From: Saccharofermentans sp.
GTDB taxonomy: Bacteria > Bacillota > Clostridia > Saccharofermentanales > Saccharofermentanaceae
Assembly (NCBI GenBank): GCA_024684815.1
Contig: JAIKWL010000001.1
Location: 1-48,028, forward strand
Length of the DNA stretch: 48,028 bases
Direction: 5' to 3'
Below are positions 1 to 48,028 of this stretch, in pieces (positions within the stretch are counted from its first letter, which is position 1; the number at the start of each line of letters is the position of its first letter). A program made the position numbers and the translations under genes. The notes below the pieces were generated by a model. That model worked only from the letters and a program-made list of their open reading frames with translations. It had not been told where the DNA came from and made no database searches.

Positions 1-94
1 ATACATTAGCAAAAGTTCTCTCTGCAAGCTGCCAATTGTAGATCTCTGAAGGAAGAATGTCCCTCGTACCCTTCTGTGCCGCGTATCTCATCAT
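1..94 (-). CDS. hisS: Histidyl-tRNA synthetase, N-terminal part (cut by window edge)
   Basis: Only the first 31 codons are inside the window; the gene runs off the left edge. The translated start contains KGTRDILPSE followed by a Trp and a Glu-Arg pair, the N-terminal signature of class II histidyl-tRNA synthetase, which charges tRNA-His in the cytosol. An AGGAGA ribosome binding site (reverse of 98-103) precedes two adjacent ATG codons at 94 and 91; the second has the more usual spacing of six bases, so the protein may start one residue later. A promoter lies at 126-154. The paralogue HisZ, which has a similar N-terminus, cannot be fully excluded from so short a piece. No T-box leader was seen upstream. 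Confidence 0.85.
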   Translation of the reverse strand, partial: MMRYAAQKGTRDILPSEIYNWQLAERTFANV

Positions 95-125
95 AGTTCT
101 CCTAGTCTAATAAATAACACGCGCT

Positions 126-154
126 ATTATAATATTAAAAGGGGCAATAAACAA
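126..154 (-). promoter_or_regulatory. Sigma-A type promoter for hisS
   Basis: Reading the minus strand, TTGTTT (149-154) and a perfect TATAAT (126-131) are separated by 17 bases. The predicted start of transcription is about 25 bases before the first ATG of hisS, leaving a short leader with the AGGAGA site. Confidence 0.65.
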
Positions 155-215
155 CCTGAAAGCAGGGGTTTGGACAATCTGCAACACGAACAGCCTTTGG
201 GCAAGTGATTTGAGA

Positions 216-303
216 TGCAATTGTTTGCTCAAAAATAAGCCAACAATTGCATAAATCAGCCTTTTTGTGCAACTGTTGCCGTAAAAACCGGTCAACAATT
301 GCA
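216..303. repeat. Doublet of near-identical palindromes (REP/BIME-like)
   Basis: Four copies of an 11-base element TGCAATTGTTG alternate in orientation: 216-226 (+, last base T), 241-251 (-), 268-278 (+, one C for T), 293-303 (-). Centres are 25, 27 and 25 bases apart. Copies 1 and 2 form a hairpin with 13 of 14 paired positions and an 8-base A-rich loop; copies 3 and 4 form a second hairpin of 13 positions with one mismatch. Neither is followed directly by a T-run, so these are not ordinary terminators. The arrangement resembles intergenic REP doublets; whether it is repeated elsewhere in the genome cannot be seen here. Confidence 0.7.
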
Positions 304-361
304 CACGTGTCCCATTTTCGAAGCTTTACACCGCTTTGCTATTTTCCCGTACACCGCACAC

Positions 362-390
362 AAAAAAAGCCGCCTCTATAAGAGACAGCC
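362..390 (-). terminator. Rho-independent terminator of the hrcA-prmA operon
   Basis: On the minus strand a 10-pair stem (arms 381-390 and 368-377, some G-U pairs, loop 378-380) is followed by seven T. It lies about 115 bases after the prmA stop. The stem sequence is closely related to the terminator after sepF (19778-19808). Confidence 0.85.
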
Positions 391-505
391 TCGCCATTGA
401 TCAGTTCTGATATTCGAAAACCAGGACTTGGGCATTGTGTCGCCAGATACCTTCTTCAGGAAGGTTTAAAGCATTGCCGCATAACATTGATTATTCCGAG
501 AAAGA

Positions 506-1543
506 TCAAATCTTCCTCTTTTTAGCTATATACGCCATCCAGTCGTTCTTGGACTGCTCGGCAATGATCTCCATTCCGGCAGCCTTCAAAGCCTCGATCA
601 CGCGCTCTTTCTTGTTATTGATGATGCCTGAGCATACGAAGATTCCGTCATCTGCAAGATCTGCAGGAATATCTGCCGCGATCTCAACAATGACGTCAGC
701 AATGATGTTAGCTACGATAAGGTCATAAGGCGCATTCTTAACGCTCTTAAGCTCGCCTGTATAGCATTCGACATTGGAGCACTCATTGATCGCGCAGTTC
801 TCTTCAGCGACCTTTACGGCCAGAGAATCGATATCTACTGCATCAACGCTCTTGGCGCCTAGCTTGCTTGCAATTATCGCAAGGATACCCGAACCTGTAC
901 CGAGGTCAAGAACAGTAGTGTCAGGCTTGATCACGCGGTCTAAGATCTCTGCACACATGGAAGTAGTCTCATGGGTACCTGTACCGAAAGCAGATCCGGG
1001 ATCAAGGATAACCTTTATGGCATCCTTTTCGAGTTCGGCATCGCCTTCTTCTATCCATGAAGGACAGATAACGATACGGTCTGAGAGTCTGAACTCTTCG
1101 TAGTATTTCTTCCAGTTGTTTGCCCAGTCTTCGTCGTCAACATAGCGGAAGCCTTCAAAGCCCTTGCCTACGTCAAGGAACTCGCCTATCTCTGCGATAC
1201 GCTGCTTAATGAAGTCCATGGCTTCAGAAGTCGGAAGTTCCTTGTCCGTGATGGAACCGTAGATCATGCCTACGCCATCGGGATTTGCGAACTCTTCGCT
1301 CTTTGCACCCATGCGGATGACACCATCGTCTGTCTCGGCAAAATAAGCCTTGATGACAACGTCAACACCATAGCTCTCGATAGTGCCGTCATCACAGTAG
1401 CTTAGAGGGTCGTTGTCTATCGTATTTCTGAACTCCTGAGGGTCCTGTGAAGCAATGCCGTCGGCACCAACCTGCGCGAGCATCTCGCAGATAGCTTCGG
1501 AAGCTTCTTCAGTTGTCTTTATCGTTATTTCTGCCCATCTCAT
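506..1543 (-). CDS. prmA: Ribosomal protein L11 methyltransferase
   Basis: SAM-dependent enzyme that methylates ribosomal protein L11 in the cytosol. The SAM-binding motif VLDLGTGSGILAI is at residues 211-223, preceded by DPGSAFGTGTHETT (181-194), the conserved entry to the PrmA catalytic domain; a substrate-binding N-terminal half precedes it. Length (345 residues) is slightly above the usual value near 310. The longest frame begins at 1549, but its ATG would sit one base from the AGAGGT ribosome binding site (1551-1556), whereas the ATG at 1543 has seven bases of spacing and gives MRWAEI, so that start is chosen. prmA is the last gene of the chaperone operon, the usual Firmicutes position, separated from dnaJ by a hairpin. 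The product is not known to be a chaperone; the linkage is a conserved gene order. Confidence 0.95.
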   Translation of the reverse strand: MRWAEITIKTTEEASEAICEMLAQVGADGIASQDPQEFRNTIDNDPLSYCDDGTIESYGVDVVIKAYFAETDDGVIRMGAKSEEFANPDGVGMIYGSITDKELPTSEAMDFIKQRIAEIGEFLDVGKGFEGFRYVDDEDWANNWKKYYEEFRLSDRIVICPSWIEEGDAELEKDAIKVILDPGSAFGTGTHETTSMCAEILDRVIKPDTTVLDLGTGSGILAIIASKLGAKSVDAVDIDSLAVKVAEENCAINECSNVECYTGELKSVKNAPYDLIVANIIADVIVEIAADIPADLADDGIFVCSGIINNKKERVIEALKAAGMEIIAEQSKNDWMAYIAKKRKI

Positions 1544-1561
1544 AGTCATGACCTCTTCAAT

Positions 1562-1595
1562 AAAAACGCGGGAACCCGCATGAGAATTCCCGCGT
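1562..1595 (-). terminator. Hairpin with T-run between dnaJ and prmA
   Basis: A perfect 9-pair stem (1587-1595 with 1566-1574, loop 1575-1586) is followed on the minus strand by TTTTTA. It looks like an intrinsic terminator placed between two genes of one operon, so it probably attenuates prmA expression relative to dnaJ. Confidence 0.7.
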
Positions 1596-1612
1596 AAAAT
1601 CAGCGTTTTGTA

Positions 1613-2755
1613 TTACTTAAAAATGTTCTTAAGCTTCTGGAAGAACTGGCTTCTCTTCGCATAGTTGCGGTCAGTAAGCGTATTGTTGAACTGATTAAGA
1701 AGCTGCTTCTGCTCACGGTTAAGACCTGTAGGAACTTCGAGTACGAACTTGACCACGTGGTCGCCTCTCATGTTCGGATTCGGGTTATTCTTGTTCGGAA
1801 TACCCTTGTTCCTGAGCGTGATCGTATCGCCGGGCTGAGTGCCTTCCTTGAGACTGTACTTCTCCTTGCCGTGAATAGTCGGAACTTCGATCTCGCCGCC
1901 CAAAGCTGCCTGGGCAAATGTTATCGGCACATTGCAGAATGTTGTATTGCCTTTGCGCTCGAAAACATCATGCGGCTTAACCTTGAATTCAATGTAAAGA
2001 TCGCCGTAAGGGCCGCCGTTTGTACCGGGCTCACCTTCTCCTCTTACAGGAAGGAGATCGCCTGTGTCGACACCTGCGGGGATCGTAACAGAAAGATTCT
2101 TGATCGTCTTGAGTCTTCCCTTGCCTCTGCACTGTGAGCAGGGTGTCTTGATGACTGTACCTCTGCCGTTACATGTGGGGCAGGCCTTTGTGACCATGGT
2201 CATACCAAAGAGCGTCTGTGTCTGCTGCTGTACTCTTCCGGCACCTCTGCATGTGGGACATGTCTCAGGTGTTGTTCCGGGCTGTGCGCCTGAACCGTTG
2301 CATGACTTACAGAGATCTTCTTTTGTCAGCTGGAAAGACTTGGTGCAGCCGAAAGCTGCCTCCATGAATTCAAGCGCCATGTGATACTTAAGATCAGCAC
2401 CCTTCTGTGGACCTGTTCTTCTCCTTGAAGAACCACCGAATCCGCCGCCGAAGAATGAATTAAAGATATCTCCAAGGTCAACGTCGTATGCGCCGCCGCC
2501 ATAGCCGCCGCCACCGCCGCCGAATCCGTTCGGATCGACACCGGCATGACCGAATCTGTCGTATTTAGCTTTCTTATCGGGGTCAGACAGAATTGAATAG
2601 GCTTCATTGACTTCCTTGAACTTAGCCTCGGCCTCCTTGTCACCGGGATGCAAGTCCGGGTGATATTTCTTGGCCTGCTGTCTGAAAGCCTTCTTTATCT
2701 CGTCATCGGAAGCACCTTTGGTAACTCCCAAAACCTCATAGTAATCTCTAGCCAA
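1613..2755 (-). CDS. dnaJ: Chaperone protein DnaJ (Hsp40)
   Basis: Co-chaperone that stimulates DnaK ATPase and delivers unfolded substrates. The J domain opens with [10 protein letters not shown] and contains HPD; a Gly/Phe-rich segment follows; then four zinc-binding repeats [24 protein letters not shown] and CSQCRGKG, and the C-terminal substrate-binding domains. All canonical parts are present (380 residues). The frame is open upstream to an ATG at 2800, but that ATG has no ribosome binding site and lies in a small hairpin, while a TTG codon at 2755 follows a strong GGGAGGGG (2763-2770) by seven bases and gives the normal DnaJ N-terminus. A TTG start is therefore proposed. It sits between dnaK and prmA, both on the same strand, and falls under the HrcA/CIRCE promoter upstream. 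Confidence 0.95.
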
Positions 2756-2820
2756 AGAGGAACCCCTCCCGTTCTTTTTTCGCGCCTCTGAAAGAGGCAT
2801 AGATTAGTTAACATACATGT

Positions 2821-2852
2821 GTCCGGCACATCTGAAATCAGACATGCCGGAC
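2821..2852 (-). other. Long hairpin between dnaK and dnaJ
   Basis: Arms 2821-2835 and 2838-2852 pair over 15 positions including two G-U pairs, with a two-base loop. No T-run follows on either strand, so this is more likely an mRNA processing or stabilising structure than a terminator. It could set different dnaK and dnaJ message levels. Confidence 0.6.
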
Positions 2853-2875
2853 TATTGTATCAGATTTTAATTCAA

Positions 2876-4747
2876 TTAGAAGTCGCCGCCTGCGCTCTTG
2901 AATCCGTCGCCGTCGCCTGAATTGTCAGGACCAGCGGACTCAGAACCATAACCTGCGAAATCTTCAGCTGAAGGCTGACCCTGGGCACCTGCGCCTGCAG
3001 CTGCTGCATCTCCGCCTGCTGCCTGATAGATCTTCTCGCCGAGCTTCATGAGAGCCTGCTGGAGATCTTCAGTACCCTTCTTCATAGCTTCTGTGTCATC
3101 CTTGGAGATGGCATCCTTAAGCTTTGAGATGCAATCGTTAACAGGAGCCTTGTCGCTGTCAGAAATCTTGTCACCTGCATCCTTCATTGTCTTCTCTGCC
3201 TGGTAGCAAGCTGTCTCTGCCTGGTTCTTGACTTCGACCTTCTCCTTGTTTGCCTTATCCTCAGCTGCGTGCATCTCAGCTTCCTTAACAGCCTTCTGGA
3301 TATCTTCCTCACTCATGTTGGAAGAAGACTGGATGGTGATCTTCTGCTCACGGCCAGTGCCCTTATCCTTAGCGCTTACGTTTACGATACCGTTAGCATC
3401 GATATCGAATGTAACCTCGATCTGCGGAACACCACGGGGTGCGGGTGCGATACCGTCAAGGATGAAGTTACCGAGTGTCTTGTTGTAAGCTGCCATCTCA
3501 CGCTCGCCCTGGAGTACGTGAACCTCAACCTGTGTCTGGCCGTCAGCTGCTGTGGAGAATACCTGGCTCTTCTTTGTAGGGATCGTTGTATTACGCTCGA
3601 TCATCTTTGTGCATACACCGCCCATTGTCTCAATACCGAGTGAGAGAGGTGTAACGTCGAGGAGCAGGAGGCCCTTAACATCGCCTGTGAGGACTGCTGC
3701 CTGGATAGCTGCGCCGATTGCAACGCACTCATCAGGGTTGATGCCCTTGAAAGGCTCTTTGCCAAAATAATTCTTAACTGCATCCTGAACTGCGGGGATT
3801 CTTGTGGAACCGCCTACCAAAAGGATCTTGTCGATATCAGAAGGAGATACTGAAGCATCGCTCATGGCACGCTTTACAGGATCCATTGTCTTCTGTACGA
3901 GGTCTGCAGTAAGCTCATCGAACTTAGCTCTTGTGAGAGTGATGTCCATGTGCTTAGGACCTGTTGCATCTGCTGTGATGTAAGGGAGATTGATGTTGGA
4001 AGATGTAACGCCGGAAAGCTCGATCTTAGCCTTCTCTGCTGCTTCTCTCAATCTCTGCATAGCCATACGGTCAGATCTCAAGTCAACACCGTCGGATGTC
4101 TTGAATGACTCTACAAGATAATCAACGATCTTGTTATCAAAGTCATCACCGCCAAGTCTGTTATTACCTGCTGTTGCAAGAACTTCAAATACTCCGTCAG
4201 CGATATCAAGAACAGATACATCGAATGTACCGCCGCCCAAGTCGAAGACGAGGATCTTCTGGTCAGATTCCTTATCAAGACCGTAAGCAAGGGAAGCAGC
4301 CGTAGGCTCGTTGATGATTCTCAATACATCAAGTCCTGCAATACGGCCTGCATCCTTTGTAGCCTGACGCTGTGAGTCAGTAAAGTATGCAGGAACAGTG
4401 ATAACTGCCTGTGTTACGGGAGTTCCAAGATAAGCCTCTGCGTCGCTCTTGAGCTTGGAGAGGATCATTGCGGAGATCTCCTGAGGTGTGTACTGCTTAT
4501 CGTCGATGGATACCTTGTAATTTGAACCCATCTCTCTCTTGATGGACTGGATCGTACGGTCAGGATTTGTAACAGCCTGTCTCTTTGCTACCTGTCCGAT
4601 AAGTCTCTCACCTGTCTTTGTAAAACCTACAACTGAAGGTGTTGTTCTGTTGCCTTCGGGATTCGGGATAACTACTGTCTCTGAACCTTCCATAACTGCA
4701 ACACATGAATTTGTTGTACCAAGGTCAATACCGATTACTTTTGCCAT
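2876..4747 (-). CDS. dnaK: Chaperone protein DnaK (Hsp70)
   Basis: ATP-dependent chaperone of the cytosol, working with DnaJ and GrpE. The N-terminal ATPase domain starts [13 protein letters not shown], includes the phosphate and connecting loops ([22 protein letters not shown]), followed by the linker and substrate-binding domain ([11 protein letters not shown]). The C-terminal lid ends in a Gly/Ser/Asp-rich tail finishing GGDF, without the EEVD-like end seen in many other DnaK proteins. Length 623 residues is normal for a Firmicutes protein. A perfect AGGAGG lies nine bases before the ATG, next to a small hairpin. Unlike the common grpE-dnaK order, clpP lies between grpE and dnaK here. Confidence 0.98.
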
Positions 4748-4756
4748 TTTGTTTTT

Positions 4757-4776
4757 CCTCCTGGTTCTTTTGAACC
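4757..4776 (-). promoter_or_regulatory. dnaK ribosome binding site with adjacent hairpin
   Basis: The AGGAGG of dnaK (4757-4762) is touched on its 5' side by a five-pair hairpin GGTTC/GAACC with an AAAA loop (4763-4776). A stable stem at this place may mark a processing point or protect the dnaK message; this role is inferred. Confidence 0.5.
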
Positions 4777-4793
4777 GCTAATCTATCTCTTTA

Positions 4794-5396
4794 TTATGCT
4801 TTCTTGCTGACAAGGATCTTGTCGACAATGCCGTAGTCAAGTGCTTCCTGAGCTGTCATCCAGTGATCTCTGTCCGTATCCTGCATCAAGGTCTCAAGAT
4901 CTTTGCCGCAGTTGTCAGCGAGGATCTGATTTAATCTCTTTCTTGTATCCTTGATGTGATCTGCAGCGATCAGGATCTCTGTAGCCTGACCCTGAGCTCC
5001 GCCCAAAGGCTGGTGGATCATGACTTCCGCATTAGGCAGGATGCAGCGCTTGCCCTTTGTACCTGCAGAAAGAAGAACTGAACCCATGGAAGCTGCCATA
5101 CCCATGCAGATCGTCTGAATGTCGGGCTTGATAAGACGCATTGTGTCTAAGATCATGAGTCCGTCAGATACGGATCCTCCGGGGCTGTTGATGTAGAACT
5201 GAATATCCTTATCCGGATCCTCTGCCTCAAGGAAGAGGAGCTGAGCCGTGATAAGGCTTGCTGTTACTGAGTTTACCTCTTCGGAAAGGATAACGATCCT
5301 CTCTTTGAGAAGTCTTGAATAGATGTCATAAGCACGCTCACCGCGGCCTGTTGTCTCGATTACTGTAGGAACCAAGCTTGATCTGATTAAATCCAT
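4794..5396 (-). CDS. clpP: ATP-dependent Clp protease proteolytic subunit
   Basis: Serine peptidase that forms the tetradecameric ClpP barrel and degrades proteins fed by Clp ATPases. The catalytic triad is visible: Ser103 in GMAASMGS, His128 in MIHQPLGG and Asp177 in DTDRD, with the family spacing of 25 and 49 residues. Length (200) is normal. A strong AAAGGAG ribosome binding site precedes the ATG. It lies between grpE and dnaK in the HrcA/CIRCE operon, which puts proteolysis and folding under the same repressor; in many Firmicutes clpP is instead a stand-alone gene controlled by CtsR. A second clpP elsewhere in the genome is possible but cannot be checked here. Confidence 0.96.
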
Positions 5397-5429
5397 TGTA
5401 TTTCTCCTTTATCTTCTTAATTTTTTACC

Positions 5430-6056
5430 TTAGTTAGCCACCTGGACCTGAGCATGTCTTATCACTCTGTCCTTGTACTTATATCCCTTAGCGAAAACCA
5501 TCGCTATCTCCTGCTCGCCTAAATCTTCATCATCAACATGCATCATTGCATCATGAAGGTTCGGATCGAATTTCGTTCCTCTCTCGGCAGGTATCTCTTC
5601 TACACCGATCTTCTTGAGAGTATCCTGTGCCTGTCTTCCTACGAGTTCCATTCCCTGAATGACTTTCTCGAGAGAATTCTCGTCGGATTTTTTCGCTCCG
5701 TCCATAGCTCTGTCAAGATTATCGATGAGCGTCAGGAATTCCTTTGTTACGCTTGCAATCGCATCTGCGTAGAGGTTTTCCTTTTCCTTTTGAGTACGCC
5801 TTCTGTAGTTATCGTACTCGGCGTAGAGGTTCATGTATCTTGCTTCGAGTTCACTGGTCGTATCATTACCGCCGGCTGTATCCTCTGCATCTTCATCCTC
5901 ATCTTCGTCTTCCGCGGTCTTCGGCGCTTCTTCAGCTGCGCCCTCTGCAGAGACCTTGTCGGAAGCTGCCGCATCTTCAACGGAAGCCATATCGACCTCA
6001 TCTTTTACAGGTTCGTCGTCGGCCCCGAAAAACAACTCTTCATCATTACTGCTCAT
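5430..6056 (-). CDS. grpE: Nucleotide exchange factor GrpE
   Basis: Promotes ADP release from DnaK. The first 70 or so residues are very acidic and of low complexity, followed by the long coiled coil (EYDNYRRRTQKEKENLY) and the C-terminal beta domain with GTKFDPNLHDAMMHV and a final HAQVQVAN. Length 208 residues fits the family. Start at the ATG after GGGAAAGG. It directly follows hrcA with a 36-base gap and is followed by clpP rather than dnaK. Confidence 0.96.
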   Translation of the reverse strand: MSSNDEELFFGADDEPVKDEVDMASVEDAAASDKVSAEGAAEEAPKTAEDEDEDEDAEDTAGGNDTTSELEARYMNLYAEYDNYRRRTQKEKENLYADAIASVTKEFLTLIDNLDRAMDGAKKSDENSLEKVIQGMELVGRQAQDTLKKIGVEEIPAERGTKFDPNLHDAMMHVDDEDLGEQEIAMVFAKGYKYKDRVIRHAQVQVAN

Positions 6057-6092
6057 TTTCTTTATCCTTTCCCTTTTAATGGTTGTATATAT

Positions 6093-7151
6093 TTATGCTT
6101 CGGTAAATCTCTTCATCTCATCGTTAAGCTTCTTCTTAACAAAATCGATCTGTGATATTACCTTCGAATAAAGCATTCGTTTCGGTCCTATAACTCCGAT
6201 ATTGCCGGAGACGGAATCCGTCAGATTGTATGTTGCGGTTATAAAACTGCAGTCATCCAATCCTTCCAAAGTGATCTCCTGTCCGATCCTGATCATGAAT
6301 GAATCGTCAGAACCCTGCTCTCTTGCGGCATTCTCCATCTCGTTAACGTAACCTGCGACCATGCCTGAATCAGAAAGCGTTCCGAGAAGATCCCTTGCCC
6401 TGCCGAGTGAATTAAAGTCAGGAAGGCTGAGCATCCTGTGTTCACCTTCAAGATATATATTGAGTTCATCTGCCTGCTTGATAGCCGCATATGCCTCGTA
6501 AAGCACCTGCTTGAGCAAAGGCTCGGGAACGTCAGTATTCTTTCCCGCACTCTCAACCGTTACGAGAGTGATCTCATCAAGAGGTTTTCCCGTAAGGTGT
6601 TTCTCGACAGCACCTGAGATCTTCATGATCTGCTCATCATTAATAAAATTAGGGATCCTTACAACCTTATCCTTAACAACTCCTGCTGAAAGCACCATTA
6701 CGACAAGTGCCTTTCCGGGTTCGATCATGAGGATCTTGAGCTGCTTGAGAAAACTCTTCTTTAGTCTCGGACTCATTGCGAGGGATACGAACCCCGTCGT
6801 CTCGGATAATGTATGTGTAGCGTTCTTTATAAGTTCAGTAACCTCGTCAACGCTGGAATTGATCCTCTTCTCGATCTCGAGCTGCTCCCTGGGGGACAGT
6901 TCCTCGATCGTCATGAGTGAATTGACATATTCACGATATCCTCTGTCAGAGGGGATACGGCCGGCTGATGTATGGGGTTTCTCGATAAGTCCCAGATGCT
7001 CCAATTCAGCCATCTCATTACGGAGAGTCGCGGAGCTGACATTAAAGTTGTGGCGCTCGATCAAAGCCTTTGAACCGACAGGTTCATTGGTTGATACATA
7101 ATCGTCGACTATGGCATGTAAAACTTCTTTTTTGCGGTTGTCTAACTGCAT
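6093..7151 (-). CDS. hrcA: Heat-inducible transcription repressor HrcA
   Basis: Repressor of class I heat-shock genes; binds the CIRCE element and is kept active by chaperonin. An N-terminal winged-helix domain (LDNRKKEVLHAIVDDYV, SSATLRNEMAELE, TSAGRIPSDRGYR) is followed by the HrcA GAF-like domain. The open frame extends to a GTG at 7181 that lies inside the CIRCE operator; the ATG at 7151, preceded by a purine-rich GGAGAAGGGAG, is the better start and gives MQLDNRKKEV (352 residues). It is the first gene of the operon and its own leader carries the operator, so it should repress itself. Confidence 0.97.
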   Translation of the reverse strand: MQLDNRKKEVLHAIVDDYVSTNEPVGSKALIERHNFNVSSATLRNEMAELEHLGLIEKPHTSAGRIPSDRGYREYVNSLMTIEELSPREQLEIEKRINSSVDEVTELIKNATHTLSETTGFVSLAMSPRLKKSFLKQLKILMIEPGKALVVMVLSAGVVKDKVVRIPNFINDEQIMKISGAVEKHLTGKPLDEITLVTVESAGKNTDVPEPLLKQVLYEAYAAIKQADELNIYLEGEHRMLSLPDFNSLGRARDLLGTLSDSGMVAGYVNEMENAAREQGSDDSFMIRIGQEITLEGLDDCSFITATYNLTDSVSGNIGVIGPKRMLYSKVISQIDFVKKKLNDEMKRFTEA

Positions 7152-7174
7152 CTTTATGTCTCTCCCTTCTCCGA

Positions 7175-7201
7175 TTAGCACTCTACACCTTTGAGTGCCA
7201 A
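7175..7201 (-). promoter_or_regulatory. CIRCE operator (HrcA binding site)
   Basis: Inverted repeat of nine-base arms, 7175-7183 and 7193-7201, spaced by nine bases. Compared with the consensus TTAGCACTC-N9-GAGTGCTAA there is one mismatch (a G in the upstream arm on the minus strand). It begins immediately after the -10 box and covers the predicted transcription start of the hrcA operon. Confidence 0.96.
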
Positions 7202-7205
7202 CAAC

Positions 7206-7234
7206 AATATACTCTTAAAGTCAAAAATAGTCAA
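7206..7234 (-). promoter_or_regulatory. Sigma-A promoter of the hrcA operon
   Basis: Minus-strand TTGACT (7229-7234), 17 bases, TATATT (7206-7211), with CIRCE directly downstream. The -35 region lies in three closely spaced TTGAC repeats, so alternative registers are possible. Confidence 0.8.
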
Positions 7235-7386
7235 ATGTCAATTTGAGTGAAATCTGAGGTTGTCATAATGACCCTGAAACAAGCCTTTCCGGGATGCGGA
7301 TAAATCCCGTACAAGACGGCATTTCCCGACCTTTAAGACTCTGACTTTTTGTTTTTCCCGTATTCCAATTTCCCCGACGGATTCAT

Positions 7387-7392
7387 TATAAT
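7387..7392 (+). promoter_or_regulatory. -10 box upstream of the HAD hydrolase
   Basis: A perfect TATAAT lies 39 bases before the ATG at 7431. No convincing -35 hexamer is present at 16-18 bases, so the assignment rests on the -10 box and position only. Confidence 0.45.
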
Positions 7393-7430
7393 ACAGACTA
7401 TCTTAACCAGACCTTAATTCGGGAGGAATC

Positions 7431-8129
7431 ATGAGAGGGATCGTTTTCGACATCGACGACACACTATACTGCAGACAGGACATGCTCGTTAAGGCAGCCG
7501 AGACAGTGCTCGGAGTAAAAGTTCCTGACTGGCGCGAATTCATAAGGATCTTTTACGAAAAGAGCGAGATCAACATGGCCGCTCTCGAATCCGGCGAGGT
7601 TTCTACCCATGATATCAACGGCTGGCGTTACAACGAGACATTCAGACTTTTGGGACTCCCCTATAAACAGGATGACGGCGGCAAGGCTGCTGACACCTAC
7701 CTTGAACTACAAAGTCATATGGTAATAAGTGACGGGCTGGCCGGAGTATTGGACAAGATCGCTAAAGATCCCGATATCCGTCTCGGCATCCTTACCGCAG
7801 GTGAATCCAGGCACCAATGGAACAAGGTCGGCATGCTCGGTCTAAACAGATGGTTTAGCAATGACTATATTATCGTTACCGGTGATACACCTTACACAAA
7901 ACCTGATAAAGAATTATATAAGATGATGGAAGAAAGGCTGGATCTATCCCCTTCCGACCTTTGGATGATCGGTGACAATTACGATAAAGATATCAAAGGC
8001 GCGATCGAAAACAATTGGCATACATTATGGCTCAACAGAAGAGGCCTTCCCGATCCGGAACACCTGCCCGATATCTCGGTCCTTACAGATGAAGAGTTCA
8101 TCGCAGCTTTGGCAAAGGAGTTTACATAA
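7431..8129 (+). CDS. HAD-superfamily hydrolase (subfamily IA type)
   Basis: Probable small-molecule phosphatase of the haloacid dehalogenase fold. Motif I is FDIDDTLY (nucleophile Asp7, acid/base Asp9), motif II is the Thr in ILTAGES, motif III Lys lies in TKPDKELY, and motif IV is MIGDNYDKDI. A helical cap sits between motifs I and II, as in phosphoglycolate phosphatase-like members. Substrate cannot be told from sequence. A GGGAGG site precedes the ATG. The stop codon overlaps the next gene by one base, so the two are translationally coupled. Confidence 0.88.
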   Translation: MRGIVFDIDDTLYCRQDMLVKAAETVLGVKVPDWREFIRIFYEKSEINMAALESGEVSTHDINGWRYNETFRLLGLPYKQDDGGKAADTYLELQSHMVISDGLAGVLDKIAKDPDIRLGILTAGESRHQWNKVGMLGLNRWFSNDYIIVTGDTPYTKPDKELYKMMEERLDLSPSDLWMIGDNYDKDIKGAIENNWHTLWLNRRGLPDPEHLPDISVLTDEEFIAALAKEFT

Positions 8130-8341
8130 TGTTCGGCCGGAAAAAAGACAATCATCTCACATACGATAAAGAGAACGAGACACCCGCCGTCAAATCGAGT
8201 ATCTGCACGGGCGAAAAGACCGCCGGCTTCATCGATAACAGGACAGGCAAATACCGTGATGTCATGCTGATCAAGTCTGATGCTGATATTGCCGAATTCA
8301 AGAAACAGTGCGGAGTCGACGATATAAAAACGATCTACTGA
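8129..8341 (+). CDS. Small conserved protein of unknown function (70 aa)
   Basis: The ATG shares one base with the HAD gene stop, and an AGGAG lies eight bases upstream, so this is a real coupled gene. The protein starts with a basic FGRKK segment, has a central SSICTGEKTAGFIDNRTGK and ends in DIKTIY. I recall short proteins of this pattern (a C-x-G-E-x-x-AGF core then VMLIK) in Clostridia, sometimes carrying a doubtful aspartate dehydrogenase name; there is no nucleotide-binding motif here to support an enzyme. It has no membrane segment or signal peptide. Confidence 0.8.
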   Translation: MFGRKKDNHLTYDKENETPAVKSSICTGEKTAGFIDNRTGKYRDVMLIKSDADIAEFKKQCGVDDIKTIY

Positions 8342-8436
8342 CTTCCTCGACCGAAAAGGATCCAATTCAGTCATTACAACATGACACCGGCAGCACCTGC
8401 ATCAATACGAACAGTTCACCAGTCTCTAACAAACGA

Positions 8437-8470
8437 AAAGCCGCAGGCACGGGGATGTGACTGCGGCTTT
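8437..8470. terminator. Bidirectional terminator between the small gene and glnA
   Basis: Perfect 10-base inverted repeat (8437-8446 and 8461-8470) flanked by A-rich and T-rich edges, with a 14-base loop. Its position between convergent genes suggests it ends both transcripts; the T-run is stronger on the minus (glnA) side. Confidence 0.8.
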
Positions 8471-8491
8471 GATTACGGTTATGTGAGGTTA

Positions 8492-9919
8492 TCAGAGATC
8501 GTAATACATCTCGTATTCCATAGGTGTAGGCATGGATACGTGACGGCCAAGATCTTTTCTGCGGTTAGTGATCCAGAGGTTGATGAGTTCGATCGGGAAA
8601 ACGCCGCCGGCAGTAAGGAAGTCGTGATCTTTCTCAAGAGCCTTAAGGGCAGAACCCAAAGACTTGGGAAGACCCTTGATCTTTTTCTTATCTTCATCGG
8701 AAAGATTGAAGAGGTTGAAATCGTAAGGACCATAGCCTTCTGCGTGCGGATCGATCTTATTTTTGATACCGTCCAGACCTGCCATGAGGATAGCAGCATA
8801 GCAATAATATGGATTGCATGTGGCATCGGGATTTCGAAGCTCGAATCTCTTCTGGTCGGGTGACTTTGCATAAGCAGGGATACGGATAACTGCACTTCTG
8901 TTTGCAGTGGCATAGCCGATAGTAACCGGAGCCTCAAAGCCCGGGAGAAGACGTTTATAAGAATTTGTTGAAGGGTTCGAGAATGCGCAGATAGCAGGAA
9001 CGTGTCTTAAGATACCTCCGATAAAATAGAGTGCAGTCTGTGAAAGGCCGGAGTATCCGTTCTCATCGTAGAAGACCGGTTTGCCATCCTTGAACATGAG
9101 CATATGGACATGCATACCGGAACCTGCCTCACCGTAGATAGGCTTGGGCATGAAGGTAGCCGTCTTTCCTTCCTTAACTGCTTCATTCTTTACGATGTAC
9201 TTTGTTAGCATCGTCTTATCGGCCATCTCCGTCATTGAACCGAATTCGACTTCGATCTCCATCTGGCCGGGGCCGCCGACTTCATGGTGATGGTACTTAA
9301 CCTTAATGCCCTGATTTTCCATAAGCATCGTTACTCGGCTTCTGTAATCGTAATTGATGTCCTGCGGAGGCGCGATGTGATAACCGCCCTGGTGAGGAGT
9401 CTGGAATCCAAGGCTTCCGAATTCGCCTGTATTCCAGAATGCTTCAGCGCCATCTATAGTAAAGCCTGAACTGTTAGGCTTGTTGTTGTATGTGACCTCG
9501 TCGAATACATAGAATTCGAATTCGGGTCCTAAAAGGAATGTATCAGCGACACCTGATTCCTTCATGTACTCTTCAGCCCTCTTGCTGACATTTCTTGGTT
9601 CCTGGTCGAAAGGAATATTCTCCTTTTCGCCGATGATCCTAACGTCGCCTATCATGGCGAGAGTCTTGATCTCACAGAAATCATCGATTGCCGCACTTGA
9701 AAGATCGGGAATAAAGACCATGTCGCTCTTTTCGACCGGAGCAAAACCGTAGTTGCTTCCGTCGAATCCGATTCCGGCAGTCATGGTCTTCTCGGAAAAC
9801 CTGTCTGCGGGGATGGTCAGATGATGCCATCTTCCGTTCAGATCGATCATCCTGAAGTCGATCATTTTGATGTCGTTCTCTTCGATGAAAACCTTCGCCT
9901 CTTCAAAATTACTTAGCAT
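8492..9919 (-). CDS. glnA: Glutamine synthetase type I
   Basis: Makes glutamine from glutamate, ammonia and ATP; dodecamer in the cytosol. Family motifs are in order: GFDGSNYGFAPVEKSDM near the N-terminus, LGPEFEFYVFD (metal-binding Glu), HHHEVGGPGQ, the ATP-region KPIYGEAGSGMHVH, and NRSAVIRIP. Near the C-terminus the region matching the adenylylation site reads NLFNLSDED, so the modifiable Tyr of enterobacterial enzymes (NLYDLP) is Phe and control by adenylylation is not expected. The longest frame starts at a GTG at 9928 that overlaps the SD; the ATG at 9919 lies eight bases after GGAGG and is chosen (475 residues). It is monocistronic, ended by the terminator at 8437-8470. Confidence 0.97.
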   Translation of the reverse strand: MLSNFEEAKVFIEENDIKMIDFRMIDLNGRWHHLTIPADRFSEKTMTAGIGFDGSNYGFAPVEKSDMVFIPDLSSAAIDDFCEIKTLAMIGDVRIIGEKENIPFDQEPRNVSKRAEEYMKESGVADTFLLGPEFEFYVFDEVTYNNKPNSSGFTIDGAEAFWNTGEFGSLGFQTPHQGGYHIAPPQDINYDYRSRVTMLMENQGIKVKYHHHEVGGPGQMEIEVEFGSMTEMADKTMLTKYIVKNEAVKEGKTATFMPKPIYGEAGSGMHVHMLMFKDGKPVFYDENGYSGLSQTALYFIGGILRHVPAICAFSNPSTNSYKRLLPGFEAPVTIGYATANRSAVIRIPAYAKSPDQKRFELRNPDATCNPYYCYAAILMAGLDGIKNKIDPHAEGYGPYDFNLFNLSDEDKKKIKGLPKSLGSALKALEKDHDFLTAGGVFPIELINLWITNRRKDLGRHVSMPTPMEYEMYYDL

Positions 9920-9949
9920 ATATTCCACCTCCGCTAAAGTATTGATTAA

Positions 9950-9958
9950 ATCATATCA
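9950..9958 (-). promoter_or_regulatory. Extended -10 promoter of glnA
   Basis: Minus-strand TG-A-TATGAT gives an extended -10 box, 30 bases before the glnA ATG. No clear -35 box is seen, which is common for extended -10 promoters. Confidence 0.5.
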
Positions 9959-10029
9959 TGAGATAACAGCTAAAAGTCTCTCAAGATGCAGTAAAATTAA
10001 TGATTTCGGGCTTTTGGGCAAGTGCATAA

Positions 10030-10057
10030 TTGAGAATACTCCCATTCTATGTAAAAT
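10030..10057 (+). promoter_or_regulatory. Probable promoter of the LarA-like gene
   Basis: TTGAGA (10030-10035), 16 bases, TAAAAT (10052-10057), about 30 bases before the chosen ATG. It makes the longer reading frame starting at 10030 implausible because that start would lie in the -35 box. Confidence 0.45.
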
Positions 10058-10086
10058 ATATAAAAATCGAATTTGAGGTGCAGGCA

Positions 10087-11340
10087 ATGAAGGTTGAATT
10101 CGGCTACGGCAAGGATGTACAGACAGTAGATATTCCCGATAAGAATCTTGATCAGATCCTTTTGGCTAACGACATAGAACATGAGCGCCGCGGACCTGAT
10201 GCGGTTGTTTACGCGCTTGAAAACCCTATTGGCTCTCCCAGGTTAAAAGATCTTGCAAAGCCCGGTCAGAAGATAGTTATCGTAACGAGCGATATCTCAA
10301 GACCTTTGCCGAGTTTTGACGTTATACCTTCCATCCTTGACGAACTTTATCTTGCAGGGTGCGACCCGAAAGATATCACTGTCGTTTTCGCTTTGGGATC
10401 ACACAGACCCCACACTGAAGAAGAAAAGAAAAAGCTCGTAGGCGAGCGTGTATACAGCGAAGTCAGATGCATTGATTCCGATCCGTCCGACTGCATTCAT
10501 ATGGGTGATACTTCAAGAGGAACACCCGTTGATATCACAAGAAGCGTTGCCGAAGCTGATTTCAGGATCGGTGTGGGCAATATCGAATTTCACTATTTCG
10601 CAGGTTATTCCGGCGGAGCAAAGGCTCTTATGCCCGGTGTTTCCACACCTTCCGCCATTCAGGCAAACCACCGTATGATGATTGACGAGAGAGCCTGCGC
10701 CGGAAATCTTAACGGCAACCCCATAAGAGCAGACATAGAAGAATCAGAGACGTTCTGCCACTTAAGTTTTATCGTTAACCCGATACTTGATGAACATAAG
10801 CACATCGTTTTCTGCGTTGCAGGTGATGTTACCAAAGCTCACAGGGAAGGCTGCAAATACCTTGATAACATGTACAGAAAGCCTCTTAAGAGAAGAGCTG
10901 ACATCGTTATCGTATCCCAGGGAGGCGCTCCTAAGGACGCAAACCTTTATCAGACCCAGAAGGCACTGGACAATTCAAAATATGCTGTAAAGGACGGCGG
11001 GACGATCATCGTTATCGGCGCATGCAATGAAGGATTGGGAAGCGCCAAGTTCGAAGAGTGGCTCACTACTGCAAACACACCGGATGAGCTCATCGAGAGA
11101 GTAGGAAGGGATTTCCAGCTCGGCGGGCATAAGGCGGCTGCAATAGCAATGGTATTAAAGCATGCCAAGATAGTTCTGATATCCGAGATGGATGATGACT
11201 TCGTAAGGAGCATCTTCTTAGAGCCAATGCATTCCGCACAGGAAGCATTTGATGAAGCATATGCAAGATACGGCGAAGACTGTTCAGTCATATGCATGCC
11301 GTTCGGCGGTGCCACATTGCCGATGCCTCCCGAAGAGTAA
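10087..11340 (+). CDS. larA: LarA-type nickel-pincer racemase/epimerase
   Basis: Member of the lactate racemase family, enzymes that interconvert 2-hydroxy acids using a nickel-pincer nucleotide cofactor. The residues known in Lactobacillus LarA are conserved with exact spacing: His169 in EFHYFAGYSGGAK, the cofactor-linked Lys179, and the nickel-ligand His195 (10 and 16 residues apart), plus the GSHRPHT histidines at 106 and 109. The ATG at 10087 is preceded by GAGG at eight bases; the longer frame to 10030 is rejected. No larB, larC or larE cofactor genes are nearby, so the cofactor must be made elsewhere. Many family members act on other hydroxy acids, so lactate as substrate is not assured. 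Confidence 0.85.
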   Translation: MKVEFGYGKDVQTVDIPDKNLDQILLANDIEHERRGPDAVVYALENPIGSPRLKDLAKPGQKIVIVTSDISRPLPSFDVIPSILDELYLAGCDPKDITVVFALGSHRPHTEEEKKKLVGERVYSEVRCIDSDPSDCIHMGDTSRGTPVDITRSVAEADFRIGVGNIEFHYFAGYSGGAKALMPGVSTPSAIQANHRMMIDERACAGNLNGNPIRADIEESETFCHLSFIVNPILDEHKHIVFCVAGDVTKAHREGCKYLDNMYRKPLKRRADIVIVSQGGAPKDANLYQTQKALDNSKYAVKDGGTIIVIGACNEGLGSAKFEEWLTTANTPDELIERVGRDFQLGGHKAAAIAMVLKHAKIVLISEMDDDFVRSIFLEPMHSAQEAFDEAYARYGEDCSVICMPFGGATLPMPPEE

Positions 11341-11386
11341 GTTCAGGTTTATAGCATTTAACTTTTCGATAACTCTATTTTTCTTG

Positions 11387-11415
11387 TTGTAACTTATAGG
11401 CTTTACCTATATAAT
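11387..11415 (+). promoter_or_regulatory. Promoter of the MATE gene with internal palindrome
   Basis: TTGTAA (11387-11392), 17 bases, TATAAT (11410-11415). A palindrome of six-base arms, TATAGG and CCTATA (11395-11411), fills the spacer and touches the -10 box, a likely repressor site. The predicted transcription start falls at or one base before the ATG at 11423. Confidence 0.75.
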
Positions 11416-11422
11416 CGCCGTT

Positions 11423-12829
11423 ATGGTTTTACAACTTACTGACAGTACAAAAGACATATACAAGAGATTGTTAAAGATCGCCGTTCCGATGATGATACAG
11501 AACGGTGTGTCTAACATCGTAAATCTTCTGGATAATTTCATGATCGGAATGGTCAGCACGAATGCGCTGTCGGGCGTAGGCATCGCAAACCAGATGATGT
11601 TCGTATTCTATCTTATGACGTTCGGAGCAACCGCAGGCTCAGGCATCTTTACGGCACAATATTACGGCAACCGCGACTGGGAAGGCGTCAGGATCACTTT
11701 CAGATTTAAGATCGTCACAAACCTTATCCTTTCTGTCCTGGCCAGCTTCATATTCTTCTTCGGCGCAAACTTCCTTGTATCGCGCTTTCTTATGGGAGAA
11801 GGAGATCCTGCCGATGCTGCCGAGACACTTAAGATAGGAGTGCAGTATCTTCATGTGATGGTCATATCCCTGATACCGATCGGAATATGCCAGTCGTATG
11901 CAGGCACACTTCGCGATATCGGCGAGACAAAGGTTCCTCTTATAGCTTCAGCAATAGCGATCGCAGTAAACTTTACGGGAAATCTCCTGCTCATTTACGG
12001 ACTTCTGGGATTCCCCGCTTTAGGTGCTCTCGGTGCCGCTATAGCTACGGTCATCTCGAGATTTGTGGAACTTGGCGTGCTGATCGTTTATGTGGCTACA
12101 CACAAAAAGCAGTGTCCTTTCATTGTAGGTGCTTTCAAGCATTTCAAGATCCCAGCAAAAATGGCGCGCGAATTTATTATCAAGGCCACTCCGCTTCTTT
12201 TAAACGAGACGATGTGGTCATTCGGAATAACGATGCTCAATCAGTCATATTCATTCAGGACTCTTGATGCCATGGCTGCAATACAGATAGAAACATCGAT
12301 CTATAATGTCATGATGGTCGCTTTCGTCGCCATGGGTGAAGCAGTCGGTATCCTGACAGGTCAGGTATTGGGAAGCGGCAAAGTAGAAGAAGCAAAGAAA
12401 GATGCATTTAAGATGATCTGGTTTACGGTAGCTTTCGGCACCTTGTTCGGACTTATCATGATAATCATAAGTCCATTCTTCCCGATGATATTCCCTGATG
12501 CGACTGTTCAGATCAGGAACCTTGCAACATGGCTCATAGTGATCAACGGAATCCTTATGCCGTCCTATTCTTTCACGCATGCGGCATATTTCATAATCAG
12601 ATCAGGCGGAAAGACACTCATAACCATGATCTTCGACTCAGGTTTTGTATGGATACTGTCCGTGCCCTGTGCTTTTCTTTTAAGCCATTATACGGATCTT
12701 CCGCTTGTATGGATGGTATTTGCCGTACAGGCGCTTGAGCTCATAAAATGCATAACAGGCGGACTGTTCGTCAGAAGCGGAGTCTGGGCCAAGAACATCG
12801 CAAAGGAAGTCAACGAAGAATCAACCTGA
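11423..12829 (+). CDS. MATE family multidrug/metabolite efflux transporter
   Basis: Polytopic inner-membrane protein of 468 residues with about twelve hydrophobic segments in two related halves (KIAVPMMIQNGVSNIVNLLDN near the start; a matching entry near residue 250, KATPLLLNETMWSFG). These are typical of MATE cation-coupled antiporters. Substrate is unknown. No Shine-Dalgarno sequence precedes the ATG, and the -10 box ends only seven bases upstream, so the message is probably leaderless. It follows larA by 82 bases but has its own promoter. Confidence 0.9.
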   Translation: MVLQLTDSTKDIYKRLLKIAVPMMIQNGVSNIVNLLDNFMIGMVSTNALSGVGIANQMMFVFYLMTFGATAGSGIFTAQYYGNRDWEGVRITFRFKIVTNLILSVLASFIFFFGANFLVSRFLMGEGDPADAAETLKIGVQYLHVMVISLIPIGICQSYAGTLRDIGETKVPLIASAIAIAVNFTGNLLLIYGLLGFPALGALGAAIATVISRFVELGVLIVYVATHKKQCPFIVGAFKHFKIPAKMAREFIIKATPLLLNETMWSFGITMLNQSYSFRTLDAMAAIQIETSIYNVMMVAFVAMGEAVGILTGQVLGSGKVEEAKKDAFKMIWFTVAFGTLFGLIMIIISPFFPMIFPDATVQIRNLATWLIVINGILMPSYSFTHAAYFIIRSGGKTLITMIFDSGFVWILSVPCAFLLSHYTDLPLVWMVFAVQALELIKCITGGLFVRSGVWAKNIAKEVNEEST

Positions 12830-12840
12830 TTAACACTGTT

Positions 12841-12869
12841 TTGTAACACGATTAGTATTACAATATAGT
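12841..12869 (+). promoter_or_regulatory. Promoter of the PAP2 gene with operator-like dyad
   Basis: TTGTAA (12841-12846), 17 bases, TATAGT (12864-12869). The spacer contains an imperfect dyad GTAACA-N8-TATTAC-type element (12843-12861) that also occurs upstream of sepF (20435-20454), suggesting a shared regulator. Confidence 0.65.
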
Positions 12870-12896
12870 CTGGATTTATTTAAGTGAGGATTCTAA

Positions 12897-13517
12897 ATGG
12901 GCTGGGACGCAGGTTTTCTTTTATATCTGCAGAATAACATAAGATCGGATGTGCTTAATCCGGTCATGACTTTCATCACCCATACCGGAGATAAAGGGAT
13001 CGCTCTGATAGCTTTAGTACTTATCCTTCTTTTGATACCGAAAATGAGACGTGTAGGCATTATAGCTGCAATAAGCATAGCTTTCGAAGCAATAATCACA
13101 AATATTTTCATAAAGAACATGGTTGCCAGGACAAGACCTTATGAGACTGTCGACGGGCTTGTTAACCTGATCGAAAAGCAGAAGGATTACTCCTTCCCTT
13201 CCGGTCATTCCGGCGCCGCGTTTGCCGTTGCAGGAGCTCTCATCGTTATCGCGTTGTTAGGACTTCCCGTAGTTGTGGAAGCAGGAAAGATCAAGAGAAC
13301 AAAGATGAATCTTACATATAAGCTTTTCGCCGTCCTGATGATAATCTACGCGGTAATACTTGCATTCTCGAGAATGTATGTAGGCGTTCATTATCCCACG
13401 GATATAATAGGCGGCACTCTCCTCGGAGCAGCAACCAGTTTCATTGCTTATTTTGCCTATCATGTGGCGATCCGCAAGATCTCGGTACGCAAAGCTGCAA
13501 AAACAGAAAACGCGTAA
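12897..13517 (+). CDS. PAP2-family membrane phosphatase
   Basis: Integral membrane acid phosphatase of the PAP2/PgpB/BcrC type, acting on lipid phosphates such as undecaprenyl pyrophosphate or phosphatidate. All three catalytic motifs are present: KNMVARTRP (K-x6-RP), PSGHSGA, and SRMYVGVHYPTD (SR-x5-H-x3-D). Five to six hydrophobic helices surround them; 206 residues is normal. GAGGA lies seven bases before the ATG. Its end nearly abuts the convergent diguanylate cyclase gene, with only five bases between the two stop codons. Exact substrate is not predictable. Confidence 0.92.
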   Translation: MGWDAGFLLYLQNNIRSDVLNPVMTFITHTGDKGIALIALVLILLLIPKMRRVGIIAAISIAFEAIITNIFIKNMVARTRPYETVDGLVNLIEKQKDYSFPSGHSGAAFAVAGALIVIALLGLPVVVEAGKIKRTKMNLTYKLFAVLMIIYAVILAFSRMYVGVHYPTDIIGGTLLGAATSFIAYFAYHVAIRKISVRKAAKTENA

Positions 13518-13522
13518 TTTTT

Positions 13523-15823
13523 TTAACCGGGCAAACGTCCCGTCTTCTTCCTTATCTTCTCCTCATAAAGAAGTCTGTCGGCATTATTCATTACATCGTA
13601 GATATCGATCTTATTGCTGCATGTGAATTTATAGATACCGGTACTCATTCCAATGAGATAAGGCTTATCAGCGGTCACGTTGTGCTGCTTCGTGACCTTT
13701 TCGATCCTTGCCTTCATGGAATCGACATTGCAGTCAGCACCGGTTATGGCAAGCGCAATAAACTCATCGCCTCCGATACGTCCGATGATATCAGTTTCTC
13801 TGAAAGATTCGCGAAGAATCTCTGATACCGTCCTTAGCGCGAAGTCACCATCGTCATGCCCGTACATATCGTTAACGACCTTAAGATCATCCATATCCGC
13901 ATAACAGATGATAGCCATCTTGCCCTGGTTTACAGGTTCTGCGAGAACCTTTTCCGCATTAGCGATAAAACCTCTTCTGTTGTAAAGTCCGGTAAGTTCA
14001 TCTTTTTGGGCAATCTCTTCAAGCTTTGTATTATCTCTTATAAATCTCTCAAGAGAAATCTGAAGAGACTGCTTTACGCGGTTCTGTTCTTCGATCATGA
14101 ACAAAGATCTTAATGTAACAGACAGCTGGAACGACAGCGAGGCTATGCTGAAGGATTTTGCGACCGGCACCTCGTTAACGAGCAATCCGTAATAATCAGG
14201 GCCCACGAACAAAGGCGATACGATCATCGTGCGGCGTTCGTCATCTGTTATGAATTCATTATCGAAAATACTCTCTGTACGAAGGAGCTGCTGCTCTTCC
14301 GGAGGCATCCTCAGACCATCCTTATCGGATATCGCTTTAAGAAGAATAGACTTCGGGAGCGTCCATTCGGGATCGCCGGAATTCTTGATATTCCCCTGGA
14401 AAAGATAAAGGAGAGATCTGCTGATCCCGACACCCGTAAATCCTCCGAGCAGGAGCTCATAACGGATCTCATCGCTTCCTTCAAGCAGAAGGATATCACC
14501 TACTTTGCGGCTGACCACTCCCTGCATCCTCTCAGTCCTTCTCCTTGCAACATTAGCAGGAAGGATGCCGGAAAAAGCAAGTCTTCTGAAGTATTTGGAG
14601 AACACTTCATTGACCGATAACCTGAGCTTATCGTCTTTTGCTTTGCTCAAAGCCTTATACTGCATTGTCTGAAGGACATTAAAGAGTTTTTCCCTGGTGG
14701 AGAGCATGAACATATCCGTTCTCAAAAGAGATGCGAACTGCTCATTCATGGCAGAGATCTTATCCTCATTTTCCGCATCCCTTACAAAGTCAGCAAAAGA
14801 ATCAGTAAAGCAATCCATTGAAGCTGAGACTGAATCCGTACCGCCGTATATATTAAACAGATAATCTTTTACCCCGTTTTTAAACCCTTCCGGATCGCTG
14901 TCCATCTTATCGAATCCCAACCTGATGCTCATCTCTTCAACATCAAGTTCATCACAGCCGCAGGAACTCCTTAAGACCAGATGAGTGTCAGCAGCCATAT
15001 CTTTGGGGGCATTGCCGTTTATATAGTTATAGGCATTAAGAACTGCCTTATATGCAAGCGCCGCTGAACTGGCTTCAACTGTAGTAAGTGCCGGTTCAAG
15101 TGATATAGCGAAGACGTCATCATCAAATCCTGCAACAAGGATATCTTTACCGGGGATAAGCCCTCTATTGTTTAAAGCGTTATACCCGCCTACAGCCATT
15201 GAATCGTTCGCGAATACGATAGCCTCGAGATCTTCATTTTTATCAAGGAGCTCATCAACCACCGCTTCACTCGCCATGGAAAAATCGCCGTATACAATTC
15301 TGTTTTCTTCCACCTGAATACCGTTATCGGTCAGCACATCCTTATATATTTCAAGCCTTTCACGTGCATCCCTGTTGGTAAGAGGGCCTGATACATATCC
15401 GATCTTTTTGACGTTATGTCTCTTGATAAGATGAACAAGAAGATCTGTCAGTCCGGATCTGTTATCGAATGTAACCGCATGATATCCTTCAAAATCCGAG
15501 AAAAGGCAGATGACAGGAACATCAGGCAAAGACTTAATGAATTCCGTCTGCAATGCCATATCGGCTCTTGAACAGATAAGACCCTGAAGGACATACACTA
15601 TGTCAACGTTACGCTCTGTCGGAATATTATAGATAGTATTGTACTGATACTCATATTTCTTATCGACATAGCGGCTGTCTGTCTTTCCTATGTAATGACC
15701 CGGAAAGATAAAAAGATTGGCATCTATTGCTTTTGCAGCCTGCTCAGCGCCCTTTGCAGCCTGATTGGAAAAGTAATTATCTATGTCGTCGATAACTAAA
15801 CCGATATTGAGTCTTTTTCTCAT
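13523..15823 (-). CDS. Cytosolic LacI-type sugar-sensor diguanylate cyclase
   Basis: Residues 5 to about 285 are a periplasmic-binding-protein-like fold of the LacI family (NIGLVIDDIDNYFSN, VIVFANDSMAVGGYNAL-like core, VAGFDDD), but with no helix-turn-helix and no signal peptide or membrane helix, so ligand would be sensed in the cytosol. The sensor ends with SCGC. A helical middle and a GAF-like region (about 480-590) lead to the GGDEF domain (about 600-766): LTGLYNRRGF, and GGDEF at 684-688. An RETD inhibitory site at 675-678 lies five residues before GGDEF, so product feedback inhibition is expected. Predicted to make c-di-GMP in response to a sugar or similar ligand. It follows the GH16-like cyclase by 30 bases and is the last gene of the operon. 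Confidence 0.9.
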   Translation of the reverse strand: MRKRLNIGLVIDDIDNYFSNQAAKGAEQAAKAIDANLFIFPGHYIGKTDSRYVDKKYEYQYNTIYNIPTERNVDIVYVLQGLICSRADMALQTEFIKSLPDVPVICLFSDFEGYHAVTFDNRSGLTDLLVHLIKRHNVKKIGYVSGPLTNRDARERLEIYKDVLTDNGIQVEENRIVYGDFSMASEAVVDELLDKNEDLEAIVFANDSMAVGGYNALNNRGLIPGKDILVAGFDDDVFAISLEPALTTVEASSAALAYKAVLNAYNYINGNAPKDMAADTHLVLRSSCGCDELDVEEMSIRLGFDKMDSDPEGFKNGVKDYLFNIYGGTDSVSASMDCFTDSFADFVRDAENEDKISAMNEQFASLLRTDMFMLSTREKLFNVLQTMQYKALSKAKDDKLRLSVNEVFSKYFRRLAFSGILPANVARRRTERMQGVVSRKVGDILLLEGSDEIRYELLLGGFTGVGISRSLLYLFQGNIKNSGDPEWTLPKSILLKAISDKDGLRMPPEEQQLLRTESIFDNEFITDDERRTMIVSPLFVGPDYYGLLVNEVPVAKSFSIASLSFQLSVTLRSLFMIEEQNRVKQSLQISLERFIRDNTKLEEIAQKDELTGLYNRRGFIANAEKVLAEPVNQGKMAIICYADMDDLKVVNDMYGHDDGDFALRTVSEILRESFRETDIIGRIGGDEFIALAITGADCNVDSMKARIEKVTKQHNVTADKPYLIGMSTGIYKFTCSNKIDIYDVMNNADRLLYEEKIRKKTGRLPG

Positions 15824-15853
15824 ATCATGTTGTTCCTTTCATGAATGCGTTTG

Positions 15854-18800
15854 TCAAAAACCGCGAAGTCTCTTCCTGGACATCTTATCAGCATACATCC
15901 TGGAATCCGCTTCCAGGATCATGTCTTCTATATCTATATTCTTATCGATAACCCGTTCAGCGACACCAATGCTGGCACCGACTTCAAAAGGCTTGTCGGT
16001 CATAGCGGGATCGGCATCGGCTGCCATCTCTATCTCATTGCGGATATCCTTTATCGTTCCCTCAAGCTTCTTATCACCGATGACTGCGAAAGCGAATTCG
16101 TCACCGCCGTATCTGGCGGCCACACCGCGGTCCTTCACATACTTAAGGATCGCCCTGGCAAGAGTCTGTATCGCGATATCTCCGTTCTCATGTCCGTATG
16201 TATCGTTAATAGTCTTGAGCTTATCCATATCGATAGAGAACAGAGAAAGGATCTTGCCGGAATTCGCGGGAGTGTTAAGGAGTTTCTTGACGACTGCGAA
16301 AAAGCCTCTCCTGTTGTACAGACCTGTAAGGAAATCCTGTTCTGACAGGAGTTCATTCGCCCTGTTCTTGGTAATGAGTTTCTTGTTGTTATTTACTGCA
16401 TTGACGGCAGCATTTACAAAAAGACTGAACTCTTCAAATCTCTGCTGGGATCTCAATGTGATCAGATCATAGCCGTTGACCACATAACCGAATGATTCCG
16501 TGGAAGACCTGATCTGTCTGAACAACAGGACATTGATATTGCTGCCAGGTGCCATAATAAGATCATAGTCAGGGATCGGATATCTCATCCTGTAGAATTT
16601 CTGCGCATTGGTATACTTGTTCGATCTTCCGTGGAACACACTGTGGCAGCAATCATCCTCGTTAACACCGACAAAATAATAATGGCTCTTCCACACCCAA
16701 AGTGAATTTCTAAGATTATCAGCAGCTTCATCAAGATTATCCGTAGATGTCATCTGTGATACGAAGCGGCCCATCTCGAGCATATGTCTGAACGCATCCT
16801 GGTTCTCTTCGGCAAGCTGGTCCACTATCTCAGCCCACGGGAAATCAGAACTTGATTTACATCCGCAGGACTGCATGAACATTGACTTATAAGGGATCAG
16901 GAACGAATCGTCCGGAACCTTTTTCTGTTCCTCCCAATTCCTGATACGATATAAGATCTCCACAGCTATCTTGTGATAATCAAGCTCACATGTAGTTAAT
17001 ACAGGATCGTTATACTGTCCCTGCCAGATACCGTCAAAGCCCGTAACTATTACGTCTTCAGGAACTCTGATGTATTTTTTATGAAGGGAATCACAAACAC
17101 CTATTGCCATTGAATCGTTGGCGCAGATGATCGCATCCGGAAGATCGTATCCCTTATCCAGCAACTCATCCATTACGGTAAGCGCTCTTGCCTGCCAGAA
17201 ATCCCCGTAGAAGATATTAGCAGAACCGGGATCTATTCCGTGCTTTTCAAGGACTTTCTTAAAGATACCGATCCTTGCTTCCGAGAACGGATTATCCTTA
17301 AAGCCTGCAAACATATCAAGTCTTTTGGCACCGTGAACAGTAACGACATGTTCAACAACAGCCTCAAAACCGGTATCGTACTCAAAATCGGCATTGATGC
17401 AGCCTTTTACAGGGTACTGGAAAGTAATTACAGGAACGTCATTTTCATGCCCTATCGCAGTAAGTCTTTCAATGACTTCCCTGGTCTTTATCATCTCTCC
17501 GAAAATGATTATCGACGCAAGTTCCATCCTCGACAAAAGATCAGCAAACTCCATCTCAAGTTCAGCCTGTGTCGTATCAGGATTATTCACATTAAAGGTA
17601 AAGCTGGCAATAACATAATCCCTGTTTACTTCCGGAGTATTCAAAGCCCTTAAGAACAGGCTGAAGTTATCGGAATCATCCCATACTCCGCAGACAGCTA
17701 TAAGCTTACGTCTGTTCTCAATACCGATCCTCTTTTTGAGCAGGATATTACGGATATGGATCGATGCTTTTGAGATCGCACTGATAACAAAAATAACCGC
17801 CGCATCGTCATAGTCTTCCTGTACTTCAAAGAGCATCCTGTGCTTCTGCCAATGCCTGTCGAGCTTGATGGAATAAGGATCAGTGATATTTTCCTGATCC
17901 GGTCCCGAAGCAAAGATGCATTCTATGGAACGTTCCTCATCGGCTCTCCCGTCAAAGGAAAATTCATAAGCAGTGCCTTTTTTAAATGCAAATCCGCCCT
18001 GCAGGAGCCTTGTCTCACCGGATACACCCGAAATAAATGACGGAGTGATGATCAGTTCATCTTCCATGAAACTTACATTGGTATTCAGATCACCTTCGGC
18101 AACATAGAAAGCGTTGCTTGCCCCTGTACCTGATTTATTGTTATCTCCTGAGCTTTCGGGATCAAGTGACAATATCCTTGCAGGTCTTATTACATCCCTG
18201 TCATATGCTGCTTTCTGATAGTATCTTACGTAATCGACAAGAAGTTCCGCATCATTATCTTTCAGTTCAGCCTTAGCATCAGTGCTTTTTCCGGATCTAT
18301 CTCCTCCTGCAGAAACTCCGATGACCAGATGGAAAGGCTTGTCAAAAGGCGCGGGATAAGGCAGTTCAGTCTCACCGTTCCTGGAAAACCAGTAAGATGT
18401 TCTGTAATACTCTTTTCCGTCGCACGCGAAGATGATCTCATCCTGATCCCATTCACATGAAAAGACATGAAACTCGGAAGAAAAATCCAGATTGAGTTTA
18501 CGGTAGCTTCCGGAACGCTCTGTATAAGGATATCCGAAGACGACTCTCGATACGGCTTCATCAGTCTTGGCACCGGCGATCTCGACCATGTCGATCTGCC
18601 CGTGAAGAGGAAACTCTTTATAGTTTCCGGTTGCCTCATCGTAGGATGCGCTCGGCATCAGACGGATGTAACTTAATATACCGTTAGCCTTAGGGACTTT
18701 GATCCTCGCTACGATCTTGCCGTATGTATATTCTCTCTTGCCATATGTACTGACTCTTCCGGACAGATACCTCAGCTCTCCGGAACTGTTAGTAGTGATC

Positions 18801-18991
18801 TTAGGTCTAATGGAAAGACAACTGTCTCTTAATTCAATACATTTATCACCGCAGTACTCCTGACGCTCACCATCTATCCATCCGGGAGCGCGGCTTTCAG
18901 AACTCCAGATCGATCCGTTAATTGAATTACTGTTAAACTCGTCGGACCAGACTACATGGAATCCGTCCGGCAATGAGATCTTGGTACTCAT
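15854..18991 (-). CDS. GH16-like / LacI-type sensor / GGDEF fusion protein
   Basis: A 1045-residue protein without signal peptide or membrane helix. Order: GH16-like beta-sandwich (about 8-260; WSDEFN, FHVFSCEWDQDEI, PFDKPFHLVIGVSAGG, VDYVRYYQ), a carbohydrate-binding-module-like sandwich (about 290-425), a LacI-type ligand-binding domain (about 430-720; ICANDSMAIG, VTGFDG, ending SCGC), a linker, and a GGDEF domain (LTGLYNRRGF; GGDEF 962-966). The GH16 catalytic motif E-x-D-x-x-E reads QIDMVE (132-137): the nucleophile Glu is Gln, and the usual Trp-rich substrate strand is SYIRLMP. It is therefore probably a non-catalytic glycan-binding domain. The position of the cyclase I-site reads KDRG, not RxxD, so feedback inhibition is unlikely. 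No clear SD; the ATG lies 31 bases after the DUF47 gene. Confidence 0.85.
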   Translation of the reverse strand: MSTKISLPDGFHVVWSDEFNSNSINGSIWSSESRAPGWIDGERQEYCGDKCIELRDSCLSIRPKITTNSSGELRYLSGRVSTYGKREYTYGKIVARIKVPKANGILSYIRLMPSASYDEATGNYKEFPLHGQIDMVEIAGAKTDEAVSRVVFGYPYTERSGSYRKLNLDFSSEFHVFSCEWDQDEIIFACDGKEYYRTSYWFSRNGETELPYPAPFDKPFHLVIGVSAGGDRSGKSTDAKAELKDNDAELLVDYVRYYQKAAYDRDVIRPARILSLDPESSGDNNKSGTGASNAFYVAEGDLNTNVSFMEDELIITPSFISGVSGETRLLQGGFAFKKGTAYEFSFDGRADEERSIECIFASGPDQENITDPYSIKLDRHWQKHRMLFEVQEDYDDAAVIFVISAISKASIHIRNILLKKRIGIENRRKLIAVCGVWDDSDNFSLFLRALNTPEVNRDYVIASFTFNVNNPDTTQAELEMEFADLLSRMELASIIIFGEMIKTREVIERLTAIGHENDVPVITFQYPVKGCINADFEYDTGFEAVVEHVVTVHGAKRLDMFAGFKDNPFSEARIGIFKKVLEKHGIDPGSANIFYGDFWQARALTVMDELLDKGYDLPDAIICANDSMAIGVCDSLHKKYIRVPEDVIVTGFDGIWQGQYNDPVLTTCELDYHKIAVEILYRIRNWEEQKKVPDDSFLIPYKSMFMQSCGCKSSSDFPWAEIVDQLAEENQDAFRHMLEMGRFVSQMTSTDNLDEAADNLRNSLWVWKSHYYFVGVNEDDCCHSVFHGRSNKYTNAQKFYRMRYPIPDYDLIMAPGSNINVLLFRQIRSSTESFGYVVNGYDLITLRSQQRFEEFSLFVNAAVNAVNNNKKLITKNRANELLSEQDFLTGLYNRRGFFAVVKKLLNTPANSGKILSLFSIDMDKLKTINDTYGHENGDIAIQTLARAILKYVKDRGVAARYGGDEFAFAVIGDKKLEGTIKDIRNEIEMAADADPAMTDKPFEVGASIGVAERVIDKNIDIEDMILEADSRMYADKMSRKRLRGF

Positions 18992-19022
18992 CAGGTTGAA
19001 CTATCGGTCAAATAAAAGGTCC

Positions 19023-19679
19023 TTATGTATCAGGTGCAAAAACATCCATAGCAGCATTGTTGCGCGCCATAATGTATTTATAGCAGTCATCGGCACTTAC
19101 TTCGAATGCCTTGAAGATATCCTTGACAGCATCGTAGATCGCCTTGCATCTGATGATATCAACTGTATCATGAGCCTGTGAGAAAAGTCCGAAGATGAGC
19201 ATGTCATACATCTTGTAGAAGTCTACTTTGAAAGCATCAAACTCATTGATAGCTCTGAGGAACAAATCCTTATTCTCGGGTTCATAAGTACGCATGATAT
19301 TTAAAAGATGCAGTTCTTTCTTAGCGCAGCCGGCAATGGCATTTACACTGGCCTTGATGCCCGGGCTGACGGTCCTTGTATTGTAACGGACGATCGTCAT
19401 TGAGAGCTCATCAACCATATCTACACAGTCTTCGATATGTCTTGCCATCTGGAAGATATTGATGCGCTTCTCGGGATCCTGTTCGACAGAATGCAGTCTG
19501 TCGGAAAAACCGTGGAAAACTATATCACCGTCATTTTCAAGTTTATTGATACGTCTTGAAATAGCTACTCTGTCTTCTATTTTTTCGAGCATCCCCAGGA
19601 GCTCGACACATTCTTCATTAAGGACCTCAGCCAATTTCTGAGCCTGATCAAATAGGAATTCGCGATCGTCTTGTGTCAT
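19023..19679 (-). CDS. DUF47 / PhoU-like protein
   Basis: All-helical protein of 218 residues resembling the DUF47 family, related to PhoU and usually encoded beside Pit-type phosphate transporters. Characteristic features are the long amphipathic helices and repeated E/D-xx-xD acidic faces (RRINKLENDGDIVFHGF, ARHIEDCVDMVDELS), which bind metal in PhoU. The frame is open to a GTG at 19697 that overlaps the SD; the ATG at 19679 lies eight bases after AGGAGG and is chosen. No phosphate transporter is next to it; instead it heads the operon with the two diguanylate cyclases. The link to phosphate is thus unproven. Confidence 0.8.
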   Translation of the reverse strand: MTQDDREFLFDQAQKLAEVLNEECVELLGMLEKIEDRVAISRRINKLENDGDIVFHGFSDRLHSVEQDPEKRINIFQMARHIEDCVDMVDELSMTIVRYNTRTVSPGIKASVNAIAGCAKKELHLLNIMRTYEPENKDLFLRAINEFDAFKVDFYKMYDMLIFGLFSQAHDTVDIIRCKAIYDAVKDIFKAFEVSADDCYKYIMARNNAAMDVFAPDT

Positions 19680-19710
19680 CAGACTAGCCTCCTGCACAAT
19701 TTTATAGCCT

Positions 19711-19740
19711 ATTATATATTAACAAAGATATTTTATTCAA
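19711..19740 (-). promoter_or_regulatory. Promoter of the DUF47-cyclase operon
   Basis: Minus-strand TTGAAT (19735-19740), 18 bases, TATAAT (19711-19716), placed 32 bases before the ATG of the DUF47 gene. Confidence 0.75.
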
Positions 19741-19777
19741 GCGAAGAAGACCTGTTTTCGAGCGTGAATATCAAATG

Positions 19778-19808
19778 TAAAAAGCTGCCTCATTATCCTG
19801 AGACAGCC
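19778..19808 (-). terminator. Terminator after sepF
   Basis: Ten-pair stem (19799-19808 with 19783-19792, loop 19793-19798) followed by a T-run on the minus strand. Its stem shares most of its bases with the terminator at 362-390. Confidence 0.85.
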
Positions 19809-19837
19809 TATTATCTTTTCGTTAGAATTTTCTTTTA

Positions 19838-20317
19838 TCAGAGTGCGGAAACCTTTGTACCCATCTGATCGATGTCCTGATTCTCAACTACGAGATTTAC
19901 AGACTTAGGTGTGCAGACGAATGTTGTCTTAACAGGTGTAGGCTCAACTCTTCCGCCTAATGCATAAACACCGCCGCTGATGTAGTCAACTACACGCTGG
20001 TTCTTATCTGTATTTGTAAGATTGCAGATAACGATATGACCTTCACGGATATGATCGCAAACGATCTGGCTTGTTCTGATATCGAAAGGTGTAAGCATGA
20101 TCACTGTTGCATTGTGCTGCATAACAGGGGTTGTAACTGCGGGCTCTTGAACGAAGGTACGAGGTTCTTCGATAAAAGATTCCTCTGCGATAGGCTCCTG
20201 CTCGAATCCTTCTTCTTCAATGTAGCCCTCTTCTTCACCGTAATAATTCTCTTCTACGTCTTCCTCTACAGGTGAGAACATGCTTCCGAAGAAATTCTTA
20301 ACGTTAAAAGTGCCCAT
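19838..20317 (-). CDS. sepF: Cell division protein SepF
   Basis: FtsZ-binding, membrane-associated division protein. A short N-terminal amphipathic segment (VKNFFGSMF) fits the membrane anchor; a long acidic Glu/Tyr linker follows (about residues 17-55); the SepF core lies in the C-terminal half (MLTPFDIRTSQIVCDHIR, VICNLTNTDKNQRVVDYISGGVYALGG). Length 159 residues is normal. The longest frame begins at 20356, but AAGGAGG lies immediately upstream of the ATG at 20317, which is used. It has its own promoter and terminator, downstream of the yggS gene as in the ylm division cluster. Confidence 0.95.
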   Translation of the reverse strand: MGTFNVKNFFGSMFSPVEEDVEENYYGEEEGYIEEEGFEQEPIAEESFIEEPRTFVQEPAVTTPVMQHNATVIMLTPFDIRTSQIVCDHIREGHIVICNLTNTDKNQRVVDYISGGVYALGGRVEPTPVKTTFVCTPKSVNLVVENQDIDQMGTKVSAL

Positions 20318-20373
20318 TTGTTTTTCCTCCTTAAAAAATCGCCCGACCAAGGACATTCATATAACATAATGGG

Positions 20374-20402
20374 ATATTAACGAACTTTGACTTTTACTTC
20401 AA
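20374..20402 (-). promoter_or_regulatory. Promoter of sepF
   Basis: Minus-strand TTGAAG (20397-20402), 17 bases, TAATAT (20374-20379), 57 bases before the sepF ATG. Confidence 0.6.
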
Positions 20403-20434
20403 TAAATTTGGGCAATATGACATAAGATGGTAAC

Positions 20435-20456
20435 GTAACACGGGTTTTTATTACAA
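20435..20456. promoter_or_regulatory. Operator-like dyad upstream of sepF
   Basis: GTAACACG, six bases, TATTACAA. The same two blocks, with a five-base gap, occur in the PAP2 promoter at 12843-12863. Each copy contains an imperfect palindrome GTAA(C/T)A facing TATTAC. Further TGTAAC or GTTACA words lie on both sides here (20431, 20460-20466). Confidence 0.4.
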
Positions 20457-20483
20457 AATGTAACAAAAATCAACCGAACAATG

Positions 20484-21221
20484 TTACACAGGCTTATATT
20501 GAGAGCGGTCTCCGAATATTGCAGTGCCTATACGGATGTGCGTTGCACCTTCATATATAGCGCTCTTATAGTCCTGACTCATACCCATGGAAAGGACCTT
20601 CCAGCTCTCAAGTCCCGTATATTCTTTAAGGTCTTCATATATTACTCTTGTCTTCGCAAAAACCTCTCTTGCCTGACCTTCGTAAGTCTCTATGGGAGCC
20701 ATCGTCATAAGGCCGCAGATTTTAATCGAGGGCATGTCTATGATCTTATCTATAGCAGGCTTTAACTCATGAGGTGCAAAGCCGTGCTTGCTCTCTTCTC
20801 CCGACACGTTTGCCTGTAAAAGAATGTTGGAAGTAACATTGTTACTTGCGGATCTTTTGGAGATCTCCTCAGCAAGTTCAATACTGTTTACAGAGTGTAT
20901 AAGAGATGTTTTTCCTATAATATATTTAACCTTATTCTTCTGTAACGTTCCTATTAGATGCCAGTTTGCATCGATATCCAGAGCAGAGAATCTCTCGACC
21001 TTCGGGACGAGTTCCTGGACGCGGTTTTCCCCAAGATTGGAAAGTCCGCTCAAAGCTGCAGCTTCGGCATATTCAACGGGGAACACTTTTGTAACTCCAA
21101 TGAGAGTAACAGATCCCTTAGTTCTTCCTGACAGGGCAACCGCTTCATCTATTGATTCCCGGACAGCAATTATGTTGTCCGATATCCTTTTTTTCAACTG
21201 CTCATCAAAATCGTATTCCAT
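20484..21221 (-). CDS. yggS: PLP homeostasis protein YggS family
   Basis: Pyridoxal-phosphate-binding protein of the YggS/PROSC family, an alanine-racemase-like barrel that buffers PLP and has no known enzymatic reaction. The PLP lysine is Lys45 in LIGVTKVFP; HLIGTLQKNK, NSIELAEEI, GLMTMAP and the closing SMGMSQDY and HIRIGTAIFG motifs are all present. The frame is open to 21335, within the preceding gene; the ATG at 21221, one base after the stop of the HlyD-like gene, with AAGG upstream, gives 245 residues and the normal family start. It sits beside sepF, the common order in Firmicutes. Confidence 0.95.
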   Translation of the reverse strand: MEYDFDEQLKKRISDNIIAVRESIDEAVALSGRTKGSVTLIGVTKVFPVEYAEAAALSGLSNLGENRVQELVPKVERFSALDIDANWHLIGTLQKNKVKYIIGKTSLIHSVNSIELAEEISKRSASNNVTSNILLQANVSGEESKHGFAPHELKPAIDKIIDMPSIKICGLMTMAPIETYEGQAREVFAKTRVIYEDLKEYTGLESWKVLSMGMSQDYKSAIYEGATHIRIGTAIFGDRSQYKPV

Positions 21222-21222
21222 A

Positions 21223-23328
21223 TCAGTCGACCTTATCTCCGGGCTTAACAGTCTTAGGGTTAGTAATAATAACTGTATCAAGATTAGGTACAGATGAATT
21301 GCCCACCTGGTCGATGATCGCAAACTCTCTGTCATTATCCAGAACTATTACTCTTACTTCTTCAACGAAACCCTGGTTATTGGTATATACGGATGCCATT
21401 CCCGAATATTCGGATACGCTGATCTTCTCGCATGTCATACCAAGACCTGTGGCAGAATCGACAAAAGATGCGATATAGCCTTCAGTATAAAGCCTGTCTA
21501 GTTTTTTCAGGTTTGCATAATCGTTTGGAGTCGAGAATGCAACTATCGTGCCGCCGTTATCCAGGAATTCGGTATGGACAACGGTACACCCGGGCACATT
21601 CGTTTTCTGCTGCTCGACGACATTGCCTTCATCATCTATCTTCTCATTAGGAAGGATATTGATATTAAATATCGAGTCGTTTGCAAAAGTGTCGGTACCG
21701 ACAGCCGCACCCGGCGCAAAATAGATGCAGAATGAAGGATTGCCCTTAGGCGCATAATCCACATTGACAAGGCTCGGAACAGAAACCCTCATACCGTCAG
21801 TCTCTGTGATAACGATCTCGATGTCGACCGTTCTCAAGTCGAGAAGATCTTCGACATAACGTGAGGTCTCAAAAGTAATGAGAGTGCCCGAAGCATCACT
21901 TTCGCAGCGGACAACCTTACAGTTATCAATGGAGATACCTTCAGTACGCACGTTGATGTCATGTGTCGTGCCTTCCTTAAAATCTGAAGCAGCCGCATCA
22001 TTAGCTGACAGATATACAGTCAGATACTGGCTCTCATTCTGAGCGATCCTTACTGCCGAAGTATCGGCCTTAACGCTAAGATCGGAAGTAATAGCACCGA
22101 CTGAATTATTCAGATAGCCTTTGATCTCAGCAGCAGGCATTGAAAGGAATGTATCGTAATCAAGTTCCTGCTCCTTACCGTCGAGTCTGAAAGATACGAT
22201 ACCCGGTCTGTGAGCTTCTATTACCGTTGCATACTTCTCAACTTCGGCTTCGTATACTTTCTCATCGCTTCTTAAGGTAACTATTCTTGCATCATCGAAA
22301 TCGATCTTGCTCATCTCATCTTCGCGCTCGTCAAGGATAACATTTACCGAAGAACTGTATGACGACAAATTGTTGAGATTTCCGCTCATCGAATCAAATC
22401 TTACGGAATCTAAGATAGCGGAAAGGTTCTTGTTATAGTTCCTGTAGATCGTATCAGCCTCGGCAACGCCGCCTGCAAAGATCAGTTCCTGCTGGACATC
22501 AGATATCTGGGACTGGACATTACGGAGATCGGTGACGACAGACTTCATATTGTCAGGCACGACGATCGCTATCTCCTGTCCCTTTGCAACTCGTGAACCT
22601 TCTGTTATCTGTGTAACAAGTTCTCCGGTCTGCTCGCTGTTTATAGTATCCTCATCTCTTACGATCAATGCTTTTGCACCTATGGTGTGTTCAACGGCAC
22701 CTGTCGTAACGAACGAGAAGTTAGGTTTCTCGGCGATATAGTCATATAAGTGATGAACAACGAAAACAAGCACGAGAAGTGCAGCAGCGACAGCAACTGC
22801 TCCGAGCACGCCGTTCCTTATAGCGCGGCTCTCGGCGCTCTTTTGCGAAGGATTCTTGCGCTTATACTCATTCTTCTCGATCTTTTCCTGCTCTTTAAGC
22901 TTAGCCTGTTCCCTGCGCTTTTTCTGCTCTGCTATCTTCGCCTGTTCTTTTTCTTTTGCGCGTTCAGCAGAAGACACGGGCTTTTTTGCAGAAGAAGGAG
23001 CGGACTTCACGGGGGATTTTGCAGCAGGCACCTTTGATGTCTTGGGAGCAGTCTTTATATCTTTCTTGTTCTCAGATGAAGAAGTGCTCAAAGGATCCAT
23101 CTGAGGAATGATACTCTTCTGGTGGTCAGCACCTGATTTTACGGAAGAGATATCCTTACCGGACTTTTGGACGGGTTTTCCGGCAGGCTTGACAGGCGCC
23201 TTTTTCCCGTCAGGCTTAACGTTCCTGTTGCCGGATCTTTTTGCCGGATCGCCAGGCTTTGCATTCGTCTTTTTCCTGTTGGCATTTCCGCCCTGAGGAC
23301 TGTTATACCATTGTTTTCCGTCTGCCAT
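21223..23328 (-). CDS. HlyD-like membrane protein with long basic cytosolic tail
   Basis: 701 residues. The first 170 are Lys/Ala/Pro/Glu-rich, low complexity and probably cytosolic; they include a charged helix (KEKEQAKIAEQKKRREQ). One membrane helix follows (about 173-196, GVLGAVAVAAALLVLVFVV). The extracellular part has a barrel-sandwich start (GAKALIVRDEDTI, GSRVAKGQEIAIV) like HlyD/RND adaptor proteins, then a helical hairpin and beta-rich domains. No partner ABC or RND transporter is adjacent. Proteins of this layout occur beside yggS and sepF in Clostridia, so a role in envelope or division is possible but not established. Start ATG follows a weak GGGGG site five bases after the upstream stop. 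Confidence 0.75.
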   Translation of the reverse strand: MADGKQWYNSPQGGNANRKKTNAKPGDPAKRSGNRNVKPDGKKAPVKPAGKPVQKSGKDISSVKSGADHQKSIIPQMDPLSTSSSENKKDIKTAPKTSKVPAAKSPVKSAPSSAKKPVSSAERAKEKEQAKIAEQKKRREQAKLKEQEKIEKNEYKRKNPSQKSAESRAIRNGVLGAVAVAAALLVLVFVVHHLYDYIAEKPNFSFVTTGAVEHTIGAKALIVRDEDTINSEQTGELVTQITEGSRVAKGQEIAIVVPDNMKSVVTDLRNVQSQISDVQQELIFAGGVAEADTIYRNYNKNLSAILDSVRFDSMSGNLNNLSSYSSSVNVILDEREDEMSKIDFDDARIVTLRSDEKVYEAEVEKYATVIEAHRPGIVSFRLDGKEQELDYDTFLSMPAAEIKGYLNNSVGAITSDLSVKADTSAVRIAQNESQYLTVYLSANDAAASDFKEGTTHDINVRTEGISIDNCKVVRCESDASGTLITFETSRYVEDLLDLRTVDIEIVITETDGMRVSVPSLVNVDYAPKGNPSFCIYFAPGAAVGTDTFANDSIFNINILPNEKIDDEGNVVEQQKTNVPGCTVVHTEFLDNGGTIVAFSTPNDYANLKKLDRLYTEGYIASFVDSATGLGMTCEKISVSEYSGMASVYTNNQGFVEEVRVIVLDNDREFAIIDQVGNSSVPNLDTVIITNPKTVKPGDKVD

Positions 23329-23333
23329 TTTGC

Positions 23334-24596
23334 TTAACCCCCGACAGCAAGCATACAGGCAAGTTTGGCCTGTTCTTTAGCAAGGCTTCCCTGCATATAG
23401 GCAATGTAGGGAGGCTTTATCGGACCGTCACAGGACAGTTCCGTGGTAGCTCCCTGCACAAATGCGCCTGCCGCCATGATAACCTGATCGTCGTATCCGG
23501 GCATATCCCACGGAACCGGAGTTACAAAAGAATCAACCGGTGAACAGGACTGGATAGCAGCACAGAACTGCTTCATCTTTTCCGGATCCCCGAATTCGAC
23601 CGTCTGGACTATATCTCCTCTCGCTTCACCAGAGGACGGACTTGTATTATAACCCTCTCCGCTTAAGATCTCTGCCGCAAATACGGCAGCCTTGAGGCAT
23701 TCGCCGACACAGGCAGGTGCGGTAAAGAGTCCTCTTGCGATCATGGCATTTGCGCCCAATGTCGGACCGACCTCACTGCCCAGACCCGGAGTCGTAAGAT
23801 GCCTTGCGGCATTTTCTACCAGATCCTCCCTGCCGATGATATATCCTCCGGTCCTCGCGATTCCGCCGCCGGGGTTCTTTATGAGAGATCCCGCAACAAC
23901 ATCGGCACCGGCTTCTATAGGTTCTCTTTTTTCGGTGAACTCGCCGTAGCAGTTATCAACGGCAACGATGATATCTTTTCTGACGGAATGGGCAAGATCT
24001 GCGATCTTTTCTATATCTTCGCACAGAAGCGCCCTTCTGCCCGTATAACCTCTGGACTTCTGGATAAACACCATCTTCGTCTCAGGCTTTATTGCCGCTC
24101 TTATCGCATCAAGATCAGGAGAGCCGTCCTCTTTGAGGTTTACTTCCTCATAGCCGATCCCGTAAGCCTTAAGGGACATATCGTTTTTATCAGAAGACAG
24201 ACCGATCGTAGCCATAAGCGTGTCGTAGGGTCTTCCCGTGACCGACAGCATAATATCGCCCGGTCTTAAAGCCCCGTAGAGCATTGCCGATATCGCCTGG
24301 GTACCGGAACTGATCTGCCATCTGACATAGGCTTTCTCCGCTTTGAAGACTTTTGCGAAGATGTTCTCGATCTTCTCGCGCCCGGCATCATCATAGCCGT
24401 AGCCTGAAGTAGAACCCATATGTGTATCGGAGAACTTCTCACTCCTGAAAGCATCAAGGACCTTAAGCTCATTAAATGTGACTGTATCATCTATACAGGC
24501 ATATACTTCAGCAAGCGCCTCTTCAGCCTTTTTAGCTGCCTCTATCGCCTTTTCGCTGACACCATATGCCCTGTAATTCTCAATCGCGTTATTCAT
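23334..24596 (-). CDS. PLP-dependent enzyme, Met gamma-lyase/aluminium-resistance family
   Basis: Fold-type I PLP enzyme of the family often labelled aluminium resistance protein or methionine gamma-lyase family. Motifs: SSGTQAISAMLYG (cofactor phosphate site), VAVDNCYGEF (Asp for the pyridine nitrogen), and Lys240 in GSLIKNPGGGIA as Schiff-base lysine. Length 420 fits the family. The true reaction is not known from sequence; the names come from weak early evidence. There is no Shine-Dalgarno sequence, and the -10 box ends only nine bases before the ATG, suggesting a leaderless message. It heads the cluster with the HlyD-like gene, yggS and, behind its own promoter, sepF. Confidence 0.88.
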   Translation of the reverse strand: MNNAIENYRAYGVSEKAIEAAKKAEEALAEVYACIDDTVTFNELKVLDAFRSEKFSDTHMGSTSGYGYDDAGREKIENIFAKVFKAEKAYVRWQISSGTQAISAMLYGALRPGDIMLSVTGRPYDTLMATIGLSSDKNDMSLKAYGIGYEEVNLKEDGSPDLDAIRAAIKPETKMVFIQKSRGYTGRRALLCEDIEKIADLAHSVRKDIIVAVDNCYGEFTEKREPIEAGADVVAGSLIKNPGGGIARTGGYIIGREDLVENAARHLTTPGLGSEVGPTLGANAMIARGLFTAPACVGECLKAAVFAAEILSGEGYNTSPSSGEARGDIVQTVEFGDPEKMKQFCAAIQSCSPVDSFVTPVPWDMPGYDDQVIMAAGAFVQGATTELSCDGPIKPPYIAYMQGSLAKEQAKLACMLAVGG

Positions 24597-24604
24597 AACT
24601 TGTT

Positions 24605-24633
24605 ATTATATCAATAAAAAGCCGCCATGTTTA
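24605..24633 (-). promoter_or_regulatory. Promoter of the PLP-enzyme operon
   Basis: Minus-strand TAAACA (24628-24633), 17 bases, TATAAT (24605-24610). The predicted start of transcription is within a few bases of the ATG at 24596. Confidence 0.65.
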
Positions 24634-24641
24634 GAAAAACT

Positions 24642-24678
24642 AAAAAAGCTCACAGATGGAGCAGGAGTCATCTGCGAA
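24642..24678 (-). terminator. Terminator of the fabT-acp-lipid kinase operon
   Basis: Ten-pair stem with two G-U pairs (24669-24678 with 24649-24658, loop of ten), then C and six T on the minus strand. Confidence 0.75.
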
Positions 24679-24710
24679 AACCGGACTGTAAAGTCTCGAA
24701 AAAGGGATCA

Positions 24711-25676
24711 TCAAATATAATGTGCCAGTTTCAAAGCACCCGGAACACACTCGAACGTCACCTTGTGGCCGGAGAAATCCTCACCGTCGTAATTGCCGTT
24801 CAGGTCCCTCGTTCCTGTGGCTTCGACAGTCAGTTCGGTGGTTACGAACGTATCTATCTCTTTGTAACCTTCGTGTCTGCCCTTCTTGTACTTTGACAGC
24901 AGGTAAAGAGATCTGGGAAGACTTACCGCGTCGATCGCACAGCAGTTCATGAGGCCGTCATCAATCTTTGCTCCCGGAGCGGGACAGAAGCCGTCACCGT
25001 AATACGAGCCGTTGCAGACAGCGATAAGCGTAAAACCCTTGTTCTCTGACTCGTTGGGCTTGCCGTCGCCGCGCAGTGCCTTGAATTTGAAATCAAATTT
25101 CCTGTCTCCGAATATACATCCCAAAGCAGATGTGACATAAGCCGTACTCCTGACGAGCCCGGAATTAGGATGGGCAAGGACTTTACTCTTTGCCCTTAAC
25201 TGAACCTCGGTATCAAGTCCGATGGATGCGACATTAAGACACCAGGCTGAGCCTGCATCTATCTTTTCAGCTTTTTTGTTATAGGAAATAACCCTGATGA
25301 GATCCATATCCCTGACCGTGAACCGTTCATTGAAGATATCTTCGATACAGACACCGCAATCCGTCCTGTGCCTGTCGTCCATAACAGTTCTGGTGAAATC
25401 ATTGCCGGTTCCTAACGGGATCAGAGCAAGCGGAGTATCTGATTCAGCAAGCGCGTTTCCCACTTCATGGATCGTTCCGTCACCGCCGCACGCAATTATA
25501 AGTATATCTTTCTCCGCTGTCGCATAACGGGCTGCCTCCCCGGCATGTCCGCCATATTCCGTAAAGATTATATTTGATTCTTCTGGATGCTCATAGGAGC
25601 ACTTAAGGTAGATGTCTTTGAACCTTGCAAGGGCATTGGGTTCTGCCCTGCTGTTGACAATGAAAAGTTTTTTCAT
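24711..25676 (-). CDS. Diacylglycerol kinase family lipid kinase
   Basis: Cytosolic/peripheral lipid kinase of the DgkB/YegS fold. The nucleotide-binding GGDGTIHEVGNAL and the LIPLGTGNDF motifs are in the N-terminal domain; the C-terminal beta domain contains the family DGE motif as NYDGEDF. Substrate is probably diacylglycerol or a related lipid. The first possible start is a TTG directly before the ATG at 25676; the ATG is used (321 residues). The SD is weak. It follows an acyl carrier protein and a FabT-like regulator by short gaps, placing it in membrane lipid supply. Confidence 0.9.
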   Translation of the reverse strand: MKKLFIVNSRAEPNALARFKDIYLKCSYEHPEESNIIFTEYGGHAGEAARYATAEKDILIIACGGDGTIHEVGNALAESDTPLALIPLGTGNDFTRTVMDDRHRTDCGVCIEDIFNERFTVRDMDLIRVISYNKKAEKIDAGSAWCLNVASIGLDTEVQLRAKSKVLAHPNSGLVRSTAYVTSALGCIFGDRKFDFKFKALRGDGKPNESENKGFTLIAVCNGSYYGDGFCPAPGAKIDDGLMNCCAIDAVSLPRSLYLLSKYKKGRHEGYKEIDTFVTTELTVEATGTRDLNGNYDGEDFSGHKVTFECVPGALKLAHYI

Positions 25677-25691
25677 CAATGCACCGTCAGA

Positions 25692-25955
25692 TTACTTCTT
25701 TTCGGAAAGCTTCATTACGACATCAACCATATCGCCGACTGTCTTTACCTCATCGAGGAGCTCATCGGGAAGACGGATATTATATGTCTCCTCGACATCA
25801 ATAACGAATTCATAAAGCTGTAAAGAATCAAAAGGAAGGTCGGTGTTGAACTCAAGACCGGACGTGATCTCATCAGGAGAGATCTCCAATGTCTCGGACA
25901 TGATCTTTACAACGTCTTCGAAAACCTTCTCTCTCCTGTTATCAGAATCACTCAT
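25692..25955 (-). CDS. acpP: Acyl carrier protein
   Basis: 87 residues. The phosphopantetheine attachment serine is Ser44 in DLPFDSLQLYEF, with helices I-III typical of ACP (DVVKIMSETLEI, VIDVEETYNI, VGDMVDVVMKL). The ATG at 25955 is one base after the FabT-like stop and has AGGAG upstream; the longer frame to 25988 overlaps the regulator and is rejected. It carries acyl chains in fatty acid or phospholipid synthesis, or serves a dedicated pathway; the DSLQLYEF variant differs from the usual DSLD(M/V)VE of the main ACP, so it may be a second, specialised copy. Confidence 0.92.
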   Translation of the reverse strand: MSDSDNRREKVFEDVVKIMSETLEISPDEITSGLEFNTDLPFDSLQLYEFVIDVEETYNIRLPDELLDEVKTVGDMVDVVMKLSEKK

Positions 25956-25956
25956 C

Positions 25957-26472
25957 TTACTTCTTCTCCTTTGCGGTATCTTTAGCAACCTGTCTTGCAG
26001 TCGCTCTTACATTCTCGCTGCTGTCGTAACGTCTCAATTGCTGGGCAACATACTCGTCGACCTCGTTAACGAGATCTAAAAGATGCTGTCTGTCCTTCTC
26101 GTCATATCCCGCAAGGATATGTTTTGCCAAAACTCTGTGAAATTTGCTGTTCATTCTGCAGGCAAGCTTGCCGTTATGCGTAAGACTGATCCTGACGATC
26201 CTCTTATCGCGTTTATCACGTTCCCTGTGAACATAACCCTTCTTGACAAGCCTGTCGATAGCAACAGTAAGAGTACCCGTGGTAATACCAAGGTCTTCAG
26301 CTGTATTGGTCATAGTACGCGCATCATACGGTCCGATTGCAGTAAGAGTATGCATCTCCGCAATAGACAGGTCCTTGAAGTAACCGGCCTGAAGAGATTT
26401 CTCTTCTGTCAAAACGACGTTTTCAAAGATCCTTACGAGGGCCTCCGACATCTGTTCTTCTTCGTTCAGCAA
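25957..26472 (-). CDS. fabT: MarR-family regulator, FabT-like
   Basis: Winged-helix repressor closely patterned on streptococcal FabT: DLSIAEMHTLTAIG, then the recognition region GITTGTLTVAIDRLVKKGYVHRERDKRDKRIVRISLT, and FHRVLAKHILAG. FabT controls fatty acid synthesis and uses acyl-ACP as co-repressor, which fits the acyl carrier gene right after it. The start chosen is TTG at 26472, eight bases after GGAG of AGGGAGAG; an internal ATG at 26451 lacks such a site. A FabT-like half site lies in the promoter region at 26518-26527. The C-terminal tail after residue 145 is longer than in FabT and highly charged. Confidence 0.85.
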   Translation of the reverse strand: MLNEEEQMSEALVRIFENVVLTEEKSLQAGYFKDLSIAEMHTLTAIGPYDARTMTNTAEDLGITTGTLTVAIDRLVKKGYVHRERDKRDKRIVRISLTHNGKLACRMNSKFHRVLAKHILAGYDEKDRQHLLDLVNEVDEYVAQQLRRYDSSENVRATARQVAKDTAKEKK

Positions 26473-26517
26473 AATGATCTCTCCCTGTTAGTCTTAATAT
26501 AACGTCAGTATAACAAA

Positions 26518-26527
26518 AATTTGATAA
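26518..26527. promoter_or_regulatory. Possible FabT-type operator upstream of fabT
   Basis: AATTTGATAA matches one part of the streptococcal FabT box as I recall it (TTTGA-TATCAAA-like), and is close to a minus-strand -10-like TATACT (26505-26510). Only part of the palindrome is present. Confidence 0.35.
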
Positions 26528-26601
26528 ACTTTCTTCAATTATTCTAAGTTCCTCATTTTCGTTTATCACATGACCCGGCCGGCATGAAGATAGTATTGAT
26601 C

Positions 26602-27576
26602 TTATTCGGAAATTCTTACCGCCTTCTTGTCACCGTTGATCAATACAACAACGAACACAAGAACAATAAGTGACAATCCGCCGAGGATCAGTGTCATTCC
26701 GTCGCTGATTCCCATTTTCTCAAGCGCTGCATCTCCGTATGTTCCCATTGTATTAAATAAAATATGCGTAAAGATCGTAAGCAGGATCGAACGGTATTTG
26801 TATCTCAAAAAGCCAAGGAAGAATCCGAGAACAGCCGCATAGATGCCCTGCACCAGGTTGAGGTGCATGGCGCCGAAAAGAACGCCGGAAATGAGTATTA
26901 CAAATATCGGCTTTATTCCTGATCTTTCAAGGAAGCCGTATGTCACTCCGCGAAGACAGAGCTCCTCTAATACGGGGCCCAGGAAGATAACATAGATCAC
27001 AGTAATGAGCAGATTATTTCCTATGCCTGCACTCTGCATGAGTTCCATATAGCTATCCATGACATCAGGCAGAAGCTGGACAGCCAGCGTAAAAGCTGCA
27101 CTGATCGCAAAATTAAGACCTAATACCATTCCGATGGCTGCCACAACGGACTTAACGCCGAATACCTGAGACAGACGGACTTTGGGATTCTTTCTGACAA
27201 AACCTGCAAAATACCAGATGCCGAATACTATGATGCCGATAACAGCGTACAAAATATATGCATAAAGAGCATAGTTATCGACAAAAACACGCATAAGGTT
27301 CTCCGAGGTGTTTATCACATCCTCAGCTGCCTCAATAGAGGGATTATCCTTTGCAATATCAGCGGCTGCCATTATAAAGAACGGGATCTGTGTAATCGTC
27401 TGGATGAAAAGGAGGATAGCTACAGGAACAACTGACAAAAAGATCAGTCCTATCCTGACCCTTTTCTTTGAAGCTAAGGCAGGCTCCCCTATAGCCGGAG
27501 CTGCTTGTACTGCCGTATCTTCCGTCACCTGTTCTGTTACTTTTACATCTTTCTGTTCAATATCATTTTCTGCCAT
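26602..27576 (-). CDS. CPBP-family intramembrane metalloprotease
   Basis: Membrane protein with about eight hydrophobic helices and a 40-residue charged cytosolic N-terminus. The CAAX-protease/bacteriocin-processing (CPBP, Abi) motifs are complete: EELCLRG at 204-210 (Glu204, Glu205, Arg209), FGAMH with His238, and HILFN with His271 and Asn275. Substrate is unknown; no bacteriocin or peptide gene is adjacent. It follows mutS2 by 13 bases with AAGGGG as ribosome binding site, so it is probably the last gene of pfkA-mutS2-CPBP. Confidence 0.9.
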   Translation of the reverse strand: MAENDIEQKDVKVTEQVTEDTAVQAAPAIGEPALASKKRVRIGLIFLSVVPVAILLFIQTITQIPFFIMAAADIAKDNPSIEAAEDVINTSENLMRVFVDNYALYAYILYAVIGIIVFGIWYFAGFVRKNPKVRLSQVFGVKSVVAAIGMVLGLNFAISAAFTLAVQLLPDVMDSYMELMQSAGIGNNLLITVIYVIFLGPVLEELCLRGVTYGFLERSGIKPIFVILISGVLFGAMHLNLVQGIYAAVLGFFLGFLRYKYRSILLTIFTHILFNTMGTYGDAALEKMGISDGMTLILGGLSLIVLVFVVVLINGDKKAVRISE

Positions 27577-27589
27577 AACAAGTTTCCCC

Positions 27590-30085
27590 TTATCTGAATT
27601 TTACTATCGTAACTCCCGCATCGCCCTCGCCCTGGGCACCGGCGCGGTAGGATTCCACCCTGTCATCTTTTATAAGTATATCCTGAACACAGGATCTTAA
27701 TGCTCCCGTGCCTTTGCCGTGTACGATCCTGGCTTCCTTTATTCCGGCCAGCACACAGTCTTCAAGATATCTGTAAAGCTTTGATTCAGCTTCCGCCGTC
27801 GTTAATCCGATCAGCATAAGTTCCGCCTTGGTCGAAGATGCGGCATTGAATCTGGCTTTGGAGATATCGCCGGTATTGTCTTTGACTGAGACTGTTTTCG
27901 CCTTTGAAGCAAGTTTTCCGTTCCGGGTCCTCATGAACTCATCTCTTTGTGCCTTCGTCGGCATCATGAGCTGATTCTTCTTTACTGCGATCTTCATGCT
28001 TCCGCAGACAATGTTGACGCTTCCACTCTTTGAGAGGTCTGATTCGGCAATTCCTGTCTGGCCTAAAGAGGGAACATAATAGCATTCGCCCTTGATCACT
28101 TCCTTAACGGGTTCTCCGCTTAAGGCTACCGATTCCACTGCCTCGTCATCATCTTCACCAAGATCCTCCACTCCGGCTCTTAGCTTTCTTCTGATCTTGT
28201 CGAGTTCCTTCTCGCGCTCGGCTTTCTCCATATCCCTGGATCTGCGCCTTAACTCGCGGAGTTCTTCCGAGATTTCCTGCTCCTTTTCCTTTAGAAGCCT
28301 TTTCTGTTCGGATCTGAGTTCATTCAATATCTTAGTCTTCGACTGCTTAAGCTTCGCATTCTCCTCTTCAAGACGCTGCTTTTCAGCCTTCAGTTCTATG
28401 TTGAGCCTGTCATTTTCTTCGGCAAGGCTCTGCGCCCTCTTGGACTCTTCCTCGGCTTTTGCAAGAAGTTCTTCATAATGAAGTTCATCAGTCGTCATCC
28501 TTGCCTTGGCATTATCAAGGATATGTTTCGCAAGACCCAGCTTTCTCGAAATAACGAAAGCATTTGAAGATCCCGGTCTTCCGGTTATCAGTTTATATGT
28601 CGGAGCTAATGTCTCCGTGTCGAATTCACAGGATGCATTCATTACACCCTCTGTCGTCTCGGCATAGCCCTTGAGCTCTCTGTAGTGAGTCGTGGACATA
28701 ACGACGCAATTCTTCCTGCGCAGTTCTTCTATTATCGATATTGCAAGCGCAGCACCCTCAGCAGGATCCGTGCCCGATCCCAATTCATCAAGGAGCACCA
28801 GAGATCTTCCTCTGATGTTCTTTAAGATGAAAACGATATTGGACATATGAGACGAGAATGTGGACAAGCTCTCTTCTATGCTCTGTTCATCGCCAATATC
28901 AGCGAGCACCCTGTCGAAAACGCACACTTCAGATCCGCTGTCAGCAGGTATTGCCAGTCCCGACATCGTCATGAGAACAAGCAGACCGCATGTCTTAAGC
29001 GAAACTGTCTTACCGCCTGTGTTGGGACCTGTTACGATCAGCGCATCATAGCCGTCACCGACACTGATGTCGACAGGCACAACACTGTCCTTTGGAATAA
29101 GCGGATGCCTTGCTCCCTTAAGATCTATCCTGCCCTCAGTGTTGAGTCCGGCACAGAACGAATGGTTCTCGACACCGTATTTCCCCTTAGCGAAAACATA
29201 ATCCAGACGGGATGCTAATGATATGTTGTTTTCGATCAGATTACCGATCGCTACAACTTCTTTAGTGAAATTCTTAAGTATCCGCTGAATCTCGGCCTGT
29301 TCGGCGAAATTCAGTTCGGCGATCTTGTTATTGGCTTCAACGACACTCATCGGTTCGATAAAGAGAGTCTGTCCCGAAGATGAGGCTCCGTGAACGATAC
29401 CGTCTATCCTTCCGTTGAAGTCTGATTTTACCGGTATACAGTATCTTCCTTCCCTGAGTGTTACGATGCTTTCCTGAAGCATATCAGCATGACTTGAGAT
29501 AACACGGTCAAGCAGTGACCTTATCCCGCCGGCGATATTCTTCCGTTCGCGTCTTATAGAAGACAGTTCCTTGCTCGCCTTATCAGACACTTCATCCTGG
29601 CCCAGGATCGAAGTCTCGATCTTTTCAAGAAGGCTGTCACAGGTCTGAAGTTCATCAATATATGAGCAGATATCAGGTTCTGTCTCATCGACCATTGGAG
29701 AACCTGCGCTCCTTGCCTTGGTAAGCGACCTCCTGATCTCATCAGATGCTCTCAGAAAAGATGCAACTTCTAAAAGCTGACCGCAGGTAAGCGTTCCGTC
29801 TGCCTTTGCATAAACAAGAGACTGCCTCAGATCCCTCATGCCGCCCAAAGGGAGCATTCCGAATCTCATTATGTGATCCATAGCCTGCTTTACGCATGAG
29901 AGTTCTTTGCTCACATAATCCAAATCACAACAGGGAGCCATATCCTCACACAGCTCCCGGCCGTAAGATGTTCTGGCTTTTGCAGTAACACTGTCCCTTA
30001 TCTTATTAAATTCAAGCGTTTTCAAGACACGCCCGCGGATCTTCTTCCGCTCAAGGCTTTCTTCAAAACTCAAAAACTCGTACAT
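27590..30085 (-). CDS. mutS2: MutS2 family ATPase with Smr domain
   Basis: MutS-like ATPase lacking the mismatch-recognition domain; the family resolves collided ribosomes and/or suppresses recombination. Walker A is GPNTGGKT (353-360), Walker B LVLLDELGSGTDPAEG, followed by a long coiled coil rich in Glu/Lys (about 515-640), a KOW-like stretch, and a C-terminal Smr domain (about 750-831) with HGKGTGALR. In the Smr domain the usual LDLRG reads LMLIG, so the Asp and Arg associated with nuclease activity are absent. The ATG at 30085 gives a 20-residue extension compared with typical MutS2 beginning near LKTLEFNKI; a TTG at codon 21 is an alternative. Downstream of pfkA by 40 bases. Confidence 0.94.
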   Translation of the reverse strand: MYEFLSFEESLERKKIRGRVLKTLEFNKIRDSVTAKARTSYGRELCEDMAPCCDLDYVSKELSCVKQAMDHIMRFGMLPLGGMRDLRQSLVYAKADGTLTCGQLLEVASFLRASDEIRRSLTKARSAGSPMVDETEPDICSYIDELQTCDSLLEKIETSILGQDEVSDKASKELSSIRRERKNIAGGIRSLLDRVISSHADMLQESIVTLREGRYCIPVKSDFNGRIDGIVHGASSSGQTLFIEPMSVVEANNKIAELNFAEQAEIQRILKNFTKEVVAIGNLIENNISLASRLDYVFAKGKYGVENHSFCAGLNTEGRIDLKGARHPLIPKDSVVPVDISVGDGYDALIVTGPNTGGKTVSLKTCGLLVLMTMSGLAIPADSGSEVCVFDRVLADIGDEQSIEESLSTFSSHMSNIVFILKNIRGRSLVLLDELGSGTDPAEGAALAISIIEELRRKNCVVMSTTHYRELKGYAETTEGVMNASCEFDTETLAPTYKLITGRPGSSNAFVISRKLGLAKHILDNAKARMTTDELHYEELLAKAEEESKRAQSLAEENDRLNIELKAEKQRLEEENAKLKQSKTKILNELRSEQKRLLKEKEQEISEELRELRRRSRDMEKAEREKELDKIRRKLRAGVEDLGEDDDEAVESVALSGEPVKEVIKGECYYVPSLGQTGIAESDLSKSGSVNIVCGSMKIAVKKNQLMMPTKAQRDEFMRTRNGKLASKAKTVSVKDNTGDISKARFNAASSTKAELMLIGLTTAEAESKLYRYLEDCVLAGIKEARIVHGKGTGALRSCVQDILIKDDRVESYRAGAQGEGDAGVTIVKFR

Positions 30086-30125
30086 GTCATCTTACTTCCC
30101 AAATTCCTCAATAAGCAAGAACCTG

Positions 30126-31181
30126 TCAGCCCAGTCTCTTGGTGTTTTCGATAACATCGGGAGTGATGGTCTTTGTCATCTCAAGACCCTTCTCGATATC
30201 GATATCGGTTATCTCACCGTGCTGCATGCAGACAAGTCTGTTAAATCTCTTTTCAACAAGGCAGTCGATCGCCCTGATACCCATAAGGCTTGCGATCGTT
30301 CTGTCCCTTAACGTCGGCGATCCGCCTCTTTGCAGGTGACCCAGGATCGTGGGACGTGCTTCGATGCCGGTTGCCTCCTCGATCTGTTTGGCAATATCTT
30401 CCGCCTTGGCTACTCCCTCGGCAACGATTACAATATAGTGCTTCTTTCCCGTATTGCGTCCGTCGAGGATGACTCTTAAAACGTCTCTGTTAAAGTCATA
30501 AGGCACTTCAGGTATAAGGATGCTCTCGGCACCCGTAGCGATACCGACATTAAGTGCGATCCATCCGGCATGTCTTCCCATGACCTCGATAACAGAGCAT
30601 CTCTCATGTGAAGAAGCCGTATCTCTTAACTTGTCGATGCACTGCATAGCGGTATTCATTGCCGTATCGTAACCGATGGTATATTCGGTGGAAGCGATAT
30701 CGTTATCGATCGTACCCGGCATTCCTACAACAGGCATTCCGATCCTTGCCAAAGCCCTTGCACCCTTATAAGATCCGTCACCGCCTATTACGATCATTGC
30801 ATCAAGCTCATATGCTTCCATCATCCTGGCGCCCTTGAGAACACCCTGGTCAGTCATGAATGTCTGGGATCTTGCGGTCATGAGGAATGTTCCGCCGCGC
30901 TGCAATGTCTCAGATACGCTTCTTCCGTCGAGCTGCTTTATCTCGCCTTTCCAAAGGCCGTGATAGCCTCTGGTTACACCATACATTTCAAAACCGGCAT
31001 TGATGCCTGCTCTTACGACGGCTCTTATTGCCGCATTCATTCCAGGCGCGTCTCCGCCGCTCGTAAGCACGCCGACGCGCTTTATAGGTTCTACGGTATC
31101 CTTATCAACCGTGTCATAGTCCAAAGCCTTAAGGCTGCTGATCTCAGGGAGATTGCTCTCATCATAAAGAAGTCTGCCCAT
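30126..31181 (-). CDS. pfkA: 6-phosphofructokinase, ATP-dependent
   Basis: Glycolytic enzyme phosphorylating fructose 6-phosphate. GVLTSGGDAPGMNA, GGDGSYKGA, PGTIDND and the MGRHAGWIAL motif are present. Gly in GGDGS and Gly in PGTIDND are the residues that mark ATP-using enzymes (PPi enzymes have Asp and Lys there). There is a 35-residue N-terminal extension relative to the E. coli enzyme. The start at 31181 lies six bases after GGAGG; the longer frame to 31202 is rejected. It has its own promoter and is followed by mutS2 on the same transcript. Confidence 0.96.
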   Translation of the reverse strand: MGRLLYDESNLPEISSLKALDYDTVDKDTVEPIKRVGVLTSGGDAPGMNAAIRAVVRAGINAGFEMYGVTRGYHGLWKGEIKQLDGRSVSETLQRGGTFLMTARSQTFMTDQGVLKGARMMEAYELDAMIVIGGDGSYKGARALARIGMPVVGMPGTIDNDIASTEYTIGYDTAMNTAMQCIDKLRDTASSHERCSVIEVMGRHAGWIALNVGIATGAESILIPEVPYDFNRDVLRVILDGRNTGKKHYIVIVAEGVAKAEDIAKQIEEATGIEARPTILGHLQRGGSPTLRDRTIASLMGIRAIDCLVEKRFNRLVCMQHGEITDIDIEKGLEMTKTITPDVIENTKRLG

Positions 31182-31217
31182 AAAATGCCTCCGAATAATC
31201 AAAAGAATTCATCTGCA

Positions 31218-31246
31218 ATTATACATAAAATAAAAAAATAACCCAA
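31218..31246 (-). promoter_or_regulatory. Promoter of pfkA
   Basis: Minus-strand TTGGGT (31241-31246), 17 bases, TATAAT (31218-31223). The -35 box lies in the stem of the preceding terminator. Confidence 0.6.
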
Positions 31247-31265
31247 GACCTGACAGTCCCGGGTT
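31231..31265 (-). terminator. Terminator upstream of pfkA
   Basis: Ten-pair stem with two G-U pairs (31256-31265 with 31240-31249, loop 31250-31255) followed by A and seven T on the minus strand; ends transcripts from the Ntn-hydrolase gene. Confidence 0.85.
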
Positions 31266-31297
31266 AATCACCGAACCATTCCTTATTCCGTAAGATC

Positions 31298-32974
31298 CTA
31301 TTTTTCTTTAATCCCGAATGTCTCGGGTGTAATGATCTGAACATTATCCCTGTCCAGGTCGCTGTAGATATAAAGGACAAAATGATCAAGGTCGTATACA
31401 CATGACCATTCCGTCTGAATATCATCAGAATTCTGGGAAGCCTCTGTCAGAAGGTCCAGCGCTTCATCAACAGACAACACTCCGCCTGCATCCTCGAGTT
31501 TATCCTGCAGTGCTACAAATCTTCTTTCATCATCCCATTCATGTGTTGCTATAACGTAATTTGTAACATGATCTGTCCTTGTAACGGTCAGCTCATCATC
31601 AACCCACTCGGCGATCACACTATTACCTGTCTTGTCTGTGATAAAGAGATGGAAATCCTTGTCATACATGGAATGGACATCGTAAGACGACAGAAGAGCC
31701 AATGCTTCATCCGTGTTTGCACATCTGTCAAGGATCGCTCTTATCGTAAGAAGGTCCAGTGTATCAGGATTACCGGTATCCTTCCGTTCCTCACGGTAAT
31801 CAAGACTCAGGATCGAGATGCCCAGGCCCTGATCGTTAAAACCGTCAACGCACATAATTACGCAGGCACCTCTGAGGACAAGTCTGCCAAAAAGGGAATC
31901 CGGTGCAGTTATTACATCATCTCCTGCCATTTTTACCCAGCGCAGATCGCATACGGCTATGGAAGCATAAGATCCTTCCTGGTTGGAATATACCAGCATT
32001 CCGTTCGTCTCCGGAGAATCGAAGTTACGGCCAAGCAGGTGGGTTCCTTCTTCAGTTATGCAGCTGAAAGATGAGCATCCGAAATGATGGGCATCAATTC
32101 GAAGCGGGATCCCTCCAAGAAGTCTTTTGCAGGCTTCTTCGATCAGGGTATCCGAATCACTTATCCCGGAAGAAAGAAACTCATCAAGCTTGTAATCATT
32201 TGTCACGTTACAAAGATACAGGTCCGGAGAATATCTCCTGATCGATGCCATCGTGGCGATCTCTTTTCTAAATACCAGAGATCCAAAAACAACTGCAAGA
32301 ACAATAAATGCCAGGCTTCCTATTGCAAGTTTCTTCCCGCTGATCCATATTCCCAGGACAGAATACAAAAGCAATATTCCGGCCAAAACTGCTGCAACAC
32401 CGGAAATATATCCGGTCAGCGCATAATCCGGTACTGCCGTTACTGTCAGCTTATAGGATGTAACATATGACTTTTCTTGCTCAAAAACCTCATCAGAGAT
32501 ATATCCCGTCATCTGATCGATATAACCATCGATTCTTGTCACATCAGCTTCCGGATCTTCAGACAGGACCTCTTCTTTCTTAGCGATCAACCGTTCCAGT
32601 ATGCTTTGATAGTATTCCCTGTATCCCAGCGCGATTGTCTCAGGCATGCCGGAATCACAGTCCGATACAGCAGCAAAGAACATCGACCGCCTTTCAAGGC
32701 TTACTTCAGATATTATCGGTACAACAGAATAACCCTGATCTGTTTCCGGCAATTCGTATGTCCAAAGATCATCGGAGATCTGAAACATCTCAGCAGAAGA
32801 AAACCTGAGATACAATTCGTCACCTGCAGAAGGAGTCTTTCCGACAAGGGCATCCTCGATATCAACGGGTCTTGAAAGACCTGCGGCTTTTGATTTGCAG
32901 TATAAAGATACTGTCAAAGCCCCCGCGATCATAACAGAAGCGATAGACATTAAAGCTATTCTGCCCTTATGCAT
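31298..32974 (-). CDS. Membrane-anchored Ntn hydrolase (linear amide C-N hydrolase type)
   Basis: 558 residues with a membrane helix near 6-26, an external domain of about 150 residues, two more helices (about 185-210 and 214-236), and a C-terminal hydrolase domain. The last domain resembles the choloylglycine hydrolase/acyl-transferase Ntn family: HHFGCSSFSC then GTHLLGRNFDS, with Cys300 the likely nucleophile. The predicted topology places it outside the cell. In the family the nucleophile is usually exposed by loss of upstream residues; here cleavage before Cys300 would release the enzyme from its membrane part. Substrate (N-acyl amino acid, bile-acid amide, penicillin-like amide) is unknown. 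GGAGG precedes the ATG. Upstream lies the accessory island. Confidence 0.75.
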   Translation of the reverse strand: MHKGRIALMSIASVMIAGALTVSLYCKSKAAGLSRPVDIEDALVGKTPSAGDELYLRFSSAEMFQISDDLWTYELPETDQGYSVVPIISEVSLERRSMFFAAVSDCDSGMPETIALGYREYYQSILERLIAKKEEVLSEDPEADVTRIDGYIDQMTGYISDEVFEQEKSYVTSYKLTVTAVPDYALTGYISGVAAVLAGILLLYSVLGIWISGKKLAIGSLAFIVLAVVFGSLVFRKEIATMASIRRYSPDLYLCNVTNDYKLDEFLSSGISDSDTLIEEACKRLLGGIPLRIDAHHFGCSSFSCITEEGTHLLGRNFDSPETNGMLVYSNQEGSYASIAVCDLRWVKMAGDDVITAPDSLFGRLVLRGACVIMCVDGFNDQGLGISILSLDYREERKDTGNPDTLDLLTIRAILDRCANTDEALALLSSYDVHSMYDKDFHLFITDKTGNSVIAEWVDDELTVTRTDHVTNYVIATHEWDDERRFVALQDKLEDAGGVLSVDEALDLLTEASQNSDDIQTEWSCVYDLDHFVLYIYSDLDRDNVQIITPETFGIKEK

Positions 32975-33003
32975 ATATCCTCCACCTGATATAACATCAA
33001 TTC

Positions 33004-33032
33004 ATATCATCCCGACAGGGATCTTATGTCAA
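33004..33032 (-). promoter_or_regulatory. Possible promoter of the Ntn-hydrolase gene
   Basis: A perfect minus-strand TTGACA (33027-33032) lies 17 bases from a poor -10 box TGATAT (33004-33009). Confidence 0.35.
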
Positions 33033-33111
33033 ACATAAAATCTCTGATCCAAAGGAATATTAGCATAACCATGTATTATTCTTATATCGGTTTTGCAAAT
33101 TGTGATCCGCA

Positions 33112-34251
33112 TCAGCGGAAAAGGGATGTTAATACACTCCCCACATACTCTTCGCCGCCCCACTCGACAACGGTAAATCCTTCTCTTTCAGAAGGATTGA
33201 TCGACGTCAGATCCTGTGGCTCCATATCCACATAAGAGTTTGAAGGATACCACAGCATGTTAACACGAATGACAGTATCCGGTTCAGGAGTAATATCCAT
33301 TGACACTGCACTTTCATATGAATCTGTTTGGAATGTTATAATATTGTATTCACTGCTTTCCAGTTCAGGCAGCCAAAACATAATAAATGAATCTCTCTCA
33401 ACCTCAGAAAGACCAAGTTGTTTCAGAGACCACTCAAGGAACAAGGCTGTATCTTCACCCTTAACACAGAATCCTTTACTAAGATCAGGTCTGATCACTA
33501 TATCCCCTTCCCAGAACAGGAATGAATACTCTTTCCCGGATAAATCAGTAAGTGTTCCGTCAGGTGAAGCGATCACATTCCAGCCTGATTTCTCATCGTA
33601 AAGCGGACAGGTCGTATTTAGTTCTCCGTTTAGTGATAATCTGACGTTTATTACCGTCTCGTCCTGCGGATAAAGATAGATTACCGGCGCTTTAGCTTTT
33701 GAAGCATAATAATGAAGGAACAGCGCTGCAAATATGCTGAGGACAATATGAATTATCAGAACAACCACATCAGCAATAGACCTGTCTCCAATAGAGTAAT
33801 TAATCGCAAAGAATATCCAAAAAGCTATCAATGCCGCGACAAGACCAATTACAACAGCCCTAAAATCATATTTAATTTTCTCTTTTTCCACGCTTTTCTC
33901 TGCCGCAGCGATTTCTTCTGCAAATGCGATCAAGTCCGGATTGCTTTGTGCTTCAGATAATTTGATCTTTCCTTTTGAAACCATTACCCATCCATCAGCA
34001 TAGAGTGTCAATCTTCCGGATGAATCAATGTATTGCACTTTAAAAACCGTTCCTGCAGGATACACAGTACCATCGCATCCTTTGATATCATGATCGAATA
34101 CCGCTGTATGCACACCATGAGTCAAAAGCGGAGCAGTTATTCTTGCTGCCCTGTTAAGCGCCATTTCAAATGAAATAACAACCGCTGCAACTATAACTGC
34201 TTCGATCAAACAAAAGATGATTATTCTCTTCTTGATGACTATGTTTTTCAT
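33112..34251 (-). CDS. Membrane protein of unknown function (module gene B)
   Basis: 379 residues: a membrane helix at about 9-29, an external 100-residue segment, a charged stretch, two more helices (about 132-152 and 160-182), and a C-terminal domain of about 195 residues predicted outside. That domain opens with APVIYLYPQDETVINVRL and contains GWNVIASPDGTLTD and EYSFLFWEGD; this YLYP...WxV.A.PDGTL pattern is familiar from uncharacterised Firmicutes proteins, but I know of no assigned function. Its first 58 coding bases are duplicated almost exactly at 35811-35868. It is preceded by a broken copy of gene A, matching the A-then-B order at 36426-35868. Confidence 0.75.
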   Translation of the reverse strand: MKNIVIKKRIIIFCLIEAVIVAAVVISFEMALNRAARITAPLLTHGVHTAVFDHDIKGCDGTVYPAGTVFKVQYIDSSGRLTLYADGWVMVSKGKIKLSEAQSNPDLIAFAEEIAAAEKSVEKEKIKYDFRAVVIGLVAALIAFWIFFAINYSIGDRSIADVVVLIIHIVLSIFAALFLHYYASKAKAPVIYLYPQDETVINVRLSLNGELNTTCPLYDEKSGWNVIASPDGTLTDLSGKEYSFLFWEGDIVIRPDLSKGFCVKGEDTALFLEWSLKQLGLSEVERDSFIMFWLPELESSEYNIITFQTDSYESAVSMDITPEPDTVIRVNMLWYPSNSYVDMEPQDLTSINPSEREGFTVVEWGGEEYVGSVLTSLFR

Positions 34252-34279
34252 TCTATTTTTTCCAAAACAATGTTTCTAT

Positions 34280-34436
34280 AATATAGCCAATGCACTTATC
34301 AATATTATTGAATTCCATCAGGCACTTGAATCTCAAACGCACTATGGCTATTTGCATAACACCAGGAGTTTTGCATTGATGAAGCAATTATTCTCAAAAA
34401 TACCAAGACCAGTATAACTGTCACAATAATTTGCAT
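34280..34436 (-). pseudogene. Broken copy of module gene A
   Basis: Bases 34305-34436 read as 43 residues ending in YANSHSAFEIQVPDGIQ then a stop; the intact gene at 35893-36426 reads YANSHYAFEIQVPDGIQ at the same place. The nucleotide match is strong over roughly 34311-34365 versus 36296-36350. Directly after, 34281-34300 matches the last bases of gene A (35896-35915). About 370 bases in between are missing, so this is an internal-deletion relic. It lies between gene D and gene B. Confidence 0.75.
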
Positions 34437-34441
34437 AATCC

Positions 34442-35164
34442 TTATTTAATCCTACTCGCTAAATAAACAGTTATCAAACCCAAGCAAATCATAGAACCGC
34501 ATAGAACAGTAATTACTACTCTATGATTCTTTGTCTTTCGCAATACAACATGTGAAACAAAAAATATAATAAGGGCGCTCACAAAGCATTTAATTATATT
34601 TAGCACTGGCAAATGCTCCGATTCTTTCCAAATCTGAGCAATGTTTGTTTCAGATTCCGGCAAAACTCTGTTGGTGGTCAAAACTATCGTGCCTTCATAT
34701 CTTCCACTAACAACAATTGATGATTCATTAGGAATAATACCAAAAACAGGTTGTGGAGTCTCCAATATTTCAAACTCCGGTTCTCTACCATCACATATGT
34801 CAATAAACAGTTTATCTATTTCTGTTTCTGAAAGTAAATATGTACCCTCAACAAATGTGTCACGCAATTCTGTCTTATTCAAAACGACAAAAGCTTGATA
34901 GTCATTGGATAATTCCACGTTGCCATTTCTTCTTCCGACAATGCGAACATCATTTACTATTTTCCATGTCAAATCGCAGTTGTTTGTATCACTAATACCA
35001 TTCACTCCAATTAAATGCTCCGATAAGCGCACCTGAACATTGGGATTCCGTTTATTCCATTCAATTTCTGGTGCTACAAAAGCGTAATAAACCAATATAG
35101 ACCAAACTACAGCAAATACCAATGGAAGAATATAATCTGCAATCTTATGGTTTCTAGTATTCAT
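34442..35164 (-). CDS. Two-helix membrane protein of unknown function (module gene D)
   Basis: 240 residues with a membrane helix at about 11-31, an external domain of about 155 residues, and two C-terminal helices (about 187-206 and 214-236). No family recognised. Base composition is visibly richer in A and T than in flanking housekeeping genes, which suggests acquisition. The ATG lies one base after the stop of gene C, so the two are coupled and may work together, for example as a membrane partner of the His-Gly/Ala-Cys protein. Confidence 0.65.
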   Translation of the reverse strand: MNTRNHKIADYILPLVFAVVWSILVYYAFVAPEIEWNKRNPNVQVRLSEHLIGVNGISDTNNCDLTWKIVNDVRIVGRRNGNVELSNDYQAFVVLNKTELRDTFVEGTYLLSETEIDKLFIDICDGREPEFEILETPQPVFGIIPNESSIVVSGRYEGTIVLTTNRVLPESETNIAQIWKESEHLPVLNIIKCFVSALIIFFVSHVVLRKTKNHRVVITVLCGSMICLGLITVYLASRIK

Positions 35165-35165
35165 A

Positions 35166-35810
35166 TTAGTACTCCAACGGAGAAAAACAATTAAACGGTT
35201 TGATTTTGATTTTGTATTTCAATGTATTATCTTCCTCATACCATACAACATAACAACCATCAAATGAAATGTTATATCCAAATCCTAAAAAAAGAGATGT
35301 ACCTGTCCATGCATACACTTTATCTATTTCTGGCTTAAGCGCAAATAAACTAGCTATACAGGGTGTATTTCCAAATTGTTCAGAAAAAAAATAAGATACT
35401 GCACCACCACAATAACAAGCTTGAATATCAAGTATATTGATATTGCAGGCGGGTTGAATAGAATATTGCACATCATTTAAAGATAAGGAGCCATAGTCTT
35501 CTTCAACAAATTGTATTATATCCGATCTTCCGTGCGCAATTATAACCAGCTTATTTACTTCAGAATATTTCTCTTCGTTGACTATTTTTTCGGCTTCTAA
35601 ATCACAAGTGAAAAGGGAAAAAGATGCAATTGCCATATTCTCTGGAGTGCTTTCTATATTAAAACCAACTGAATTGAATTTACTGTAATACTCTGAACCT
35701 TCATATATCTCTAAAACAACAACTTTTTCATCAAGTGCTTTAAATGCATTAAGATATGGTTGTAGCATACAAGACAATGCATCCTTGCCTTCCTCGTCTT
35801 TTCCAATCAT
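35166..35810 (-). CDS. Putative clan-CD (caspase/legumain-like) protein, N-terminus uncertain (module gene C)
   Basis: 214 residues. A hydrophobic strand then His-Gly (KLVIIAHGRSD, His93) and, 39 residues on, a second strand ending in Ala-Cys (NILDIQACYCGG, Cys132) match the arrangement of the catalytic His-Gly and Ala-Cys of clan CD cysteine peptidases such as legumain, gingipain, caspases and CHAT proteins. This is pattern evidence only; peptidase activity is not shown. The start is doubtful: the ATG at 35810 has no SD and begins exactly where a 58-base duplicate of gene B's start ends, so the true N-terminus was probably lost. AT-rich like gene D, to which it is coupled. Confidence 0.55.
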   Translation of the reverse strand: MIGKDEEGKDALSCMLQPYLNAFKALDEKVVVLEIYEGSEYYSKFNSVGFNIESTPENMAIASFSLFTCDLEAEKIVNEEKYSEVNKLVIIAHGRSDIIQFVEEDYGSLSLNDVQYSIQPACNINILDIQACYCGGAVSYFFSEQFGNTPCIASLFALKPEIDKVYAWTGTSLFLGFGYNISFDGCYVVWYEEDNTLKYKIKIKPFNCFSPLEY

Positions 35811-35868
35811 TAACTGCTTCGATCAAACAAAAGATGATTATTCTCTTCTTGATGATTATGTTTTTCAT
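35811..35868 (-). pseudogene. Truncated start of a second gene B copy
   Basis: From the ATG at 35868, 58 bases match the start of gene B (34251-34194) with a single difference and encode MKNIIIKKRIIIFCLIEAV. The match stops abruptly at the start of gene C, and the frame then continues out of frame into gene C and soon ends. It is placed 25 bases after gene A, just as gene B follows the broken A copy. Confidence 0.8.
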
Positions 35869-35892
35869 ATTGTTTCATTCAAATCATTTTTA

Positions 35893-36426
35893 TTATATAG
35901 CCAATGCACTTATCACCGTTATTGCTATTATAATTGCCAGTATGAACGCATGTCCCAAATATAAGATTATATTTTTACGTTTTTTCAATAACAATCCGGA
36001 AAACAAAACACCTATTACACTCCAACAAAATCCGAATGCCAGTCCTTTAACAAAACCTTTTTGAATGATCGGCTTCTGTTCATTCTGTCTTCTCTTCTCA
36101 GCTTGATCCGCTAATTCATTCAATTGGTCCTGTTCCTTAAAGCTGCTCCACTCAGAATGAATCCTCTTGTCTGTAGACTCTAAATTAAAACAGACATCAT
36201 TCGGGAAAATATATGTAGGGGCTATAACTGTGCCTTCAGGTAACACAATTGTTTCATCTTCTGTATTAACTGAGATTTCTTTACAGGTTGTTAATTGAAT
36301 TCCATCAGGTACTTGAATCTCGAACGCATAATGGCTATTTGCATAATACCGAGAATAATGCATTGAAGAAGAAAAAATACCCATGAATTCAAGAAAAATC
36401 AAAAACCATATAACTGCTTTTCGCAT
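35893..36426 (-). CDS. Membrane protein of unknown function (module gene A)
   Basis: 177 residues: membrane helix or signal-anchor near 4-22, an external domain of about 85 residues with FEIQVPDGIQL and VLPEGTVIAP, a charged helix, and two C-terminal membrane helices (about 127-145 and 152-175). No family recognised; the overall plan (helix, external domain, charged stretch, two helices) recalls the N-terminal half of gene B, including VLPEGTVIAP against VYPAGTVFKV. The longest frame starts at a TTG that overlaps the GGGAGG site; the ATG at 36426 is used. Its start overlaps the stop of an upstream gene fragment by one base (TAATG). Confidence 0.7.
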   Translation of the reverse strand: MRKAVIWFLIFLEFMGIFSSSMHYSRYYANSHYAFEIQVPDGIQLTTCKEISVNTEDETIVLPEGTVIAPTYIFPNDVCFNLESTDKRIHSEWSSFKEQDQLNELADQAEKRRQNEQKPIIQKGFVKGLAFGFCWSVIGVLFSGLLLKKRKNIILYLGHAFILAIIIAITVISALAI

Positions 36427-36599
36427 TATATTTCCTCCCAAAATAACAAGAAAGTATACTGACCTAAAGGATATGAGTGAACAACTCCTTCGCTATCCTT
36501 TTCAACTAAATATATTACATAATCATTAGGGGTCCAATTAAGATTAAGAAGCCCGTTGTCCTAAACCCAAATCCCATCAATTAATTGAGATATTATGAT
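36426..36599 (-). pseudogene. C-terminal fragment of a decayed gene upstream of gene A
   Basis: The minus strand reads 44 codons open from 36560 to a stop at 36426 that shares a base with the gene A start, an operon-like overlap. The residues (DNGLLNLNWTPNDYVIYLVE, then KDSEGVVHSYPLGQYTF) look protein-like. One in-frame TAG (36561-36563) separates it from twelve more plausible codons (SQLIDGIWV), ended by TGA at 36600. No start codon exists, so it is a relic. A faint likeness to the end of gene C (CYVVWYEEDNTLKYKI) suggests it was a C-type gene; this is uncertain. Confidence 0.5.
36453..36481 (-). promoter_or_regulatory. Possible promoter of gene A
   Basis: Minus-strand TTCACT (36476-36481), 17 bases, TATACT (36453-36458), inside the decayed fragment upstream of gene A. 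Confidence 0.35.
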
Positions 36600-36644
36600 T
36601 CACTTTATTAATTAATACCAAATTTCATGGTTTTTCAAGTTGTT

Positions 36645-37391
36645 TTATTCGAGTTCGATAGAATCCAGGACTTCCGTGATATTGTCGTGGAATACGAGAT
36701 GCGCATTTCTGTCTGCAAAAGTCTTATCCCTGTTGATGATTATCAGATAAGGACCGCTGAAATCATAAGCAAGTGATGCGGCAGGCTGAACTGCCAGAGA
36801 GGTGCCTCCGATTATCAGGCAGTCTGCCCTGAACACCAGTCTCTTTGATTCAATCCAGGCAGTTTGAGGAAGTCCCTCACCATAGAGAGTAACATCAGGT
36901 CTTACCATACCGCCGCACTTGGGACATTTAGGGATAGGACCTTCAGACTTAAAAATGAAATCATAGGGATATTTCTCATGGCACTTCATACAGTAATTAC
37001 GGTATGTAGTGCCGTGTACTTCCTGCACGTTTTTGCTTCCGGCTCTCTGATGAAGGCCGTCTATATTCTGTGTAATTATGCCGTCGAGTTTTCCGGCTTT
37101 TTCCATCTCTGCAAGCTTATAGTGAGCTCGGTTTGGCTCTATACCCGCAGTATCCAGTTTTTGCCTGTAGAACTCAAAGAAAACATCGGGATGGTCTTCA
37201 AGGCAATCGATGCTTAAGAGATATTCGGGACTGTACCTGTCGAACTTTACATCGTGCTGATTGTAAAGACCGTCTTTGCTTCTGAAATCAGGGATACCGC
37301 TTTCCGTTGATACGCCGGCACCTCCGAAGAAGACAATGTGCTTGCTTACTTTTATAACCCGGTTAAGTTCAGCTACGTCTTTCTCGTTCAT
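36645..37391 (-). CDS. cobB: NAD-dependent protein deacylase, Sir2 family
   Basis: Removes acyl groups from lysines with NAD. GAGVSTESGIPDFR (24-37), TQNIDGLH, catalytic His126 in EVHGT, two zinc pairs (Cys134/137 and Cys156/159) and GTSLAVQPAA are all present; 248 residues is usual. AAAGGAGG lies seven bases before the ATG. It is the last gene of DUF1016-uvrB-dnaE-sir2, 13 bases after dnaE. The symbol cobB is by family only. Confidence 0.95.
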   Translation of the reverse strand: MNEKDVAELNRVIKVSKHIVFFGGAGVSTESGIPDFRSKDGLYNQHDVKFDRYSPEYLLSIDCLEDHPDVFFEFYRQKLDTAGIEPNRAHYKLAEMEKAGKLDGIITQNIDGLHQRAGSKNVQEVHGTTYRNYCMKCHEKYPYDFIFKSEGPIPKCPKCGGMVRPDVTLYGEGLPQTAWIESKRLVFRADCLIIGGTSLAVQPAASLAYDFSGPYLIIINRDKTFADRNAHLVFHDNITEVLDSIELE

Positions 37392-37404
37392 AGGTAATCC
37401 TCCT

Positions 37405-40400
37405 TTATATCATCTCGATATTGTCTTCACCTACTAATTCAGCCAGTTTTGCAAAGACAGCCTCATCAGGCTGTATCCTGCAGATATCATCCAATCTTAT
37501 TATGCTCTTATCAGATTCGAAAACAACTTCCACGGGAATATTGCCGTGAAAATATGCAAGGAAATTCAGAAGTCTGTTAAATCCTTTCGAATCAGGCTTG
37601 CCGTGATAATGTATTCTCAATATCTGTTCCCTGTTTTCCATATCAGTAATAGTTTGTGTCTGTGTTTGTGTCTTCGGCTTATTCTCAGACACTACACGGG
37701 CTTGAGGAACTTCAGGAGATCTTGTGATCTGAGCGCCGTCCCTTTCTCTTAATGCAGTCTGATATCCCCTGTCATTTCTTATACTGCTCAAGAGTGCCGG
37801 ATCATCTGACAGTTCAAAACAACTGTCGGCAAACATCGAGAGTTCTCCGCCTTCCCGCATCTGTCTTCTTCCGACAAACAGATAAGGCTTGTTCTTTTCG
37901 ATCATGCGGTTATATGTGTCGAAGTTCTTTCCGAAGAGGAGCACTTCAAAAACACCGCTTAGATCTTCACAGGTTATTGTGCTCATCATGGTCTTTTTCT
38001 TCGTGTAGCCTGTCTTCTTATCGGTAACCATTCCGCACATCGCAACCTGCTTGTTATCGTCCAGAGCATCGCTTCCGGAAAGCGATAAGATATCCGCTGC
38101 TTCAGACATATCAAAGGTTGCTATCTCGGAAATAAGAGAAGTATATGAAGCGAGCGGATTGCCCGAAAGATAGATACCTACCATCTCCTTCTCATATCCG
38201 AGTTTTTGCGCATCAGGATATTCGGGAATATCGGGAATATAGATCGAAGCAACGGAACTTCCCGCATCACCGAAATCAAAGAGCGATAACTGACCTTCAA
38301 TATTGCGGCTCTCCTCATGCGCAAGTTTCTCTAGTTCAGTCTGAACGCAGGCAGTCATCTGTGCTCTCGTAAGGCCGAATGAATCCATGCACGAAGCCAG
38401 GATAAGAGCCTCAGCCACAGGCTTCTTAACGCCTATCTTTGCTGCCCTTACGACAAAGTCTTCGAATGATTTATAATCCCCGTTTTTCTCTCTGTCTCTT
38501 AATATGTCAAGAACTGCGCCTTCACCTACATTCTTGATAACGGTAAGGCCGATCCTTATCCTGCGGTCACCTTCTGTGGTAAAGCGTTCGCGGCTCTTGT
38601 TTATATCCGGCGGAAGTACTTCTATACCCATGGCTGAACAGCATGAGATATAGTAAGAAGCTTTCCCCAGATCATTCCTGAAAGAGTTAAGCGTAGCTGC
38701 CATAAACTCTGTCGGATAGTAGTATTTGAAATATGCAGTCCAGTAACCTACGACCGCATAACATGCCGCATGCGATTTATTAAAAGCGTAGCCTGCAAAA
38801 CCCGATACATCATCAAAGATCTTGGCAGCTACATTCTCCGGCACGCCTCTCTTGATGCAGCCGTCGATCTGACGTCCCTTGTCATCAGTTCCGCCGTACA
38901 TGAAGAGATTTCTGTAGTTCTCCATTATCGACTTCTTCTTTTTACTCATGGCACGTCTGATATTATCGGACTGACCCATGGAGAAGCCGGCAAGATCTCT
39001 TACTATCTGCATTACCTGCTCCTGATAGATCGCACAGCCGTATGTGACATTGAGGATAGGTTCTAATAAAGGATGGTCGTAAGTGATATGTGAAGGATTC
39101 TTTTTGCAGTCAACATATTTCGGGATCTGATCCATAGGACCGGGTCTGTATAAAGAGATTCCTGCGATGATGTCTTCAAGGCTGCCGGGTTCAAGCTGCT
39201 TCATAAATGAAGTCATGCCGCGGCTTTCAAGCTGGAACACACCGACAGTCTCACCACGTCCTATCATCCTGAACACTTCAGGATCGTCTAAAGGTATACG
39301 GTCAAGATCGATAACTTTGCCGTAATTGTTCTTTATGAGTTCGATAACATCCTGAAGGACCGTCAGTGTCCTGAGTCCCAAAAAGTCGAACTTGAGAAGT
39401 CCTATACTCTCGACATCCGATTTAGCAAACTGGACAGCAACCGTATCATCATTTACCGCAAGCGGTGCAATGTCCGTTATGTCCTTTCCGGAAATAATAA
39501 TTCCCGCTGCATGAGTCCCGGCATTGCGCGGAAGTCCTTCAACACGCATCGCCATATCGATGACTTTATGTGCTTCAGGATCGGTGTCATAAGCCTCCTT
39601 GAATTCGCTACTGATCTCAAGAGCCTGCTTTAATGTCATGCCGACAGAAAACGGTATCATCTTGGTCAGTTTATTGCTCTGTGCAACAGGCATGTTAAGT
39701 ACTCTTGCAACATCCTTTACCGCCTGTCTTGCCGCGAGTGTACCAAAGGTAATAACGTGCGCGACTCTCGTACTGCCGTATTTTTCCGCAACGTAATCGA
39801 TCGCGATCTGCCTTCTCTCGTCGTTGAAATCGACGTCAAAATCCGGCATCGATACTCTCTCGGAATTTAAGAAACGCTCAAAGACCAGACCGTACCTTAT
39901 AGGATCGATATCAGTGATCCCCACGGCATAAGCCACAAGAGAACCTGCACCTGAGCCTCTTCCCGGACCCACTGTGACCTCATGCGTTTTTGCATAGTTG
40001 ATAAAATCCCAGACTATCAGATAGTAGTCGGTGTATCCCATACTGTTTATTACCGAAAGCTCATACTCAGCACGCTTCATATAGTCATCAACGCTGCCTG
40101 TGGGCGGAGTTACTTCAAAGCGTTTCTTCAGTCCCTTATAGGTAAGGTCAGCTAAGTATTCCGCGTGATCCTTATATCCTTCGGGAACTTCATAGACCGG
40201 AAGATGAATGGTATCAAAATCATATTCGGCATGGCACATATCGGCAATCTTCGAAGTGTTATCGATCGCTTCGGAAAGCTCAGGGAAAAAGCGCCGCATC
40301 TCCGTCTCAGACTTAACGTAGAACTCATTACAGGACATGCGCATCCTGTTCTCGTCATCTATCCTTGCGGCGGTGGAAATGCAAAGCAGGATATCCTGGG

Positions 40401-41061
40401 CTTCATAGTCATCCTTCAGCAGATAGTGACAATCGTTTGTAGCTACAAGAGGAATACCTGTCTCATTCGAGAGCTTAACAAGAGAAGCATTCACCTTAGC
40501 CTGTTCGGGCGTGGTATTTGCCTGGATCTCAAGATAGTAATTGCCTCTGCCAAAAAGCTTGTCATACCAAAGGGCAGTCTGTGCAGCCTTTTCAGGTTCA
40601 CCGGAGAGGATAAATGAAGACAGTTTGCCGGCTATGCATCCGGAAAGGCATATCAGACCTTCATGCCACTTCTCAAGAAGTTCCTCGTCGATCCTCGGTC
40701 TTCTGTAAAAGCCTTCCGTAAATCCGGCAGATACAAGTTTATTAAGATTTGTAAGCCCCTGATTATCCTTGGCCAGAAGGATCAGGTGGTTGTAGTATTT
40801 ATCGTCTCTTCCGGGCACGGGATTCTTATCGAATCTTGAACCCGGAGCAACATATACCTCGCAGCCTATTATAGGGTGGATCCCGTTAGCCTTCATCTCA
40901 CGGTAAAAAGAGACTGCACCGTACATAACGCCGTGATCAGTTATAGCGCATGAAGTCATGCCCATCTCTTTGAGTCTTGCGGCCAGATCCTTGATCTTTA
41001 TGGCACCGTCAAGAAGACTGTATTCGGTATGAAGATGCAAATGACAAAAGCCGCCCATCAT
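37405..41061 (-). CDS. dnaE: DNA polymerase III subunit alpha (DnaE)
   Basis: Replicative or lagging-strand DNA polymerase of 1218 residues. The PHP domain opens HLHLHTEYSLLDGA (7-20) with TDHG (41-44); the palm has GPGRGSGAGSLVAY (365-378) and the catalytic aspartates of PDFDVDF (406-412); fingers carry FQLESRGM and the tandem HhH/OB region follows (CGMVTDKKTGYTKKK marks the OB fold). The C-terminus shows a domain often seen in DnaE (ILRIHYHGKPDS onward). The ATG overlaps the uvrB stop by four bases, with AAGGGG upstream, so translation is coupled. Another gene for PolC may exist elsewhere. Confidence 0.97.
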   Translation of the reverse strand: MMGGFCHLHLHTEYSLLDGAIKIKDLAARLKEMGMTSCAITDHGVMYGAVSFYREMKANGIHPIIGCEVYVAPGSRFDKNPVPGRDDKYYNHLILLAKDNQGLTNLNKLVSAGFTEGFYRRPRIDEELLEKWHEGLICLSGCIAGKLSSFILSGEPEKAAQTALWYDKLFGRGNYYLEIQANTTPEQAKVNASLVKLSNETGIPLVATNDCHYLLKDDYEAQDILLCISTAARIDDENRMRMSCNEFYVKSETEMRRFFPELSEAIDNTSKIADMCHAEYDFDTIHLPVYEVPEGYKDHAEYLADLTYKGLKKRFEVTPPTGSVDDYMKRAEYELSVINSMGYTDYYLIVWDFINYAKTHEVTVGPGRGSGAGSLVAYAVGITDIDPIRYGLVFERFLNSERVSMPDFDVDFNDERRQIAIDYVAEKYGSTRVAHVITFGTLAARQAVKDVARVLNMPVAQSNKLTKMIPFSVGMTLKQALEISSEFKEAYDTDPEAHKVIDMAMRVEGLPRNAGTHAAGIIISGKDITDIAPLAVNDDTVAVQFAKSDVESIGLLKFDFLGLRTLTVLQDVIELIKNNYGKVIDLDRIPLDDPEVFRMIGRGETVGVFQLESRGMTSFMKQLEPGSLEDIIAGISLYRPGPMDQIPKYVDCKKNPSHITYDHPLLEPILNVTYGCAIYQEQVMQIVRDLAGFSMGQSDNIRRAMSKKKKSIMENYRNLFMYGGTDDKGRQIDGCIKRGVPENVAAKIFDDVSGFAGYAFNKSHAACYAVVGYWTAYFKYYYPTEFMAATLNSFRNDLGKASYYISCCSAMGIEVLPPDINKSRERFTTEGDRRIRIGLTVIKNVGEGAVLDILRDREKNGDYKSFEDFVVRAAKIGVKKPVAEALILASCMDSFGLTRAQMTACVQTELEKLAHEESRNIEGQLSLFDFGDAGSSVASIYIPDIPEYPDAQKLGYEKEMVGIYLSGNPLASYTSLISEIATFDMSEAADILSLSGSDALDDNKQVAMCGMVTDKKTGYTKKKTMMSTITCEDLSGVFEVLLFGKNFDTYNRMIEKNKPYLFVGRRQMREGGELSMFADSCFELSDDPALLSSIRNDRGYQTALRERDGAQITRSPEVPQARVVSENKPKTQTQTQTITDMENREQILRIHYHGKPDSKGFNRLLNFLAYFHGNIPVEVVFESDKSIIRLDDICRIQPDEAVFAKLAELVGEDNIEMI

Positions 41062-43070
41062 TTCTTCCCCTTAAGTTCGATAATTATGTCTCTTATCTCG
41101 GCTGCCCTCTCGAAATCAAGTTCCTTGGCAGCCTTGGTCATCTCAACCGTAAGCTTCTCGATAAGCTTATTGTTCTCTTCTTCAGTTCCGCCCGAGACTC
41201 CATCATTTATGAGTCTTGCAGCATCTATGCCGCCGCCTCTGGGACCTTTGCCCTTGGAGCCTGATTCCCTGCTGTTCTCGGCAACGATATCAAAGACATC
41301 TCTTACAGCCTTCTTTATCGTTTTGGGCGTAATGTTATTTACTCTATTGTACTCCTGCTGTATCGTTCTTCTTCTGTTAGTCTCCGATACCGCATTCATC
41401 ATCGAATCAGTGATCTCGTCAGCATACAGAATGACTCTTCCGTGATCGTTCCTCGCACATCTTCCTATGATCTGTATCAGCGATCTCTCGGATCTTAAGA
41501 ATCCTTCCTTATCTGCGTCCAATATCATCAAAAGTGATACTTCAGGAAGGTCGATGCCTTCTCTTAAAAGGTTGATGCCTACGATAACGTCAACTTCGTC
41601 ATTGCGTAGCTTGTTGAGGATCTGCATACGCTCTACTGCCTTGATATCCGAATGCAGATATGTGACCCTGATATTCTCTTTCTTGAGAAAGTCAGTTAAG
41701 TCTTCAGCCATCCTCTTTGTAAGTGTCATGATCAGGCTCTTGTCGCCCGTCTTCTTCTGTTCCTTAAGTTCTGAAAGGATGTCTTCGATCTGTCCTTCAA
41801 CGGGACGGATAAAGATCTCCGGCTCAAGAAGACCTGTCGGCCTTATAACCTGTTCAACTGTCTGTTCGCTGTGTTCTTTCTCATAGTCTGCAGGAGTGGC
41901 ACTTACAAAGACTGTCTGTCCCATACGCTGCTCGAACTCGGCAAACTTCAACGGCCTGTTATCGAATGCCGAAGGAAGTCTGAATCCATATTGGACGAGC
42001 ATCTCTTTTCTTGATCTGTCGCCGTTATACATGGCGCCGACCTGAGGGATCGTCTGATGGGACTCATCGATAAACAAAAGAAAATCATCCGGGAAGAAGT
42101 CCATCAGAGTACACGGCGGTTCCCCTTCTTCTCTTCCGGCGATATGTCTTGAATAGTTCTCGATACCTTTGCAAAAGCCGGTCTCCCTTAACATATCCAT
42201 ATCGTAACGGGTACGCTGCTCTAAGCGGTATGCGGCGATCATGTCGCCGGCTTCCCTTAATTCCTTAAGCCTTACTTCGAGTTCAGCTTCTATCCTGTCG
42301 ATAGCTTTATTAAGCTTGGCTCTTCCTGTCGCATAATGAGATGCAGGAAACAGTTCGATATAGTCTTTGGTATATTCGGTCCTTCCCGTGACAGCATCAA
42401 CATAACTGATCTTATCTATCTCGTCACCGAAAAAACTTATCCTGGTGAGCGTGTGTTCGGAATCGGGAGTCCAGATATCTATTATGTCTCCCTTGCGTCT
42501 GAACGAACCTCTGACAAGGTCAAAATCATTACGCGTGTACTGCATGTTGATCAGCTTGGCCATCACGACGTCCATAGGTATCTCAAGTCCTGTCTCAAGC
42601 ATGAGAGCAAGAGCAAGATAGTCTTCCTTCTCACCGATACCGTAGATGCAGGATACGGAAGCAACGATGATAACATCATCTCTGGTAAGCAGCGACTTGG
42701 TAGCCTCATGACGCATACGGTCGATCTCATCATTGATGGATGAATCCTTCTCGATATATGTGTCAGTAGCGGCAATATATGCTTCAGGCTGATAGTAATC
42801 GTAGTATGAGATGAAGTATTCCACAGCATTCTCCGGGAACAGCTCCTTAAACTCCGCATAGAGCTGGCCTGCAAGAGTCTTGTTGTGCGCAAGGACCAGT
42901 GTTGGCCGCTGGACGCGCTCAATAATGTTCGCCATGGTAAATGTCTTGCCTGAACCCGTAACGCCAAGAAGAGTCTGGGCGCGCATACCGTCATTAATAC
43001 CCTGAACCAGGTTATTAATCGCTTCCGGCTGATCGCCTGACGGCTTGTAATCAGATACGAGTTTAAACAT
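41058..43070 (-). CDS. uvrB: Excinuclease ABC subunit B
   Basis: Damage-verification helicase-like component of nucleotide excision repair. Walker A GVTGSGKT (36-43), the beta-hairpin YYDYYQPEAYIAATDTYIEK, the FIDESH box, helicase motifs (VGINLLREGIDLPEVSL, QIIGRCARN) and a C-terminal UVR domain (AAKELDFERAAEIRD) are present; 670 residues is standard. Its ATG shares one base with the preceding DUF1016 stop, and its own stop overlaps the dnaE start. Confidence 0.98.
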   Translation of the reverse strand: MFKLVSDYKPSGDQPEAINNLVQGINDGMRAQTLLGVTGSGKTFTMANIIERVQRPTLVLAHNKTLAGQLYAEFKELFPENAVEYFISYYDYYQPEAYIAATDTYIEKDSSINDEIDRMRHEATKSLLTRDDVIIVASVSCIYGIGEKEDYLALALMLETGLEIPMDVVMAKLINMQYTRNDFDLVRGSFRRKGDIIDIWTPDSEHTLTRISFFGDEIDKISYVDAVTGRTEYTKDYIELFPASHYATGRAKLNKAIDRIEAELEVRLKELREAGDMIAAYRLEQRTRYDMDMLRETGFCKGIENYSRHIAGREEGEPPCTLMDFFPDDFLLFIDESHQTIPQVGAMYNGDRSRKEMLVQYGFRLPSAFDNRPLKFAEFEQRMGQTVFVSATPADYEKEHSEQTVEQVIRPTGLLEPEIFIRPVEGQIEDILSELKEQKKTGDKSLIMTLTKRMAEDLTDFLKKENIRVTYLHSDIKAVERMQILNKLRNDEVDVIVGINLLREGIDLPEVSLLMILDADKEGFLRSERSLIQIIGRCARNDHGRVILYADEITDSMMNAVSETNRRRTIQQEYNRVNNITPKTIKKAVRDVFDIVAENSRESGSKGKGPRGGGIDAARLINDGVSGGTEEENNKLIEKLTVEMTKAAKELDFERAAEIRDIIIELKGKK

Positions 43071-43924
43071 TATTCTCTATTCTCATTTCTGTCATCTAAT
43101 TCATTTGTATTCATCTTATACTCTTCTTCTGCAAGTTCAATCTGCTTCTTAATCTGTTCCGGTGTCGGCAAATGATCACTTATTTCTTTAATTCTAACAT
43201 TTTCATAGGTCGCCACACCCATCGGAGTTATCATTCGCTGTTCAATAGCATCCTCCATAGATTTTTCATCATAGTCGCGGGGAAGATTCATAAAACTAAA
43301 ATCGTAGTTTTGTTTTAACAATTCCTGAGCTAATTGTCTTTGTGAATCTGGAAGATTTATCTCAAAATTAGTAAATGCTGAACCCGCCGTATGATATGAA
43401 TCAGTACGGATACATTTTTCCAACGCATTACGACTTAGATTATCTTCGATTGTACGTCTAATGTAATAGATTGCTTCGTCAATAGTCTTACACTTTTGAA
43501 CTATTAATATATGATGCCCCCATGGGATAAGAGCAAATATCGGTGGAAATTGGATTTCTGAAACAGGTTGTTTCAGATTTGACTTATTAACAGCAAACTT
43601 ATTCACTAAATCAGATATAATCATCCCGTCATCGTTATCACTAATATAAAACGAATACCATTGTTTCATAAACCAAAGGTTACGAGCCGAAAAACCTTTG
43701 ACTCCAGGGAATTCTTGCTGCAGATCGTAACTGATTTGTTCAACCACACCTTTTCCCCAACTTTCCTCAACACGCTTAGTAACAAGATCATGACCAAGTT
43801 GCCAATTAAAAAACAGCATTTCAGAATTAACCTTAAGAGCTGCTTTTATCTGCGTGTTTCTAAAACGCTGTTTAAGCTCATTTATCCAATTAGCATATTC
43901 ATTGTCAAAAGAAATCATACTCAT
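43070..43924 (-). CDS. DUF1016 (YhcG-like) protein lacking the nuclease core
   Basis: The first 210 residues match the N-terminal domain of the YhcG/DUF1016 family of PD-(D/E)xK nucleases (NWQLGHDLV, GKGVVEQISYDLQQEFP, GFSARNLWFMKQWY, IPWGHH). After DYDEKSMEDAIEQRM, where intact proteins enter the nuclease domain with its FxIDLLxYH and ELK motifs, the sequence jumps straight to ITPMGVATYENV, the end of the family. About 100 residues holding the catalytic site are missing without a frameshift. The ATG at 43924 lies nine bases after AGGAG. The gene is AT-rich beside uvrB, so it is probably acquired and now without nuclease function. Confidence 0.8.
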   Translation of the reverse strand: MSMISFDNEYANWINELKQRFRNTQIKAALKVNSEMLFFNWQLGHDLVTKRVEESWGKGVVEQISYDLQQEFPGVKGFSARNLWFMKQWYSFYISDNDDGMIISDLVNKFAVNKSNLKQPVSEIQFPPIFALIPWGHHILIVQKCKTIDEAIYYIRRTIEDNLSRNALEKCIRTDSYHTAGSAFTNFEINLPDSQRQLAQELLKQNYDFSFMNLPRDYDEKSMEDAIEQRMITPMGVATYENVRIKEISDHLPTPEQIKKQIELAEEEYKMNTNELDDRNENRE

Positions 43925-44063
43925 AAGCATAATCTCCTATAATCACACAGACGATTACTTCCAATTCGTGTTGATCAAGGCGTAAGCATTCATCACACAA
44001 ATAACAAAATAACTTATGAGAAATTTTAGAACGTTTGTTCGCTTGTTTCAATACCCTGATCGG

Positions 44064-44987
44064 TTATTGTCCGCATATCGGGTTTTTGTCGTACAGTTCC
44101 ATTACACGTTCTTTGGAAGGCGGATTCGTTCCTTCAGTCTCAGCTTCAGCTCCGCCCAAAGCCATACAGAGTCTGAATGTATCTTCAGAGCTCATCCCGG
44201 TCTCTGATGCCAATGCCAGACCTGCCGTCATGGCATCTCCGCAGCCTGTAGTGCAGTTGGCCTTTACATCAAGTGCTCTCGCATAGGCAGCTTCCATATC
44301 GGAACCCGCAAACACAGCGCCTACACTTCCCATTGAGATAAGACATCTGGTAATGCCACGAAGGACAATATCACCTGCTTCGTACTTCGCACTTTCGGAA
44401 TCGTTATCTATGCATAATTCCTCGCAGGTGGGCTTAACGGCATAAGGCCTTTCAATAAGGCCTTCCCTCAGGAATTCATCGGAAGCATCAAGTATCACTT
44501 TTACTCCGTCGACCTCCTTAAAAGTCCTGATAAGATCAGCATAGATATCCGCCGGCGACCCTAACGGAGGTCTGCCTGAGATAACGACTGTATCACCTTT
44601 GACTATCTTTGAACGGATAACGGATTTCAGTTCATCCACAGTATCTTTGTCATACTGAGGGCCGCTGCCGTTGATATCTGTAGTTACTCCGTTCTCACCT
44701 GTTATCTTGATGTTAGTTCTTGTGTTGCCGGAAGGATATCTGACACTGATGACTTCGGAACCGATACCGTCAAGCATTCTGATGAGCCTGTCACCATCCT
44801 CACCGCATATACCGACACAGATGACGGAATCCTGATCCATTGCCTTGAGAGTCTTTGATACATTGATCCCCTTTCCTCCGGGATCGGTCCTCTCGGCATA
44901 AGATTTATTAATGCTTCCGGGCAGAAGACCTTCTCTGACGTGAAGACTTACATCAACTGCGGGATTGAGAGTAATCGTATAGATCAT
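44064..44987 (-). CDS. pfkB: PfkB-family sugar kinase (1-phosphofructokinase type)
   Basis: Ribokinase-fold kinase of the 1-phosphofructokinase/tagatose-6-phosphate kinase branch: TLNPAVDVSLHV at the start, DPGGKGINVSKTL (35-47), and the anion hole/catalytic motif TTGCGDAMTAG with Asp251 as base. The usual GAGD or GSGD is GCGD. The longest frame extends far into the upstream gene; the ATG at 44987, four bases after that gene's stop, gives the standard 307-residue protein. No fructose phosphotransferase genes lie beside it, so the precise substrate is open. Confidence 0.9.
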   Translation of the reverse strand: MIYTITLNPAVDVSLHVREGLLPGSINKSYAERTDPGGKGINVSKTLKAMDQDSVICVGICGEDGDRLIRMLDGIGSEVISVRYPSGNTRTNIKITGENGVTTDINGSGPQYDKDTVDELKSVIRSKIVKGDTVVISGRPPLGSPADIYADLIRTFKEVDGVKVILDASDEFLREGLIERPYAVKPTCEELCIDNDSESAKYEAGDIVLRGITRCLISMGSVGAVFAGSDMEAAYARALDVKANCTTGCGDAMTAGLALASETGMSSEDTFRLCMALGGAEAETEGTNPPSKERVMELYDKNPICGQ

Positions 44988-44991
44988 AGTC

Positions 44992-45681
44992 TTATGCCTT
45001 TCTGCGCAAAGTCTTGAGGTATTCTTTCTGTTCGGGAGTGATGCGGTAACTTTCCACCGCTTTCTGAATCGTTTTGTTATGAGTCCACCGGTCGAGCTTA
45101 TGCTTCTCGATAAAAGGCAATGCCTGATCGTACTGCTTGGCAAGAGCAGTAGCAAAGTACCAGGCGATCATCATGTTGACGTAGTATTCTTCAGACCTGA
45201 TCTTTGCAACCTTTGAAAGATACGACGGCTTAAAATCCTCATCCAGGAAGTGTTCAATCAGCATACCGATGGCAAACCTCTTTACATATGTAAGATCGGA
45301 ACTGATCCACTTTTCGACATATCCGAGCAGCAGTTTCTTGTTCTTCCTGAATACCTTTGGTGACATCTGATCGCATGTAGCCCAGTTATCAACATACGGA
45401 AGAAACCTGTCTACGAGTTTTAGGCATTCATCAAGATCTTTCATTCCCGAAAGGATAAAAGCATGAAGCTGGTTCTCTTCGAAAAGCTTATGAGGAAGAT
45501 TGTCAAGAAAAACAGATATATCATCCCTTTTTGCAAGTTCTTTTGCGATGGAACGCAGAACCGGTGTTCTGACTCCGATTATTGAATCGGCATCCGCAGA
45601 CGGAATAGTGGTCTTCTGAAGATCCCTGTATCCAAGATCCTGATTTTTCAACAATTCGGCACGGATATCATCTGTGATCAT
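44992..45681 (-). CDS. DNA alkylation repair protein, AlkD-like
   Basis: HEAT-repeat protein of 229 residues resembling AlkD, a glycosylase that removes bulky or alkylated bases without flipping them. The key Trp100 and Asp104 of DNWATCD match the catalytic pair of the Bacillus enzyme, and a further Trp follows in DRWTHNKT. No good SD precedes the ATG, but it begins seven bases after the DUF212 stop, so coupling is likely. It lies between the DUF212 gene and pfkB. Confidence 0.88.
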   Translation of the reverse strand: MITDDIRAELLKNQDLGYRDLQKTTIPSADADSIIGVRTPVLRSIAKELAKRDDISVFLDNLPHKLFEENQLHAFILSGMKDLDECLKLVDRFLPYVDNWATCDQMSPKVFRKNKKLLLGYVEKWISSDLTYVKRFAIGMLIEHFLDEDFKPSYLSKVAKIRSEEYYVNMMIAWYFATALAKQYDQALPFIEKHKLDRWTHNKTIQKAVESYRITPEQKEYLKTLRRKA

Positions 45682-45688
45682 GTGAATA

Positions 45689-46150
45689 TCAGAAAATGAG
45701 ATACATGCCTATTGCAGTGCAGACACCGAGAACAAAGCCTGCTGCAACCTGCAAAGGTGTATGTCCGAGAAGTTCCTTAAGTTTCTCCTCGTTAGGGAGA
45801 TCAGCGCCGGTGATCTTCTCGAATGTTTCAGCCATTACGTTAAGGAGCTCAGCCTGCTTGCCTGCCTGATATCTGACATTCATTGCATCATGCATAACGA
45901 TGATCGCAAGGATCGAAGCAATAGCAAAATAAGCGGAGTTGAATCCCTCATACAGTCCTGTAGCTGTTGCTACCGAAACAACAGTAGCAGTGTGTCCGCT
46001 CGGCATTCCTCCGTCACCGAAAAGACGCTCAATGCTGAACTTCTTAGTAAGGATAAGATTGCTGATAGTCTTAAAGACCTGTGCCAGAAACCAAGATGCT
46101 ACACCGACGATCAAAACCTTGTTTGTAATTATCTGCAGAAGGAAGTTCAT
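45689..46150 (-). CDS. Divergent PAP2 family protein (DUF212, YuiD type)
   Basis: Membrane protein of 153 residues with about four helices. GGMPSGHTATV is the phosphate-binding motif, and MHDAMNVRYQAGKQA plus LGHTPLQVAAGF are the DUF212 signatures. Probably an acid phosphatase of membrane lipids or prenyl phosphates; reaction untested in most members. AAGGGA precedes the ATG. First gene of a three-gene run with alkD-like and pfkB; separated from obg by a terminator. Confidence 0.9.
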   Translation of the reverse strand: MNFLLQIITNKVLIVGVASWFLAQVFKTISNLILTKKFSIERLFGDGGMPSGHTATVVSVATATGLYEGFNSAYFAIASILAIIVMHDAMNVRYQAGKQAELLNVMAETFEKITGADLPNEEKLKELLGHTPLQVAAGFVLGVCTAIGMYLIF

Positions 46151-46231
46151 ACTATCCCTTTCTTATTCCAAATTCCTATATATTTTACTCTATCGCGCGT
46201 AAAAATAAAGACTGATGAAAAGAGCAAACAT

Positions 46232-46266
46232 AAAAAAGATGCCGCAGGGCTTTATCCTGCGGCATC
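46232..46266 (-). terminator. Terminator after obg
   Basis: Perfect 11-pair stem (46256-46266 with 46238-46248, loop 46249-46255) followed by six T on the minus strand. It ends the rpmA-obg transcript. Confidence 0.93.
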
Positions 46267-46393
46267 CTACAAACAAACTCAAAACTTAATATTGCGATCT
46301 CGTTCTTACATTGAGAATGATACATTAGCATTAAGTCACCACGAGGGAACATCTGTTAACAATTCGTGAACAAAGAACCCCAATTGTGAAATG

Positions 46394-47671
46394 TCAGTCA
46401 TAGTAATCGAATTCAAGATCGCACACTTTGACAGTATCGCCTTCCTTGACGCCCATCTTCTTGAGTTCTTCGAAAACACCTTCGTTCTCAAGTGTTCTCT
46501 GGAAGAAGTTCGTAGACTCGGTATCCTCAAAGTTAGTGGAATTGAAGATCTTGTTGATCCACTTTCCGGTAACTTCAAAATTGCCGTCTTCATTAATAAT
46601 AATGTCAAACTTTCTGCCTTCATCAAATGTGTATACTCTCTCTCCGCCTTCAGCAATATCGTGAAGGATCGTGGGAGGGAGTTTGCTTACCGCTTCGGTG
46701 ATCTTGTCGGCAAGTTCGTTGACACCGATCATACCGGCTGCAGAGATGATATATACATCTTCATAACCCATGGACTTAACCGTGTCCACAAACTTCTTGG
46801 CATCTTCTTCAGATACACCGTCACACTTGTTTCCTACAACGATCTGAGGTCTCTGGGACAGCTCAAGGCTGAATTCCTCGAGTTCGTTGTTGATGGTCTT
46901 GAAGTCTTCAATAGGATCTCTGCCATCTGCAGCAGAAAGATCTACAACATGAACGAGGAGCCTTGTTCTCTCGATGTGTCTTAAGAAATCATGGCCTAAT
47001 CCGGCGCCTTCATGAGCATTTTCGATGATTCCCGGAATGTCAGCTATAACATATGAGAAATCGTCCTTGGTAACAACGCCCAATACAGGTTCTAACGTTG
47101 TAAACGGGTAATCTGCGATCTTCGGCTTGGCTCTTGTAAGGACAGAAAGCAATGTGGACTTTCCTGCATTAGGGAAACCTACAAGGCCGCAGTCTGCGAT
47201 GAGTTTAAGTTCAATGAAAAGTTCGCGCTCTTCACCGGGATTGCCGGGTGTTGCAAACTGGGGTGCCTGTCTTACGGAATTTGCGTAGTGCATGTTTCCG
47301 AGGCCCCCCTTGCCGCCTCTTGCGACAACTATCTTCTGACCTGGCTCAGTAAGGTCGGCTATGATGTCGCCGGATTCCGCATCCTTAACAACTGTTCCAA
47401 CGGGAACACCGATAACAAGGTCTTCACCGCGCTTGCCGTACATCTTCTTGCCCATTCCCTTCGCACCGTTCTGAGCAACGAACTTATGCTTGAATCTGAA
47501 ATTCTGAAGGCTCGTCAGATTCGGAGCAGCCTGCAATATGACGTTGCCGCCGTCTCCGCCGTCACCACCGTCCGGTCCGCCGTTGGTAATGTATTTCTCG
47601 GTATGAAAACTGAGTGCGCCGTTACCGCCGTCGCCGGCTTTAACATAAATCTTAGAGTGATCTATAAACAT
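46394..47671 (-). CDS. obg: GTPase Obg, ribosome assembly
   Basis: Essential GTPase for large ribosomal subunit maturation. The Gly-rich Obg fold (1-158; GDGGNGALSF, GGPDGGDGGDGGNV) precedes the G domain (GFPNAGKST 165-173, DIPGIIENAHEG, NKCD) and a C-terminal OCT domain ending KVCDLEFDYYD. The frame is open to 47710, but AGGGAG lies six bases before the ATG at 47671, giving the standard MFIDHSKIYVKAGDGG start (425 residues). It is 83 bases downstream of rpmA, with a hairpin in the gap. Confidence 0.97.
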   Translation of the reverse strand: MFIDHSKIYVKAGDGGNGALSFHTEKYITNGGPDGGDGGDGGNVILQAAPNLTSLQNFRFKHKFVAQNGAKGMGKKMYGKRGEDLVIGVPVGTVVKDAESGDIIADLTEPGQKIVVARGGKGGLGNMHYANSVRQAPQFATPGNPGEERELFIELKLIADCGLVGFPNAGKSTLLSVLTRAKPKIADYPFTTLEPVLGVVTKDDFSYVIADIPGIIENAHEGAGLGHDFLRHIERTRLLVHVVDLSAADGRDPIEDFKTINNELEEFSLELSQRPQIVVGNKCDGVSEEDAKKFVDTVKSMGYEDVYIISAAGMIGVNELADKITEAVSKLPPTILHDIAEGGERVYTFDEGRKFDIIINEDGNFEVTGKWINKIFNSTNFEDTESTNFFQRTLENEGVFEELKKMGVKEGDTVKVCDLEFDYYD

Positions 47672-47692
47672 CTGATTCTCCCTCAAAATCAA

Positions 47693-47728
47693 GAGCAGTC
47701 CAATCGCCATAACAGCGACAGACTGCTC
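47693..47728 (-). promoter_or_regulatory. Hairpin in the rpmA-obg gap
   Basis: Perfect eight-base arms (47721-47728 and 47693-47700) enclose a smaller four-pair stem; on the minus strand it is followed by TTGATTTTG and then the obg ribosome binding site. It could act as an attenuator or processing site that lowers obg relative to L27. Confidence 0.5.
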
Positions 47729-47754
47729 TGCTTGGTTTCTGCTGAATACCTAAA

Positions 47755-48028
47755 TTAGGCTACAGGATAAACGCTAACCTGCTTCTTATCCTTGCCCATA
47801 CGCTCGTACTTGACCTTACCGTCAATCAAAGCGAAAAGTGTATCATCAGAGCCGATTCCGACATTTGTGCCGGGATGGATCTTAGTGCCACGCTGTCTTA
47901 CAAGGATATTGCCGGCCAGAACTGACTGTCCGTCACCTTTCTTCGCTCCTAATCTCTTGGACTGGGACTCACGGCCGTTCTTGGTGGAACCCATTCCCTT
48001 CTTATGTGCGAAGAGCTGTAAATTAAAC
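47755..48028 (-). CDS. rpmA: Ribosomal protein L27 (start outside the window)
   Basis: Component of the large ribosomal subunit near the peptidyl-transferase centre. The visible part reads [20 protein letters not shown] and continues to the typical [14 protein letters not shown] and [15 protein letters not shown]. The frame stays open through the window edge; the start codon is within a few codons beyond 48028, so the internal ATG at 47994 is not the start. The LQLFA-HKKG sequence matches the Firmicutes N-terminal extension that the protease Prp removes to expose the L27 tail. Followed by obg, the conserved order. Confidence 0.95.

Follow-up and report, generated by a model that had tools for sequence, protein, structure and literature searches.

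In the 48,028-nucleotide stretch of Saccharofermentans sp. DNA analysed here (contig JAIKWL010000001.1; the window), one gene probably encodes a cytosolic diguanylate cyclase that has, as its N-terminal input module, a captured GH16-CBM4_9 glucanase devoid of cutting activity, as judged from sequence comparison and a structural model. Its features are given in Table 1. A preliminary description had proposed a 1045-residue protein with a LacI-type domain and a GGDEF domain, and the open reading frame and Pfam bear this out. The minus strand, the GAF-like region and the helix before the GGDEF domain are additions to that description; the plus-strand frame across 15854-18991 contains many stops on translation.

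Table 1. Features of the fusion gene and its flanking genes, in window coordinates
Feature	Residues	Positions	Strand	Basis or remark
Whole gene, 1045 aa		15854..18991	-	GH16 - CBM4_9-like - LacI-type PBP - GAF-like - signalling helix - GGDEF
GH16 jelly-roll domain	11-260	18212..18961	-	Pfam, phmmer, AlphaFold2, Foldseek
Degenerate catalytic motif QIDMVE, Gln132 for nucleophile Glu	132-137	18581..18598	-	Alignments
SYIRLMP, -1 subsite strand	107-113	18653..18673	-	Alignments
CBM4_9-like beta-sandwich	296-421	17729..18106	-	Model; Pfam below cut-off; relatives
LacI-type periplasmic-binding (PBP) fold	429-705	16877..17707	-	Pfam, model
Helix and GAF-like region	719-748, 753-841	16469..16837	-	Strand/helix order, Foldseek
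Long signalling helix, runs into GGDEF	846-883	16343..16456	-	Strand/helix order
GGDEF diguanylate cyclase domain, motif 962-966 intact	885-1043	15863..16339	-	Pfam, motif
Second LacI-GGDEF protein, 766 aa		13523..15823	-	30 bases downstream; without GH16
PhoU-like gene		19023..19697	-	31 bases upstream; PF01865 weak, E=0.048

Pfam matches were found for GH16 (PF00722) at residues 75-240 (E=7.7e-15, 55.2 bits, cut-off 22), for Peripla_BP_3 at 553-681 (E=1.5e-16, 61.3 bits, cut-off 26.5) and for GGDEF at 885-1039 (E=4e-30); no HTH family was among the six Pfam families listed. In a phmmer search of PDB sequences, residues 10-259 aligned with the Thermotoga maritima laminarinase 3azx (1.5e-25). 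The same structure was the best Foldseek match (TM 0.81 by target length) of an AlphaFold2 model of residues 1-430, built on a 49-row alignment with a mean pLDDT of 79.6, so the GH16 fold proposed before is upheld by structure prediction. The carbohydrate-binding-like sandwich is present in this model, but the isolated stretch stays under the Pfam cut-off for CBM_4_9 (PF02018; 13 bits, E=0.14). Among five scanned CBM-bearing relatives, the cut-off was reached in L033, L034 and the free protein L052 and missed in L030 and L027; it was also reached in the relative L217. The GAF-like region has no Pfam GAF match, and its Foldseek matches include 4zmu, 5llx and similar proteins that join a sensor to GGDEF.

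In the GH16 motif E-x-D-x-x-E, the first Glu is the nucleophile. The alignment with 3azx is gapless across GEIDIME and GQIDMVE, and therefore Gln132 falls on the nucleophile Glu of the laminarinase, as had been described. The window protein thus reads Q132-D134-E137 and lacks one of the two glutamates of the E-x-D-x(x)-E motif that characterizes active GH16. Gln132 is kept in all 24 orthologues. Of the 49 fused GH16 domains, 44 have a broken E-D-E triad, and Gln, Ser, Arg, Asp, Cys and Thr all occur at the nucleophile site; the triad is broken in 0 of 81 free GH16 domains and in 0 of 20 free domains taken from genomes with a fused copy as well. Because 5 of these 20 duplicate sequences already among the 81, the free set comprises 96 distinct domains, against which the difference gives a Fisher value of 6e-32. 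L051, among the 81, is a free GH16 with E-D-E. The preliminary description had taken an intact motif in homologues of the same architecture as the mark of an enzyme; all 39 CBM-bearing fusions, which share the window architecture, lack at least one catalytic Glu, but five of the ten members of a shorter, CBM-less GH16-LacI-GGDEF group have E-D-E intact. An intact E-D-E motif can therefore sit in such a fusion, and we read the intact triads of the short fusions as probable relics predating the loss.

The substrate strand is also altered. Arg110 of SYIRLMP replaces the -1 platform Trp (W116 of 3azx, counted on the phmmer alignment), where the free copy in the same genome has PAIWMMP, in agreement with the earlier remark that the aromatic strand is replaced. 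The platform role of this Trp is described in passages of PMC4606783 and PMC5595797. Of the 81 free domains, 78 have W and 3 have F at this position, and the Trp platform expected of an active GH16 is missing from the window protein. All 39 CBM-bearing fusions have a charged residue there (R33, K3, E3). Leu106, at the second platform position, is uninformative because Leu is also found in 33 of the 81 free domains.

It is very improbable that the fused GH16 is still an enzyme by an unusual route, such as another nucleophile or a transglycosylase reaction. Asp134 and Glu137 are retained in 19 and 22 of the 24 orthologues, respectively, and among the five short fusions with E-D-E one (L045) also keeps the platform Trp, all of which would suit an enzyme. 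However, both residues are lost in some orthologues, six different residues occupy the nucleophile site, and the laminarinase nucleophile mutant E269S is called inactive in the relevant part of PMC4606783, where it binds laminarin. E-to-S and E-to-A laminarinase mutant structures were among the Foldseek matches listed.

Median dN/dS values for 12 close overlapping pairs were 0.069 for GH16, 0.065 for the PBP domain and 0.029 for GGDEF; the dead GH16 domain is under strong purifying selection. The variety of residues substituted at the catalytic sites might suggest a decaying remnant without function, but this reading, already disfavoured, has next to no probability: the GH16 value is near that of the PBP domain, the replaced residues are invariant in 24 of 24 orthologues (Arg110 and Phe127 among them), and no stop lies within the GH16-CBM match in any of the 24. 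All 45 fused ORFs that extend to the GGDEF domain have an intact GGDEF motif. Since the triads are broken, the constraint is strong and the GGDEF is intact, the fused GH16 appears to have lost catalysis and retained its fold as an input or docking module. The earlier idea of a recruited dead glycosidase thus stands as regards the loss of catalysis, predicted from sequence, and the retention of an N-terminal module under selection; its beta-glucan ligand is not supported.

Ordinary beta-glucan binding by this GH16 is doubtful because the platform Trp, Trp127, Trp232 and Asn40 are changed. The 24 orthologues have Phe for Trp127 and no longer have Trp232, and only 4 of them retain Asn40; the proposed laminari- or mixed-linkage ligand is left unsupported. 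According to a section of PMC4606783, laminarin is not bound by a mycobacterial GH16 that is inactive and lacks subsite residues. These four positions are fixed in the free enzymes, and their alteration would also suit a structural or protein-docking module serving dimerisation, localisation or partner binding, with the LacI-type and GAF-like part as the true small-molecule sensor. We regard this as possible though rather unlikely. On the other hand, nine literature-derived cleft positions have a mean modal identity of 0.90 in the 24 orthologues versus 0.81 for all positions, a small surplus.

The relatives of the LacI-GAF-GGDEF chassis bear on the same question. Barstar is a protein-binding fold, and it is carried in place of GH16 by 8 of 13 other chassis relatives (2 by Pfam, 6 by inspection of the sequence and the tree); 3 have an unassigned domain, 1 has CBM_4_9 alone and 1 has nothing. 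A docking role would be suited by these replacements and by the downstream LacI-GGDEF gene, which does without GH16, but the retention of CBM_4_9 alone in one relative speaks against it. Of 16 loci checked, 7 have the downstream gene next to the fusion gene and 2 more have it about 3 kb off; the PhoU-like gene adjoins the fusion gene in 7 of the 16. Genes conserved nearby are of division and signalling types, and no CAZyme, sugar transporter or glycan-utilisation gene was found beside the fusion gene (window ORFs by eye, five proteins scanned with Pfam). The gene context therefore gives no hint of the ligand.

An export signal is likewise lacking, as had been noted. Only three open codons precede the ATG, the highest 19-residue hydropathy is 1.48, and a lipobox pattern was found in 0 of 23 fused orthologue ORFs tested versus 19 of 20 free GH16 copies. 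By these features, the GH16-LacI-GGDEF protein is cytosolic and without export signal.

The fusion marks a lineage and is no isolated oddity: in one genus, Saccharofermentans-like by the label of one MAG, GH16-LacI-GGDEF fusions are encoded by at least 49 of the 85 genomes. A contig scan with two peptide patterns confirmed at least 538 loci, of which 80 were retained. When a GH16-CBM profile was run on the order (188 genomes), long fused frames appeared in one genus only, among the matches listed. A chassis search covered 391 genomes of the class and scored up to four candidates in each; among the matches listed, none outside the family exceeded 35% identity. The fusion is thus likely to be restricted to one genus among the genomes sampled. 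The own genome is a draft of 85 contigs and 76% complete, which might raise the suspicion of an assembly or frame artefact. This is refuted by the same architecture in 23 further genomes with GH16 identities of 66-81%, by its occurrence in separately named MAGs and by the gene order, conserved in 5 of 5 checked.

The fusion is more likely to have arisen once, in that the fused rows form one side of a branch, with a support of only 77. The rooted quick tree gives about 8 nucleophile and 6 acid/base losses with no regain, the eight-loss count depending on weak forks and on an outgroup of our choice; without rooting, the nucleophile requires at least 5 changes and the triad at least 3. Probably, an ancestor with intact E-D-E was joined, leaving its export signal behind, to a chassis of LacI-type PBP, GAF-like and GGDEF parts, after which the catalytic residues would have been lost several times while strong selection held the fold and sequence. 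The comparison supports this course, and the order of its steps rests on the quick tree.

The own genome has 21 GGDEF, 7 EAL and 1 MshEN matches, the last being a domain of the pilus or secretion ATPase type. No PilZ match was found in this 76% complete genome, with controls responding; a c-di-GMP-I riboswitch search gave none, and its controls likewise gave none. To our knowledge, the ligands of most c-di-GMP enzymes are unknown. Most likely, the remodelled GH16/CBM face holds a ligand without hydrolysing it, probably a glycan or glycan-like molecule. The ligand, together with the PBP and GAF-like parts, would fix the geometry in which the signalling helix dimerises and, through it, the GGDEF output, and c-di-GMP may then act on effectors such as the MshEN domain.

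No GH16-GGDEF receptor was found described in a literature search covering few subscription journals, and the preliminary description had likewise named no such system; nothing was found on Saccharofermentans and c-di-GMP, and the part of PMC6851124 consulted reports no GH16-GGDEF fusion. There are partial parallels. The GH10 domain of RsgI6 of Clostridium thermocellum, as treated in part of PMC4711584, has very low activity, retains binding and serves a regulatory protein as its sensor, in an organism that degrades plant polysaccharides. However, RsgI6 has an extracellular GH10 and an anti-sigma factor across the membrane, whereas the fusion has a cytosolic GH16 and GGDEF. Insect beta-glucan recognition proteins (GNBPs) are GH16 relatives, one clade lacking the catalytic glutamates, that serve recognition and not digestion (in the portion of PMC4122206 concerned); they are secreted animal immunity proteins without GGDEF, whereas the present proteins are bacterial and intracellular, with separate losses. 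LacI/Peripla_BP-type c-di-GMP enzymes, to which the downstream gene belongs, share the LacI-type PBP but have no GH16/CBM module in what the census PMC8846402 presents, and the words glycoside and hydrolase are absent from its main text. A Bacillus velezensis protein also joins a glycoside hydrolase to a GGDEF-type domain in one chain, but as far as the PMC7479077 excerpt goes it is a single protein with GH126 and a degenerate GGDEF (SAERF), unlike the GH16 dead by sequence and the intact GGDEF in at least 49 genomes. Rv0315 resembles the fusion in its GH16 fold, lack of detectable hydrolysis and lost subsite residues, but it keeps both glutamates, carries a signal peptide and, in the account given in part of PMC4606783, consists of one GH16 domain only. 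A HAMP-GGDEF protein with claimed glucosidase activity (PMC5457731) was set aside, no GH16 being named in the part concerned.

In conclusion, we see an even chance that these proteins form a family of intracellular receptors, built by a genus of gut Clostridia, in which a dead GH16 with CBM, CBM alone, Barstar or other domains sit on one LacI-GAF-GGDEF chassis, the pseudo-glucanase reading an internal glycan or partner and setting c-di-GMP, with relatives that show the steps from intact to dead after fusion. The fused lineage is a series from intact to dead glucanase and lets one ask how an enzyme becomes a receptor, with the free copies of the same genomes, intact by sequence, as controls. 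Should the domain bind a protein, it would exemplify a dead CAZyme put to use in docking. If it binds a glycan instead, it would provide a ready-made sensor module and a direct, testable connection from the breakdown of polysaccharides to the control of a second messenger in Clostridia of the rumen and gut.

The gene at 15854-18991 on the minus strand encodes 1045 residues from its ATG, which is preceded by three open codons. GH16, Peripla_BP_3 and GGDEF all exceeded their own Pfam cut-offs in the product. By phmmer, residues 10-259 align with the T. maritima laminarinase 3azx (E = 1.5e-25), and the motif GQIDMVE lies without a gap under GEIDIME of 3azx. The AlphaFold2 model of residues 1-430 (mean pLDDT 79.6) had 3azx as its top Foldseek match, with a TM score of 0.81 by target length. 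The preliminary description of a GH16 domain with Gln in place of the nucleophile was thus borne out. The full-length model, built on an alignment of only 10 rows, reached pLDDT 74.9 and pTM 0.53, so the placement of domains in it is unreliable; among its further Foldseek matches are sensor-GGDEF proteins and regulators of the LacI family. One region is read as GAF-like from the strand order in this model; GAF had no Pfam match in the protein.

Domains in the full-length model and N-terminal fusions on related LacI-GGDEF proteins (L, loci of relatives in the same genus)
Feature	Location	Strand	Source
GH16	residues 11-260		full-length model
Beta-sandwich (CBM4_9-like)	residues 296-421		full-length model
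PBP fold	residues 429-705		full-length model
GAF-like region	residues 753-841		full-length model
Helix	residues 846-883		full-length model
GGDEF	residues 885-1043		full-length model
Barstar-LacI-GGDEF, N-terminal fusion	L220-L222, L224-L228 (e.g. L220:1017-3194)	minus (L220)	
CBM_4_9 alone before LacI-GGDEF	L217:848-3247	plus	
LacI-GGDEF of 776-777 aa, N-terminal domain of about 150 residues	L218, L219, L223		

The GH16-LacI-GGDEF fusion is a lineage, not a single case. Among 115 family genomes searched, residues 1-423 were matched at 65-100% identity in 24, all of the window's own genus and its own genome included, in frames of 1038-1149 aa. Five of these orthologues are in named genomes (goat omasum, sheep jejunum, horse faeces, the last labelled Saccharofermentans, and two others). 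More distant fusions measure about 1030-1080 aa with the CBM and about 871-889 aa without it, part of them at 30-41% GH16 identity to the window protein; the CBM of two (L036 and L039) was assigned by alignment to residues 10-420 and not by the short CBM query, and five of the CBM-less fusions were found only by the search with the LacI-GGDEF part. In total, at least 49 distinct fused GH16 domains were found, one per genome in 49 of the 85 genomes of the genus; this is a lower bound because the listing did not take in all GH16 matches. In the other four genera (30 genomes), GH16 frames among the matches listed were 558 aa or shorter.

At the three catalytic positions (132, 134 and 137), the 49 fused domains carry QDE (17), QNE (5), EDE (5), SDV (4), RTT, SDT and DGE (2 each), and QDN, RIT, QDG, EDN, SDS, SDA, EDR, SNE, CNE, SND, TDE and QDC (1 each). 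The triad is therefore broken in 44, and the nucleophile Glu is absent in 42. The preliminary description took the domain for a dead glycosidase. Judged by sequence, that holds for the CBM-bearing fusions, 39/39 of which are without one or both of the catalytic Glu residues and none of which is intact; it does not hold throughout the CBM-less group, where five of 10 carry EDE. One fusion with intact E-D-E and the platform Trp (L045:3812-6469, minus strand) is possibly, judging from its sequence, a cytosolic active enzyme-cyclase or the ancestral state. In contrast, all 81 GH16 domains free of LacI-GGDEF are EDE (79 ORFs in 77 loci; one protein accounts for three of the domains, as repeats that have the shorter form ExDxE). 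So are 20/20 free copies taken one per genome that also carries a fused copy; five of these duplicate sequences already among the 81, which leaves 96 distinct free domains. A lipobox pattern was found in 19 of the 20, with a near match by eye in the twentieth (L251), and in none of 23 fused orthologue ORFs. Fisher's test for broken triads, fused versus free, gave 6e-32, but the rows are related and the tree therefore weighs more.

On a quick GH16 tree, built with the motif columns left out, the fused rows form one side of a single branch whose support of 77 is not strong. The minimum number of changes is five for the nucleophile and three for the triad; without regain, losses number eight (nucleophile), six (acid/base) and four (whole triad). 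Over the 12 closest, overlapping orthologue pairs, median dN/dS was 0.069 for GH16, 0.056 for the CBM, 0.065 for the PBP, 0.021 for the GAF-like region and 0.029 for GGDEF. The GGDEF motif is intact in 45/45 fused ORFs that reach it, the four others being cut by the locus end. The GH16 median, close to that of the PBP, makes it very unlikely that GH16 is a relic.

Cleft positions were transferred through the phmmer alignment with 3azx from substrate contacts in the available parts of PMC5595797 and PMC4606783. Residue 110 is the -1 platform Trp in 78 free domains and F in the other three. All 39 CBM-bearing fusions have a charged residue there (R 33, K 3, E 3), and the 10 without CBM have S (4), W (2), L, Q, R or K (1 each). 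All 81 free domains have Trp127, Asn40 and a Trp at 232. The 24 orthologues have Phe instead of Trp127 and no Trp at 232, and four of them keep Asn40. Gln132 is invariant in the 24, while Asp134 and Glu137 drift (kept in 19 and 22). Leu106, Arg79 and Phe152 are no mark of remodelling, since they occur in 33, 33 and 20 free domains. Because of the altered residues, the laminari-oligosaccharide proposed earlier, though possible, is not the favoured ligand of the window protein. Some subsites may persist in the more distant S/EDN fusions, which retain Trp127, Asn40 and Arg79 (9/9 each).

The LacI-GGDEF part itself is modular. Its relatives in the genus, at 38% identity or more, bear other N-termini: Barstar in eight of 13, the 776-aa type in three, CBM_4_9 alone in one and none in one. 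Barstar (PF01337), a ribonuclease-inhibitor fold found here on a diguanylate cyclase, was confirmed by Pfam in two (E = 8.4e-18 and 1.1e-18), the other six being assigned by sequence appearance and tree position. For the 776-aa type, two stretches of the N-terminal domain gave no Pfam match. The genome with CBM_4_9 alone (G047) also holds a GH16-LacI-GGDEF with a QDC triad (L047). On a quick tree with long branches, Barstar and the 776-aa type each form one clade and GH16-CBM occurs on several branches, a pattern to be expected of an early GH16 that was replaced later. The chief rival to a sensory role is that GH16-CBM is a pure docking module; the replacement by Barstar and the changed cleft both favour it, and we consider it the less likely of the two.

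Gene order was compared in 16 loci. All five orthologue loci, and L065 as well, have the order yggS-like, sepF, PhoU-like, fusion gene, LacI-GGDEF; of this order, L034 keeps only the PhoU-like and LacI-GGDEF genes on either side of the fusion gene. Both L065 and L034 are likely true orthologues despite 32-35% GH16 identity, because both are of the R-x-T type. In L089 and L104 (S/EDN group) the LacI-GGDEF gene lies about 3 kb further on, and in the remaining seven loci the order was not seen within the stretch covered. In the window, sepF (by Pfam) lies next to a yggS-type gene (by eye) at 19838-21335 (minus strand); this cluster, of cell-division type, precedes the signalling genes on their upstream side. 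The second LacI-GGDEF gene (13523-15823, minus strand) lies 30 bases downstream, a pair kept in part of the loci; the two products might form a heterodimer or serve as opposed sensors. The genome itself has matches to GGDEF (21), EAL (7) and MshEN (1), and none to PilZ. Elsewhere in the genus, LacI-type PBPs are fused to GGDEF-EAL (L229:2-3727, minus strand) and to EAL (L230:1-2676, minus strand), so PBP sensors are also borne on phosphodiesterase domains.

Klotho is a mammalian pseudoglycosidase co-receptor. Among dead GH domains, RsgI6-GH10 (PMC4711584) and those of the insect GH16-type recognition proteins (PMC4122206) are likewise known to act in regulation or reception, as far as the accessible parts of these papers go. 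LacI-type PBPs on c-di-GMP enzymes are already in a census, the available main text of which has neither 'glycoside' nor 'hydrolase' (PMC8846402). A GH126-GGDEF chain is described in the part available of PMC7479077; unlike the present lineage, it is one case and its GGDEF is degenerate. No GH16-GGDEF receptor was found in the literature searched for GH-GGDEF fusions and dead GH sensors.

We lean towards the reading that a captured GH16-CBM enzyme serves as the input module of the GGDEF domain; its ligand, direction and output we infer. Catalysis would have been lost after the capture and a binding or docking face kept, and the signal would pass through the PBP, the GAF-like region and the helix to GGDEF.
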